64,000 nt of DNA from Perkinsus chesapeaki (taxonomy: Eukaryota; Perkinsozoa; Perkinsida; Perkinsidae), in the NCBI GenBank assembly GCA_013115145.1, contig JAAPAO010000080.1, forward strand, positions 1 to 64,000, given 5' to 3'. The position numbers and the translations under genes are program-made. The notes beneath the pieces were generated by a model. It saw only the letters and a list, made by a program, of their open reading frames with translations, searched no databases and was not told the origin of the DNA. The number at the start of each line of letters is the position of its first letter. Position 1 is the first letter of the stretch. Shown here one piece after another: positions 1 to 64,000 of this stretch.

Positions 1-232
1 AGAGAGCAGTCCGATTACGATCCAGAGAGGAGTCGAGATTCCCTAACAAGGCCGCAATGTCGTCAGGATACATAAAGCCGACATCAGCGACCGTAGCCAA
101 CCCATCGTCGGATCCCGAAAGCTCCTGGCAAATGGAAGCCCACAAAGAATCATCCACCTTGGCCTTAGCACGAAGAGCAGATATGTCGACCTGGGCAGCC
201 TCGATTCTCTGGGAAAGGTTCGACACGGACAT
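1..232 (-). CDS. Hypothetical protein, 3' end beyond left edge
   Basis: An open frame starts at an ATG at 232-230 and runs off the left edge, giving about 77 residues. It begins MSVSNLSQRIEAAQVDIS, which looks like a short amphipathic or coiled-coil helix. An acidic, hydrophobic stretch with VGFMYPDDIAALLGNL follows. I do not recognise the family. Frame choice rests on composition: this frame reads like a folded protein, while the longer overlapping minus-strand frame (429-43) is Cys/Ser/Arg-rich in the way of a shadow frame. It lies 253 nt downstream of the polymerase fusion stop, on the same strand. Short helical N-termini of this kind also occur in retroelement ORF1 proteins, so an element is possible. 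Confidence 0.4.
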   Translation of the reverse strand, partial: MSVSNLSQRIEAAQVDISALRAKAKVDDSLWASICQELSGSDDGLATVADVGFMYPDDIAALLGNLDSSLDRNRTAL

Positions 233-485
233 AAAAAAAATGTTGTATTCGCACAAACTTGAGCCAAACTGTTGCAGATATCGGAGCGACTGCATAGTGA
301 TTCAAGTGCAGATACACAATCTAGCTCGCACATCCAATTGTGTGGCAACACAAATAGACAAATGAGGAACCGACTCCGGCTCGAACTGTTACAGTTCAAC
401 TGTACCTCCAAGCACTTCGTGCTTTCCAAGTCAGTACGCCATCATCTAACTTGGGAACTCTACAGCGGAAGCCTTGAACAGGAAA

Positions 486-3400
486 CTAATTCCGAGTATC
501 AAATCGTGCATATAATTTAACCATTTCGTTGAAGTTATCTTCGACCCCGAAACCGCGAGCGTAGTCGAAGCCCAAATGCGAAAACTCTGCCAAGTTGTTG
601 TCGCTCCTTCCATCTCGCCATGAATGAATCTTTGCGTCCTCTTCCAGCATCGCAATGGCCTTGGCAGTGGCCGCGTCGACCGTCGAGGTTCGTCGCTTCT
701 TTGTCGCCGGTTTTGCTTTGTTCTCGAAAAAATCTGTTAGCGTCTGCTGGTTCTTATCGCCTGTTGTTGAGGCACTCGCTTGTTCCCTAGCGTGAACCCG
801 CACGGCAATTCCTGCACCACGAATCCGATGTACTTCCACGCCTTCCAAGAGGCCGATCGCTAACGTCGCGATATCGTTCTTGGTCGGTGTGATAGGACAG
901 GATCGACTCCACTGATAGCATGCCCCGATTCCCATGAACTTGAAGGGTTCGACCCAGTCATCGGGAGCCAGATAAAGCCTAAGAATGACCCTCTCCGGTG
1001 AGAGTCCTTCCAGCAATGGCGTCACTTGCGCCACAAGAGCCTGGACCAGCTGCCTGGCAGACTCGGGTGTCACATTCCGGATCCCGAAGTTCTTGTCGGC
1101 GCTGACTGTGGAGATATCGGTAACCAAGTCATTCCGATAATCCTCACCGCGAGCATTGGTAAGCATCCTCTCAACGGTTTTAGCCCCGAACGACTGGTTC
1201 AATGCGGGTACCAAGTTAGGGTCCAACAAGTCACCAACCGTAACCAGACCGAACTCGTTCTGTAATTTCTCAAGCGTGCGATAGCCGACCTGTGGCAGCA
1301 TGTGCAGAGGCAACTCAGCCAGGAATGCCCTGTTATGGAGGACCCTCACACCTTTCGGTTTGGCCTGTGTAGTGGCAATCTTAGCAAGAACATGGCTGTC
1401 TGCGATTCCGACTGAACACGGCAGGCCAGTCGCTCGGGTCACGGCTCTTTGCAGTGCCTCAGCTACAGCGGCTTCGTCCGAGTAACTACAGTCCCCAGAC
1501 ACATCGACGATGGCCTCATCAACGCTTTTCGCCACGACTCTGTCAAGCGTCCCTCCACCAACAACAGCCATCAATCGAAGCATCTGTTTCCATGCAGTAT
1601 TGCACTGCGTCAACAACTCGCTGGTGACAGGGATCTTCTCCAGGTCCGGACACAAGTCTTTCACCTCGGCAAGCCACATGCTCCCAGAAACACCATACTT
1701 CCGCGCTGCATAGTTCGCGCTACAGATTTCGCTTCCGCGGCCCATACCAGAAACAACAGCCATCGGTCTTGGTGACTCGGGAACGCCCGTCGCCTGCAGC
1801 TGAGCTACACAAGCGAAGAAACTGTCGAAGTCGCAAAGCATGAACCGCCTGTTTGTTTCTGGTTTCGGCTCTCGATGACGCTCGCACTCCTGCTGAAGCT
1901 CCTCCACAACCTCGGCTGCGACTTCTCCTTCTGACCACAACCCTTCGGCAGGTTGGCATTCTTCGATAAATTGGCGGAATCGCCTCCGCCATGTGCCAAG
2001 GAAATGTAGTCGGCTGCTCGCGAAGAAGGCATCGACCGCACCCTTAGTGTGCCCAACGGATGCCCCCGCAGGCTGACAAGTAGCGAGGACGCTCTTGGAG
2101 GTTACCGGGGGATCTTGGAGCTCGAAAGCCGTGATAGTTATCATGCCGACCCTTCCAAAGGACGACACCATAGGCGCAGCCATCTGTTGTGCGGTAGCAA
2201 TAATATTATCCAATGCTGGCATCGGGCACCGGCGACTCTTTGTCTCATAGGTCGCCGTTGCCTCCCGTCCCAAGGCCACACACAGGCTTTTGGGGTACTG
2301 AGGTGCACGTGCTTTGACACGCTCGATGACATCCTTGCTCAGGGACTCGATCCAAAAGCGTATTTTATCTACTTCTTTCAGGTACGGGCGGAATATTTTC
2401 GATGCACTCACACTGCCGGCTTTAAGGGATTCAGAGTCCTTCACGCCCCTGGCGTTCTCAATAGGGTCCTTCCCTCTCGAGGCTAGCTTCAACCAGGATA
2501 TCAGATCTGCGTGGACCGGGTCTACGTCCAGCTCGTCGATAACCGGCCAGATTTCTGCACATTTTGTGTCACCAGTAAGCCAGGGAATAAGCTTTTCAAT
2601 GTCTTGGAAGGTTGCTCGGCCAACTCCTCTTAAAGATTTCACTTTCACCTCGGACATGAATTCGAGTATCTGACCAGGAGCTGCTGCCCGCCCGCAGAAA
2701 AACGAGAAACCTCACCTTGCTGTCACTCAAAGCCGTGACTGCATCGGGCTTATTCAGGCCGCACGCAAGCTTCGCCAACTGACGGTTGCTAGCTATGCCC
2801 GCGGACATCGTGAAAGACGTGACGGCTTCGACCTCCTTTCGAAGCCGCTCTGCCCAAATAGCGCCTTCCTGCAGGGCCGCATTGCCAACCTAAAATGGAA
2901 TATGAGAGGCTCTGCGAAAATAATGCAAGGCAGTTTCGTTTAAAGTCACAAGGGAGAAATAGCAGACCCAACCTGAAAGAGCGAATCCGTACTCGGTACT
3001 AGAGCCCACTCAACTAAACTCGGTATTAGAAGCATGATCACTCAAATCAGCTAAGTCAAACTGACTCCAGATCATGCGAAAATATGATCCATGGTTCATC
3101 GGAAGCAATCAGTCAGGTTACCGTACTGAAGAGTTAATCGACACCAAGGCTATCATTTTCTATCCATCAATTTCTCTCCGGAGGTGCAACCAGCCTAGCT
3201 GGAGGTTTCCTAATGTTTTCCATACGTAGTCTGCCAACGGAATGCGCTTTCAATCTATGCAAAGCGCATTACAGACTTCGCTCGGATAATGTCAAGTCCT
3301 CATCTGGGAAAATGATATGCACGACAACATAATGTTGCCAACATAGCCTCGGTTCATGAGGCTGTGGAACGTCTCCCTGCGTGAGGTGCCTCGGTTTGAT

Positions 3401-4786
3401 TTGTATCACGGTAAGCTGATTCCCGTTCTGCGATAGTTTACTCTCCCCATTTCCGCGTACAGTGTCAGCTCAGTGGGGTCACCGACGCAGCCGTTGAGAA
3501 CGTGTACCATTTGTTTGCGAAAGACCGACCAGAATTCCGGGCCCACAAGAAGGAAAACCAGGTCTCAGTGGAATGTTGGCTAATCTCCCGTTCTGCAAGG
3601 GCAGCTCACGCGGAGCGACCATTTCTATAAACGAGGTCCACTTATAAGTGGCACTTACACTCATAATGAGTAACCTATCATACAAAGCCTCTTGGCCCGA
3701 GGCCTCAAACTTGGTATACCGGATTCAACACGTCACCGTTTAGTGGTTACCAGAGACGCGTCAAGTTTCCGGCTGTATTGGTTACACTCTGTTGTTCGCC
3801 GGGGCTTAACCAAACCCCTAGCGAAACCGGACTAGGCCCTACTCTTCTACTCGAGAAACCGGTTGGCAGTTTAACCGCCAGCCGGTTTCTCTAGTATCCG
3901 CCGCGCGTTTAACCGCCGCGGTTATCGGCAGGGCTTTCAAGAGCACCACTTCACCTTGTAGTCTACTCGAGGCCACAGGCATAAACTGTCAGATACCTCC
4001 GCTGTGCACCAGGCGTGCTTAACAGACATGTGTTGATGAAAGTGACCCTGTTGGGTTTCTCAGATACGAGATTCGAAATTATGGCGGCAGAAAGGTCCGT
4101 AGGAGTCTTGCAAAGTACCACTTTGAATCGCTATGCCGTCTGTAACCCATTTGGTCTTACCTCACCACCCACCCACTTAATCCCCTCAGGCATTTGCTCC
4201 TGTTGTTCCTCTCCACAGAGAGACGTAAGATCAACGAAAACCTCATCAATGCTGGCACGCTCTAACGGTGCCGACTCCGGAAGTGCAGTACGGAGAGCAC
4301 GCATAACTGATGTGGTAGATTGACAGGATTACTCATGAACCAAGAGGTACCTTCCTCGCTTGCATCTCGATATCGATCCAACGAGACTCTATACCGATCA
4401 CGAGGTTGACCTGGCGGAGGGCCATTAGGTAAAACTTCACCAGTACCAACGTCCACCACTTCAACGTGTGCACTTCTGGCTCCAGCCTTCTCCGCAATGG
4501 AGGTGGAAGCTCCACGCTTGACCTGAGGCCAGCTATGAAGACCATCTATCCGGATCGAGTTCCGAACAGACGTGATACTTCAGCGAACCAGACGTGGACG
4601 TACCCCGGGAATCTTCCTTGCAGAGTAATCCACAGCCAAAACCATGTCCCACTGTGACACGACAAAAGGCACCGAACTCGGGATACCAAGACGGCGGCGT
4701 TCGACTTGAGCGTAGAAGCAGTCGAGGTCGAAGAGCGCTATGACGGGGGGTACTGCATGTGATGACCGAGTTTCAGGAGAAGCCAT
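486..4786 (-). CDS. Tandem Y-family DNA polymerase: Pol eta-like module fused to REV1-like module
   Basis: Five exons join in phase: 4786-4604, 4522-4351, 4306-4161, 2889-2716, 2669-486 (952 aa). Module 1 (about 1-420) is a full Pol eta-type translesion polymerase. It has FDLDCFYAQVE (metal ligands about 20 and 22), a fingers region ending RYRDASEEVM, RASIDEVFVDLT (second acidic pair), GIASNRQLAKLACGLNKP, and a little finger with GSVSASKIF and SRRCPMP. Without a stop the same exon continues into a REV1-like module: SRLHFLGTW (REV1 N-digit hallmark), CDFDSFFACV (catalytic Asp pair), SVDEAIVDVS, and CSVGIADSHVLAKIATTQAK. A PCNA-box, QQTLTDFF, lies at 749-726 and is followed by basic residues. 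No BRCT domain is seen. Both active sites look intact, so both translesion activities are expected in one nuclear chain. The stop of the upstream gene is 77 nt away, and TTATTAG lies just before the ATG. Confidence 0.85.
2890..4160 (-). other. Long intron 3 of the polymerase fusion gene
   Basis: This 1,271-nt intron separates exon 3 (ending ...GGTGAG, donor GTAAGA at 4160) from exon 4 (acceptor TTTTAG at 2895-2890). It is about 28 times longer than most introns here. Phase is kept across it, and the protein motifs on both sides belong to one polymerase domain. I found no convincing coding frame inside. It carries a foldback near 3853-3891 and repeated GAAACCGG and TTAACCGCC words at 3800-3930, so it may hold an inserted nonautonomous element. 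Confidence 0.6.
3853..3891. repeat. Foldback hairpin inside polymerase intron
   Basis: GAGAAACCGG (3853-3862) pairs perfectly with CCGGTTTCTC (3882-3891). After one mismatch, TGGC (3864-3867) pairs with GCCA (3877-3880), leaving a 9-nt loop. A further GAAACCGG lies at about 3823, and a second TTTAACCGCC is at about 3908. It could be a MITE-like foldback or a structured intron part. Confidence 0.6.
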
Positions 4787-4863
4787 ACGCGACGTCTAAT
4801 AATGTGCGAGCGACATGACAAGTTCGCAAATAACGAACACAAACCAAAGCAATGTGATAAAAT

Positions 4864-6334
4864 CTATACTAATGAGAACTCGTCTGGCTCAGAAGCAGTG
4901 CTCCTTCCAGCATGCTGGTTTCGTTGCCGCATCAGACCATCCACTAAATCGGCTGTGTCTTCCCACGTTGCTTCTAACAAGTCAGGGACTGCGCATTGTG
5001 CCTAAAAGCAGCGCTCTCAACCTGGAAAGCCACTCGAGCTCTTCTTTGGTACCTGTGATGGATCTGGGAATGGTCTTAGTGTCGCTAGCAGCTGATCGGA
5101 GGTGCTAAGGCCGGCTGATTGGACAGCATGCAGGTAACTAAATAGCAACCTCTCAAGTAGCAGCTCGGATACATGAGCAACTCACTGGTCAAGTATCGCA
5201 TCACTCAGCGAAGAGGAGCTACTGGCTGAGACGTGATACACCCAAATGAGGCAAAGCCAATCTAGAGCGCTCAGCTGTGACGTGACGCCATCTTTCACGT
5301 TGTGAATAGTATCAACCTAAATGGCGGAAGTCTAGAGGAGGGTAAATGCGAGAATATCTTACCTCTGCCACGTCCGGTGAAGAAGCTTCTGAACCCCAGG
5401 TCTGTGAGTCGATACCCATACCATCTCTAACCAATTGCTCCACGAAGTTGTCCGTAGTTGTAGGCGTTAGAGGTATAAGCCTCGAGATGCCGTCAGGGTA
5501 TCCAAACATTAGGCAAATATTCTCCCATATATCTTGGAGGGACCCCTGATATGCTACGCTCAATAGTAAGCTTCGTCGAGAACTTACCCTGATAGGCGAG
5601 CGGCTATATCCTGTATTGACGGCGGAGATGAATTGGGAGCAGTCCCCGCTCCACACCCCATCCGAAGCCATGATCCCTCGCACCATCGGCCGTGGGTCAC
5701 TAGCCTCCCTATTTGCTATCATGTCGGCGACCACTCTTCCAGGTTCATTATTGAACTCTGTCATCGTGTCTACGGGCTGCCCAACGGGAGCATCGACCTC
5801 CCACCCGGGGGCACCCTCGTCTCCCAGCTCCTCCACGTCCCAACCGTCCTCGATGATGTCGGCGCCGGGACTTGAACCTGCGCCAATATTCTGACTATGA
5901 GCGGGCTGGGCTGTGGAGGATCGCGGCTGCCTAGGAGGAGCTTGTCCTGTCCCATTTCTGGTAGACCCGGAATTGGCACATGCGTTCTTCTGGGTGTTCG
6001 TGGAGGGCATTTCCTCTGCCTCGATGGCCAAGTCGTCGACATCCCATCCACCTCCAGCCGATGGCGGCTGCTCGAACTGCGGTAGGAGAGCGCGAGTTGG
6101 CTCCGCGGGCTTCGGCTCCGGCGCCCGAACCTTCGGCACTATCACCGGCATCTTCGCCTGGCCTTCCGCGGGAGCATCACGTGATGGCGCTAGACTGGGC
6201 ACTGCGCGGGAAGGAGGTTCAGTAAGACTCCGCTCCTCCACCAACTGATCGGCCAGCCGCTCTGCCGCGCTTGTTGCCTTCTGTGCATGACCGATGGCGG
6301 AATATAAGGCACTAAGTGTAACTGATGTTGACAT
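4864..6334 (-). CDS. Hypothetical protein with GW(D/E)V acidic tryptophan motifs
   Basis: Five exons join in phase: 6334-5588, 5545-5363, 5316-5186, 5137-5053, 5001-4864 (427 aa). The four introns are 42, 46, 48 and 51 nt. The N-terminal 30 residues are helical. A Pro/Ala-rich disordered stretch follows with three acidic Trp motifs, GGWDVDDLAIE, DGWDVEELGDE and PGWEVDAP. The C-terminal half is compact and helical, with WENICLMFGYP, LSALDWLCLIWVYHVSAS and LLEATWEDTADLVDGLM. I cannot name the family. Short acidic Trp motifs like these are known in proteins that bind vesicle-coat subunits (COPI and AP appendages), so a trafficking role is a guess. The first intron is a multiple of three and stop-free, so unspliced RNA would still read through it. 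It starts 66 nt after the upstream gene's stop and ends 77 nt before the polymerase start. Confidence 0.7.
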
Positions 6335-6400
6335 TTCGAAAAAGAACTTAGAATTTCGCGACTGTTGACTTGGCTACAAAACTCTGGAGCACAAGGGAAA

Positions 6401-9400
6401 CTATGTATAGGTGACATGAAGTGTTATAAACCCTACAGTGCTCTCATCGCTCATGACCACAGCAGAAGTCTCCGCGCATGTCGTATCAATTGGCTGCAGG
6501 TCGATCAATATCTCTTCGGCTATGCCTCGCCTGGGGTGGAGCACCTGGTGAGAATGCGTACTCGTGAGAGTATGCTCGGCCGGCCCACCGTGTGTCCTGT
6601 GCCGATCACTCCCCAATCTTCCACTTGTAGACTAGCCAGAAGTTCCTCTTCTGTGGAAGAGCCGACCAAGACTTCCACTGGATGGGCATCGGTAGCGGGG
6701 TCCTCGGGTAGATGTATATCCTGAATGGAGCCGGTCGTCTTTGAGGCGAGACGGACGGAGACTGCCGAAGGATCAGGGTCCGAGACTAGGTCGACGTCTT
6801 CAATTGAGAGCAAACGGAACACAGCGGTGATTAGAGGCGTGGAGGAAGCGGCAAGCAAGACCTGACAAACGCATTCCAGACATAGGGATTGAGAGTGATT
6901 GGAGATCCCTATCGATTAGAATGGTGAAGAGAACATCGCAGCGGCTACTTGACACTTCACAACGTAACCCGAAAGTTTCCGACCAGATCGCATCCTGCGC
7001 TTTCACTCAACTCACTGCCTTCCCTGATGGTAGCTTGAGGGAGCTATCGCTCATAGCATGCCTCCAAAGTGGCACTTCCATTCGCCCATCTACTATGGTG
7101 ATCTGGATACCCTCAGACTCTGCTACCACGCTGTCAGGGCTTAGGACCACTACACGAACTTCGTCACCTGAGGGACACTCAGCGGCAAGAAGGGCAGCGA
7201 CAGCGGTAGTGGAGGAGGGCGAGCGAGTTGCTGTACCTGCTTGGCACTCAAGTCCATCCTCCAGTGGAGCCTCCCATCCAGGACAGTCACTCCACACTAC
7301 TTCGGGTGATGTCCAGGACACCCCTGTGGTGATGTTTATCAGCTGGGAACGAAGCTTTAGCTCTGCCGAGGCGAAGACTCGCATTCCTAGCACCCGACCG
7401 TTTTCTGTAGCAACCGGGCCATCCGCCTCACTTGGCAAACCGCTACATTCCGACATGGAGAGCTTCCAACGGCGGCTACTAGTGTTTGTGTGGATAACCG
7501 AGGGAAAGCTATCCTGACGCATTAGACTGGCAGGATGGGTAGGCTCCCCGAAATTGTCGACATCGAACCACGTAAGGTCGTATCTGAGGCTGCTATGGTT
7601 AAGCACGCAGTGATATAGTGAAAGTGAGGATCGCCATATTCCAGACCAGCCAAAACTAAGGCTACTCGTGAACTTTAGGAGAGCACCAAAGTGGTACGTG
7701 CATTCTCCTCGAGCTTTCAGATCCTCGAGGCTACTTTCCACCAGAAACGGCTACAGCGTGGATGATGACATATCCACAGCCTCCCTTCCCCACTTAGTGG
7801 CTATTCCTGTCGAGATGTCCGGTTTAACGAACGTTGCTAGTTCCTCAAATGCTCCTCGAAGATTGTCAAACTCCTTCTCAAACTGCTCCAACCGATCCAT
7901 CGACTGCAGATTGGACTCTAGTAGCCTCAACATGCGCTCTCTCAGTGTTGCTCGCCGACCATCACACTCCGTCACCCCAGACTGCGGCTCATTCAACATA
8001 CGATGTGTTTCGCTACCGCCTGAAACGAGCTAGCTTTGCGTGGAGTTCTGCCTTACCCATCCGCTGCACATCATCATCGCCAGCCGTAGTAGTGCTCGCG
8101 GATTCTATATTCCACTTTCCTATAGCCGCGCCCGGGGGAACTCTAGGTGGCCTCATCGATGGCTCAATGATAGCTCGCGGTATCGGTCCCCGTTCCACTA
8201 GCAACACAACAGGCGAGGAGCCTTTGTCGCCAATTAACAGCACATGCGAATGCAATGGATTCTACCAAGAGGATGGTCATGCTATCACCAACCATGCTAT
8301 TATAAAATGCATCTTCATTCGTCGTCGATCGCCCAAGCTCTATTGGGCAGCCACAAGCCCAAGCTGCAAGTGAGTCCAGCGCAATGGAGAAAGCATTCTC
8401 GACAAAGTGTTGACTTCCGACCGCCTGGAGACGTCCGTCGACAATCGCCGCAAATAGCCGCTCCACACGCAGCACAGTTATAAACCGTCCCAGTGTGAGG
8501 GCGAGGGAGGAAGGCGGTGAGGGTAGCCAGAAGGCCTATAGAGGAATAATATCGATTAGCTCGTAACCGACAGTCACCTCTCTGGCGCCGAGGTAATACA
8601 AAATCTGCCGCGCCACAGTCTGAGCAGCTTCCTGTCAGACAGCCTGGCACCCGAAATCGATAGGGGCTCTGGGAGCTTGCAGCATCTTCACTAACATGGT
8701 CTGGGGACCGGATCACGACATCCTCGATCTTCGCCTCGGGCAACTGCAGTACGGGCGATACACTAAAGGAAAGCGAAGATGATGCTTACTACTTGCTCGG
8801 GAACGAGGCCACAACAGGTGATTGCCTCCAGGAGCTTCCTCTGGGATTCGCTGTGTGGCTCTTCGCCAAATAGCCTATCTACCCCCAATGGCAGCCTCGA
8901 GCTCATATTGATAAGAATGCCCAACATACGAGCATCTTCACTATAAAACGCCTTACGAATGGCCTCCTCATCGGCACTACACTTCTCAAGCAGGCGCATC
9001 ACTACAGCGTGATGGTGACCGACCACGGCGTCGCCCAACGCGGGGCTTAGATCGCCTGTCTCTTTTAATGCACCAAGTAGGCATTGACAGCTAAGCTCAT
9101 CGCCCACCCTACTGCACTCTACTATAGCTGCCCGGACAGCATCATCAGTGAAAGGCAGTGGTACCAAGTCCAACAGACACCGCACAACACTGGGATAGCC
9201 AACCACTCTAGTGAGGATTTCCTGTGGGAACTTCCCCTTCAGCACATAGTACTTTATCTCGCTCTCATACACTACTGGATTCTCCAATGCTTTCTCCAGA
9301 GGTGTCAGTCGGGCAGTGATGTCAAAGCTTGAACTGGCCATGGACTGAAAAGAGAGATACCACTTGATCACAGTCGACAGTGACCACAGCATTGCCCAGC

Positions 9401-11260
9401 ATTACAACAGCCGGCTGCAATATATTACACTCCCTATTACCTTTATATCCTTTAAATATACCCCTGCCAAGATTTCTCTCATCCGTCTCTCCTTGATCGC
9501 CCTATCAATCAGCTTGAACCCCACCACACTGCCCCGAGCCAACATCTCGCACGATATCCCACGTTTAGTGACGGCGACCACATCAGCTCCTCCAGCGATT
9601 AAATACTGCATGCAGATGACGGCGTCCGCTTCAGCTGCCAGGTGTAACGGTGAGATGCCCTGGCCTCCACCACCGATGGAAAGGTCAAGCCCGTTGTTCA
9701 CCGCCCATTTCACGAGCCTATCACTGCCCTTGCGGACGGCAAGATGTAGCGGAGCCCAGCCGTCCACGTTAAGAGTGTTTGGCTCTGCTCCGTGCTCTAA
9801 CAGTAAACCGGCGATCCGCGGCAGGTCAGCGCCATCAGTTTGCTTTAGTGAGAACAGCACGTGGAGGGGGGACGTCCCCAAGGAGTCAACGGCGTTAGGA
9901 TCCGCCGAAGCCCTCAACAGGAGCTGGCAAGCATCGAAATCCGCATTAGCCGCTGCTATGTGAAGTGGACTGCCGAGAATCCCTCCTCCTATACAAGGAT
10001 TGACCTTTATGTCAGTCAATAGGTAACTGACAATACCGACATCTACAAGTATCCTTTTAAGCATATCCTAATCGACGACGAAGCCTAGCCCATATATATT
10101 ACCGTATAGTATCGAGCCTTCTCTCTCTAACTGCCAGAGTGAGCGGAGTCATGCCATTGATGTCCAGACAGTTCTCCATGCCCAGTCCTCTTAGACCCTT
10201 GGCCACTCCAAGATGGCCTTTCAAAGAGGCTAAATGCAGGCGGTTGCGACCCTTAGCATCGACGTCCCTCAGATCAAAGGGGGCTTTAGAGATCCTTATT
10301 AGGAATTCACGCAGAGGGATATCGTCACCATCCGCGAGACCTTCAAAAATGGCAAAGAATTCTCGTAGGTGAGAGTTGCACCTACACGTACCAATTCCGC
10401 AGATTCACCCTCCCCGAAGATTCTACCTAGCGAGCTTCGGCAGGGCAGGTGAGGCATAGCGGAACCACTCCAGAGACAGCTCCGATAGTGTGGGCTTCAA
10501 GCGGCGGAAGCCTGACCGAAATTGCTACTTGAAGACCATCAATCTGTTAGGTACTTCCTGGTAAAGCTGTGAAGGTATTGCTACATATATCAAGGGTATG
10601 CAAGGCCGGTAAGTAGCCAATCCCTCTCGGCAGCTCCTCGATAAGATTACTTTCCAAATGCAGTACTCGAAGGCTTCGACAGTCCCCAATAGTGGAGGGT
10701 AGGGAACGCAGACGGTTATTACCAATTGATAGAACCTTCAATAACAACAGCCTATTTTCCACGCGTTCTATCGGACTGTTTCCGAGCGCAACGAACCCTG
10801 GGAACCCCTCAACGCCGTGTAAGTGCCCACGGCCTCCAATGCCTCCAATCGCCCTAGTGCTTAGTACCTTTAGAGTATCCCTAAAGTGATAGAGAGCTTC
10901 GCCAGGGATACACTGCAGGTTGTTATGTGAGGCGTAGAGCTCTTGGAGGTTAGACAGTACACGGAGATCCTCGATGGAGGGAAGGGCCTCTAGTCCCTTA
11001 TCCCGCAAGTCGAGAACACTGTATGATCGGCTGGCTTCTCTGCGTGAAGATATCTCGCCGTGGGGTAGGGGATCATACTCAGTCGAGGCTGTGCTGGTCG
11101 ATACTGAGTAGGGGGGCTCTCATGTGTGGGTTAGGTGCTGATTACCATAGGGTATCCTTTCTTGATTGAATGATAGGAGGCCAGAGGAGACCGCGGAAGA
11201 TTCTCCCTCGGCCTCCGCTATGAAGCTGCTGTTTGCCTGTAGGGCGGATGAAGCTAGCAT
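6401..11260 (-). CDS. Multidomain LRR-ankyrin-FYVE-like-C2-like protein
   Basis: The ATG at 11260 is the first after an in-frame stop. Exon 2 starts at 11103 after a 42-nt intron. About 12-15 short introns give an estimated 1,300-1,400 residues. Order: Ser-rich N-terminus; leucine-rich repeats at 11.02-10.55 kb (LKVLSIGNNRLRSLPSTIG, LRVLHLESNLIEELP); ankyrin repeats at 10.35-8.8 kb (GSPLHIAAANADFDACQLLL, DGWAPLHLAVRKGSDRLV); a Cys4-pair zinc finger at 8.64-8.38 kb (CSDC, CAAC, CGDC, CREC, in FYVE-type spacing); a coiled coil near 7.9 kb (LLESNLQSMDRLEQFEKEF); a beta-rich part; and a C-terminus resembling a C2 domain end (STVGFITLHVTY, stop 6403-6401). FYVE and C2 domains bind membrane lipid, so a membrane-linked scaffold is inferred. 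Joins at 8.30-8.38 kb, 7.75 kb and 7.0 kb are uncertain, so two genes cannot be excluded. Confidence 0.65.
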
Positions 11261-11436
11261 ACTACTAATGTACTGATATATGTCCTCTAGGAGACGCTAC
11301 AAGCTGGGGTAGCTGATCGTACCCAAGTTGACATCTTTCTTGCAATTTGACCTAAGTGCAAGAAAAGTACATTCTTGAATCTCCTGCTTCTGAGACTGCT
11401 GTGTCTTACTGAATTCTAGTGTGTCCATCCTTTCCT

Positions 11437-14400
11437 ATGGGATGCGGTGCCTCATCTTCATCATCAGCTAATGTAGTGCAGCCCGCCCAGCCACAAGAGG
11501 TACTAGTAACTAGCTACACTGTGGCGACTTAATCTCTCTCAGAGCACTGCCAGAGAGGCCGCTGCAGGGGACGGTGTAAGTCGATTGAATTGAATATAGC
11601 ACGTAAGAGCTTGATTTATAGGGCGCCGAACCCAAACACCATCAAAAAGATAACAAGGGCGATGCTGGTAAGCCGGGTTGTTACGTCAACCAATATACAG
11701 TCATTTTAGGTGGATCTGAGCACAACGGCGACAACGGGCCTGAGGAAGATGCCCCTAAGGTCGGAAGATGGTTAATTGATCTGTCGTATAAGCGAGTTAT
11801 CTAGTCTACCGCTCCAAGGCCTCGAAGGGCTGGAGTATCGGCACAAACAGTGTCAGCTGAGGATAGGAAGAATTTCAAGAAGCCGGTGTATGAAAAGGAC
11901 GAACTTACTAAGGAGATGCTACTCGATATTATAAAAACTAACGAGCGACTGCAGGTAGGGCTCAGCGGAGACCACAGTGTAGAGGGGATCAGGTGCTCTT
12001 CGGCAACTTGGACGAAGATGGCACTACAGACGTCATTATGGCGATGTAAGGGATCAGCTTGTCTTGGCGATATGTCACTGTTTGCAGGTACGCGAGGAGC
12101 TTCAATCCCGGAGAGATTCTGATAAAGCAGGGAGATGAGGGTGATGCATTCTGGATAGTTGAAAGTGGCCAATATGACATCTACGTGTATCGGCCTTCAA
12201 AGGACGGATCGAAAGAACCCGAAAAGCAGCCGGACGGCTCCCCTCCATTGGGAGACAAGGTCGATATGAATATCTTCGAGTTTAGTGCACGGTTCGAGCT
12301 TGGATACGCAGGTTCTCAGCTGCACTAAAGGCGCCTGTTTTGGTGAACTCGCTTTGATGTACAACGCTCCGCGGGCAGCCACAGTCAAATGTACGGAAGC
12401 TGGCAAGGTACTCGTTGGCGGGAGCGTTGATTACATAATAGAACAATGCAATTCGATGTGATGAGTTTATCGGGGCAATAGTGAAGTGTCAGGCCTGGGG
12501 GCTGGATAGGGAATCTTTCCAAATGATGGTCACAACCGCGGAGTCCACTAAGAAGAAGAAATACGAGGACTTCCTTACTTCGGTAGTAGCAAAGCCCCCT
12601 CCGCGTCACGGCCTTACCGCCTCCCCGAAAAGGTGCCGATATTGAAGGATCTGAACCACTTCGAGATTGCCCAGCTATCGGATATGCTCGATGCACAGGA
12701 TCATAAGTCTGGGGACGTCCTGATGATGCAAGGAGATGCAGGAGACAAGTTGGTGCCTTCGCAGTAGAGATCGCACAGTCAGACTCCTGAGCAGTTTCTA
12801 CATCCTGGAGTCTGGAGAGGCGAAGGCCTGTCTGACTGGAGAGGATGGCAATGAAGTTGTGGCAAAAGTCTACAATACTCCAGGAGAGTATTACTTCCGA
12901 ACTGGCCGTCTCGGGTGTCAATCTTGTATCCCAGTTACTTCGGGGAACTGGCGTTGTTGACATCGGCGCCTAGAAGGGCTACGGTCTATGCTTCGGGGAA
13001 TGGGTGCCGAGTGTTGGCCTTGTCGAAGGATAAATTCGACCGGGTTCTGGGGCCAATTAAACCTAGACTGCAGGCTAAAATGAACGAGGTGCCGCCGACG
13101 AAGATGAGATGTGGAGCAGTTTTCCATTGCCTACTTTTAGTACCCTCAATATGCGGAGATAATTAAAAGCCAAGGAGATGATACCCCTAAAGCGACCCAT
13201 CCTGAAGCTGGTAGTTGGTGCAGAGGATTACAGCTGGAAAAGCTCTGCTGTTTAGATTCCATGAGCGATCTTGGCCAGTCGGATGATGATGAGGAGGTAG
13301 CATAGGCTTTGTTCTTGTGTGGGAGAGTCGTATGGCAGGAAGCCCCCAAGGAGCAGAAGACTAAGCTGGACGTTTTGTTGCAGAATGACCCCAACGCTCC
13401 CAAGGACTTGGGCTCAGTTAAACGTCGACGCTCTGGCGTGTCCGCTCCGCAGGTGGGTGGTGGATTGAGGTTAAATGGATATTGAGGGGAAGCATGCTTG
13501 GGGCCGTCAGGTAACACAGTATGAGGCAGAGCACTGGGAAAAGCCCGTATTCGATAAGACGCCTGAAGAGAAGGATACTATAGCTAAGATGATACAGGAC
13601 AACCCAAAGCTTCAAGTCGTCTGCTGCTGCTGCCTGTCCCATGACCCAGCATCAAAACTTCAGGTTCTATTCGGACATCTTCAACCGGACGCGGTTACTG
13701 ACATCATTATGGCAATGGTAGTACCCTCTGCTGGAATCAGCCGTAACTCAATCCGAGGCGGTGATGTATCTGTTTTTAGTATCCCAAGTCCGTCGAGACC
13801 GGCACTGATGTCATTAAGCAGGGAGATGATGGTGATGCATTCTACATAGTCGCTGAGGGGTCCCTGCATGTCCATGTGAGGCGGCCTGGAGAGGCTGAGA
13901 GTACCAAAGGCGCCAAGGTATCCAGATCGGATTCATCCGCCGTTTTCGGAGCTCAAGCAGGTTTTGGAATTGGGCCCTGGATCTCTCTTTGGTGAACTGG
14001 CGCTCCTTTATAATGCTCCTAGAGCTGCGACAGTAACAGCAGTCAAAGACTCTAAGGTTGGCATGGATCAGCTGGTGGTGACATGTGAAGCTACTTGATC
14101 TCAGTTGTGGGCTCTCGATGCGGAGAGCTTCAGATTGATGCTTAGGACAGCCCAGGCTGTTGAGCCGAAAGAAAATGAAGAATTTGTTCATAGTTGTGAG
14201 GCATTTGCGAAGCTTAACAGGTAACTGTGGCGTATTCGTCCCCAGTGGATTTTAGTCGGATGGTGATGCGTGCTGCGGTGTGGCGGATAGATGGTTCAGG
14301 TTTGAACGAGCAGAACTCTCCACTGCTCTTGAGCGAGATCTTTTTGATGCTGAGGAGGTGTTTGCACAAGAAGGAGAGACAGCTGATCGAATGTTCATAT

Positions 14401-14760
14401 TGGAGGATGGCGAAGCTGTAGCATTCGATAAAGATAATAATGTAAGATAATCTCCAATGAGACGCATACCCTGGGTTATCAATGCAGGAGCTGGCTCGAT
14501 ACTCGAAGCCTGGAAGCGTCATGGGAGAGGTCGGATTCCTGTCGACTGAAGGGAAGAGGACAGCTTCGCTGAAGGCGATCGGAGAAGGCTGTTCAGTTTT
14601 CACTTTAGACAGAGAAGCCTTCGGCAGGTAAACAGTGCAGTTGGACGAGGCCATGATGATGGTATCCTTATTGCTTTAATTTAGTATGCTCCAACCTCTC
14701 GAGGAGGATATGAGGGAGGCAGCGAAGAAGTACGAGTACAATCCGTTATTGGAATCCTAG
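11437..14760 (+). CDS. Double PKA regulatory subunit: two inhibitor sites, four CNB domains, no kinase
   Basis: The start MGCGASSSSS (ATG 11437) fits N-myristoylation at Gly2 with possible palmitoylation at Cys3, and no dimerisation/docking helix is seen. Unit 1 has a pseudosubstrate-like RRAGVSA (about 11825), then CNB-A (EILIKQGDEGDAFWIVESG; FGELALMYNAPRAATV) and CNB-B (SGDVLMMQGDAGDK; FGELALLTSAPRRATV). A linker leads to unit 2: RRRSGVSA (about 13424), CNB-C (DVIKQGDDGDAFYIVAEG; FGELALLYNAPRAATV) and a divergent CNB-D (MGEVGFLSTEGKRTASL). The stop TAG at 14758-14760 follows YEYNPLLES. The E...R phosphate-binding cassette is intact in A-C and altered in D. About 16-18 introns, mostly 42-58 nt, leave roughly 800-850 aa. 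The family holds PKA catalytic subunits inactive until cAMP (or another cyclic nucleotide) binds. Apicomplexan PKG also has four CNBs, but it carries a kinase domain and lacks two inhibitor sites. Confidence 0.8.
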
Positions 14761-15210
14761 ATTTACTTGCACATTTCCATGATATTTTGCCCGTTGTTAT
14801 CGTCTATTGAGTGTTGAGTACCATAGATTCAGTAAGGAGGTAGGCAGCGAGACAGAGAACCATGAACCGGAGTAGCTACACGTCAACACTTTGTGCATAC
14901 ACTCCATCCATGTGCCGCGAAATAAACACACGGTACTTGGTACTAAGCTTGATTATCAGAATAGCACCTGGACTCTGCCGATGCGATACTGGACATAAAT
15001 CAAATGAAAGGCGAGCTACTTGGCCTTCCCTAACCCTGAGAATGGCATGCATGCTCGTTGACTATCAACGATCGAGTAACTTGGAGTGTTGGAGTTGAGA
15101 ATATCTTTGCTATATCTACTGGCCCCTAATGCTGCGGAATCGCGACCATGATTCCCATTTCGTAGCGCCCCTGTCCTGAGGAGAACAATCCAAGATGAGG
15201 AGACTTCGTG
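14761..15210. other. Intergenic, no gene seen
   Basis: Between the PKA-R stop and the truncated retroelement I see no conserved frame. A short plus frame (14862-15098) has no family likeness. The segment holds the 3' flank of the PKA-R gene and the left flank of the inserted element. Confidence 0.5.
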
Positions 15211-15252
15211 AGGTCTGCATCAAACGATCTGAAGATCGTTTGATGCAGACCT
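15211..15252. repeat. Perfect 20-bp inverted duplication at the broken end of the retroelement
   Basis: Left arm 15211-15230 and right arm 15233-15252 are exact reverse complements around a 2-bp centre (GA, 15231-15232). The right arm is in frame with the RNase H coding sequence that follows, and the frame is closed by TGA at 15230-15232. The left arm is therefore a backwards copy of the element's first 20 bases. This is what a snap-back or inverted repair event at a truncated retroelement end would leave. Confidence 0.9.
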
Positions 15253-15640
15253 TGGTAGTTGCAAGCGCCAAGCTATTTGGGAAGCGTTGGCTATTCTTAT
15301 CGCGACGCGGCTTTGGCTTCCGAAGCTGCCGCAGTTCTTTACGGTCAAGTGCTGCAGTGACTCTCGCGCTGCACTCGGTGCCCTGATGTCTTTCAAAAGC
15401 CGTAGTTCCGGTTTGGTGAAGATTGCTCAGGAGCTCGCTCTTGACTGTGCCTTATCAGGCAGATGGTTCAATTTGTCGTTTGAGCACCTTCCGGGCACAT
15501 TGAACGCCGATGCTGATGCTTTGAGCCGTTTGTCTGGAGGCTATGACATTCCACTAATTCTCCGTGCAGTTCCGCGTCTGGCGTGTCCGGCAAGAACGCC
15601 GGATTCTGGTTTTTGGCGTGTTCCCTCCAGTTTCCCCTAA
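15233..15640 (+). pseudogene. RNase H / connection-domain tail of the retroelement polyprotein, 5'-truncated
   Basis: The frame reads RSFDADLGSCKRQAIWEALA, then LIATRLWLPKL, CCSDSRAALGALMSF, LSFEHLPGTLNADADALSRL and a stop at 15640. The QAIWEALAIL helix, the SDSRAAL acidic residue and the HLPGTLNADADALSRL end are typical of RNase H domains in DIRS, Ty3-like and pararetroviral polyproteins. No reverse transcriptase motif lies upstream, because the frame closes at the truncation point. It has no start of its own and should be non-functional alone. Confidence 0.8.
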
Positions 15641-16048
15641 TACATTATGTGTTCTGCCATTTCAGGTTTTTTTTGTGTTTTCTTTCATGACGTCTGAGTA
15701 GCCACACTTTTTTTCCGCTTTCTCCTAGGGCTTGTTCAACATCGTTGACAGCAGTATGTTGTCTGGAACCTGGTCTCTGGTTTGCCTTTTTTTTAGGTGG
15801 TCTTTCTTGCTTTTTGTCCGAAGCTTTCCGTCACTATTTGCATGGACTTGCACCGCGTGCAACGGACTGTTGGTCTGTTAGCTTGTGTGCTCGAAACGGA
15901 GTAAGCTTTGGTTCATTGGGTCAATCCGGGCTAAGGCTCCCTTCAGAGATTGTTCTCCAGACGATCTTCGAATCGGCGATGCCATTCTCGCCTCGCATGG
16001 GGTTCTTTCAGATCTGCGGCTTTCTTCTAGTTTCGGACAGTTTTCGTG

Positions 16049-17281
16049 ATGGCAGCTCCTCCTCGTCGACGTGCACAAACCTCCCGTGGGAACGCTTCGG
16101 CCGCGATCAGTCTGGTTCAGGCCCATAATCGCGATAAGCTGAATCGCGTCGTCAAGCGTTTCCGGGGGATGACATACGCTAAGTCCACCAAATCTACTAT
16201 GTCTGTTCGAATGCGTCTCTGGTCCAAGCTTGCTGATGGTATTGGTGTTCCCGTCGTCCCTCTCTCTGCTTATGGTGTTGAGACGATATGTTCGGTCTTG
16301 CGTGCCGCTGGCTATCGGTCTGCTATCAACTATCTCAACTCTGCCATTACGCATAATCGGGATAAAGGCCATACTCCTGATGCCAGCACTGAGGCGGCGA
16401 TTAAGAGAGCGAGGATGGCGTGCAAAAGGAACCTTGGTCCTCCTAAGCGCATGAGAGGTATCAGCCTACAGGAGCTTCGCACGCTATCGCGAAAGCTAAA
16501 TGGACTCCATCCGAAGCATCGTATGGGTGGTTACTTACTGGCGAGCTGGTTCCTCTTGCGATGCTCTGAGTTACTGGCCTTGAATATGGAGCACTTGGTA
16601 TTTGACGAAGCTGCTAAGATTGTCTCCGTTACCATCGCTTCAAGCAAGGTTGATCAGGCGGGGTTTGGCTGTGTCAGATCTCATGGTTGTCTTTGTTCCA
16701 AACCGATCGACCCGGACGCTGCCATTTGCCCCTTTCATGTTATTTGGCATTTGGTGTTAACACGCAAGCGCCAGCGTGCTTCTGATTCCTCCCCTCTAAT
16801 GATAAGTCGGAAAGGGGAGTGGTTCCAGAAGAAAGAGTTCCTGGATTGTTTTCGTGAAGATGCACGGTCTTGTGGTCTCGCCATTTCCGAGAACGACAAG
16901 CTGGGGACCCATTCATTCCGGCGTGGTGGTGTTCAGTTACTGGCGAGCAGCGGCGCGGCGTCCAGGGACCAACTCAAACGTTTCGGCAGGTGGTCTTCGG
17001 ATTGCATCGATCGGTATCTTGAAGATGTGCTGATATCTGATAGTCATATGTATGCCGCAAGAGCGGTAAGGCAGGACAGCGTATTCCCTGCGACTGGGGA
17101 GTCTGCTGGTGGAGCACAGGATGGACGTGCTAACGCCCAGGCAGATTCCGTTTCTGACAACACATCGTGTTTGGTGCATCGATGTCCTGTGACGCCCCCG
17201 CGGAAGAAGAGCAATTGGTTTGCTCACCCGCTCACAGGATGGATTCGCAGTGATCTTTCGTCGAGGATATCTAGAAGATAG
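16049..17281 (+). CDS. Tyrosine recombinase of DIRS-like element
   Basis: The intact ORF of about 410 residues starts at the ATG at 16049 and has no intron. A basic N-terminal region (RRRAQTSRGN) and a helical core-binding domain precede the catalytic domain. I see the R-H-x-x-R-Y set: Arg in FLLRCSELLALN (about residue 171), His-x-x-Arg in GTHSFRRGG (about 288 and 291), a Trp in GRWSSDC at the second His position, and the Tyr nucleophile in DRYLED (about 323). A Cys/His cluster (RSHGCLCSKP, ICPFH) sits between boxes, as in several DIRS-type enzymes. The reaction is strand exchange that integrates a circular cDNA. The ORF is undamaged although its element is truncated, which suggests a fairly recent insertion. 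Confidence 0.85.
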   Translation: MAAPPRRRAQTSRGNASAAISLVQAHNRDKLNRVVKRFRGMTYAKSTKSTMSVRMRLWSKLADGIGVPVVPLSAYGVETICSVLRAAGYRSAINYLNSAITHNRDKGHTPDASTEAAIKRARMACKRNLGPPKRMRGISLQELRTLSRKLNGLHPKHRMGGYLLASWFLLRCSELLALNMEHLVFDEAAKIVSVTIASSKVDQAGFGCVRSHGCLCSKPIDPDAAICPFHVIWHLVLTRKRQRASDSSPLMISRKGEWFQKKEFLDCFREDARSCGLAISENDKLGTHSFRRGGVQLLASSGAASRDQLKRFGRWSSDCIDRYLEDVLISDSHMYAARAVRQDSVFPATGESAGGAQDGRANAQADSVSDNTSCLVHRCPVTPPRKKSNWFAHPLTGWIRSDLSSRISRR

Positions 17282-17672
17282 CCCTGTATGTCTTTCAGCA
17301 GTTCTACACAACGTACGAGTTGGTGCTGGTCGTTCATCTGGTCCTGGGCATATTTGCCAGCGGTCGATTGACGACTGGATATGTATATGTGCGTGTTATG
17401 TATAACCATATATATTGATGTCTATCTTGAACCGCTGATGCATTAAAATGTATAGCGGTGTCTGTGCGACTAACTCGATCCGCTGGAACCAGATGATTAC
17501 CCATGCGAACTTGTAGCTGTTGTGTTGATTGAGGATATGCTCGCGAAGGCAAAGATACTGTATTAACGCAACGTGCAAGATCCCAATGCGTTAAAACTTA
17601 GTTTATAGTCATGAACGCTCTTGCATGATTGATTAAAAGAGTTAGGCATACTGGCTGCTATGCGTCACTTTT
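17282..17672. other. Intergenic flank between retroelement and coiled-coil gene
   Basis: No gene is seen. The stretch holds the presumed right end of the DIRS-like element, a short inverted repeat (TTAACGCA/TGCGTTAA near 17563-17596) and the 3' flank of the minus-strand gene ending at 17673. Confidence 0.45.
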
Positions 17673-20600
17673 TCAAGAACCTAATTTGGGATGTAAGCGA
17701 AGACGGTCCAATTGCATTCCTGCCTTCTTGCAGTAGTCCAACGCAAAAGCTGAAGGAAGATTGGCAGGGGGCGGCTGCGAAATGTTATCAACGATTGTCC
17801 GGAATACCTGACAACACAGGACGCGGTGAAAGCTAGCGTGGAATAACGGATCCAACCTGTGTGCACGTGACCCTTTTAACTCGAACTGGTATCTCATGAT
17901 TGGCCATCAGTTTTTCAATAAGTTCATAACACTCCTCCTTGGAAAGGCCTAAACCGACTTTGGCAGATGCCCAGTGGCGCTCTCTTACCTTTAGCTTCGC
18001 GATCATCTGATACAGCTTTGGCGATTATTGGATCACTGTCGGTTAGATTATTCAGTAACCCACGCGCCTGGGCATCGCGTAACACGTCCAAAGCCATTGC
18101 AAGCTCACCCGAACTATTTTCACCGGAGAGTCCTTAGACTTCTTCCCACCACCGCTGCTGTGCCTGAGATGTCTACCTCTAAACCTGCGAGTTCCCACAA
18201 CATCCACCTGCCGCCATGCTTCTTGGACGAGGGCGGGGACTTTATGAAGCTGCTGTCGCTCGGAACAGCACGCTGCGTCTTCTGTGGCGCCGGCGTGTCC
18301 GCGAAGGGACTGCCGGTGACCTTGCTGTAGCGCCCTCCGTCAATATCGCTGAGTGTCGCGTCTGAGCAGTTAAGTCCGGAAGGAAAGCTCGGAAGCATAT
18401 CTCACTCAAGTCAGCTCCGGTCACATTGAGGTACTTCGACTTGAAACCTGAGAGCGCTAATGGAGCCCCGACCTCGTCAGATTGGCTTCACCAATGTTGA
18501 ACTCAGATGCCCGGTTCTCCTTGTTCCTCGACATATCTTTATAACGCGAGAGCTCGTCTTGTAGTCTGCCTATCTCCCTCTTAAGGTCACTCACTTCTGC
18601 ATGCAACTGACCACAGAAATCATTAAACATCCAAAGCATTTTCCAACTATCCCTACTTTGCCGACAATTTTGTTTTTACTGCTCGCCTCAGTGACCGACA
18701 TATTTATATTCAACAACTTCTCCTGACACCCGCAATCCCTGTCTGGTCTTCTGAGCCCACAACGCACTCACCTCGGCAGCCCTCCGAGCCTCTTCTAAGG
18801 CGTCCCTCTCGGTCTTTAGCGATGCTATTTCGTGATGGGCATCATCCAGTTGCTGAAAGCGGCTGTGACAGGAACGCTCAAATAGCAACTCATTCTAGTA
18901 CCTCACGGAGATCCTCAAGTTCTCTGTTCTTGCGCACCATAGCGGCCGCCGCGCTGCTGTCACCCCCATCGCTCTGACTGCCGGCTAAGAACCACTTCAA
19001 TACGCGCACACGCCCAAAGGCGCATCGATAAATTACTCGTGCTCTGCTTGAGATGAGACAAATTAGAAGTCTTTCCCACCTGCACGCCAGCCTTGCTCGA
19101 ACCCCCTTTATAAAACATCACTACTTGCTCCTTTATTGCTCTTCCCTCGGCAGCTGTCTCCGCCAATTCTGCCCTATGAATCGCCTGAATGGCTTCCTTC
19201 TTTGAAGCCTCCAAATCCATCCTCAAGGCACTCTCTCTAGCAACTATGGTGTCCTTTGTCGCCATGGCCAAGTCTCGCTCCTGACCCGTCTAATCTACCA
19301 GCAACCTCAGCATCCTTACGTGCTCAACGTTTCTAAGCTGCTCCTGGAGAACCTTTAACTCTGACCTTTCCGTAGTGAAGGAGTTCAGCTCGACCCTACA
19401 CGGGTAGCAGGTCCGCAACGCCGGACATTGGCAACTCATACTGCAGCATTTGGTTCTCTTGTGCCGCACTCTGGAGGGCCTCCTCCATCTTGTCAATATG
19501 AGCTCTCAGCGCCTCAGTCTCTGTCACCAGCATGGACTGCTCCTGTCCGAACAAACTATCTACTGCGCTGCAGCACCCACGCACAGTACTTGGTTCTGCG
19601 CTTCAAAGTGAGACTTCATCGACTCCAGCTCCTAACACAGACGTCGTGATGGTCGTAGATATCTTGCTTACCTCTTTGGTCTCCTTCAATGTCGAAATGG
19701 TCGTCTCGAGCTCTTGCTTGGACTACCAAGCATTGAATACTGTCACCTTAGTGCCGCTGGCCTAGTACCCGACGCAGCCTCTCCTCGGCCGAACTGAGCT
19801 CATTCTGGGTTCGCTTCAACTCAGCAGTTCTGCCCTCAAGTCGGCGGCTCTGAAAGGCACCCCGTCTAGGCATCGACCTCTGGCACCGCCTACCAACTCA
19901 GCAACCTTCGGATCCGGCCCGCGGCTGGCTGACGCAGCTGTGGCCTGACCACGGTGAGAGTGCTAATGGGACTGCTCGGCGGCGTATCCTACAAGTGATT
20001 CGTTCTCGGCTCTCAGCTTCGACAGGGCCGCCTTGAACTGGCCTTCGCTCACTTTATAGCTTTCAATATCAGCACGAAGACGCTTGGCTTCCTGAAACAC
20101 CCTACAGTCCCTCTCTGACAGCCCTGCCATCCAGTAGCACTTCCTCCTTCTGCTGCAGCCTAGTGCCAGCGTCTTGCAGCTTCCTTTCAACAGACTCGAG
20201 CTTCTCTCGAACTCTATCGACCTCAGCCGAGCTTACTCCGGTGTGGATAACACGAGCTGGAGAATCGCCTGAGACCATTCACGTTTTCCCAATGCCCTTT
20301 CTAAATCCTCGCCTCGCTGTGAGGCGTGCTGCTGCTGGTGTCCATGCAAGCCGCTCTGATCCATGGCCGACATGTTCATGCTCTAAACGCACCATTACTC
20401 AACACACAGTGTCGCTCAGTACTACCGAAGCCCTGTTTACGACCTGAACTCGCGGCAGCTGGTTGACGGGTTGGCCGTTCTGCTTGTTGTTGCTGCTGTT
20501 CTGTGATGTTGTTGTCTGATGCTGCGCCCCTGTAGTAGTGTAATGCGGCAGCTGCTGGTGTTGGGCGTATTGCGGTGGCCTCGGGGATAGGTGGGAAGTT

Positions 20601-20894
20601 GTATGATGAGTCGGCGGAGCGTTGCTCATGGAAGACATATTATTCTGAAACCAAAAGATGCCATCTCAGTTGACTCTTCATCCGATTCCCTACCGCGCTG
20701 CCATTTACTGGCGCGTACTGCCTGACATAGTTGGAGCTCGGAACCTGCCCCGACACGCTTCTGACCGGCTGCGGGTGCTGTTGCTGCTGTTGGATGTAGT
20801 GGACGCCTCCACCTCCTGGGACGGCCGACTGGAAGTGCTGGAGATGCTGACCAGATTGTGTGACGTAGGAGTTGCCTGGGTGACGATAGAACAT
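17673..20894 (-). CDS. Coiled-coil protein with Gln/His-rich N-terminus
   Basis: The start MFYRHPGNSYVTQSGQHLQ is at 20894; exon 2 begins at about 20640 after a 49-nt intron. The first 150 residues are low-complexity (Q, H, P, S, T runs such as VHYIQQQQQHPQP). Then comes a long coiled coil at 20.2-18.5 kb, for example LRADIESYKVSEGQFKAAL, LRAHIDKMEEALQSAAQENQ and LKREIGRLQDELSRYKDMS. The C-terminal exons read cleanly through in phase (LAMALDVLRDAQARGLLNNL, EECYELIEKLMANHEIPVRV, VFRTIVDNISQPPPANLPS) and end at the stop at 17673. That C-terminal helical region looks conserved but I cannot name it. Coiled-coil exon joins between 18.4 and 20.2 kb are not individually resolved. A structural or scaffold role is inferred only from composition. 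Confidence 0.6.
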
Positions 20895-21359
20895 CGGGTA
20901 GCTGGACAAAATGTGAATCGTAGGGCAAACCCCTTCCTGGTGGGGATCAATCTAGCGGAGCGAAGCGGTTCAACTCGACCATTTTCTCACGGCATACAGA
21001 AACGGCTGATGTATTACTGAATGCTCAAATGTAACCGCGGGAGCTGAAGCTTGAAAAGATACAAACCGAGCAGTCTACGGCTCGAGCCGCTTCCTTTGTG
21101 AGATTACCATCGTTCCATTAGCCTAGCAATAGTAATACCAACTCCGAAGTTAATTCCACTACCTCCACCGTCTCGGGTGTAACCAGATGCTCGTAGACTT
21201 CTTGAGATGGATCACTGGACCGCCGCCGATGGGGGGATATGGAGCCCGCTGCTTCAGTTCCGTCAGAAGACAGTGCAGCACAACACGGATCAACAGCGTC
21301 AGACCTCGAGGGAAAATGTCAAAAACGCGCATAGGGACAGCAAATTGTGTGACGAAAAT

Positions 21360-21625
21360 TATACCACACTTCGCACAACTCGTAACCTAACTAGGCGTTG
21401 AGGGGACAACAACCCTTGTCGACTGTACTCGAACAGGATCACTTATGTAGTGATTTCCTTTCGTTCACAAGAGTACTCTTGACAAAACCCTAAACCGTGA
21501 TGATGATATGTATACCACATCCACTCGGAGGTTTAGTCCACAATAATAATAATTGTGCGACTTCGATGAGTTTAATACTTCAACAGAAGTTACGGATGTT
21601 GGTAATACTGAGCGGTTAACAATTA
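21360..21625. repeat. 266-bp dispersed repeat, copy 1
   Basis: This block is the same length as, and differs at only two positions from, 26189-26454. Both copies begin TATACCACACTTCG and end GCGGTTAACAATTA. The two copies are in the same orientation. The block contains the 14-bp palindrome CAAGAGTACTCTTG and a GACAA...TTGTC hairpin. No coding frame is conserved in it. It lies about 466 nt upstream of the coiled-coil gene start and downstream of the copper-transporter fusion stop. Confidence 0.9.
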
Positions 21626-21774
21626 GTGAATCATTTTTTTATCGCTGTTATGGTTCTCGCTGGTTGCTCGTAAAGGAAAGCCCAAATTATCGAATGTTGG
21701 TATATTTCTTTTACACATTCACGCTTAAATTGCCGAGTATCACCATTTTTCATCACCTGTAATCTCCACGCTGG

Positions 21775-23598
21775 TCATTGGATAAGAATATACGTCCAAC
21801 CGCCACTCCTAGTACAACCTAAAGCCACCAAAGTCTGCTGCATCACAACAACTCCCAGTAGAAGCACTACAGAGAGGAAAAGCTCCGCTGAATATGTCAT
21901 AGCGACAAGCATTGCCATATATGCCAATATTAAATTGATTGAGAAAAGCAATACAAGAATCATCTTCCCTCTGAGGGTCGATCGGCTAGTACCTGACAAC
22001 AGACTAGGATTGAACCTGGCGTGGCGCTTACTTAGACTGTTCTCGGTTCTCTTGCGCAGTCTCATGGATGCCTCTGCGACTATACCGAGGCAGAATACGG
22101 CCAACATTCCCAAGGCGAACTTCAAGCGGGTATTCAGAACTAGGGGGTGAAGGAAGAGAATGATGCAAGTGCGGTGCTCCGACCAAAGGAACCTTCCAAG
22201 CAGGTAACACAGCAAAGCGCCGGCGGAGCAGCAGCAGCGCTTACTGAAAGCCTGACATAATCATATCCGTCGAACTTTCACAGAAATTATCCTCCTTAAC
22301 TGTTTCTTCGGCGGTGACATCGATGGAGCTGATCCCCGGCGGGCACCTGAGCTGCAGTAAAGGCCGAGAGTACAGAGAAAACACATGCCTCAGAGCGCAG
22401 TCCGGGTTCATCTTTCCCGGGCTCATATCGCAGAGGTCCGACTTGCGGAAATCCCAACAAACAGCATTCTCCGCCGGGCATCCTTCAGGAGGGGTCATGC
22501 ACCTCAGCCAGCAGTAGACCTGTCCTGAGGCATCCACGAGCAAAGGTTATTGGCATCTACCTGTCCAGCTGCACACTGGCTCAGCATTCTCCGTGATTGG
22601 AACGCCTGAGGTGCCATGAAGAACTGCTGATAGGCAAGACCGGCAGAGTTGATGGCTGTTGGAGGAGCCATCATCATTCGCCCGAATACAACTCTGGGCC
22701 CGGACGAGCCATCAGCAGGTACAACAACCTGAGCGATGGATGGCGAGTTGCCGAGCTAGGCTTGGCACCTTATGAAGGGCAGCGGTGACGTCGATGCCTG
22801 GGGCCAACCAAGACCGAAGTGCCTCACCAAAAATAACAACCAGGGAGTCGCCAGTTCCAGGCAGCTCCACGGGACCTTCCGCGAAATGTAGGGCTTTATC
22901 GCCTAAGCAGATACCGACTGCTACCATAGGAATGCTGCTGGAGCTGACCTCTTGGCAAGGACAGAAGAAGGAACAGCCCCATGTCGGCGTGCATCTCCAC
23001 AGGCTCCTCCTTCTCCACTGCATCTCCGCTGCTGCTGCTGCTGCTGTTGACAGGCTTCTTATACAGATTCCAATGGTCAAGATGATGCCGTCCACCATCG
23101 ACCGCGATAATCTCGGCAAGTCTGGATAACCGTTGCCCGACCTCAAGCGTCACATGAGGTTCATAGTCCCCTACCAACAGGGTAACATCCAGCTCCTCGG
23201 CTAAGCGCTGCGATACCTATCAAAGCTACTACCATTCCAGAGACTTAACGAAAGTTCACCTTTTGCATCACAGAATCGACCGTGAGAATGTCTGTCAGTG
23301 AAAGACAGTCCGGGACTTGCGAGGTTTCCCCGGCATATAGAGCCAGCGTTTGCTTCGTCTCATCGCGGAAGCCAAAAATAGTCTCTTTGCATTCAGTCGT
23401 TAATTGATTAGTAATGCGTGCTCTAGCACTGGTGAACTCAGCGGGGATGCCCGTTACTATAAAGGTGCCTCTTGTCAAGGCTGCCTTATCAATGGCTGCC
23501 CCGTGGCCTATACTACCGTACTCTACTATACTGCCCCAGCTGGCCTTTACGGCCAAGGTGATACCCAACAGGAGGCGCCGTCCTGTTGCATGGACCAT
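21775..23598 (-). CDS. 2OG-Fe(II) oxygenase fused to CTR copper transporter
   Basis: The ATG at 23598 opens a signal-like start (RRLLLGITLAVKASWG). A DIOX_N-like part follows (RGTFIVTGIPAEFTSARARI), then the double-stranded beta-helix core. It has MHADMGLFLLLSLP (H-x-D iron ligands), GTGDSLVVIFGEALRSW, ALHKVVVPADG (third His) and SGPRVVFGRMMMAP (possible 2OG Arg). After a 41-nt intron the frame continues into a Cys-rich ectodomain (CWLRCMTPPEGC, DLCDM) and MIMSGFQFLWSEHRT. Three CTR membrane spans follow: LKFALGMLAVFCLGIVAEA, LVLLFSINLILAYMAMLVAM with the MxxxM copper motif (MLVAM), and LFLSVVLLLGVVVMQQTLV. The stop is at 21775 and the total is about 530 aa. CTR N-termini face outside or the lumen, and a signal peptide would put the oxygenase on that side, so the topology is self-consistent. 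All six joins keep phase. Confidence 0.8.
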
Positions 23599-23750
23599 GA
23601 AAAGTAGCAAAACTAGATACTGAACAGCATCAGCTCACCCTGGCATTGATATACTTAACAAAACGCTGTAGATGAGCGGTGAGACTTGGTGAAAGCTGAA
23701 GGGGACGTGAAGGCTATAATGTAACAGGATGTAAGTCAACTTGAAAAGGA

Positions 23751-23993
23751 TCATAAATCGCTCAACGAAGATACAAAACATGTCGGGTCGAAGGCTCTAC
23801 CGCCGGTGCTTCCCGCATCGCTCCTGGCATCATCAGAGTCTCTTCTCGGCCTAGACATCCACTGGATAAGTCGATAACTAGAACCGAGACGCTGGAGCAG
23901 CATAAGTGTCCCCGGAACATGGATCAGAGACTCCAATGTCTCCTCGGGGACAGATCTGGAGGGGCCTACCTGAAGAGGATCTGATTTAGACAT
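23751..23993 (-). CDS. Small hypothetical protein
   Basis: An ATG at 23993 opens an 80-residue frame starting MSKSDPLQ and ending FVSSLSDL. It contains a hydrophobic helix (LIHVPGTLMLLQRLGSSYR) and an Arg/Asp-rich tail. It sits between two same-strand genes, 110 nt after the stop at 24104 and 152 nt before the oxygenase-CTR ATG, which is the spacing of other genes here. A possible donor follows the eighth codon (CAGGTAGGC), so it may be spliced or be an upstream exon. Family unknown. Confidence 0.35.
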   Translation of the reverse strand: MSKSDPLQVGPSRSVPEETLESLIHVPGTLMLLQRLGSSYRLIQWMSRPRRDSDDARSDAGSTGGRAFDPTCFVSSLSDL

Positions 23994-24103
23994 ACATCAC
24001 TCGGGCATTGCTCTAGCATCAGTAAAGTCCTCGTAATAAAGTACTTGGTAGTTATACCAAGATGTCATATCGTTTAACGATAGCACAGAATATTACATAG
24101 ACC

Positions 24104-25362
24104 TTACCAAAAATTCTGATATTAAGAATTAGTTACACCGTGACGCGCCGAGGCTGCCAGGAGGTCGTAGCCTACCTTCACTTTACGGATAACCTCCGAT
24201 GGCCAGTCAATTTCAATATCAGCCAGGATCTCTGTGTCTTCGTGCCATACGATTCTGTGAGTCTGGCGCACTTGCCCTTGAACAAGGCAGTAACGTGGCG
24301 AAGACTCTCCTCTTGCGGCTCTGAGAGAGGAATTGTCGAGAAGGGGCGCCACCGATCAACCCATCACCCTTTTTCTGCTGCTGGCAGGCCTTGGCAATTG
24401 GCGGCCAGTAAGTAGTAAAGCTGGTCACGATCGAAACCAACAGGGCCTACTAGAGGCTCGCTCAACCTGGATTGCTGACAATAACACAAAGCCATGCAGT
24501 CGAGGGTCTACCCGTTGTTATTCCCGAGAAGTATAGAGCCTGCTGGCCACGATCTAGCCAGGGTGCCCGAGCAAACAGCAGTGCCAAGCTGGAAAAGAGA
24601 CACTCATCGGGCCAACGAATACTAGGGGGAACTACCTTCCCTGTGTGGTCCATGAAGATGCACTCTTTCTTGTCCTGTGGTCCGTATGCATAGGCGATAA
24701 TCACAGCTTCGTCACTTTGCAGCTGAGGCGACTGTCTTGGCCGAGATGGAGCACTCTGGCAATGGAGACTCTCATTAATTACGTGGCGAGTGATAAAATT
24801 AGGTGTCCATGCCGGGTGGTAATCAAATTAGAGCCCCGAGTCAACGGCTCAGCTAAGTCATACCGGATCCCCCTCTACTACCCGCAATGCATGCCTCTGA
24901 AGCGGCCCGCTACTCGACATAACATGACGCCTTTGGACCTACACGAGGAAGCCCATCCAAGGAGGAGAATCGCCGTTGTCCCACTGATTGTGCCGTCTTG
25001 GGAGTGACCGACCTCCTCGCCGATGGAAGCCTGCCGAAGGAATGCCTACCGCGAATGAAACTCCACCTACCCAGTCGACATGGACCTCCACGACGCGTCC
25101 AGTGGCTTGCTAGTGTGTTGGGCCGATGATGGCTTGGAGCTCTCGAGCTGAGACTGCAGCCTGAGGAAGAGCCGCTCTCGGATGGGTTGCATCAAACTGT
25201 CCCACCCTTTCTTGATGAGCTCGAGCTCACGTAAGGCTTCTCTGGCGAAGGTTGCCTAGAGTATGATGACGCTCCGACAGTAACAGTTGATAGTCCTACA
25301 GCTAGCTCGGCCCTCTCCAACATATCGCTGACACTACTCGAAGACGGTGACAGCAACGTCAT
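24104..25362 (-). CDS. Hypothetical protein with helical N-terminus
   Basis: The ATG at 25362 gives MTLLSPSSSSVSDMLERAEL. A 44-nt intron joins it to a helical exon (ATFAREALRELELIKKGWD, then LMQPIRERLFLRLQSQLESS). Later exons read SDEAVIIAYAYGPQDKKECI, TAVCSGTLARSWPAGSILLG, LVGPVGFDRDQLYYLLAANC and RIVWHEDTEILADIEIDWP, with the last codons KVKNFW and a stop at 24104. Introns of 44, 46, 45 and about 46 nt keep phase; the joins at 24.78-24.95 kb are unresolved. I do not recognise the family. The gene starts 76 nt after the ankyrin gene's stop on the same strand. Confidence 0.55.
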
Positions 25363-25438
25363 TTACTAGTTTGGCAAATCACTGAGATATTGACTGAGCT
25401 AAGCAACGCAAGCCGGCAGAGAGTGCACAAAGGCTGCA

Positions 25439-26123
25439 TCAAGCAAACATCATTCCTCTTACCACAGAAGACATGTCACTACAGGGTACGTAAGGGGCAT
25501 CACTATTGGGAGTGCTCAAAGGCCGAGATGAAAGTGCTCTACACGCCTCGATGCTACCGGCTTTGCGGGCTATGTCCACCGCCGTTTCGCCGTAACTATG
25601 CCCAAGAACCACACATCCGCGAGGACACCCCGGCGAGGGGTGATGAAAAGTGCGGGGGAACACACAGTTCGTAAGGCCCTACCTGTTCCTCGTTGAGACG
25701 TCCGCCCCGTATTGAAGCAAGAGCTCCAACATTGGTAAAGACTGGTTCCTTCGACATGCTATCATGAGAGGCGTATCCAGCCAAATATCTTTGCGGTTGA
25801 TATCAGCCTTAAGCCTGAGCAATCGATACTGAGGAGCTCCAAGTGAAAACTTATAATACTTTAGAAGGGTTTCCACTGTTCGAACATGACCAGCGTTCAC
25901 GGCGACAGCAAGTGCACTGGAACCGAGGGAATTCGTGGCCGCTACCTAATGACCAGAACATGATGAGGCGCCTAAATATCGAGATTTCTGCTACTGTGGC
26001 ACCCCTTTGCACGAGCAACTTGCACATCTCTGAATGACCTTCAGCGGCCGCCACCAGTAAAGGACTTTGCCTCGTGCGATCTTGGATGTTAGGATCAGCC
26101 TTCGCATCAAGAATCTTGCGCAT
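25439..26123 (-). CDS. Ankyrin-repeat protein, probably missing its 5' exons
   Basis: Four exons encode about 3-4 ankyrin repeats: KADPNIQDRTRQSPLLVAAA, LGSSALAVAVNAGHVRTVE, IWLDTPLMIACRRNQSLPML and SYGETAVDIARKAGSIEAC. The stop follows SVVRGMMFA at 25439. The first codons (26123, ATGCGCAAG) come straight after a splice-like TTTCAG and enter in the middle of a repeat. A true 5' exon should therefore lie upstream, but only about 65 nt further up the 266-bp repeat begins. Either the gene is truncated by that repeat or a short, unrecognised first exon or trans-splice supplies the leader. Ankyrin repeats bind proteins. The partner is unknown. Confidence 0.65.
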
Positions 26124-26188
26124 CTGAAAGAATCCCGCAATTGCACAAACCCTCTCTCATCTATCCAGGATAGACAATTTTTGTGTTC

Positions 26189-26454
26189 TATACCACACTT
26201 CGCACAACTCGTAACCTAACTAGGCGTTGAGGGGACAACAACCCTTGTCGACTGTACTCGAACAGGATCACTTATGTAGAGATTTCCTTTCGTTCACAAG
26301 AGTACTCTTGACAAAACCCTAAACCGTGATGATGATATGTATACCACATCCACTCGGAGGTTTAGTCCACAGTAATAATAATTGTGCGACTTCGATGAGT
26401 TTAATACTTCAACAGAAGTTACGGATGTTGGTAATACTGAGCGGTTAACAATTA
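26189..26454. repeat. 266-bp dispersed repeat, copy 2
   Basis: This copy has the same orientation and length as 21360-21625, with two substitutions (T to A after CTTATGTAG, A to G in the CCACAATAAT part). The flanks on both sides are unrelated, so the unit boundaries are sharp. It sits directly upstream of the 5'-incomplete ankyrin gene. The two copies lie 4.8 kb apart, as LTRs might, but the DNA between them holds host-like spliced genes and no retroelement ORF. Confidence 0.9.
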
Positions 26455-26736
26455 ATCAATAAATTTACTTTTCGATTATCTTAATTCCGCAATGGATTAA
26501 CGGTGGCTTTTCTCTCATCAATTAGCCATATTATATTTATAATTTATCATCCTACATAATATATACTGTATGTTTTTTATAGTAAGTCTCTATAACGACA
26601 AGTATGTTTTTCTTATGCCTGTTGGATATAGTCATCATACACAGCGGCGATACGCCTGGTAAGTAGGGTATACGATCAGAAAACTTATTGACTAAGAGAC
26701 GATTGTGGTTGATTGGATTGAACATCAGCAAGAAGA
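26455..26736. other. AT-rich intergenic segment
   Basis: This segment is strongly AT-rich (for example TTATATTTATAATTTATC near 26528), with no frame or conserved motif. It begins exactly where repeat copy 2 ends. Confidence 0.5.
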
Positions 26737-28600
26737 TTAAACACGTACGTCTGTGATATTCCCAGTTCTTGCCGCGTTGTTGATATCTTCAAATGCGATA
26801 CTTATTTTTTGAGACCCTTCTTCAACGCTACTGTCTGGTTGTACGAGAACAATCCTCCCGGTATGCACGTCATGATCAGGTAGCTGCGAGCTGAAATAAG
26901 AGTTATGGCATTCAACTGTGATCATCTAACGCTAAGTAGGATTCACCTTCGTAGATCACAACAAACCAAGTGCAAACAACAACCGCGTCACAAGGACTCT
27001 GCGTATTGATAAGACCAAATTGGAATCCGGCGCCGTGCGAGAACATACATCCATTCGCTCGGTACTCGTAGAGGTATACAAAAATCACACGGCGTTCCCG
27101 TTCTGGAGAACTGGTAATCCAGTGGGTCGTGATAATTCGCTTGTAGCATCTTGGCTTTAGCCGTTAGTAGTGAACCTACGAGCGAGACTGCTCTCTATGG
27201 AGCTGTTTGCTATCTAGCACGATACGCTAAAACTAGCGTATCCCAATGAATAACAGCTGGTGACTGGCTAGTGATCTTACCCGAGAAAAACTTCGGTTCA
27301 CTATCAGCTAGGTCAAATGCAGCTGGTTCAAGCGTAGATAATCTGACGATCCCAGACGGGGGAGAATCATACTGGGTGGCTTTACATCTAAACATATAGC
27401 CCGTTTTCGGGTGCTTCTGGGCTGGGTTTACCGTAGGTGGGGATCCGCAAATTTGGCGAGAATTAGTGACCAAAGCTCGGCTGCGCTTCCTGTATTACAC
27501 ACTTGCCGAAATGCCGAAAGATCGACGTACCTAACCCGAAGTAAAGCCGTGAAGGAACCGAGGACACTCACATGAAAAGGTAAGTGTAGTCATCCCTGTA
27601 GCTCCTCCCCAGGCGCCTCGCACTACTGGTTAGGGCCGTACCAGTAGACAGATGATAAAGAACTACAGTTCCACCCAACGGGAAGCACTCGCGGTACCTG
27701 TGCCGGAGTGTTCAATTCACACTTGTGCACCAAGGAAGTCAGTTACTCATAGCCTAATGGTAGCTCACTGTCAGCAACTGGCCTTAGCAGCCTGCGCGGC
27801 TCGACTGTTCGTGAACGACTATTCTCGAAGTAGCAGTGGAGATGGCGCGGTCGAGATTGGTGTGATATATGCGCCCGCATGGTTTCGAAAACGCAAGTCT
27901 CTGAAAGTTTAGCCTCTGCCTTTACTTTCCCTCACCCAGATCGCCTCTCCCAATGAGACCGTACTAGTTAATCAACTCAATACACACTTGCGGGTTTCTA
28001 GCAGAGACGACTGCGTTGGAAACCAGGACTACAAATAATCCATAAATAGGACTACCATAGAAGCGGAAATTACAGAACAATTTTCGACTGCAATTTATTG
28101 CCGTCACATCCGCCTAGCATTCCAATGAACTATCTGCTAGCTGCCAGCTCTCCCGGGGACAGGTTACAGAACCCTGATGGATAGAGATCTACAGCATGCG
28201 TCGAATCCAACGATCGACGGCCTCTGTGTAGGAACCAAGCCTAGGAATGACTCATTGTCAACGCATGCTGCTTTTCGGGACCGAACTCATAAATTCAGGC
28301 TATAGCAGCGCTGAATGGCCATGATACAGATAAGATGACCAACAAACTCATAGAGGACTGGATAGTCGTACAGAACTTCCGCTTCCATCGCAAAGAAAAT
28401 AGGAAACGATGATGATGACAGTAGGACGACAGCTCAATCATTTGGGCATCGGTAATAGAGGATTCTCACAGATTCCTCAGCCTCAAATACCGAGTTACTT
28501 TTACGGCATTCACACACATCCAGGAAGCGCGTGGCTCCTGCAGCAGTGCGCTCCAATGATAACATTACACGGCTTTATACTAGTGAAAGAATTGAAGGAC
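26737..28600 (-). other. Unresolved region with possible minus-strand exons
   Basis: Several minus-strand stretches have protein-like composition but I could not join them. They include an 'exon' at 26925-26737 ending EDINNAARTGNITDVRV, one at 27473-27350 (TVNPAQKHPKTGYMF), one near 28100-27970 (IYGLFVVLVSNAVVSARNPQ) and one near 28360 (MEAEVLYDYPVLYEFVGHL). They may be a fragmented multi-exon gene or a decayed one. No family is recognised. Confidence 0.25.
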
Positions 28601-28629
28601 CGTCAATGGTACAAAATAACATTATAATT

Positions 28630-29241
28630 AGCCCTTCGGTCACACGGGAGACACGATAACTACTCATTCGTGCCCATGATGATGTACAACATTACAAATA
28701 AGGCGTGGGACTTGGACAACATCTAACCGATTACTGTAATACAGCGACGGTTAAACAGCAGAGGAAAAATAATCCGCATATAAGCAGCAGGCTGCAAGCC
28801 CACTCAAGCCTACAAGCGGTAGAGGAAAATCATTATCCACGAGCACTAGTATGCTCAATGTCACCTATCTAAACAACTAGGTCTTTTATAGATGACGACT
28901 TGTACTGCTAGTTCATTGGGTCACGAGTACTAGAGGCTGGCATTAAAGCAGTAGTAGATACAATGAGCATAGCGTGTCGCCTTTGCCGTAGATAATAGAC
29001 TACTATATGATGATTGTGTCAAGATAGACAAAGTATGTCAAAAAATGGGAACAGCTCCTTCATTATCGTGCATCATCATCGTCATTCAATAGAAATTACT
29101 CATTCGTCAAATCTAAATCACATCCCATAGCTTCCATCCTAGCTAAAATATCCTCATCAGAATCACAGTTACAATCTTCTGTGTCACATCTTCCTTTCTC
29201 CCTAATAGACTTTATACATACTACAACCAGAACTCATCAAC
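28630..29241. other. Intergenic, no gene seen
   Basis: No conserved frame, RNA gene or repeat is recognised on either strand. The segment is moderately AT-rich and holds the 3' flank of the minus-strand gene ending at 29242. Confidence 0.5.
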
Positions 29242-30171
29242 TCACCCTTTTAACCGACGGTAAGAGGATGTAGCTGATGCTGCAGCACGATATCCACGTG
29301 AACTACTCCTGTCTGGTAGACTATCCATATACTCTTCCAGATCGTAAATAGTCTCAGATCTGGTGCACCACTTTATATTGATTCTCACACCAACTCCCCT
29401 CTCCCACCTTTCCCTTCCATATCGAGGCCGAGAGGGCTCAGTTCCCATGAGATGAGCCATCTCCTGGAGGTCATCAGGAGATGAGTAGGTTTTATCACGC
29501 AGTGCCGAATGACCGTCAAAGTTCTTCAAGACACATTCTGATCAAAGTAAGCATTAAAACAATTTCGTCCATTCGACGAACCTGTCTCAAGAAGGATTCC
29601 CTGCCATTCAGTTGGTTCTCCATAAAGTGACAATTCTTGGTCGGCCACTACACCATCCCGTGGGAAAAGGTTTTTAGATTCAGAGAATGGTGAAAATGAA
29701 CGGGACGGCGGCTTCGACTCATCAGAATTGCTTTCTGCTCTGATGCAGAAACGAACGCGAACAGTGGGTTCGAATCGCACGCTTGACTTAAGCGAGAATG
29801 CCCCCACTGAATGACGGCTCTTGGCGGGGGGAGATGACGCTACAGTGGACGGACTGAATACAAAGATGGCCATGATCAATATTTCATCGCCATTGTTTTA
29901 TTACGTTTTGTCCGCACAGAAAGACAACCATCCATCTTTGTTGCAGCAGCAGGTACACTCTTCTATAGGGCTCTCATCTGAAATAGGACGATACTCACCA
30001 AGCAGTGGACCACCTGAACCGACGCTGCCAGACTTCTTCAACCCCAATTGTTCCGTCGAAATGCCCTCCCTATTCTCCCTTACCATTAGATATCCAAAGT
30101 CCCTTGAGTTGCACCATATTACTATCATTATCGAATGCCTTGGCAGGTCTCCTATAATGAGCAGATGACAT
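29242..30171 (-). CDS. Hypothetical spliced protein
   Basis: The ATG at 30171 (MSSAHYRRPAKAFDNDSN) begins a series of exons. Recognisable pieces are EECTCCCNKDGWLSFCADK joined over a 51-nt intron to PSTVASSPPAKSRHSVGAF. Next comes a basic and acidic middle (RVRFCIRAESNSDESKPP), then a 45-nt intron into NFDGHSALRDKTYSSPDDL and the end SYRRLKG with a stop at 29242. The 3' two joins keep phase and look reliable. The first exon join (GTAAGG donor near 30077) is not settled. The C-terminal half is rich in Arg, Ser and Tyr. I do not recognise the family. The NAPRT stop lies about 500 nt upstream on the same strand. Confidence 0.5.
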
Positions 30172-30472
30172 GACGCAACATTAACAGCGGCAGGCATTAC
30201 ATTGCACAATCGCCTATCTCGTCAGTGAACCGGCGGGCTTTTACGTTAGACTTCCAATAAGACGAAGAAGACGGCAGAATGGATGACTTTATTAATGTGG
30301 AATTTGCTTCTTGGGAAAGCATGACATCACAATGGATTACGCAACACAAGCGACAAGATCATGCGCGCGCGTTCGGCAATTTAGCGCGCGCCCAGTTGAT
30401 CGATTTCCACTAACACCACAATTGACTGCGCAAGCCTATTAGTTCAGTGTTCCGAGGGGGTTGATAATGGAC

Positions 30473-30664
30473 ATTATCTTGGATGACGGGCATAACCGTG
30501 TAAGCAACTTGATAGTAGTAGTGATAATAAAGGATACAACAACAACGCATAGAAACGGCGGCTTGGGGCGGCAGCAGCGGCGGCGAGGCATCACCAACAA
30601 CAGCAACATTCGAAGCCGTGGTGGGCGACGTGGCAATGGCACTCGCTGCTCCGCGCAGAGCTAC
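30473..30664 (+). CDS. Small basic RG-rich protein
   Basis: The ATG at 30473 gives MDIILDDGHNR. A strong donor (GTAAGC) and TAAAG acceptor would remove 33 nt and join it to DTTTTHRNGGLGRQQRRRG and SRGGRRGNGTRCSAQSY before a stop at 30664. RG/RGG tracts are common in RNA-binding and export adaptors. The N-terminal LDD motif faintly recalls the UAP56-binding motif of ALY/CHTOP-type adaptors. The gene is only 55-64 residues and converges on the NAPRT gene, with stops 14 nt apart. It could be chance or a remnant. Confidence 0.35.
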
Positions 30665-30678
30665 TGAACAGCAACACC

Positions 30679-33488
30679 TTAAGAGAACTCCTTAACCGGG
30701 GCCGTCTCCTGCCAGAACCGACGGAAGAAATCGAAGAATTCGGCTGAGGTGCTGACCTTGTACCTAAACGACGGCAATTCACAGGCACGCGGATGAGTGC
30801 TTGCATTGTTACGGTGTAGGGTTGATTGGACGGAGATGGTCCTTTCTAAAGGTCTTCCTCGTTTTATTGAAATGCTCCTTTGCACTGTGGATGTCCGGGC
30901 GATCGTTATCCTTTGTGCGAGGTGACGAAGTTAGATGAACTGCCTTGCCTGAGGATGACAAACGACGACGACGGCGTGCAATTTCTTCACAGTGCGATTA
31001 ATCATACCATTTTTCCACACGCAGATCAGCAGAGGCTCCACCTTCCTTGGAGTAACGTAGCACCTGCATCACACGCCAATGAGAACAGTCCCGGGTTCAA
31101 GGAAGGACAGGTACCTTTTTTGTTCGTCGAATAAGTGCCGGCAAAATACCTTAGTATCCGGCTGGGGCTTGGGCTCCTCCTCTCCCTGCATAATGTCCAG
31201 TATGGCCATGCCATCCTGACCGTACCTACCAACACCCACCATCAGCTACTAACAAACAGCAACAACTCCGTACAAACGGTAAACTGCTTTCCTGGACGGA
31301 ATGCCCTGTTTGACGAAGTCCTGGGACAGCTTCATCCGCGGTTGACCATTGAGTTCCACCAGCTTGTATCTGCACCACAGCAGCAGCAGCCTAATACCAC
31401 GCTGACTATCATGACTTCTTACACCATGCCGAGAGCAGGCTGTGCTTGGCAGGTAACGAGATTGGTACCGATACCAAATGAATCGATGGAATGTGGCTGG
31501 TCATGCAGTGACAGTAGCACGGCCTCATTGATGTCGTTGGATGCGACAATACGCGCTAACAGAGATAACAAAATACAAAGCGATCATCGTTTAGCGCATG
31601 GGTAAGCTCACATCGGGCGATGAACTGGAACCCTTCATCGGCGAAGGCATCAGCAGCGGTAGAGAACACCTCTCGAGCTCTCATACTCAGGTACCTGATG
31701 GTAGCGATCATGTGATGACGTTATGGTCAAATATCCTTGAGTCCTAAATTTGGTAATCGAAGCGCTAGGCAACTGCAAACCGCCAAGTGAGAAATATCCA
31801 GCACGATTTTGATGTATCCTCTGAACTCTCTCCTCTCATCAACATATGTCGGCGACTGACAATGTCACTGCGCCACGAAACTCCGACTTACGCAAGATCG
31901 CCGCTGTCGAGCCGAATGCCGACAGCTTGGATTTTGGCGAACCTCCAGAGACCGAGAGCAACACTGAGGTAGTTGGGTACACCGGATACGATGGTCTCAT
32001 AGGTGTCAACCAGCGCCAGGAAATTAGTAGGAAAAGCTTGGGCGTAACGGATGAAGGCCGCAAGCTCACCGTCATTACAGCAGTTGACCTGAGAAGAAGA
32101 ATCTAGTGAGAACGAAATGGAGGACCTACATGGAAGCCGATAGCTTCACATAGCTCCTCTCGGGCGCTGATGCAAGCTTGCTCAAATTCATGAGTGTTCA
32201 CCTTTGCCGACAGGGAATTGACTGAGGAATGATGCCGCCGTAATGCAGCGTAGCAGTATTACGATCAGGAGACTTCCTGGTGTCCTCCTCGAGATCGTCA
32301 AGGGAATGGAAGCTATTAACAAAGGCGTGTGCGTGAGTGCCGGCAATAGGGATGCCAAACACGTTACCAGCCTTCACATTCGAGGTACCTGGACCACCAC
32401 CGCGGTGAAATGCAGCAGAAGGCAGTCCGATGGGAAGTACCGTCGAAGCCACCGACATAAGCGTAGCGGCTGGCCGTGAGGGCGGCGTCGGGGCCTTGAG
32501 CTCGTCGAGCGCCGAACTCTAAAAGCTGGGCGTCATCGCCTGCTACGATACGGAAGCGAGCAGCTTGTGTCGCCACCTGAGGAGACCGAAAATGCCGGCA
32601 ACAAGTCCCGAAGGAGCCGCGAGTACCAAACACGGGAAGTTGACGAGGTTAAGAATAGCCGTCTCCATCAGCTGGCAGACAATGAGGGGGCCGGACACCC
32701 GCAGCACTGGCTCACGGGGGAAGACAAACTGATCGAAAACAACTGCTCGAAGGAGGCGGGCTACACCGGAATGTTGCTACGTCGCCTTCTCGGACGGCGT
32801 CAATAGTTACATCACTAGCGTCGAGCGTTAACAGATACTGGAAAAAATCTGGGTCGGCTTCGGGCATTTGGCTCTGTAAGGGAGTAATGAACCACACATG
32901 GCAACGTCCACCTTACCTGGAGATAGTCGATGTGAAGTTGAGTGAATCGGAAAGTATTTACATATCTCACTACCTCATCGATACCTATATCAACAACAAC
33001 TGAACATGGGGAAGGCTGCCGCCGTAGGCGCTACCGGCACAGACTGTGAATTCGCCACCGAATGGACACTTGCGGAAATAGGCATCGAAAACGGCATGCT
33101 CCTTATCTTTACCAGCTTTCCTGATGAAGACGAAATAACGGCGAGAATGGGTGAGTAAGGCTACCAGTAGGCGTAGGCCATCGTGATCTGATATAGATCG
33201 GTGAAAGTGGCCTCGATGATGTCAGAATGAGGTTCGCCCATCTGACTGTCACATCGACAGCGAGAGAAAGCATGACCATCACAAGCTGAGAGGACATCTT
33301 ATCAACCTCTTCAGTATCTTCCAGCTTCAAGCTAAGATATCCTTACGAGATTCGCACGCTGCATAACCCCTTGCAATATAGGAGCTGCTTCTTTCTCGAT
33401 GAGCTTCTTCCTCTTCCTCCGTCCCACAGCTCCCTTTAAGACCGGGGATCTGCAGCTCGGCTTTACCCTCGCTCACTGGTGTTGACAT
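30679..33488 (-). CDS. NAPRT: Nicotinate phosphoribosyltransferase (NAPRT)
   Basis: This enzyme turns nicotinate and PRPP (with ATP) into nicotinate mononucleotide in the Preiss-Handler route to NAD. The start is [19 protein letters not shown] at 33488. Family blocks appear in order on the minus strand: [14 protein letters not shown] joined across a 44-nt intron to [69 protein letters not shown] followed by [89 protein letters not shown] followed by [15 protein letters not shown]; and a C-terminus [17 protein letters not shown] with a stop at 30679. The nicotinate and phosphate-binding blocks are present, so activity is expected. At least eight short introns interrupt it. Confidence 0.9.
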
Positions 33489-33888
33489 AGTTTGCGGCAT
33501 TGCTGGTGATATAGATCAATCGACCGTCGACAAGGCGGCGGAATATAAAGGGACGGTGGCTACTGACTGAAGCACAACTCCTCCTTCATGAACTACAACT
33601 CAACACTACCGCCTTTACTTCATAAAATAATAATTCGGTTAACTAGGAGCAATCCCCTTAAGTGCTCAGAGCTCTACACCGTACGTAGTCGGGGAACTAC
33701 TTGTACTGCCGTCATCCATGGTGTCAACTAACCACCGTCATCATGAGCTCGCCTGCTCCCTACCACCACTACTACCTTCCGACTCCGCGCTGCCATCCTT
33801 GGCCAGCCCCCAACCCTCCTGCTGGGGCGATCCAAACCGCACCGATAAAGCGCTTCGGCTCCCTCGTTTTAATACCTGGTGGCCCCAT

Positions 33889-35161
33889 TTATGGCCGCAC
33901 ACAATGAGACTGTCCCACTTTTTTCCGCAATATCTCGGCGATGGTTGGCCGTGTCCTTGGATCGGGATCTAGAATCTTCTTCACGAGGCTCCTGGTGGAG
34001 GGACTCACATGCGGAGACATATACGACATCATCATGCTATAAACCTGGAGATGAGTTCCGTCACTGCGCCACAAAATTAGTGATCCTACCTCCGAAGGAG
34101 AGGACTTGTCCGTTACCATACTGAGACCAATATTGCAATCGAGCTCCCACATGAACCTGATCGGCATTGCCTCCGGTGCATTGAAATTGCTACTGAAGTA
34201 CTTTCCAGAGCACATTTCAAATAGAACACATCCCAGCCCCCACACATCCCCAGGCTTCCCACACTCCGCCGAGCACAGCATCTCCGGTGACATATAGCAA
34301 TCGGTACCTATCAGACCCGAATACCTGATGCACGATAACAACAAGGGGCATGCCTTACCAACTTGTACAGAGTCGCTGCTACTGGACACAGCAGAGGCGG
34401 CAGCTACTTTACGGTAGAAAGCCAGTGGTTTCTTGAGGGTCTTCTTGAGGCGTCCTCCTCCCCCACTCCCCCGGCTGCCCCTTTTCTCTATCTTATCGCG
34501 CTTGCAAAGGCCGAAGTCACCGAGCCTAACGTCACCGTTTTCAGTCAGGAAGACATTTTGTGACTTAATGTCTCGGTGTATGACATTCTGGGAATGGAGG
34601 TATTGCACAGCCTAAAAAGGAGACAATTTGCACAATCGGTCCCCGGACGATAAGCAGTCTACGACAGTATTACCTGACAGAGCTGCTTGAACCATTTAAG
34701 CACCATAGCCTCTGTCATATCATCAAAGTTGAGTTCGACTTGCTGCTTTACATCACCTAACCCATGCCCACCGTCTCTTCCACTACTCTCCTCCCCTTCA
34801 CCCTACTACCGTTGGAGCAGTACTCCATTAATATAAAGAAATACACCTTAACTCCCCACAGTGTGTGTTCAACGTGTATAAAGTCATCTATGTAGGATAC
34901 TATATACCTACAAACCACAGCTCAGCTTTGCTAATGACCTAGATGGACTGGCTTCACCTGTGGTGCAGTCTGACGAGCTCCTTGGCCTCTGATGAGAAGC
35001 TATCCGCCTCTGTTACATTCGAGACCTTCAAACCAGCAAAGGCTGTTCTACACAATCGCTGTCTCCCCTACCGCAATTTTCTTCGCGGCGAAGAGCTCTC
35101 GCTTGTCACTCGCCAGAGACAGCAAATACACTTCACCGTATCCTCCGCTTCCTGAAGCCAT
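33889..35161 (-). CDS. NEK-like serine/threonine protein kinase
   Basis: I chose the ATG at 35161 (MASGSGGYGEVYLL). It gives a glycine loop at the very N-terminus and avoids overlap with the upstream stop at 35267; an AAAAG acceptor lies just before it. Further motifs are FAAKKIA (ATP Lys), EAKELVRLHH (alpha-C Glu), WFKQLCQAVQYLHSQNVIHR then HRDIKSQNVFL, LGDFGLCKRD (DFG) and, after a 51-nt intron, VGTDCYMSPEML, GDVWGLGCVLFEMCSGK and ILDPDPRTRPTIAEIL. All catalytic residues are present. The HRDIKSQN loop, the VGT-x-x-Y-M-SPE segment and the C-lobe end are most like NEK kinases, which act in centrosome, cilium and mitotic control. A basic Ser/Gly insert (KRGSRGSGGGGRLKKTLKK) follows DFG. The protein ends soon after the kinase domain. 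Confidence 0.85.
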
Positions 35162-35266
35162 CGAAGCTTTTGTCCAGGCAACTGCAATGCTGCCTTACCA
35201 AGTCGCCTTCGAGCTTTATAGTGTCCGCTGCATAACCAGCATTTACACCTGAAGACAGCTATTGTC

Positions 35267-35958
35267 TCAGCCATCAGCAGCAGCCTGGTACTGTTTTCGG
35301 CAAAGCAGCTTCACCGAATAGGCACAGCCCATAAGGCTCATGCCAGTAACAAGCGCGATTGCAGCGATCTCCGCGGCCGTCAGAGATGGCCCTCCACGGT
35401 CTCCATGAAGGCCTTGGTCAGAACTAAAGGGGTACCCCCTGTGCCACAACAACAACGATGACTGCACTTCACCTCTGAGAAGCTGCTGTATGGCTCGGAG
35501 CTGCCCCTCCACACAGTGAGTTGCAGACAGAGTCCGCAAACTCAGGGCCTATGTCAACGGCAATGCGCCATAATCCACAGTGGCTACGTTACCCCATTGG
35601 AACCGCACATTAGCCGCCCCTGTACTGGGCATGGCCGACTGCTGCTGAGCACCACCAAACGGCTTTGCAACTGCCGATGGTACGCTGGCAGCACAACGGT
35701 AAGGTTGAGGTGCGGCTAGGACCGAGGGGGCGGAGGCCTAATAAATAAATCCAAGGGAGACAGTAACGCTTGTTTTCCAACCAGTATATCATCATCGCTC
35801 CGAGAGGAACGCTCTGCACTGACCAAGGCCACGGTAGACTGCAGGGCAGCCAGCGCGGCGAAGCCAATAGCAACGTGCCAGCGAAGACCGGTGGCCCACT
35901 GCGGCGGCCCAGGTAGCGTCACTACCGCTGGGTGGCTGGAGCGATTGATATCATGCAT
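35267..35958 (-). CDS. Single-pass or double-pass membrane protein, unknown
   Basis: The ATG at 35958 starts MHDINRSSHPAVV; a hydrophobic segment (HVAIGFAALAALQSTVALVS) then acts as signal anchor. Three short introns (about 37-44 nt) join SDDDILVGKQALLSPLDLF, VPSAVAKPFGGAQQQ, PEFADSVCNSLCGGAAPS and YPFSSDQGLHGDRGG in phase. A C-terminal span (AAEIAAIALVTGMSLMGCAY) and a basic tail (KLLCRKQYQAAADG) end at 35267. The predicted length is about 170 residues with a small Cys-containing loop. No family is recognised. It sits 73 nt after the PhyH-like stop and about 105 nt before the kinase start, same strand. Confidence 0.6.
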
Positions 35959-36031
35959 TAGAAATATAACTGCAGATCGTCTCCATATAGCAGCAACGCT
36001 GCTCATACCAGTGGTGAAAAGTTGGACATGA

Positions 36032-37489
36032 TTAATAGTATGGGGCACCAAAAACACATTCCTCGTACTCGAGCTGTTCGGGGGACCGTCTCTCGTCAAC
36101 TCTATTGAACCGAGGATGAAACGGCGGCTTCAGCATCTCCTTGACAGCTTCGGGTAAATTCAAGGCCTCAACTTCGGTGGTATCAGTGTACCTACTCCAC
36201 ACCCTCCCATTGGCCTCTCCTTAGCATTACTACCCCCTTGCATAGGCACAGGTTGCCGGGGCGTACCGTAACAGAATTGTCCTTCTGGTGTGTGGTCCCA
36301 TCCACGGCAAAGTGCCATGCAGTAACGCTTCCGAGAACAACACTACATCGCCGGCCTTCATAGCTGGTTGAACCTATGAGGACTTAACTTCCCCATTGCC
36401 TATAGCCCTATTACGAGCATGTCCCGTATGGCTGGATCGACGGCATGACATATCTCAGGCGTTATGGGGAAGCTGGCTTTATGTGAGCCAGGAAGGGCTA
36501 CGAAGCCTCCTGCACCTTGGGGCATATCAGTGATAGCAAATGATACTGTTATTAGACTGCATCTTATAGAGGTATTATCAACCGACCTACAACAATAATA
36601 ATACCATACTTTGCCCAACAATATCGTAACTATTAACCCATGCTGGTCTATAATAACACTGTCCGCTCACGAACCGACAGTATAGTAGAGAGGAGGCTCC
36701 AAAGGCAAGAAGGAACAGCCTTTGATGAATATACTAAACCATTTCACCGACACCCCTCAGGAGAGTAATAACTTCAATTTGGACGGCCGCTGAATGATAT
36801 TGAAGTTAAGCTTCTCGAAGGGAAGTTGAGTAAATTGAATTCGCTACATATCATAATAATAGAGCTAGTATTCGGTAAATCAAGTAAACGCTTAATGCGA
36901 CCTTATAGACCGTTGCCTTACGTATATTGGACAGGATGGTTGATATCACCACAAGGTAATAACCGTCCACCGTGAAGATCGAAGCCTTCCCCTCCAGCAC
37001 ACTGCTGGAAAGCAAGCGGTCGATGATCAAGCCGAAATCCCTGCACTCGTAAGATACCCATAATCTTCGCAACGGTAGCACCTCACCACACAGCTGTTCT
37101 ATAACATCGATTAGCCGTGGATGCTGTAAGAGTGCGGTGCAAAATTGTGGCCACTCTTGAGTCCAAACCTAAAGGACTCGGCGAACCAACGATAGCCCGG
37201 ACTGTGAGCAACCTGCAAGATTTTGCCATAGTCTGATCGACCAGAATCCCCTTTGAAAAAATCACTATGTGCTGTGGTGACAGCCGTGCCGCGTGTAACG
37301 AAATGAGACGAGTATCTAATACCACTAGGGTACTTCAATGATAACACTTCTTGCCTACTTATCAAACAAACCATTTACCTTGAATATTTGGTCGTCGGAT
37401 AATATATTGCGAAGCACTATGAACCCACAGCTATCAAAGATCATCCGCTCCGTGACGGAGAGTCCACCTGGGGGAGCCACCGGTACCAT
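36032..37489 (-). CDS. Phytanoyl-CoA dioxygenase (PhyH)-family 2OG-Fe(II) enzyme
   Basis: The ATG at 37489 gives MVPVAPPGGLSVTERMIFDS then GFIVLRNILSDDQIFK, the usual PhyH opening. Later exons carry FFKGDSGRSDYGKILQVAHS, SLITVSFAITDMPQGAGGF with VALPGSHKASFPITPEI, and PAMKAGDVVLFSEALLHGTL followed by HTRRTILLRYAPA. The LLHG His (distal ligand) and the TRRTILLRY Arg (2OG binding) are in place. The proximal HxD ligand exon (about 36.9-37.2 kb) is less clear to me. The C-terminus PFHPRFNRVDERRSPEQLEY ends at 36032. The substrate is unknown; the family hydroxylates lipids and other small molecules. About six short introns. Confidence 0.75.
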
Positions 37490-37876
37490 TCCTTGGATTA
37501 CAACTAGTACTGCGGCCAACTAGCCCATAACGCAACCGGATCTATTTATTGATAGTAGTTGTTAAAACCTGGTATAGGGATATCAGCCATAGGCCGAAAT
37601 GGTGGGAAAAATAAGGTATAAAGGTTACCTTGAAATGCATGCTGCAACGCATAAGACCATGGTTACTAGCCGTTTAACAATCAGAAAATTACAACCAGGA
37701 GAGAACCTGTATAACCGTTGCTAGGATCCTACACCGTAAATCATAAATGGCAATGTTACTGACACGTCCAAACGTGTCGAAATAAACCCATGGGAAATAG
37801 TGATACGCCGATGCCATTACTGTTACTTATAGTAACCGAGGACTACAACAAATAGACCTAGATCGGGACGCTATAA
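37490..37876. other. Intergenic, no gene seen
   Basis: This is the 387-nt gap between the zinc-finger stop (37877) and the PhyH-like start. It is AT-rich in part, with no conserved frame or RNA. Confidence 0.5.
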
Positions 37877-38584
37877 CTATGCAGCGGGCTTATCAACAAC
37901 CGCATTGTTGTATTGCATACTTGAAAATAGCCTCAGGCATTGAAGCAGATCTTGTATGTCATCATTTGTACTTCCAGAAGTCGTTGATGGTGTACTGAAG
38001 CCTCCTTCAAACTTGCTGCTTGTTGAGTCGTCTTGAACCACTGGTGCAGAGTTCCTTCGACGACCTTCGATGGGACCTTGAACGCCTCCCTTGCGGGGCG
38101 GCGGAAGGGCTGAGGATGTAGGAGGGTTTGGAAGAAGTCCGAGATTTGTGGAACCTCGGCCTGACGATAAGATTCGATACTGGTTTTCAAAATATGCCGA
38201 GTAGGGGTCGCTGGTTTGCCCGACAGCATTGCTTGGCGTAATATTAGCATCATAAGCATCAATAAAAGTATCCTTAGTGCCAACAGCCAATCTGAGCTCA
38301 TCTAAGGTGTGAGCAAATGAGCATTTAGGATTGGAGCAACCGGGTTTAATGCATAATTTGGTTTTGGTAAGGTCCGGCTTCATGTTAAGCTCGTCTACTG
38401 AATGAGCAAAGGCGCACAACGGACCATGTAAGCAGCGGCCTCTAATGTAATATTTGCAGACTTGGGTCTTGTACATACGTTTCTTGATACCAGACCACTC
38501 CTTGGAGACATCAGCCAGGCCAACCTCGGTATCATCGAAAGTACCACAGGAACCTCCATATGATGGACTCATGGTGTGAGACAT
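37877..38584 (-). CDS. CCCH zinc-finger RNA-binding protein
   Basis: I take the ATG at 38584 (MSHTMSPSYGGSCGTF). The open frame continues upstream to 38971 without stop, but that part looks non-conserved. Two tandem CCCH-type fingers lie near residues 50-100: CKYYIRGRCLHGPLCAFAH (C-x7-C-x5-C-x3-H) and CIKPGCSNPKCSFAH (C-x4-C-x4-C-x3-H), each followed by a (S/T)(V/L)DEL turn. The rest is low-complexity Ser/Pro/Gly, with RRRNSAPVVQD as a possible phosphosite or 14-3-3 site, as in tristetraprolin-like proteins. No intron is visible in this frame. Such proteins bind mRNA and affect its stability or translation. The target is unknown. Confidence 0.8.
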   Translation of the reverse strand: MSHTMSPSYGGSCGTFDDTEVGLADVSKEWSGIKKRMYKTQVCKYYIRGRCLHGPLCAFAHSVDELNMKPDLTKTKLCIKPGCSNPKCSFAHTLDELRLAVGTKDTFIDAYDANITPSNAVGQTSDPYSAYFENQYRILSSGRGSTNLGLLPNPPTSSALPPPRKGGVQGPIEGRRRNSAPVVQDDSTSSKFEGGFSTPSTTSGSTNDDIQDLLQCLRLFSSMQYNNAVVDKPAA

Positions 38585-38984
38585 AATGGTGGATTGAAAA
38601 TTAGGCTGTGACCCCGCCTCAGACTGTGACACGGTTACGGTCACGTCTAGTGGCGACGGCGCACAAGTGTGCGCGTGTAATCTCCACCGGCAGCCGATCA
38701 CAAGCACAGTCTTGGAATAAAGATGATACACCGGGCCACCCTTTCTACTGTATAGGGTAGAATGCGCGAATGAAATATGGGCGATAGCCCTTTGATGACC
38801 AATTTTCATGTACCGTGACGGCGCTGGGAGAGCTGTCTCGTCTCCACTAAACCGGAAGCCGCTGGTTTTTGAAGGAACAGGTATGACCATGATTTCGCCT
38901 ATCCGCTGCGCGAAAACATTGGCGGTCAGGAAGTACCACGTATGAAACACAGAGGTAAGGTTAAATACCAAGAGATTTAGAAAA

Positions 38985-39576
38985 ATGAGGGTTTTTTGGG
39001 GAACATATCGCCACCAGATTCACGAGGGATCCCCCTAGCCGGTGGATACAGCGCGGATGGCTCAGTGATCCTTCTTAATTTACCCTGGGCCGATAAACTC
39101 GCTGACTACAGTAGCACTTAGTGACGTACTGAAGTCCTTAGAGAAGTATCTGCCAGGCCTGATCTGAAGACTGCGTATTTACCCAAATCTCTTGGCCCTT
39201 GATCGCACGTTCGTTTGTGATATTGTGAGCGATTCGGACTGCGTGCGTTAATTTTCTCGCGCGCCATATCGTTCATCAGCGGAGCCGCACAATCCCACGT
39301 CCGGCCCCACTTAGGAAAATTAATACTCAATAGGACACAATTTGACGATAAGTGACGCCCAGAGACCGATGTCACAAGCGTCCTAATTAAGGACTGAAAT
39401 GATAAGGCAATTTCAGAATAGATCGCGTTCATTAGGGGCCCTCCCCTTGTGGGTTTGGCTAGGATGTTGAGACATTAGGAACTGAAACTAAAGATGTACA
39501 GGAGGAGACGACTCACTACGTTGCGCCGAACAGTTGCTGGTTCGAAACTCGGTGAATTTGTTTTTAAACGATTTTT
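38985..39576. other. Intergenic, no gene seen
   Basis: A 104-codon minus-strand frame (39432-39118) has no family likeness and no protein-like regularity. TGGTTCGAAACTCGG at about 39537 resembles a Pol III B box, but no tRNA fold or A box accompanies it. Confidence 0.45.
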
Positions 39577-39783
39577 TTGCGTTGCAGAAAAACATTGATT
39601 AGAAGCGCTTTATGCGAAGTTTGGACTCCCCTAAAAGCCGGCGTAATATCCTGCTTTCGCAAGCTCTGGGGTGAGCGGTTGCATGCCATACCTAATAGAA
39701 TCAGCCGTCTAGTAACACAGTGTATGGAGGAGTCCACCGTTGACCTCGTTGATAAGGCCACTGAGCCAACAGCAGCCTTTTAG
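39577..39783 (+). pseudogene. Possible DDE-transposase C-terminal relic
   Basis: After a splice-like TTGCAG an open frame reads LIRSALCEVWTPLKAGVISC then FRKLWGERLHAIPNR. This pattern (x-E-W-x-x-L, V-I-x-x-x-F/C, R-L-x-A-I) recalls the last helices of Tc1/mariner or pogo-type transposases. No DDE catalytic motif or terminal inverted repeat was found nearby. It may be a decayed element piece or an exon of an unknown gene. Confidence 0.25.
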
Positions 39784-40511
39784 TCAGTCGATAAACGGGA
39801 TGGCGGGGACTCCTCTACGACAACAGATGACAAATTACTGCCGTGTGGACCTTTTGCTTGTTATATACCCTCTTTTTGGCTGTTGGCTGCTTCGACCACC
39901 TGTTGAGTACATTACCTCTTTACAGGCTAGCTCCGTGACCTATCCCCATGTCATTGATCAATTGGGCTGCAGTGCGCTCAGAAGGCATTACCGTTCCCTA
40001 TTGAAACATATATCGATTTCTTCCAGCTCTCTATAGAGAACTTCTTTTGTTGTAGTTAACTCTATTCTGGATTTACTTGGTCATATTGCAAATTAATCTA
40101 GTTACATTCGTAAATTATTATTGATGAATTTCAAATCAATTTCTACAATCAACAACAATCGTTGTAATATCCTCTCTCCAAATCGTTCCCAGTATTATCG
40201 ACGGCTTCCAAAAGGGTATCTCGTAATCTCATTCTACCGTCACGAGCTACCCCCCAACTGGTACCAAATCGCTCAGCTGTCATAGGACATGTCCTGCCCT
40301 CGACAACCACAACAACCACTAATTACCTTTATATATCATCAACCCCGTAGAAGGTAGCGTGAAGTTACATAGAGGAAAGTACAGTAGTTGAACGGCTGCC
40401 AGGCGGCGCTAATAATTGTCGATGACTAGCACGGAGGGGGTGCTACATACGCCCTGGCGTAGTAATAATAGGTGTAGTATTGCCGTTGTAAGTTTTATAG
40501 TGTTTCATATT

Positions 40512-41198
40512 ATGTCTGATCCCTCATCCACAGCAACACCAGCTGCTGCTTCGCCCTCCTCAGCTGAGCAGCCGCCTGATCGTGTGTCCCCTCCCCCTAC
40601 CAAAATGGACGATACAATCGACATTTTCCTGCGCCCCGAGTACCGTCATTTGACGTTCGTTAATAAGGAACAGGCCGAATATACCAACCTGTCCTACTGG
40701 CAGCGGATCAAGATGAACCCGCAAGTCATCTTCGAGTCCTGCCTAGGTCGTGCCGTGTCCTCCTACGTCATGGGCGGTGCTCTCGGGCTCCTCATGGGCG
40801 GCTTCTTTCACACAATGCAGCCTATCGATGTCGATACTACTCTGCCGTTCCGTCAGCAGGTTCGTCAGGCATATAAAGGATTTGGGGAGGCATCAGTGTC
40901 GATGGCTAAGGGATTCGCAGTGGTAGTATTCGGGGGAGGCTGGCTTCGCATTTAACTTTTCGATTGACGTCTTTTTTAGTGTGGCGCCGTTTATTCCGGG
41001 GTTGATTGTTTCGTGGAACGTGCCAGAGGGTCTCACGATCTTAATAATTCTATTTATGCTGGTTGCCTAACAGGCGCCGCTCTGGCCTACAAGGGAGGCC
41101 CTCAAGCCATGGCTATGGGCTGCGCTGGCTTTGCAGCCTTCTCCATTGTGATAGACTCCTTTATGTCCACTGGTGACAAAGATGTGCATAAATGGTAA
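40512..41198 (+). CDS. TIM22: Mitochondrial import inner membrane translocase subunit TIM22
   Basis: Two exons, 40512-40922 and 40980-41198 (57-nt intron), encode 209 residues in phase. The Ser/Ala/Pro-rich N-terminus ([17 protein letters not shown]) is followed by four Tim17/22/23-family membrane segments: [59 protein letters not shown] and [19 protein letters not shown]. The [20 protein letters not shown] loop and the GGP before the last segment are family signatures. Length matches the family (about 200 aa). It forms the channel of the carrier translocase that inserts multi-span proteins into the inner membrane. Two loop Cys are present, as needed for the intramolecular disulphide. Same-strand neighbours are distant, so it is probably transcribed on its own. 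Confidence 0.9.
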
Positions 41199-41556
41199 TG
41201 TACAGTTGTTGTTGTTATTCTTCACACACTGCTATTGTTTCTGTGCAATATTACTGACACCACCTCTAGTAACAGCAGCATTGTTTCTCCTTATCACTTT
41301 ATCAGGATTGTTGAGTTAAGCCATCAATGATGGCCCATCATTTACTCTTACACAACATATTAATAATATCACAACGACGACAACATTCGTAAATGGTCAA
41401 ATTCCGATGATAACGATAAACATGTTAACGACGATTCATGATTACGATTAGGGAAAGGCTGCTTCTTCGATCTTACCACCGTTCCGGGACACCATCCCTG
41501 CGGGGACCAGATAATCTGAGGCCGGGAAAATACGGCGCGGATCGGTGCCGCCTGTA

Positions 41557-42400
41557 TTACGATTGATCAGAATCACTACTAAGTCGACGATTATGTCCAT
41601 GACTACAAGGAGGCCCACTGGGCTTCACCGACACGGGAACGGATACTGGGGCGAAACGGGCACCCTGACAGAAGGACAGGATGCGACAGACAGGACTTCA
41701 GGGGCTTACCACACATAATTCGGAAATCAACTGTCGACGGTTTGCTGCTTTCTGTCGTGAAGCTCGAAGAGATTTGCGGCTCTGGGCCGGAAAGATTCAT
41801 TTGAGGTTGATATACAACTCATTACCTTGGCCTCCTTTGTCATCTGGAATTCTTTTGCTATATCCATGGCTTGGTCAAAACAGCCACATATGTGTGACAT
41901 TTCCAACAGTTGTGGTACTGTCGCATTTTTAAGCCGCGCTATTGTATTGCACATCTTAAATAAATACTACACAGAGCCGTCATTGTTCCTACACACCTGT
42001 CGTAGTCTTTGATCTTCCCTGAAGCAATCGGATATAATTGCCTTCAAACGGGCTCGTCCAGCTTCTCCTAAGCGGACCTTAGCCTCCCCTGCTCCTGCTA
42101 CTGCGGCTCGAGATGAGGCGCTTGTCCCCTATATCCAATCGATGACCGATTCCCAGTGCCTTAAATTGCTTCTTACCTCGTTCGCATCGCTGCAGGGCGT
42201 CGAATTGGTTCTGAGTGGTAGTCTCAGAGGAGCCTGTTGATGGAGCATAGATGAATCAAGTACGGCAAGGCATACCTTAGACTTCGCCCGCGATTCGAAT
42301 GCTTTCAAGTCGTCGATGAATTCGTCCAATTCGCTTGGCAATTGTGACGTTTCCTCTTCATCTCGGTGAACTAAGGGAACGGTGAGGTAGTGAAGCGGTG
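41557..42400 (-). CDS. Hypothetical helical protein
   Basis: Exons read in phase over short introns: SELDEFIDDLKAFESRAKSK, TTTQNQFDALQRCERG, AVAGAGEAKVRLGEAGRARL then KAIISDCFREDQRLRQ, MCNTIARLKNATVPQLLEMS and DIAKEFQMTKEAK. The end is KKAANRRQLISELC and a Ser/His-rich tail with a stop at 41557. The protein is mostly alpha-helical and charged. The 5' end is not settled: the frame is open back to about 42400 without a clear ATG. I do not recognise the family; the heptad-like first exon recalls SNARE or adaptor helices only loosely. It converges on the TIM22 gene. Confidence 0.5.
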
Positions 42401-42719
42401 CTTAGGGTGGTGCAACAAGGGTACCAGGGAATCCCAGTGGATTCTCTATGCCAGCTGTGCGGCGTGGGGATTCATGTCGAATAGCTAAGAGACTTGTGAT
42501 GACGGGAGAGGCGTCTCTCTTACACAGGGAAGGGAAAAGGTTACCCCACTGGTGGCTCAAAGGGCTTCCTGCTGAGAAAACTTCGTCAAGGGCCGAGCTC
42601 CGCGGGGTAGAGAGGGACAGAGGGACCTATTCAAATCTCACCGTAAACCTCACCGATGATCATCGCCCACCTCCCCGACTTCGGGGAATAACGCCAAACG
42701 AAGGTAGCTGGAGCTGTCC

Positions 42720-43380
42720 AGCTCATGGCCGGACATCGACGAAGAGGAAGCAGTAACAGTTCTGGTGGAACTCGGGCTGCAAAACGTGTCGTTTCCAGGG
42801 GACGTTCGCTGTCTTTTCGTATCTAGTTCGAGGCCACGGTGCCGAATGGTCGATAGAGCACGCGTTACTTGGTTCCCCTAGTGGGCAGGCGCTCGATTGG
42901 GATGTGGCGCTCGATGTATCTAATAAGGAGATAGATCGAATTAGTGTCCAGGATAGCAAGCAGAAGTAGGGAATAAACTTGTCATGACCGGGGATCGACC
43001 CATAGACCTCTAACGAGACAGCCGTAACCCCTAACCATGTCCCCACGCAATCCCTTGCGTGCGCACGTACTTTGAGTTGACTGTAGTGTAGCCAATGCGG
43101 ACAGTATAGCGGTTGGCCTAAAATCCACAGAGCTCTGCAACAAAACTTTAAAGGCCTTACCGGGATGGCTCCATTCGGCTGAGTAGCGATTCTATGGGCA
43201 CTTGTGACATTCCAAGGACAATCACCACTTGCTGTTTTTGAGCCGTCAAACGCGCTCGTCCCAATAATCGGTACGAACGCCCCTCCTCCTTCACCAGCGT
43301 AGTGGTCGTGATGCTGCTGAGCAGTGTTCACACCGATGGACGCGGTTTTGTTAGACTGTTAGTTTACTTTGGGGCGGTGC
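42720..43380. other. Intergenic segment with tRNA-like box sequences
   Basis: No convincing gene is seen. On the minus strand, TGGTTAGGGGTTACGG (about 43035) and GGGTCGATCCCC (about 42994) resemble A and B boxes about 40 nt apart. The flanking arms do not pair as an acceptor stem and the anticodon arm does not fold normally, so this is at most a tRNA-derived SINE head. Confidence 0.3.
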
Positions 43381-43402
43381 CCTTTTCTTTTTATCACTCT
43401 GA

Positions 43403-46335
43403 ATGAGCGGCGGCGGCCCCCAGCCGCCTTTTAACAGGCAATTCTCGGCGTCATCGACAACTGGGACGGACAATGTCACACAACAACAGCAGGAGGCACC
43501 AGACCAACAACAACCACCACGAGATAACCTCAATCGGTCTATATCACAGCAAATGAATACCAACAGCCAACAGCAGCAACAACAACAACCTGGGTGCTAC
43601 TATCCCCCGCCTCCACCGCAGGGTTTTACTGGTAGCTCCGACATTGGGGTAGGATATCCAGCCACTCCCGGTGGTGTCTATGCTATGCCTACTAATAGTG
43701 GAGGGCATTTCATAATGGCACCTTACCCTATGGGAGCCTATGGACCTGGGAATGGTATGATGGCCGGCGGCCAGGTGATGGGAAACATGTTGCCTAATAA
43801 TGCTGGACAACAACAACAACAGCAACAAGGTGGAGGAGGACGTGGATTCCGTCCTAGGGGAGGGATGCAACAACAACAGCAACAGAGTAGTATAGGGGGT
43901 AGCAGCTCAGGGCTGACTGCAGTTGGGCGGTGGTGTCAGGATCGCATCATAGGCGGGGCGGGGCTGGTGGTACTAACAACAGGCAATTAGTACACTTTGA
44001 TGAAGGCTTGGCTGCCACAGAGGAAGTGGATCGTGCTATTGTAGCGGCCCTAAAGCAGCCCCAACATAGACGTCTTCTGCTTGAAGTGGAACCAGCCATA
44101 CGGAGGATGGTGAGCCTGCGTACTGTTGATGATGAGAGTAACTGAGCCTAACGGCAGATCACTGATACCGACTCCGAGCGTCTCAAGCTGACAAATCCTT
44201 TGGGAAAGTACCAGAGGATGCTCATCCACAAACTCGGTGACTACTTCAGGTGAGCTCTTTTGATGCCCCCAGATGCTCATTGTTGTTTTTGACTCAGGAT
44301 GGACCGTGAAGTTGACTACTCTAATGGATCGGATATGAGCACTGTGACGTTAGTACGCACCCAGCACACCCATGTGCCTAATACGATCCTGGAAGAGCTA
44401 TGCCGTAGCGCCATGGAACTGGCGGAGATGGAGGAAAGCGGAAAGCCGTGGCCGTTCGTAACTAGGCAACATCATCAACAACAAGAAGCAGAGGAGGCAA
44501 GCGAACAGCAGCAGGTCACGGCTCACTCGGATGAAGGGGCCCAGTGTGAGGTACGGTATTCGGCTTTGTTCCTGTGTGATGGGATTCTCAGGGCGGCGTA
44601 GACTCGAGCGGCGATAACCAAGTTGGTGAAGGCGGCGGCCGCGGCACTTGCAGTGAGGGAGATGCTTATGGCGGTGAAGCTAGGGGTGCTAGCTTGGTGA
44701 GAGAAGGGAAGTCCACAACAGAGACGTCGGCAAAGCGTGGACATGGGTTAAAGATTTTACGCCGAGGCCCGGGGTCAAAGAACAGGAATGTCCGGCCAAG
44801 CAGGGCGACTGACGAATCCTCGAGTGATGAGGGCGGGAAGCACTCGGAGGCGATTCTTTTACATAACCTGCCGGTAAGATACGCGAAAGGTTGATTGAGG
44901 TACCTTGTCTCTTAGGTTGATCAACGCGAAGAACATTACAACAAGATACGTGCCCAGATATTCGAGAAGGAGGACAGCACTCCGTTGCCGAGCGGCAACC
45001 AGGACGCCGGTGTCGCCACGTCATCGATGCATGACGGTGGCCGAAAGCACATCCCTAAGGGAACCGATCTGGACGATCCGGAGTACCATATCCGTAGCGA
45101 GCCTCGTGGCGACTTTAATTATCCTTATTAGTTACAACCGGCAAGCAGTGTCAATTATATCACAGCTTGGTCGAGTGCAGCAGGCTCCACCCACGATGCT
45201 TACTGATCCGGCAGCTTATAATGCAGCCTTCCCAGCACTTGGTGGTGCAGGAGGAGGAGGGGGGCTCGGAGTACTGCCACCACCGCAACAAGATGAAGAT
45301 AGAAGACGAGATGTTCGAAGAGGAGGAGGAGGAGGCAAGAAGCAACAACAACAATATAGGCAACAACAGCAGCAGCAACAGCAGCAGCAGGTTAAGCCGT
45401 ACAGTGGTAGTGCGCCACCGCCGATGTCACCTTATTCCCATGGTATGCTTCCACCGTCTATGGTGCCTATGCAGCATGGTGGAGGGGCAGGCGGCGGTGA
45501 CTCTAGTGGGGGCGGCGCGAGCTCTCATGGTTCTAATGCTGATGCAGCTACGATCGCAGCCTTCCAGCAAGGCTATATTGCGGCCACTATGGCAGCAGCA
45601 GCGGCGGCCCAGCAACAGGGGGTTGTGTGGAACCCGATGCAGGGCGCTGCTGCTGCGGCGGCGGCGGTGCAGTTCCAATACCAACAACAGGAAGGAGGAG
45701 GGGGCAGTCTGTTGCCTAATCCCGGAGGGGGTACTCCTCCTAAATTCCCCGGCTACTTTCAAGGTGGCATGCTGCCACAGCAACAGATGGAGAGCGGCCC
45801 GTGGGGATCTAATACGGCAGGATCGCCTAGGAGGGGTGCTAGAGGCAGTGCCAACAACAACACTAGGCACGGCAGTTTTCATGGTGGGCATAGAGGGAGA
45901 GGCAGTGGTGGTGCCAGCTCCCACGGGTCAGCAGCAGGAGGAGGCAAGAAGGCTTTTAATGAAGGTGCTAGGAACGTGACAGGGCAGCAGCAGCAGCAGC
46001 ACCTGGCTGGTGGGCAGCACGGCAATGACCAGCAACGCCAGACTAGACAGCAGCAGCAGCAGCAGCAGCGGCTCAACGGCTTGGGATCCTCCCAAGGTAG
46101 TGATTTGGGACCATACGAGGATCCAACAGCTGGGCCAACGACGACGACGGCCACACACCAAGCAATGGCTTATGGTCAGTTCGGTGTTGGCAACAATAGG
46201 GGGGCCATACAGCAGCAAGTGCATCAGCAGCAGCAGGCTACCAATGTAGCTGCTGCCGAAAAGGCCGATGTCAATACAGCTGCTGCTGGGGAATCAACAG
46301 CGACCACCGCTGCCGATAACAAATGCAACAACTAG
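43403..46335 (+). CDS. R3H-SUZ domain RNA-binding protein with polyQ tracts
   Basis: The ATG at 43403 opens MSGGGPQPPFNRQFSASS; the N-terminus is Q/P/G-rich (NSQQQQQQQPGCYYPPPPPQ). Exon 2 carries the R3H domain start (EEVDRAIVAALKQPQHRRLL), continued after two introns by GKYQRMLIHKLGDYFRMDRE, with the R-x3-H core RMLIH, and VRTQHTHVPNTILEEL. A SUZ-type motif follows: KILRRGPGSKNR, then REEHYNKIRAQIFEKED. The long last exon is Gln/Gly/Ala-rich (AAFPALGG, polyQ, polyA) and ends at 46335. R3H-SUZ proteins (encore/R3HDM type) bind single-stranded nucleic acid and act in mRNA control. Introns are 40-50 nt, with clear phase except the join near 45.13-45.18 kb. The frame upstream of about 45176 in the last long ORF is a shadow. 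Confidence 0.8.
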
Positions 46336-46389
46336 TATACGGTGGGGGAAGGACGGGGGCGATGATGCAATGACGGTGGACACGAAGGT

Positions 46390-46983
46390 TTTTCTATCTC
46401 CCTCCTGCTCCCTCGGGACAATGTAGCCTTTTGTCCATGAGGCTGCTGCAGAGGAGTGTATCTGAGGCTGCAGGTGATAGCTTCTTCTTCCGCCTGTTAT
46501 TGCCGACCACCCCTATTTCCCCGTCCACCCTCATCAGCTACTTCAGTGGTTGCTGTTGCTGTTGTTGTTGGCATTGTCATCTTCTTGAACAGTAAATATG
46601 TACTATAGGCTAGTTAATAGTTAACAATCCCCTCCGCCTCCGCCCCTCTCCGTCTCCATCATCTCACCTGCCTCTGATGCAGATCCTGTTGCGGGTATGA
46701 TGATGTGCATACGGTTCTTCGACGATGCTGCTGCTACTACTACTACTGGTACTGATGCTGCTGCTACTACTGGTACTGATGCTGCTGCTACTACTGATGA
46801 TTATAATGATGCTGCTGGTACTGGTGGTGGTGGTGGTGTTTGAGACATATAATTGCACCATCCCTTCCGCCGCCTCCGCCCCATTGATATTATTAACCAA
46901 CTTATCCCTTAACTCTGTTACTAGTGTTCTCTTGTCAATACCACAAAGTAATCGCTCGTGCTGCCATCGCTGTAGACAGCAGT
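46390..46983. other. Intergenic with simple-sequence DNA
   Basis: This is 3' flank of the R3H-SUZ gene with TGCTGTTGCTGTTGTTG runs (about 46553) and the 24-bp tandem repeat below. No conserved frame is seen. Confidence 0.5.
46725..46802. repeat. 24-bp tandem repeat (about three units)
   Basis: The unit GATGCTGCTGCTACTACT plus six bases (GGTACT or GATGAT) repeats three times, the first unit lengthened by two extra ACT triplets. On the plus strand it would read DAAATTGT as repeats inside a short ATG frame (46701-46843), but that frame has no other sign of coding. Confidence 0.7.
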
Positions 46984-49050
46984 ATGACTCAGTCCACTAC
47001 ATCGACCGACAGGCGGACGGAAGACCACCTCCCGCCACAGTTGGCCACACTTGACGATGTCGAAGAATCACTGAGGGCCTTTCGGAGGGAAGTGAATGCT
47101 AAACTGGAATCGATCCACAGAAAGGTAGGCGACGACGTATAGTAGTCGATGCGGTCGAGCTGGCAGCAGGTGGACATGCTACTGAAGCAGCAAGACCTTT
47201 GCTATTCCTCACCGGCGTCATCGGCAAGCTGGCCGCATCACATCACTCCAGAAGGGCCCAGGGAATTCGTACTAGGTAGTTTGCCGTGCTGTGAAGGACG
47301 GGTGCCATCGGTCTGACAGGCAATCGAGAGCTGCTCACGGGAGTAGTCCTCTTCCTTGCCCAAGCTGATGTTGTCCATCTCGGTATGGCATCCACGCTCA
47401 CAGCCGTTGCTCTGGGTGTCGCACAACAACAACAGCAGCAGCAGCAAATGCACGAAGGCGGATTCAACAGTGGATACCTGCTGCTCTTGCCCCACATTCG
47501 GGTGGGCCAGCTCTCCTATCTCGAGGGCTTTACAATCCTGCACTATGGTCGCGTCTCACTCCAGTGAAATCTGTGTCTGTAAGGTGCCCTCGCAGAATAG
47601 CAGCCGGTTCCCCTTCCAGAAGGTGGACTGGCAGCAGGTCCGCTCCCTCACCATCAGCTCGACCTCCCTAGTCTGGATTAAAATGCACGCCATTGCCACT
47701 GGCCGGGCAGCTCTGGTTCTGGACGCCCCGATGGACTTCCGCCTCTGTCGACTACAACGCATCTGCATCAGTCCCGCTACACGGAAAAGAGATACCACAC
47801 AATCGCAGAGAGCAATGCAGGTGGTGCTTTCCCCTCGACCCGATCGACTAGCTGCCAGCGATGCCTCCATACAGGTGCTGGTTCGGTGCATGCTTTCCCC
47901 AGCTGCGAGGTCCCTCACATCCATCTGGGTTCATGTCCCCCCTGAGGTGCCTTACATACAGTGAGACCCTGTGGAGCCCTCCCCTCAGGTTAACTGCGAG
48001 TCCGCTGTCACCGCCTTGGAGCCGCCCAGGAGGCCTCTTACCTACCTGGGCTTCCTGCCGGACGCCGGCCTGTGGAACGTCGGTTCGGACATGCCATCGT
48101 GGCCACTCAGTGCACGTTGGGTTCACCCGGCTATTGTCAACTCGCAAGCCTCTCTGAGGTGTTATTCACTGTTGATCACCTCCCTGCATTCCACCGCCGC
48201 TCTTCAGACGTGTCCAACTCAACGGCGTGATACTCTCGAACATAACCTCCTTCGGAGGAGTGTCTGCCCAAGAGAACTTCGTGGACAGAGTGGTGCAGGT
48301 GAAGGCCTTCTAGCAGCCTTCTAGTAGCCTCATGAATGATAATTAGGCGATGGCCAAGTTGGAGGCATTGGAGAGCCTTTCGTTAGTGCTCCGGTTCCCC
48401 GATGGCAGCGGCCAGACGGTCGAAACAATGTCACTGTTGAGGCTGCGCATGGCACATCCAAATCATGTTTACCTCTGCCAACGAAGGCAAGGCAGGTCCG
48501 GCCCGTTGTTAAGGTGAGCCGGGCGGGGGGGAGGCCTGCTGTTATCCCATAGTCATCAGTTTGACGCTCGGAGCAGCTCGTGATGAAGAACACAACTTGG
48601 AGACAGATCGAGCACTAGCACACTACAGCCGTATCCAGCAGTGGACCGGGAGAAGCGTGTACATCTCAGAGATGTAGCCCACACCGTAACCGACAGCATC
48701 ACAGTCCGCTCCCAGGGGACTTTTCCTGCCATCGGGACACAACGGCTCCGGGGGGACTGGTCGTGATGCGACGGCGATGGCCCAACAGCCTGTTGGCCAA
48801 CAGGCGTCGGGCCGTCCGCAAAGCAGCATGCCTCCATCTTTGTTGCTCCCTAAATGGTGAGGGTATCGATCGCCATTGAAGTTTAATCGGCGCTTTCAGG
48901 GGTGAGCTGCCGCAGCCCACGCAGCAGCTATGGGACGAAGTGATATGTTTAGCGGTGAAGCGTCTGCATGATAAAGTGAAAAGTCGGACGCAGAGGTCGT
49001 TGGCCCCGATAGCCACCGAGCTTAGACGGGCTATCGCAAGGCAACATTGA
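46984..49050 (+). CDS. Hypothetical multi-exon protein with helical N-terminus
   Basis: The ATG at 46984 gives MTQSTTSTDRRTEDHL, then a coiled coil (DDVEESLRAFRREVNAKLES, MLLKQQDLCY). Exon 3 reads NRELLTGVVLFLAQADVVHL, a polyQ tract, and LLLLPHIRVGQLSYLEGFTI. Later exons include FQKVDWQQVRSLTISSTSL, RPLTYLGFLPDAGLWNVGS, MAKLEALESLSLVLRFPDGS, RDEEHNLETDRALAHYSRIQ, a Gly/Gln-rich linker and a final helix (QQLWDEVICLAVKRLHDKVK) with a stop at 49050. The last three joins (46-48 nt introns) and the first two keep phase. Joins at 47.55-48.35 kb are unresolved. The alternation of globular exons with linkers suggests a nuclear or cytoplasmic scaffold, but I cannot name the family. Confidence 0.55.
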
Positions 49051-49152
49051 TGCTACCATATGCTTCCCGCATGTTTCATAATAGTTAAGCTCTTTGTGTT
49101 GCTCATAGAAGTGCTTTTCTGGTGACCACAGAGCCAACCTGTGAATGCTACT

Positions 49153-50011
49153 ATGACCACCGCAAATATCTCGCTCGAGAGACTCGATCTTTCGGCACTA
49201 AAGGATTCAAAGGAGCCCTCCTCTGAGTGCCCTCCTCCACCTCCCACCAGCCCCAGAGAAAGCGACACTCCATTCAGTAGATACGTGTTAAGAATGAGAA
49301 ACATACGAGCCACCGCAGAGGTGTTTACATCATCATCACCACGAAACTAATTCTATACAGCGATAGTCAGGCACTTGGTAAAATAGAAGGTTGTAAAACA
49401 GTTCCGTATGCAAATCGATTTAATCGACCTGTCCCTTACTCCACGGGAAGTGAGCGAATCGGCTACAGTTTCCGGAGAGCGATTCTCTCAGGATCAGATT
49501 GGCCTTCACGGCGGGAGGAAATTAGGCGAGTCGAAGGGCAAGCTGATTTGCTCCAGCGTGCAGGGTAACCATATCGTGTTGGTATGGTGAACAAGATGGC
49601 TTATAGGTTTACACAGTCTACACGTTCAGTTCATAGGCCTGCCCCTCGGGTTAGTACCGATGGCTACGAGGCCGACCGGTCACAGCTTGCCCCCTGCAAC
49701 GGAGCTACTTTTGATCCTTTTAGTGATACTTTGTTTGCTTCTGTTGTTAAGGACAAGCCAGATTATGTTTTTAAAGATAACGGATGCGAATTCTAGTCCG
49801 ACAACAAAGCTTATGCGAGGCCGACACGGTGATTTGTGTTGCGGAGCTGTTGGCTTGCGTTTAAGTACATATTTTGAACTCCTTGAACGAAACAAAAGGT
49901 GTAATGAAAGAGCAATCACAGCGTGCAAGGGGGCTCGATGGCCAACCACCATCTGCGAGAGGGGGCTTCGGAGATTATAATAGTTATTATTATCGTCGTA
50001 GTCAACAATGA
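49153..50011 (+). CDS. Hypothetical protein with RG/Tyr-rich C-terminus
   Basis: The ATG at 49153 opens TTANISLERLDLSALKDSKE followed by a Pro-rich stretch (SECPPPPPTSPRESDTPFSR) and RYVLRMRNIRATAE. Later exons read FSQDQIGLHGGRKLGESKGK and SQLAPCNGATFDPFSDTLFA. The last exon gives QRARGLDGQPPSARGGFGD and NSYYYRRSQQ before a stop at about 50011. The short-linear-motif-rich, disordered composition with a C-terminal RG tract resembles translation or mRNP regulators. Exon joins are not settled at every step. It starts 102 nt after the previous gene's stop on the same strand. Confidence 0.5.
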
Positions 50012-50335
50012 AAATTATAATGTGTGCTCAGGAGGAGTGCGCAGCTTGACGGTGACAGTTTCTAATTGTCTTCAATAGGCGATTCCCGTGTTCTGACAAG
50101 TGCCGGGAGGGTGTTATATTAGGGCCTTGTATCGCTATTGACCCACGTTTACAGATGGCTGGTATACCTGATACACACTAATGAAAATAGATCATACAGG
50201 CCTTATTACAATCAGGCTTGCGGACAACGCAAGTGGACAACAGCGTACTGCCATGTCTATTATTCACGACGGAGAGGAGGGAGTCATCTGAGGCGAGAGA
50301 GAAAATGCAGCCGTGGGCGCCACTGGGTGACTCTT

Positions 50336-52239
50336 CTAACTGGTAGTGGTGATGGAATCGATGAGGCGATTCAGGCAGTCCCCGGCAGGAAGCACTTCGA
50401 CGACTGCCTCGACTGTGGAGAGGCAGGAAGTGTCGCCCAACAGTTCGGCCATTTTAGCCATCATTTCCGCGGCAACTTCAACAAGTTCTTTGGGACTAAA
50501 ATGCGGCTAGAGTAACGATCTTCAACGGGAATGGTCGGGCTTACGGATCGTGCTTAGCATACTTCAACTGACGTGTGATCTCAAGTAACACTTTAGAGCC
50601 AGCGACATCTTGGGCCACTTTAAGGAAATCAGGGCAGGAGATCAATTCCTTCAGGAAGCGGCAGACGTCCGAGCTGAGGTCAGCGTGGTGCTGCCGAAGG
50701 AGGAATGTAGCCTACGGATCGGCGTGGTGGCAGAGCTGCTGTATGAAATAGTTGCCGTAGCGGTCTGTGGCCAGCTCGCGAATCTTAGGTAACGATTCCT
50801 CTACAAAGGATCGGATCTCATCGGGTCGAGCATTTCCAGATGACAGATGGTCCTGTGAGAGAGAGCATGACCCACTCAGTGTTGCCAATACTTACCTGCA
50901 GTAGTCGGGAGCCTGCTCCTCCCAAAGCAAGAGATACAACACGACCGGACAGTGTTGCTCCGGAGTCCTTCCTTCTCTGATTGCTGCTGCCACTCGTCTT
51001 ACGGCCTGCCACCTCCTTTCGCCCAGTGGACTTCACAGCAGCTCTTGTTGTTGGGGCGGCCTGCCGTCTACGGTGGGCATCCCTATGCTGTTGCTCCTGT
51101 TGCTGCTGTTGCTGTTGCTCCTGTTGCTCCTGTTGCTGCTGTTGTTGTCGTGCTCCAATGTCATAGTTTCGGACTAAAGTGGTATCCGTAAAACACACTG
51201 CATGACGGCGAGGAAATACAAATTTCCGAAGTTGCATGCAGCTGGCCGAGTATCCAAGCTTGCTGCTGCAGGAGAGCCAGCTGTTGGACCAGATCATGCT
51301 CCGAGCTGCTCAGCAATGGCGCAAGCCCACCCGAAGCCGCGGACTGAGCGAGTGTATGGAACACGAACACGATAAGGCCTCCCCCGGCGCTCACGCTGAT
51401 AGGACAGTCCCAAGGGTAACAAGTAAGCGGCGATGTCCCTGTTGGCATCGAACCATTCTGAAGTAGCATTGATGATGATGACGACTGTTGCTGATGATGA
51501 TGCTGTGGCGGGGCGAGGTCACCGATGGTACTTTCTGAAAGCTGAATTTCAAGTCATTACCCATTGCAAGCCACCTTTAGATTTTTGTAGGGTGCTAGTC
51601 CTATACTCTTCCGAAGAGCTTCCCGAGGAGTCCTCCCAACTAGACACGGAGCTTTCTGAGAGAGAGCGCTGCCTATTGCTCGAGCCGGCTGGAAGCGGCG
51701 GCGGCACCAACGGGAAAATAGGCGGCGAATCCAGTAGACTGAACCTGCCACTGGAACGTCTCACTCTCGCTGAGGTAGTGGCCGCCCTACGAGTTGGAAC
51801 CGGGAGCTCGGAAGGGGATACTATCGGGCATATTTCCACCGGGTGCGAGCTCAGCTAGGCCGGGGAAAGCCCCCTGTGAAATTGTGTGGTCTGAGTGCTG
51901 CGGGAAAAGGCCTGGTGGCAACTGAGCCTCGTCTGCCTTATTCTGGTCGGTTGTCTGTTGAGTGACAAGTCTAGATCAGCAGGCGTATGGTTCCCACCAT
52001 CGGGGCTATTGGAATGCCACGGATGGTCCCCTCGGCGGTAGGATAGTCCAAGAATGGGTCAGGAGTTGGGGCGAAGGGGGAGGAGGATCTGCGCAAGCTC
52101 GGCTGGACCAATAGCTTAGCTCGTCGTAGGCTCACCGCCAGGTCATGCTGGAGAATTCTCTACCGGCGATAACGTCTCGGGAGTCGTCTACGCCGCCCTG
52201 TACGGGATCGGTCTCTTGGCCGGAAGGCGAAGCGAGCAT
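50336..52239 (-). CDS. Short PUF (Pumilio)-repeat RNA-binding protein
   Basis: The ATG at 52239 (MLASPSGQETDPVQGG) is the likely start. The N-terminal half is low-complexity (PPQHHHQQQSSSSSMLLQNG, then a Q/E tract after NYDIGARQQQQQQ). Toward the C-terminus are PUF-type repeats: SGRVVSLALGGAGSRLLQDH, IRELATDRYGNYFIQQLCHH and FLKVAQDVAGSKVLLEITRQ. The end is EVAAEMMAKMAELLGD and RLIDSITTTS, with a stop at 50336. Introns of 46, 42 and 49 nt join these in phase; the 42-nt one carries an in-frame TAG that splicing removes. Canonical PUF proteins have eight repeats and each reads about one RNA base. Here I see three clear and perhaps one divergent repeat, so binding should be short or need a partner. 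The N-terminal joins are only partly resolved. Confidence 0.7.
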
Positions 52240-52876
52240 CTTGAAACACTTTACTTGAGAGATTTCGTTGAAGTTCCAGGGAGCTATGACAAACTCAAAA
52301 CAGATGCGCCGCAGCAGCACTGCTGTAGCGTCATCGTTTTACGAAACTTATCAATCAACTACATTCACGTCGGGAGAGAGAAGGGCCGACAGGAGGCAGC
52401 TGTCCAAGTGTTCAGGGCTATATAAGGGGAGAAGGTGCAATGAGATAATAGGACGTGGGAGACAAGATAGATGCTCAACCAAGATGCAATGGACGATCTG
52501 CCAGGGGGCCGCCACCGTTACCACCACCGACAGTAGACTCAGCGGGTGGCTGGTGACGCAGTATAAGTGTACTGGATTCTAGCGGCCGCCAACGACCGAC
52601 ATCAACCTGGTGAATGAGATGATTATGATGGTGACGAGAGGTGACTCACTTGAGTGTCATCCATTTTAATAAATGTACATGAAGTTGTGTCGGAGTGTAG
52701 CAGTCGCCATCGTGCAAGTTCAGTTTCTGACACCCCTAGCTTCTCGCCTGAAAGCGGCACCATATGTGACTTTGGTAGCGGCGGGTACGTTACTAATCCT
52801 CCGCTGAATTTCGCTCCCTGAAATTGGGCCGCAAGGAAGATTGACGAAAAAAATATGCCCGAACAGGGCACTGCCG

Positions 52877-55800
52877 TTACGAGTAGCGTGGACCCTGAGA
52901 AGGAGGCAGAGTCGGAGGGGAGGCCTCCTGGGCTGGCAGCAGAGGCCCGCGGATGTACACGGGGATCACTTCTTCGTTCTTCTTCTTTTCCACACTCTCT
53001 TCAATTCGGAGGTAGTTCCCATCGACCCGGCCCGAGAAGATATCGACCTTATCGGCACACGGCAGCTCGGAGACCCGCATGTCCTCGAAGGCCCGTGACG
53101 AGGGGTCTTCCGAGTCCAGTCTGAAAGGTTAGTCAGCGGTGGTGGAAGGTCGAGAAGGATACTCACAACATAATAATCTTCCGCTGGGGGTGCTCCGAGG
53201 TACCTTGACAAGGCGCAGTAGTTACCATGGCTCGAATGCCAGATTGAGTCGCGAATGTGACCTGAAGAAGGTTAGCACACCCCGATCACCAAGTACGTAC
53301 GTTGGCCTCCTTGAGAGCATCCAAGGCTGACCCGATAGCTTCGGTCAGCTTCTCCTCCGGGGACGGCCACACCACGGTGGCCCCTATCTCACGAGGGCCG
53401 TCGAATCTGGTATCCAAGATCCGCAGCATACAACAAGTCGGACGCTTACGCTCGACACATCAGCGGCATCGCTTCTGGTGGCAAATTGGAAGGCCTTTGC
53501 AAAAACACTAAGTGCAGCGTGGGGTGCCTGGACAGCAATGGTGAGAGCCAATAGAAGAGAGAGGCGTTACGCGAAGGGCTCGGTGGTAGAGAAGGGTTCT
53601 CCTCCCCCCTTGGCCAACTCGGACAGATCGAGACGGACACTCGCAGTGGCGCCACCGGCACCAGACTCTAGTGGTATCATGAACGGATCGTACGGGTACC
53701 TGCAGAGAGCTTTTAAGCAAGGCCTGTGGACACAATAGGAGCTGTTACATATAAAGCATGCAGCCGGGGAGCTGAGATAGAGCAGCGGGCCTAACAGGAC
53801 ACCAGGCGTTACACTGCCGAGGATGTGTAGCCTACACAAGTGGCGAAGGATTTTTGCTGTCTCTGTTAGCTGTCACTAAATTAGCAATGGCATCGTATAA
53901 GGGTATGCGAACCTAAGGAAGGCGAAATATCTGCCTGCCTGGTGACGGCATCTTACATCCACCAACATATCGTGCTTGCTGCAGCACGGCTTGGTTCCTG
54001 CCACTACTGGCGGCGGCGGCGGAGGGGGCGGAGCGGGGAGCATATCTGTCTCTTTGGCGTACATTACACCGGGGCCGTGCAAAGGCGTGAACGGGTCATG
54101 CACCACAAAGGATACAGGCGCCGAGTGCTTCAAGACCTCAAAATAGTCGGGTAACTAATCGGGTTGCCGGTAGAGAGATTGAGGATAGATCACCGCCGCC
54201 GCTTTACTGTGTTGGCTCCTTCTTCGTACCACTGCACCACAATGACCTCCCCATCTGCTATATTCCTCTCGTACCTCCCAAGGACATCCTGAGGAAGAAG
54301 AGAACAGAGTGAGAACTACTGATGCGACGCTTTACATTGAACCCGGACTTTTTCATGTCCCCGAGGGCATCCACTTCGATGGCAACGCCGTTGCGCTCGA
54401 GGAACCTGATAGGCCAGTGCATGCCAATCAACCTCGGAAGAATCTTACATCTTCCAATCTGTCCGCTCCTCCAGGTTCACACTGCTCTTCCCCGTCTCCG
54501 AATCCCGACGATATTTACTATTGAGGATATAGCTGAGGAGTTTCGCACTGTATCCCCCGTGAACCTAACGTGGCTGCTCACCGAGCGGCCCTGACCATCC
54601 CCGCAGGGGACGGGGTTATTGTGGCAGTTGTTATGAAATTAAGGGTGGAGTTGAAGATGTCGAAGTAGCGCAGTATCACCAGACGAGATTTTCTGCCCAA
54701 GTGGATTCCTGAGAGGCAGATGCCGTCACCGCCGAGTCAGTGGTGCTGTGTTCTACCGGCGACCGACTTGCGCCCGAATTGATCTGGAACTTCGAGCTTA
54801 GGCACAGCCTTCTCATCAGCTAGCATCATGATCATCACAGGTCTCGGTACTTGGCCAGCTAGACAGTACACTGTTAGTCCCTCCTCCTCGTTACTGCAGT
54901 CGAGGTCCCTCCTACCTAGGGGATGCTCTCGGCAGGCGCTGCGAGGCAAACACATGCCCAGGAAGTAGCCGCCGATAACCTCAGTGAACCTACGTGGTAA
55001 TTGACAGCTCGACTCATTCACAGCAGCGCTCTTACTTTATCGTCGATGCTTCGTTCGATGATGGGCTGCCATCCACCCTACCAAGCTGGTATATCTTCGT
55101 GGCTTGGCTTGGCGGTGATTGCCCCCCGCCGCCGCCGTTCGGTACAGCACTGGTGTGTCTAATGCCAGGAGTGTTAGGAAGATTATCAACCTGAAAATGA
55201 GGACGGTGGCTTGCTATAGAACTCATCGGGTGCTACCAAGGTGCCGGAGCTGACGATAGTGTGAGTGGTCCCAGCCGGCAGCCCGGGCTCATTTGGGTTC
55301 TTAACCAGCGCGTCCATAACTGAGAACAAATGAAAGGTGGGCAGCAGCGTCAGTTTTCCTTAAGGCGTTTTTTCTCACCTTGATCCACCACAGTGGCTGG
55401 ATTCCAGACGCCCTGGTGGGATAAGAGCTGCACTAGGGAGATGTTGGATAGGCAGACAACGCTAACGTCAAACAGCTGGTCCACAGGCTCCCCCTGAGAG
55501 AACACTCCGGTAGGTAGAATTCATCCGTCGCGGACTACCTCTGGACTGCTGCCTTCTTCGGAGGTTCCTTTAGCGCTAGGATTCGAGGAGGTACCTGACG
55601 GATGTATGAGAAGGAATAGTGAATCGGGCCCCTACTGGTTGGAGTGTTGGTCGAAGCCAATAGGCGACGATAGAGATGTGGATTAACCTCTGACAGCGAG
55701 CAAGGCTTCATTACCCAGTCCAGTGCTGAACGCCTAACAAGCAAGCCAGTGGAGCCAGAGAGAGAAAATATTGAGCTTGGAAATATCTAATGCCCTTCGA

Positions 55801-58450
55801 CATAAGATTCTTACCTTATATAGACGAGTATGTAAGCGCTATGAGTTTTATACGTCCGCCCTTGAGAAGTCAGAGAGGAGCGTCGACCAGCGGAGCGAAA
55901 TGGTTTAGGAGACTCAGTCGACGCAACGAAGGGATTGTCCAGCTCGACTGGGCTCGGGCCGCCAAAATTATCGTCAACCTGACAAGGCCAATACCCACAC
56001 TATGTAAGAGTGCCTATATTAACACAGTACTATTGACTATATAGGATTTCAATGATAATATCAAAAGTCAGTTTTCGGGTTTCGGGTTTTTGTAGTATGT
56101 CCTTACTAAGGGAAAGTTATATGCTAATATAGTACCGTTATGTAAAGCTAACAATGACGTAGAAGCCACCGAACCATATCAGCTTACCGCGGCCTCTTTG
56201 GATACTCGTGTGACATTCTCATCATCAAAGCGATACCTAACAAGGAGAAGTTACCATTGGACGCTTTTGAGGTTCATCACCATTTATCTTCTCCTCCAGA
56301 CTGACCCAGCTCTGGCCGGACAAAGGCATAGTAGTGGCCACCGTAAACGTTACCGTTATGGACCAGCACTGTGTGGAGGACATACTCACTATCGGCTGGA
56401 TCAGATGGTGGTTCATAGAGCTACAGTGAGGAGGATGTTAGGGGGGCAGCGAGAGGATCGCCGTCGTACATAGGGGGACATGTCCAGAACGTCTCCGAAC
56501 TGGAAGTACTCGTTCACCTTCTGCATATCCATGGTATCCATTGAAAAACAAAAACGCTTCAGTTGAACAGTGAACACTGGTGGCATCGACAACAGCCTGC
56601 CAAGGATCAGAATCGACCTCTTATCAGATACCCCTACCTGAGCCCCTTTTTCGCTCGTTGCTTTCCATAGCCCTCCGCCTCGTATCTACACAGCAGTAAG
56701 GTGATAACAGCATGCCAGCTGCTAGTATTATAGTATTACTTGTCATCGCCATCCATAACCTCCGTCTGAAAGTACTCCTTCAGGGAATCCTCCACCGAGC
56801 CAAGCGGCTCGCCGGTCAACGATAAAACGTTGAGCTGAAGGCAGTGGAGATATATAGTAGGACCAACTACTGAAGCGGCCTGGCCAAGCCTACTTGCAGA
56901 TCGTAAAAGACTTCCTCTTTGGTACTCTTATAGTCGACATCCATGCACTCTATGTAGTTCTCCAGCTTGCCGACGAAAAGATCTCGTATGAGCTTGTCCG
57001 ACTTGGACGGCTTCAGCATCTGGCAAAGATATCAATATCCTCCTCAAAATGACCCCTCACCTCCTCCAGTTTGTCACACAGAAGCCGAGAGAGCTCCTGG
57101 GCATCCTGTTGCGTGAAGAGGTCAGCTGTGTCCCATCCGAAGGCCCTCACCAGAGCCTCGGAGCTCACGGCTTTGCTGCTACCGTTGCCGTCCTCCGACG
57201 AGGCTCTCGAGACTCTCCCTGCAGCAGACCAAGTCCACCACATCACCGGCGGTCTGCCTACCGTTCATCCCGCGGGAGGACTCTGATGGCGGAGGAGTCT
57301 CCAGAGGATGCAGACCTCGCTCCAGTTGAAAGAAGACGCTCTGCAGCGCCAGGACGATCTGGAGGCCGTTCGATGTCGACCGGCTCGGCGAAGAGGGCTG
57401 AGGGAGCAGCTTTCCCGTGTCCGCTGCCAACGTCGAACAGTACCTTAAGGAAGGCGACCTACAGCAGCAACGAAAGCTAGCGAGGCTTCCTACACTATCC
57501 GACGGAATTGCGGTATGAGGAATAAGCTCTGCAGTAGGCCATTGAGGTAGCACGTGGCACCAAGATTCTCCAGGCCAAGATAAGGTATAATCGGACCACC
57601 CAAGTCTGGCCTATTCCCCTGAAAACAGGATCACAATCTCCATTGGCAACCAGCCCGTACCGAAGACTCCACGCCCAGTCTGAGTGGGCGAGCCATGGCC
57701 CGTATAAGGAACCGACCATGATTGTCAAGCCTGAAAGCGAATGCCTCGCATCAACCTAAGATACCACCCCCCTTACCAGCCCTCATCCATCAGCTTGGAT
57801 ATTCCCGGTGAAGAGCGGCAGTCGTGATGGACCAGATTCCGCCATCCACTGAGGTAGAAAAGCACTACTGGAATATAGGCTTAAAAATTGCCCATTAATT
57901 TCACCGTAATGGATACGCTGGTTAATCCTGAGAACTCCGAAAACAACCGGGAATTTGCCGAAGTCCGACAGCCGAGTTTCATTGGCAACGAGCGCAGACG
58001 AGCGGGAAACGGTGTAGTGGAGAGGGCTCACCAGTCAGAGCTTTGATAAGTAAAAGCTTTACGATCCTGACGGAACGCACTCTTCTCTGGTCTCCTGAGG
58101 CAGAGGTCATCAAAGTGAGCTCTGGAGAATCTTTCGCTCACTTAAAATTGACCAGACTGATTGTGAAGTTGACAAAGCGCAGCGACCAGTGGTCCGGGAA
58201 GTATCTAAGGGCAGAACTTGGTCGGGAGAATCTTGCCTGCGTTGGAGTAGTACCGTCCAGGCTCTGAGCCAAGTCCTCGTTTCTCTGGTGGAACAATCTC
58301 GAGGAATGCCCCAAGACTGTAGTCCAATGCGTTACGACAACATTCATTGGTACCGCAGGGATACACAAGCAAGCGGTAGCCAAAGCACCTATACAGCAAT
58401 AATAATGTAACAACACTGCAAGCAAATTGTAAGAATATGATATAGTACAA
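52877..58450 (-). CDS. USP7-like: USP7-like ubiquitin-specific protease
   Basis: Family blocks appear in order: a MATH/TRAF-like part (GYRLLVYPCGTNECCRNALD, RYFPDHWSLRFVNFTISLVN); the Cys box GLENLGATCYLNGLLQSLF (nucleophile codon 57552-57550); VFFQLERGLHPLETPP; FGWDTADLFTQQDAQELSRL then CDKLEE; DLFVGKLENYIECMDVDYKS; SMPPVFTVQLKRFCFSMDT; the His box VYGGHYYAFVRPELGQ (His codon 56336-56334); and YRFDDENVTRVSKEAA. A long C-terminal half with ubiquitin-like-domain character (LRYFDIFNSTLNFITTATIT, QWYEEGANTVKRRR) ends at 52877. USP7 removes ubiquitin from nuclear regulators. The catalytic Cys, His and following Asp region are intact. There are 15 or more short introns. The 5' end before the MATH part is not resolved. 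Confidence 0.85.
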
Positions 58451-58674
58451 TTTCTATTATATCGATTTTTCCCATCGCTGGCAGCTGTTGGTTAGAAATT
58501 GTCATTCTGCCGACAGGTGCCAGTAGAGCTGACTACGTAGCCTTGTGAACTTGTACATAGTCTAGTAAGTCTACTACCCTTTGAACCATGATAGATCTAC
58601 TCCCCCGTACAGCCAAGTGGCCCTCACTACCTTCGCAGTATTACTAGAAGTGCACTACACAACCTTCCATATAC

Positions 58675-59317
58675 CTACCCAGCGTTCTCTATCTCCTTCG
58701 ATCTCAATGAACTCTTCGCTTTCCTGTTTTTCTCAGCGCACATATCCACCCACATTTCCAACTCCCCTTCCCTCAACGGTGGCAGCTCCCTCGCACTCTT
58801 GTCATTTCCGTCACCATCCCCTCCTGCCCTCGAGTCGTCATCTTCCACCTGCCCGCTAGCTTCCGACGTTACACTAGCGATGTCCTCCGCCTCCTCTGAA
58901 GTATCCTCTGGTGTCGGCGACGATCCTCTTCGATCATCGGACACTCGAAGGATCCTAAACACAAGTTGGCTCCATCCATCCATCAGCAAACACCGCAGCG
59001 TTCTACTTCGCTGGCGGCTCGCCAAGCTCCTCCAGCTCCACCATGCCATCTTTCATCCCCCTCCCTAACTGCGGCACATCTTGGCTTGTGGCCAGTAGGA
59101 GACCCTCCTCATCCCGTTTGTGTTGCCCGGCTGCCCCGCCGCTGTCCCGCTTGTCTTGCATTGTATTTAATTCATCCCGTTTATCAATACCTCTCTTTGT
59201 AGGGGAAGGATGAGGTCCCGTGATGTCAGCAGCCACCTTCCCTTTACTATCAGGTATCCGAGGTCGACGCTCGTCTCCAGCGGAGGTCATAGCAAGGGCT
59301 ATCACTGACCAAGCCAT
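58675..59317 (-). CDS. Acidic hypothetical protein (or N-terminal exons of the USP7-like gene)
   Basis: The ATG at 59317 (MAWSVIALAMTSAGDERRPR) is followed by a charged stretch (GIDKRDELNTMQDKRDSGGA) and, over a 46-nt intron in phase, by KILRVSDDRRGSSPTPEDTS. An acidic run and EGELEMWVDMCAEKNRKAK follow, with a stop at 58675. A donor-like GGTAGG at the stop could instead splice onward. Acidic, Ser-rich N-termini precede the MATH domain in USP7 proteins, so this could be its first exons. A separate small protein is equally possible. Confidence 0.45.
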
Positions 59318-59589
59318 TCCATGTCCTCCTCTGACTCCTACTTAACACAACAGCATCGGCCCGCGCAACAGTGATGGTAAAAGAAACGAATAGTGTATAA
59401 AATGCTTCTGTAATTTATAGCTTGTAAATGAATTCTCCTTCCTTGCTGCTGCTGTTGCTGTTTATCCCCACTTCCTCTTAGCTGCACCATAACCATCCTT
59501 CATCCATCCTCCTACCTTCTTGCCACCCTTCTTAGTGTAGTCCCATGTCACCTACCACACATAGATACATCCAACCCTCTCAAAAAATC

Positions 59590-59814
59590 TATGACAGAGT
59601 AGGAAATAGTCCAGTCGACACCACACTATTACTTTAATCATAATGCTGTATATCGTTTAATAATGAAAAGATATTATTATTTCATTATTAAGTATATTAA
59701 TATTGATGTTGTGATACTTCTAGATATATTACTCTATTATACCATCATAATTTATAGTATCCATCATACATAAAATAATGTGTACTATTTTCGCGACACC
59801 TGGCCCTAAGCAGT
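59590..59814. other. AT-rich intergenic segment
   Basis: About 200 nt of AT-rich DNA (for example GATATTATTATTTCATTATT at about 59669) lies between the acidic-protein gene and the stop of the right-edge coiled-coil gene. No frame or RNA is seen. Confidence 0.5.
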
Positions 59815-62800
59815 CTACAAAGGTGATGGCGAGATTTCAGACCCCAATCCAGGATGGCTGATAGATACCCCAAAACCGTATTCAAAGCCTCCATCATCAT
59901 CCCTCCTCACCTCTCCCCCGTGCTTTATCTTATCTCCCGTTGTCGCATGGGTAACTTCACCGGGGCTAGCTGTCGAATAGGATGACGTCGAGTAGCTGTT
60001 CGTCGTGGTTGTAGTAGGGCTGACATATCTAGGCCCTGAGCCACCTACACACTCCTGGGCTCCTACCGGTATGATGATGAGCTCGCCGAGGATGAACGCG
60101 GAGCAGCGGCGGTCGAGCTACTGCTGGTGTCCGGCGCCTTGGCTGAGTAACCGCCTCCTACCCTGCCTGGGATTACGCTGGGACCGCTACCGGGAGACCG
60201 GGGAGATTTCGGAGTAGAACTGATAGAAGAATAGGAAAACCTCAGCCGTCCATGTCCTACTGCCTACTTGCCAACGCTACTAACAGGAGCAGATGAGGGC
60301 ACTGAGCCCACTCGACCAGGCGAAACTCTAACCTGAAAACTCCAGATCATTTAGAGAGAGCTCATCACGGCCCTTACATCGAAAGAGCTAGCTGTGACCG
60401 AAGGGGTGCTGGCAGCTGATGAGTACCGAGACTGACCTCCGACACTACTAGAGCCTCCTCCGGCCTGACCAGTGTGGAATGATCGGGAACATTGAGATGA
60501 CTACCTACCGTGAAGCCGGAGGGCTGAAAGCGTGTTGTTGTTGTGCCTGCCGAGGGTGTAGCCTTGGCTGCTATCTCGTCTCTTTCTCGCTGTAATCTGT
60601 AGTACTCTGTCGTATAGGTATCATTTGTCTCCCAACTGCCCAAGAGGGTGAATTATGAGCCCATATCCATCGCACCAGCTCACCTATCATCCGAGTCCGG
60701 GTCCACAGGCGCTGCCTTTATATCGGCTATTCGCTGAGTCATCAAAGCTTCCAACTGAACAGGTTAGACTTGGCCACACTTGGCCGAGTCGCCGAGGGCT
60801 CACCTTGTCAGCAGCGGCCTTCAGCTCCTTCAACTGCGCCTGCATTTGCTGCTTCTCGTTCTTCATCTGCTCTATTCTGTCATGGAGCACCGATACCTAC
60901 ATACGATCTGACGAAGGAGCGGTATGACACCAACCTACCTCATCCTGCTTTGACTTCACTTTAGTCTCTGCATCCTCAGCCTGTTGCTGTGCCTCCGATG
61001 TCTCCTGTGCCTTGGCGTCCAGTTTAGCCGCCTCCTCCTCATTCTTCGACTTCAGTCGGTCATACTCCTGCCAACCAAATCAGCAGCCTCTACCTCCTCC
61101 TCCTCAGCCGCTCCCACCTTCATAGTCTGCTTATGTGCATCCACTTCCCTATCGAGATTGCGCTTCTCCTGGTCAGCATGGGCCTTTGCCTCTGCCAGCT
61201 TGCTCTGCTGGTCCTCCTTATCAGCCGTGGTATTAGCCAATGCCTACTGCCGCCATACTCCCCCAGCCTGCTCTTCCTTGCCTACCTCTCTCGTCTTCTG
61301 GTGTTCCCCCTGCTCCTTAGCAGTCGCCGCCTTAGCCTCATCTGTCTGCCTTCTAAACCCCTATGAACAGCCATATCCCTAGCAACCCCTCCTCCTCTCC
61401 CTGCCCACCTCAATGCCCTTCTGCATTGACTCCACCTTCCCTGCTAACTTCCCACCATCCTTCTGCGCCTGTGCTGTTGCTTTTTGCTCGGAATTTATCT
61501 CTTTCTGTATTTGAGAGATATCTCCCTTAAGATCTACCCAACCACCACTTCACCATCCACAGACCCCTTCCCACCTACCCTGCAGTTCCTTCTTCAACCC
61601 ATCCCTCTCGGTCACCGCCTCCTTAGCCGACTCAGCCGCAGCGGCAGTCTCCCCTTCCTTCTCGGCAATCGCCGTCTGCCCTGCCTTAATACCATCCTCA
61701 GCAGCCTGCCTCGCCTGCTGATTCTCCTCCAGTGCCTGCAAAACGCATCAACCCGCGTCGCTTCGCTCCGCCGTCCACCCACCTGCTTCACTTGGTTCAG
61801 TTCCATATTAACCTTATTCAGCTCCTCACTAGCCGCTGCCGATTTCTTCCTCAAATCAGCTATAGCAGCTTGCGTCCTACACCACCAACACTCACCCTCC
61901 TTCTTATTGCAATGCCTACTGTTCTGCGTGCTTGCTCAAGCTTGCCGCATTCGCCTCAGCCACACTCGCCTCATTATTGATACTTGCCAGCTTAGCCGCC
62001 TGACCACCGCCGCTGCCTATGCTCATCACCCCCACCACTCCGCCTACCACATCCTCCTTCTCCTGTTGGGCCTTCTGTAACGCAGCCTTCTGCTGCACTA
62101 TCTCATTGTCAGCCTCATCGATCCTCTTTCGCATGCCAGGCAAGTCCGCTGTCTCTTGCTTCAACTTCGCTATATTATCCTCAGTCTCCTTCAACTGACA
62201 CCACCATCACACCCCCACTACTACTCCCCTCCACTGCCACCTACTTTAGCCTGAAGATCGGCGCTATCCTGATTCAACTCGTTTAACTGCTGCTGGAGGC
62301 TGTCCATATCTTGTGTTACACCCGGCAATGCCTGACCAATAAAAGATCCTCGTAATCGTCAAGTTGCAGCAACAGAACTGAGGAGGTCGAGGAGCCGATC
62401 TATAAATAATAGAAAGCTAAAGCACATGACTAACTTCAAAAACCAGAGCCACGAACACGGTGGTTACCTCTACTATATACGAAAGGACGATCAATTGTTA
62501 ACTAAACACACCATCCCCTCCTGGCACTACATTAGCCCTCTCGGCCACAGCCGCTGCCATATCCTCCGCTTGCTTCATTTCATTCTCAGCCTCTTCAGCA
62601 TCCAAATCAATCTGCTGTCTCTGACACCAATTCCCCATCTCCTCCTCCCTCCCAGCCTTCCCCCTCCTCACCACTCTCATATCCGCCCTTTGCTTAGTCT
62701 TAGCTTCAGTAGCAGCATCCTCGGCTGCCTTGATCTTCCCTATAGCGTCGTCTCGGGCGTCCAACGCCTCCTTCAACTGTGCCTGTATCCTCCAGCCCTA

Positions 62801-64000
62801 CCACTCCCTCATCCCCACAAAGCACTACCTGCAATCCCTGGATTTTCTGAAAGTTCTCGTTCCCGCCAGCGGCGAACTCCTTATTAGCCTGCTCCTCCTT
62901 CTCCAGTGCTTTCGTCAACTACAATGCATCCTCCACTCCACCCCACTGCGCTCCTCCTACCTGCAGCTTCTCCCGCCGGACCCTATCCAGATCCCGTGTT
63001 ATAGTATTCCTCATCTTCTTAGCATCTTTGGCAACACCCTCCGCATCCTTCTTGCGCTGCCGATCGACCTTAGATACCTCCTCTGCCCTCTTCTGCTCTG
63101 TTTGAGCGTCCTACACATTACTATGATACTTCCGCCGGCAGCAGCAGCAGCCCCGATCGCTGCTACCTCCACCATCCTTTTAGCCGCAGCAACATCCTCC
63201 TTCTCAATCACAGCCAGCAGCAATAATCTATCCCTATCATGCCGAGTACTGTCCAACAACAGCATCACCTACTACCGCAATACCATTCAACACCCCATAC
63301 AGCAGTCCATCACCCTACCTCCCTCTTAGCCTTCCTCTGCGTATCAGCTAATGCCTGTACCCTACTTCTATACTGTGCCTTGATAACAACACCATCCATC
63401 CCAGCAGCAGCGGCCATGACCACCTAACTACCTCTAGCTCCTGCATAGCCCTGGCATGGTCCCTCTCCTGCTTCACTGACGCTACTTTATCCTCCACTCT
63501 CCGAAGCTCTATCAGCTCCTTACCAACCCCCTCCTCGTATCTGCCCGCAATAGTTCGCCACTACTCATAACAACATAGCCGAGCAACACGTAGCGTTGTC
63601 CAAATTGAGCGACATCTACCTCCAGGGCAGCGCGTGATTCAGTTGACCCTCTCTCCCCCTCCTACTGCCGCACAAAACTAGTGAAGGCCTCGAGCTTCGG
63701 CCGTAGGCCGGCACTGACCTTGCCAACTGCTTTACTGAAATCCTCCACACTTACAAAAATTTTCCTAAAGGCCAAGTAGAGTTCATGGTACCTAGGACAC
63801 TCTCAGCTTCAACAGCAACAGGAAGCCTCTAGTACTTCCCAAGGGGCATCGAATCGCTAGCAAGCTCAGCAGCTGCCGTTGCTAGCTTATCATCACATAA
63901 ATCAAGGTTACGGCAAAGCTGCTCCCATTGGTCTCTGAAACATGCCACTTTCCAGGCACCACCTGACAACATAAACATTACCCTCACAGCAGCTCCATGG
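59815..64000 (-). CDS. Large coiled-coil protein, 5' end beyond right edge
   Basis: Exons on the minus strand from the right edge to the stop at 59815 are almost continuous Ala/Glu/Lys/Gln heptads: MKEALDARDDAIGKIKAAED, KQETADLPGMRKRIDEADNE, QALEENQQARQAAEDGIKAG, LDREVDAHKQTMKVGAA and RIEQMKNEKQQMQAQLKELK. The C-terminal 150 residues are Ser/Thr/Gly-rich and disordered (SSISSTPKSPRSPGSG, YVSPTTTTTNSYSTSSYST, EYGFGVSISHPGLGSEISPS). At least 15 introns of 40-60 nt are implied. Composition and length suggest a cytoskeletal or cortical filament protein, but no signature of a named family is seen. Antisense plus frames here, rich in Leu/Ser/Pro, are shadows of the heptad codons. Confidence 0.7.

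What the first reader, a model, noticed from the sequence alone, without database searches (positions are those of the whole stretch)
21775..23598. 2OG-Fe(II) oxygenase joined to a CTR copper transporter
Seen: H-x-D (MHADMG) and distal His (ALHKVV) of an IPNS-type fold, then Cys-rich ectodomain, MSGFQFLWSEHR and three spans with MxxxM (MLVAM); every join keeps phase and the start is signal-like. Known: CTR N-termini face outside and bind copper through Met/Cys; 2OG enzymes are mostly cytosolic and use Fe(II). Inferred: a surface or vacuolar enzyme-transporter that might couple metal redox, ligand oxidation or iron-copper sensing to copper uptake. I know of no described example.
Basis: partly seen in the sequence, partly recalled or inferred. 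Interest (0 to 1): 0.92.

Follow-up and report, generated by a model that had tools for sequence, protein, structure and literature searches.

The report
Copper transporter with built-in oxygenase domain
A single gene in the shellfish parasite Perkinsus appears to make a copper channel whose outer part is an iron-oxygenase-like domain, and the same joined protein turns up in a copepod and in unnamed public sequences, so it looks like an old, undescribed kind of copper uptake protein whose chemistry is still unknown.

Summary
The fusion is real. On the minus strand, 10 exons (23598-21118, not 21775) encode 557 aa: signal-like start, ACC-oxidase/IPNS-like half with HxD...H...R, Cys-rich linker, and CTR copper channel with MxxxM-x12-GxxxG and a CC tail. 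It is not unique: P. olseni has a colinear counterpart (63%), two more loci in this genome share the build, and the three CTR loci found here are all fusions. Relatives occur in the copepod Tigriopus and ten unnamed proteins. In 17 of 17 aligned members the metal triad, two Arg and the CTR signature are invariant; trees of the two halves share all strongly supported groups. The CTR half is firm. The oxygenase half is remote: ACC oxidase E 3e-4 by profile, but below Pfam's cut-off and R-x-V instead of R-x-S; no fold could be modelled. Best reading: an outward-facing non-haem metal oxygenase that changes copper's chemical form at the channel mouth. That mechanism is inferred; a non-catalytic metal-binding ectodomain or a secretory-pathway hydroxylase remain open.

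The parts
21118..23598 (-). whole coding gene, 10 exons, 557 aa
   Evidence: splice model; aligns over nearly its whole length with P. olseni P0001 (557 aa)
23260..23598 (-). exon 1, aa 1-113: signal-like start (RRLLLGITLAVKAS) and N-terminal oxygenase part
   Evidence: the hydrophobic run is weaker than in P. olseni P0001
22949..23216 (-). exon 2, aa 114-202: HLDHWNLY and the HxD motif (H189, D191)
22769..22902 (-). exon 3, aa 203-247: distal His H246
22561..22728 (-). exon 4, aa 248-303: R259 and R264 (RVVFGRM), end of the oxygenase half, first Cys of the linker (C299)
   Evidence: this exon joins the oxygenase half to the Cys-rich part
22389..22519 (-). exon 5, aa 304-347: Cys-rich linker
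22245..22346 (-). exon 6, aa 347-381: end of Cys-rich linker and M375-x-M377 at the CTR entrance
22032..22192 (-). exon 7, aa 381-434: CTR first span
   Evidence: Pfam Ctr
21871..21992 (-). exon 8, aa 435-475: CTR second span with M462xxxM466
21757..21818 (-). exon 9, aa 476-496: CTR third span with G479xxxG483
21118..21304 (-). exon 10, aa 497-557: tail with DPCC (C503, C504) and stop
22520..22560 (-).
22347..22388 (-). 42-nt GC-AG intron, open in frame; its translation is absent from P0001
21305..21756 (-). 452-nt last intron holding a dispersed repeat (21360-21637)

Best explanation
One membrane protein: a CTR-type Cu(I) channel whose extracellular or luminal N-terminus is an ACC-oxidase/IPNS-like non-haem metal oxygenase domain, joined by a Cys-rich linker that probably forms disulphides. 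Shown by sequence: the single reading frame, its conservation as a family, the invariant metal triad and two Arg, and the CTR pore signature. Inferred: the N-out topology (from CTR biology and signal-like starts). Inferred and least certain: the domain is catalytically active and acts on the copper supply at the channel mouth, by oxidising copper-binding ligands or by ascorbate-type redox chemistry, so that Cu(I) is released to the Met sites of the channel.
For: Fusion: frame and P. olseni counterpart, two further loci in the same genome, Tigriopus, ten unnamed proteins. In C172 and C617 one uninterrupted exon holds the Cys-rich part and the CTR, and in C246 the same Cys-rich part follows the oxygenase half without CTR, so the middle module is tied to both sides. 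Five of the ten unnamed proteins lie on contigs (1816-2476 bp) little longer than the full ORF, as transcripts would be (inference). Active site: H189, D191, H246, R259, R264 in 17 of 17, Y165 in 16 of 17. Profile match to solved ACC oxidase E 3.2e-4 with HxD and distal His aligned, and to human CTR1 E 2.6e-8. CTR signature in 17 of 17. The three CTR loci detected in this genome are all fusions. Every strongly supported group of either half's tree is also in the other's. Context: CTRs import Cu(I), while marine copper is mostly organically complexed Cu(II) that has to be reduced first (PMC9502191, passages).
Against: No cDNA, structure, localisation or activity data. The oxygenase half has no Pfam hit above cut-off (P0001 14 bits against 23; 1 of 15 members at E up to 1), and the window protein has no hit there at all. 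The Ser of R-x-S is replaced, with Val in 16 of 17. 2OG is scarce outside cells (recalled). Nothing here shows that the enzyme step serves copper rather than another substrate. A parasite in bivalve tissue may not meet the open-ocean copper ligands of the context paper. HMM-HMM comparison with PF03171-type proteins of this genome gave low probabilities (at most 11.6%), though three ranked first, and one shuffled control (0.54%) came close to two of them (0.83 and 0.82%). Predicted starts of P0003 and P0013 show no signal-like run. P. olseni models P0005 and P0009 lack the distal-His exon.
Confidence: 0.42

Rival explanations
1. The oxygenase-like half no longer catalyses: it is a metal-capturing ectodomain that binds Cu(II) or Fe(II) at its His-Asp-His site and hands copper to the CTR, or senses metal, in the way Cbi1/Bim1 is proposed to help Ctr1 in Cryptococcus.
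For: A GPI-anchored copper protein with limited homology to LPMOs, without the usual redox activity, works with Ctr1 (PMC9258870, passages). Human CTR1 binds Cu(II) and helps keep copper reduced with its own N-terminus (PMC8867124, abstract). The Ser of R-x-S is lost and only 11 of 282 positions of this half are invariant. P0015 has a His-rich loop just before HxD.
Against: R259 and R264 (17 of 17) and Y165 (16 of 17) stay beside the triad, which a bare metal site would not obviously need. The CTR-less paralogue C246 keeps HxD, distal His and R (read from its ORFs).
Confidence: 0.25
2. A secretory-pathway hydroxylase: the domain works in the ER or Golgi lumen on proteins (possibly its own Met/Cys region or surface proteins), and the CTR part anchors it or supplies or senses metal.
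For: Known luminal 2OG enzymes such as collagen prolyl hydroxylases use 2OG and ascorbate there (recalled). Signal-like starts in most members and conserved Cys point to the secretory pathway. A CTR-less single-span version exists (C246).
Against: The complete CTR pore signature is kept in 17 of 17, more than an anchor needs. No substrate is known.
Confidence: 0.2
3. Artefact: two neighbouring genes or a mis-assembly read as one.
For: Ten exons, no transcript data; two introns and one acceptor rest only on P0001; P. olseni P0002 ends before the CTR, on a 1,824-bp contig; one search returned no P. chesapeaki protein for this locus.
Against: The same order at three loci of this genome, in P. olseni, on a 15.3-Mb Tigriopus contig and in ten unnamed proteins; the Cys-rich module is shared with both sides.
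Confidence: 0.03

Closest known systems
CTR/SLC31 copper transporters (Pfam PF04145; human CTR1 structure 6m97)
   Same: Ctr profile, MxxxM-x12-GxxxG, Met pair before the first span, Cys pair in the tail
   Different: Human CTR1 is a 21-kDa protein with N-terminal Met-His clusters (PMC8867124, abstract and start of introduction); here the part before the channel is about 370 aa with an oxygenase-like half and a Cys-rich linker
ACC oxidase / IPNS-like non-haem oxygenases (PF03171; PDB 9sh4 and kin)
   Same: Colinear profile match over about 230 positions with HxD and distal His aligned; an invariant Arg follows the distal His
   Different: Probably secreted and fused to a transporter; R-x-V in place of R-x-S (16 of 17); below Pfam's cut-off
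Cbi1/Bim1 with Ctr1 in Cryptococcus
   Same: A surface protein related to oxygenases that assists a CTR (PMC9258870, passages)
   Different: A separate GPI-anchored, LPMO-like histidine-brace protein, not fused; homology was not tested here
C246 paralogue in this genome
   Same: Oxygenase half plus the same Cys-rich module
   Different: Ends in one hydrophobic span, no CTR seen; read from ORFs without a full splice model; contig end lies about 0.9 kb downstream

Membership tests
CTR copper transporters (PF04145) | Pfam Ctr score above curated cut-off | tested here: met
   41.7 bits against 25.3 (on the earlier 520-aa version of the model); 15 of 15 A3 members match at E up to 1
CTR copper transporters (PF04145) | MxxxM-x12-GxxxG signature | tested here: met
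   17 of 17; signature as stated in PMC9502191 (passages)
CTR copper transporters (PF04145) | three transmembrane spans | tested here: met
   hydropathy only, windows about 398-426, 439-468 and 460-488, the last two running together; crude
CTR copper transporters (PF04145) | N-terminus outside, trimer, Cu(I) uptake | not testable with these tools
   needs experiment
2OG-Fe(II) oxygenase superfamily, ACCO/IPNS type (PF03171) | HxD...H metal triad | tested here: met
   17 of 17
2OG-Fe(II) oxygenase superfamily, ACCO/IPNS type (PF03171) | Arg of the R-x-S co-substrate motif (motif recalled) | tested here: met
   R259 17 of 17
2OG-Fe(II) oxygenase superfamily, ACCO/IPNS type (PF03171) | Ser of R-x-S (motif recalled) | tested here: not met
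   Val in 16 of 17
2OG-Fe(II) oxygenase superfamily, ACCO/IPNS type (PF03171) | Pfam score above curated cut-off | tested here: not met
   best 14 bits against 23, in P0001 only, of 15 members; no hit for the window protein or the C617 model
2OG-Fe(II) oxygenase superfamily, ACCO/IPNS type (PF03171) | similarity to a solved member | tested here: met
   ACC oxidase E 3.2e-4, profile 26-253; by single sequence the window protein found none
2OG-Fe(II) oxygenase superfamily, ACCO/IPNS type (PF03171) | double-stranded beta-helix fold | not testable with these tools
2OG-Fe(II) oxygenase superfamily, ACCO/IPNS type (PF03171) | Fe(II)- and 2OG- (or ascorbate-) dependent activity | not testable with these tools
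   needs assay

The most novel reading that the evidence does not exclude
An ancient enzyme-coupled copper importer: a CTR channel with its own outward-facing non-haem iron (or copper) oxygenase that strips or reduces organically bound copper at the channel mouth, conserved from alveolate parasites to crustaceans and the only CTR type found in this Perkinsus assembly.
Probability: 0.3. Interest if true: 0.85.

Novelty: new variant of a known kind. Interest (0 to 1): 0.62.

Why it matters
CTR proteins carry Cu(I), while marine copper is mostly Cu(II) bound to organic ligands, and the enzymes named for the reducing step are separate FRE-type reductases (PMC9502191, passages). A CTR with a conserved enzyme-like ectodomain in the same chain would be a direct handle on that step and could link oxygen or iron status to copper uptake. 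It also gives a clear, testable protein in a copepod used in copper-tolerance work (recalled), and suggests that Perkinsus may depend on this form, since no stand-alone CTR was found in this draft assembly.

Tried and rejected
Separate genes or mis-assembly: rejected (see rivals). First gene models of 520 and 581 aa were replaced by the 557-aa model after alignment with P0001 showed two extra in-frame introns and another acceptor; searches used the 520-aa version. Viral or prokaryotic origin: no relative in viral contigs (0 of 38 pattern matches confirmed) or genome contigs (0 of 20); the patterns fell in the CTR and tail parts, so a lone oxygenase half would have been missed. HMMER with the N-half profile against 446 ORFs of fetched DNA hit above threshold only the gene itself, in the window and in the overlapping locus L012. 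HMM-HMM: the longest ORFs of five loci with PF03171 hits, 31 decoy ORFs (some overlapping one another) and 20 shuffles, top 20 printed. L028, L031 and L026 ranked first to third at 11.6, 0.83 and 0.82% probability; L026 and L028 pass Pfam's cut-off, L031 does not; the next entry, a shuffle, had 0.54%. L029's longest ORF (perhaps not its 2OG ORF) ranked sixteenth and L027 was not in the top 20. Weak support only. NCBIfam gave nothing useful.

Limits of the protein searches: one search scored only the 8000 candidates sharing most words; searches scored 318 and 399; candidates are limited to 0.55-1.75 times the query's length, so ordinary short CTRs could not appear and the family count is a lower bound.

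Rows left out of the 17-member count: P0002 (N half only, short contig), P0005, P0006 and P0009 (P. olseni models with parts missing; P0005 and P0009 lack the distal His), P0010 (oomycete CTR with another N-terminus), and the C246 paralogue (no CTR).

Papers: PMC8867124 outline with abstract and start of introduction; PMC9258870 and PMC9502191 passages only; all others only in search listings, not opened. The claim that no description was found rests in an open-access library; listings were cut.

Full report
WHAT IS THERE. The window very probably lies in Perkinsus chesapeaki: contig C172 of the same assembly is 46,510 bp, and P0008, named FOL47_004461 [Perkinsus chesapeaki], sits on a contig of that length and matches my C172 model but for two residues at one exon start. 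On the minus strand, 23598 to 21118 reads as 10 exons and 557 aa. Eight introns are 39-52 nt and the last is 452 nt; all are GT-AG except one GC-AG. One search returned no P. chesapeaki protein for this locus, so it may not be annotated as one gene.

ORDER OF PARTS. (1) Signal-like start; clear in P0001, C617 and C172, weaker in the window gene, and not seen at the predicted starts of P0003 and P0013 (P0003 begins later than its near relative P0011, so its model may lack an exon). (2) Oxygenase-like half with H189, D191, H246, R259, R264, Y165. (3) Cys-rich linker with seven invariant Cys from C299 to C369. (4) CTR channel with M375xM377, M462xxxM466 and G479xxxG483; the spacing is exactly MxxxM-x12-GxxxG in 17 of 17. 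(5) Tail with C503C504.

HOW WIDESPREAD. In this genome the Ctr profile finds three loci and no others even at E 10 (5 of 5 matches fall in them): the window gene, C172 and C617. All three carry the oxygenase half. The search is exon by exon and the assembly is a draft, so a CTR cut into small exons could be missed. A fourth locus, C246, has the oxygenase half and the Cys-rich module, then a single hydrophobic span and a stop (read from ORFs). Outside: P. olseni P0001 and P0004 pair with the window gene and C617 in both trees; P. olseni P0007 is near C172 but does not pair with it in either tree. Tigriopus californicus P0003 lies on a 15.3-Mb contig. Ten unnamed proteins (P0011-P0020, sources jgi, ena, ncbi, lgn), all 536-625 aa, have both halves. 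Five of these sit on contigs of 1816-2476 bp, about the size of their own mRNA. The searches exclude short proteins by design, so they say nothing about how common plain CTRs are. Neither viral nor prokaryotic collections gave a relative.

IS THE FIRST HALF AN OXYGENASE? For: the profile of 15 members finds ACC oxidase (five related sequences) among solved structures, best E 3.2e-4, and apart from CTR1 nothing else below E 0.95; the alignment lays HxD on HxD and the distal His on the distal His. Of 282 positions in this half only 11 are invariant in 17 members, and H, D, H and the Arg are four of them (chance about 1e-6 if invariance were random, which overstates the case because sequences are related and such residues change slowly anyway). 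UniRef names P0001, P0002, P0007 and P0008 'Fe2OG dioxygenase domain-containing'. Against: Pfam's 2OG-FeII_Oxy is below cut-off, the Ser of R-x-S is Val in 16 of 17, HMM-HMM probabilities are low and one shuffle came near two of the three best, the single window protein finds no oxygenase among solved structures, and no fold could be predicted. I therefore call it ACCO/IPNS-like and do not file it as a proven 2OG enzyme; ACC oxidase and IPNS themselves do not need 2OG (recalled).

ONE HISTORY. In trees of the first half and of the rest, built apart, every starred group of either tree is also present in the other: window gene + P0001, the other four Perkinsus genes, C617 + P0004, Tigriopus + P0011, P0016/P0018/P0019, and, weakly supported in the first half, P0012-P0014 and P0017 and P0020 with that trio. 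All Perkinsus genes together are strong for the first half (100/99) but weaker for the second (78/87), where long branches meet. The trees differ in the order inside P0016/P0018/P0019 (93/83 against 93/87) and in which of P0007 and P0008 branches first. This fits one old fusion passed on whole; it does not date it or exclude transfer between lineages.

HOW IT MAY WORK. CTR N-termini face outside (established for the family), so with a signal-like start and a Cys-rich linker the metal site should sit outside or in a lumen. Copper must reach the CTR as Cu(I), and marine copper is mostly ligand-bound Cu(II) (PMC9502191, passages). The economical guess is that the domain changes copper's form next to the pore. 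The Cryptococcus pair Cbi1/Bim1 and Ctr1 shows that a surface protein related to oxygenases can serve a CTR, there without redox activity (PMC9258870, passages). Conserved Arg and Tyr residues lean me towards an active enzyme over pure binding, but only modestly.

VERDICT.

Noticed in passing
window 21360-21637 and 26189-26466: A dispersed repeat of about 280 bp (98% between the two copies) lies in the last intron of this gene and next to ankyrin-repeat ORFs; 12 matching places in the genome, these two included. It may be an intron-dwelling mobile element.
   Followed up: partly
L024 (G000:C246:117000-122574), about 3050-4660: CTR-less paralogue: oxygenase half plus Cys-rich module ending in one hydrophobic span.
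   Followed up: partly
L023 (G000:C617:2500-8000): This stretch has GC 0.326 against 0.45-0.56 in 2-kb steps of the window, although its fusion gene is about 80% identical to P. olseni P0004 in the linker and CTR parts.
   Followed up: no
P0010 (Aphanomyces cochlioides): Oomycete CTR with a different Cys/His-rich N-terminus and an extra C-terminal extension that resembles a heavy-metal-associated domain by eye (label recalled).
   Followed up: no
P0015: Long His-rich loop immediately before the HxD motif and a His-rich linker in an unnamed family member.
   Followed up: no
window 489-2711 (-): Large ORF with Y-family DNA polymerase (IMS) domains.
   Followed up: no
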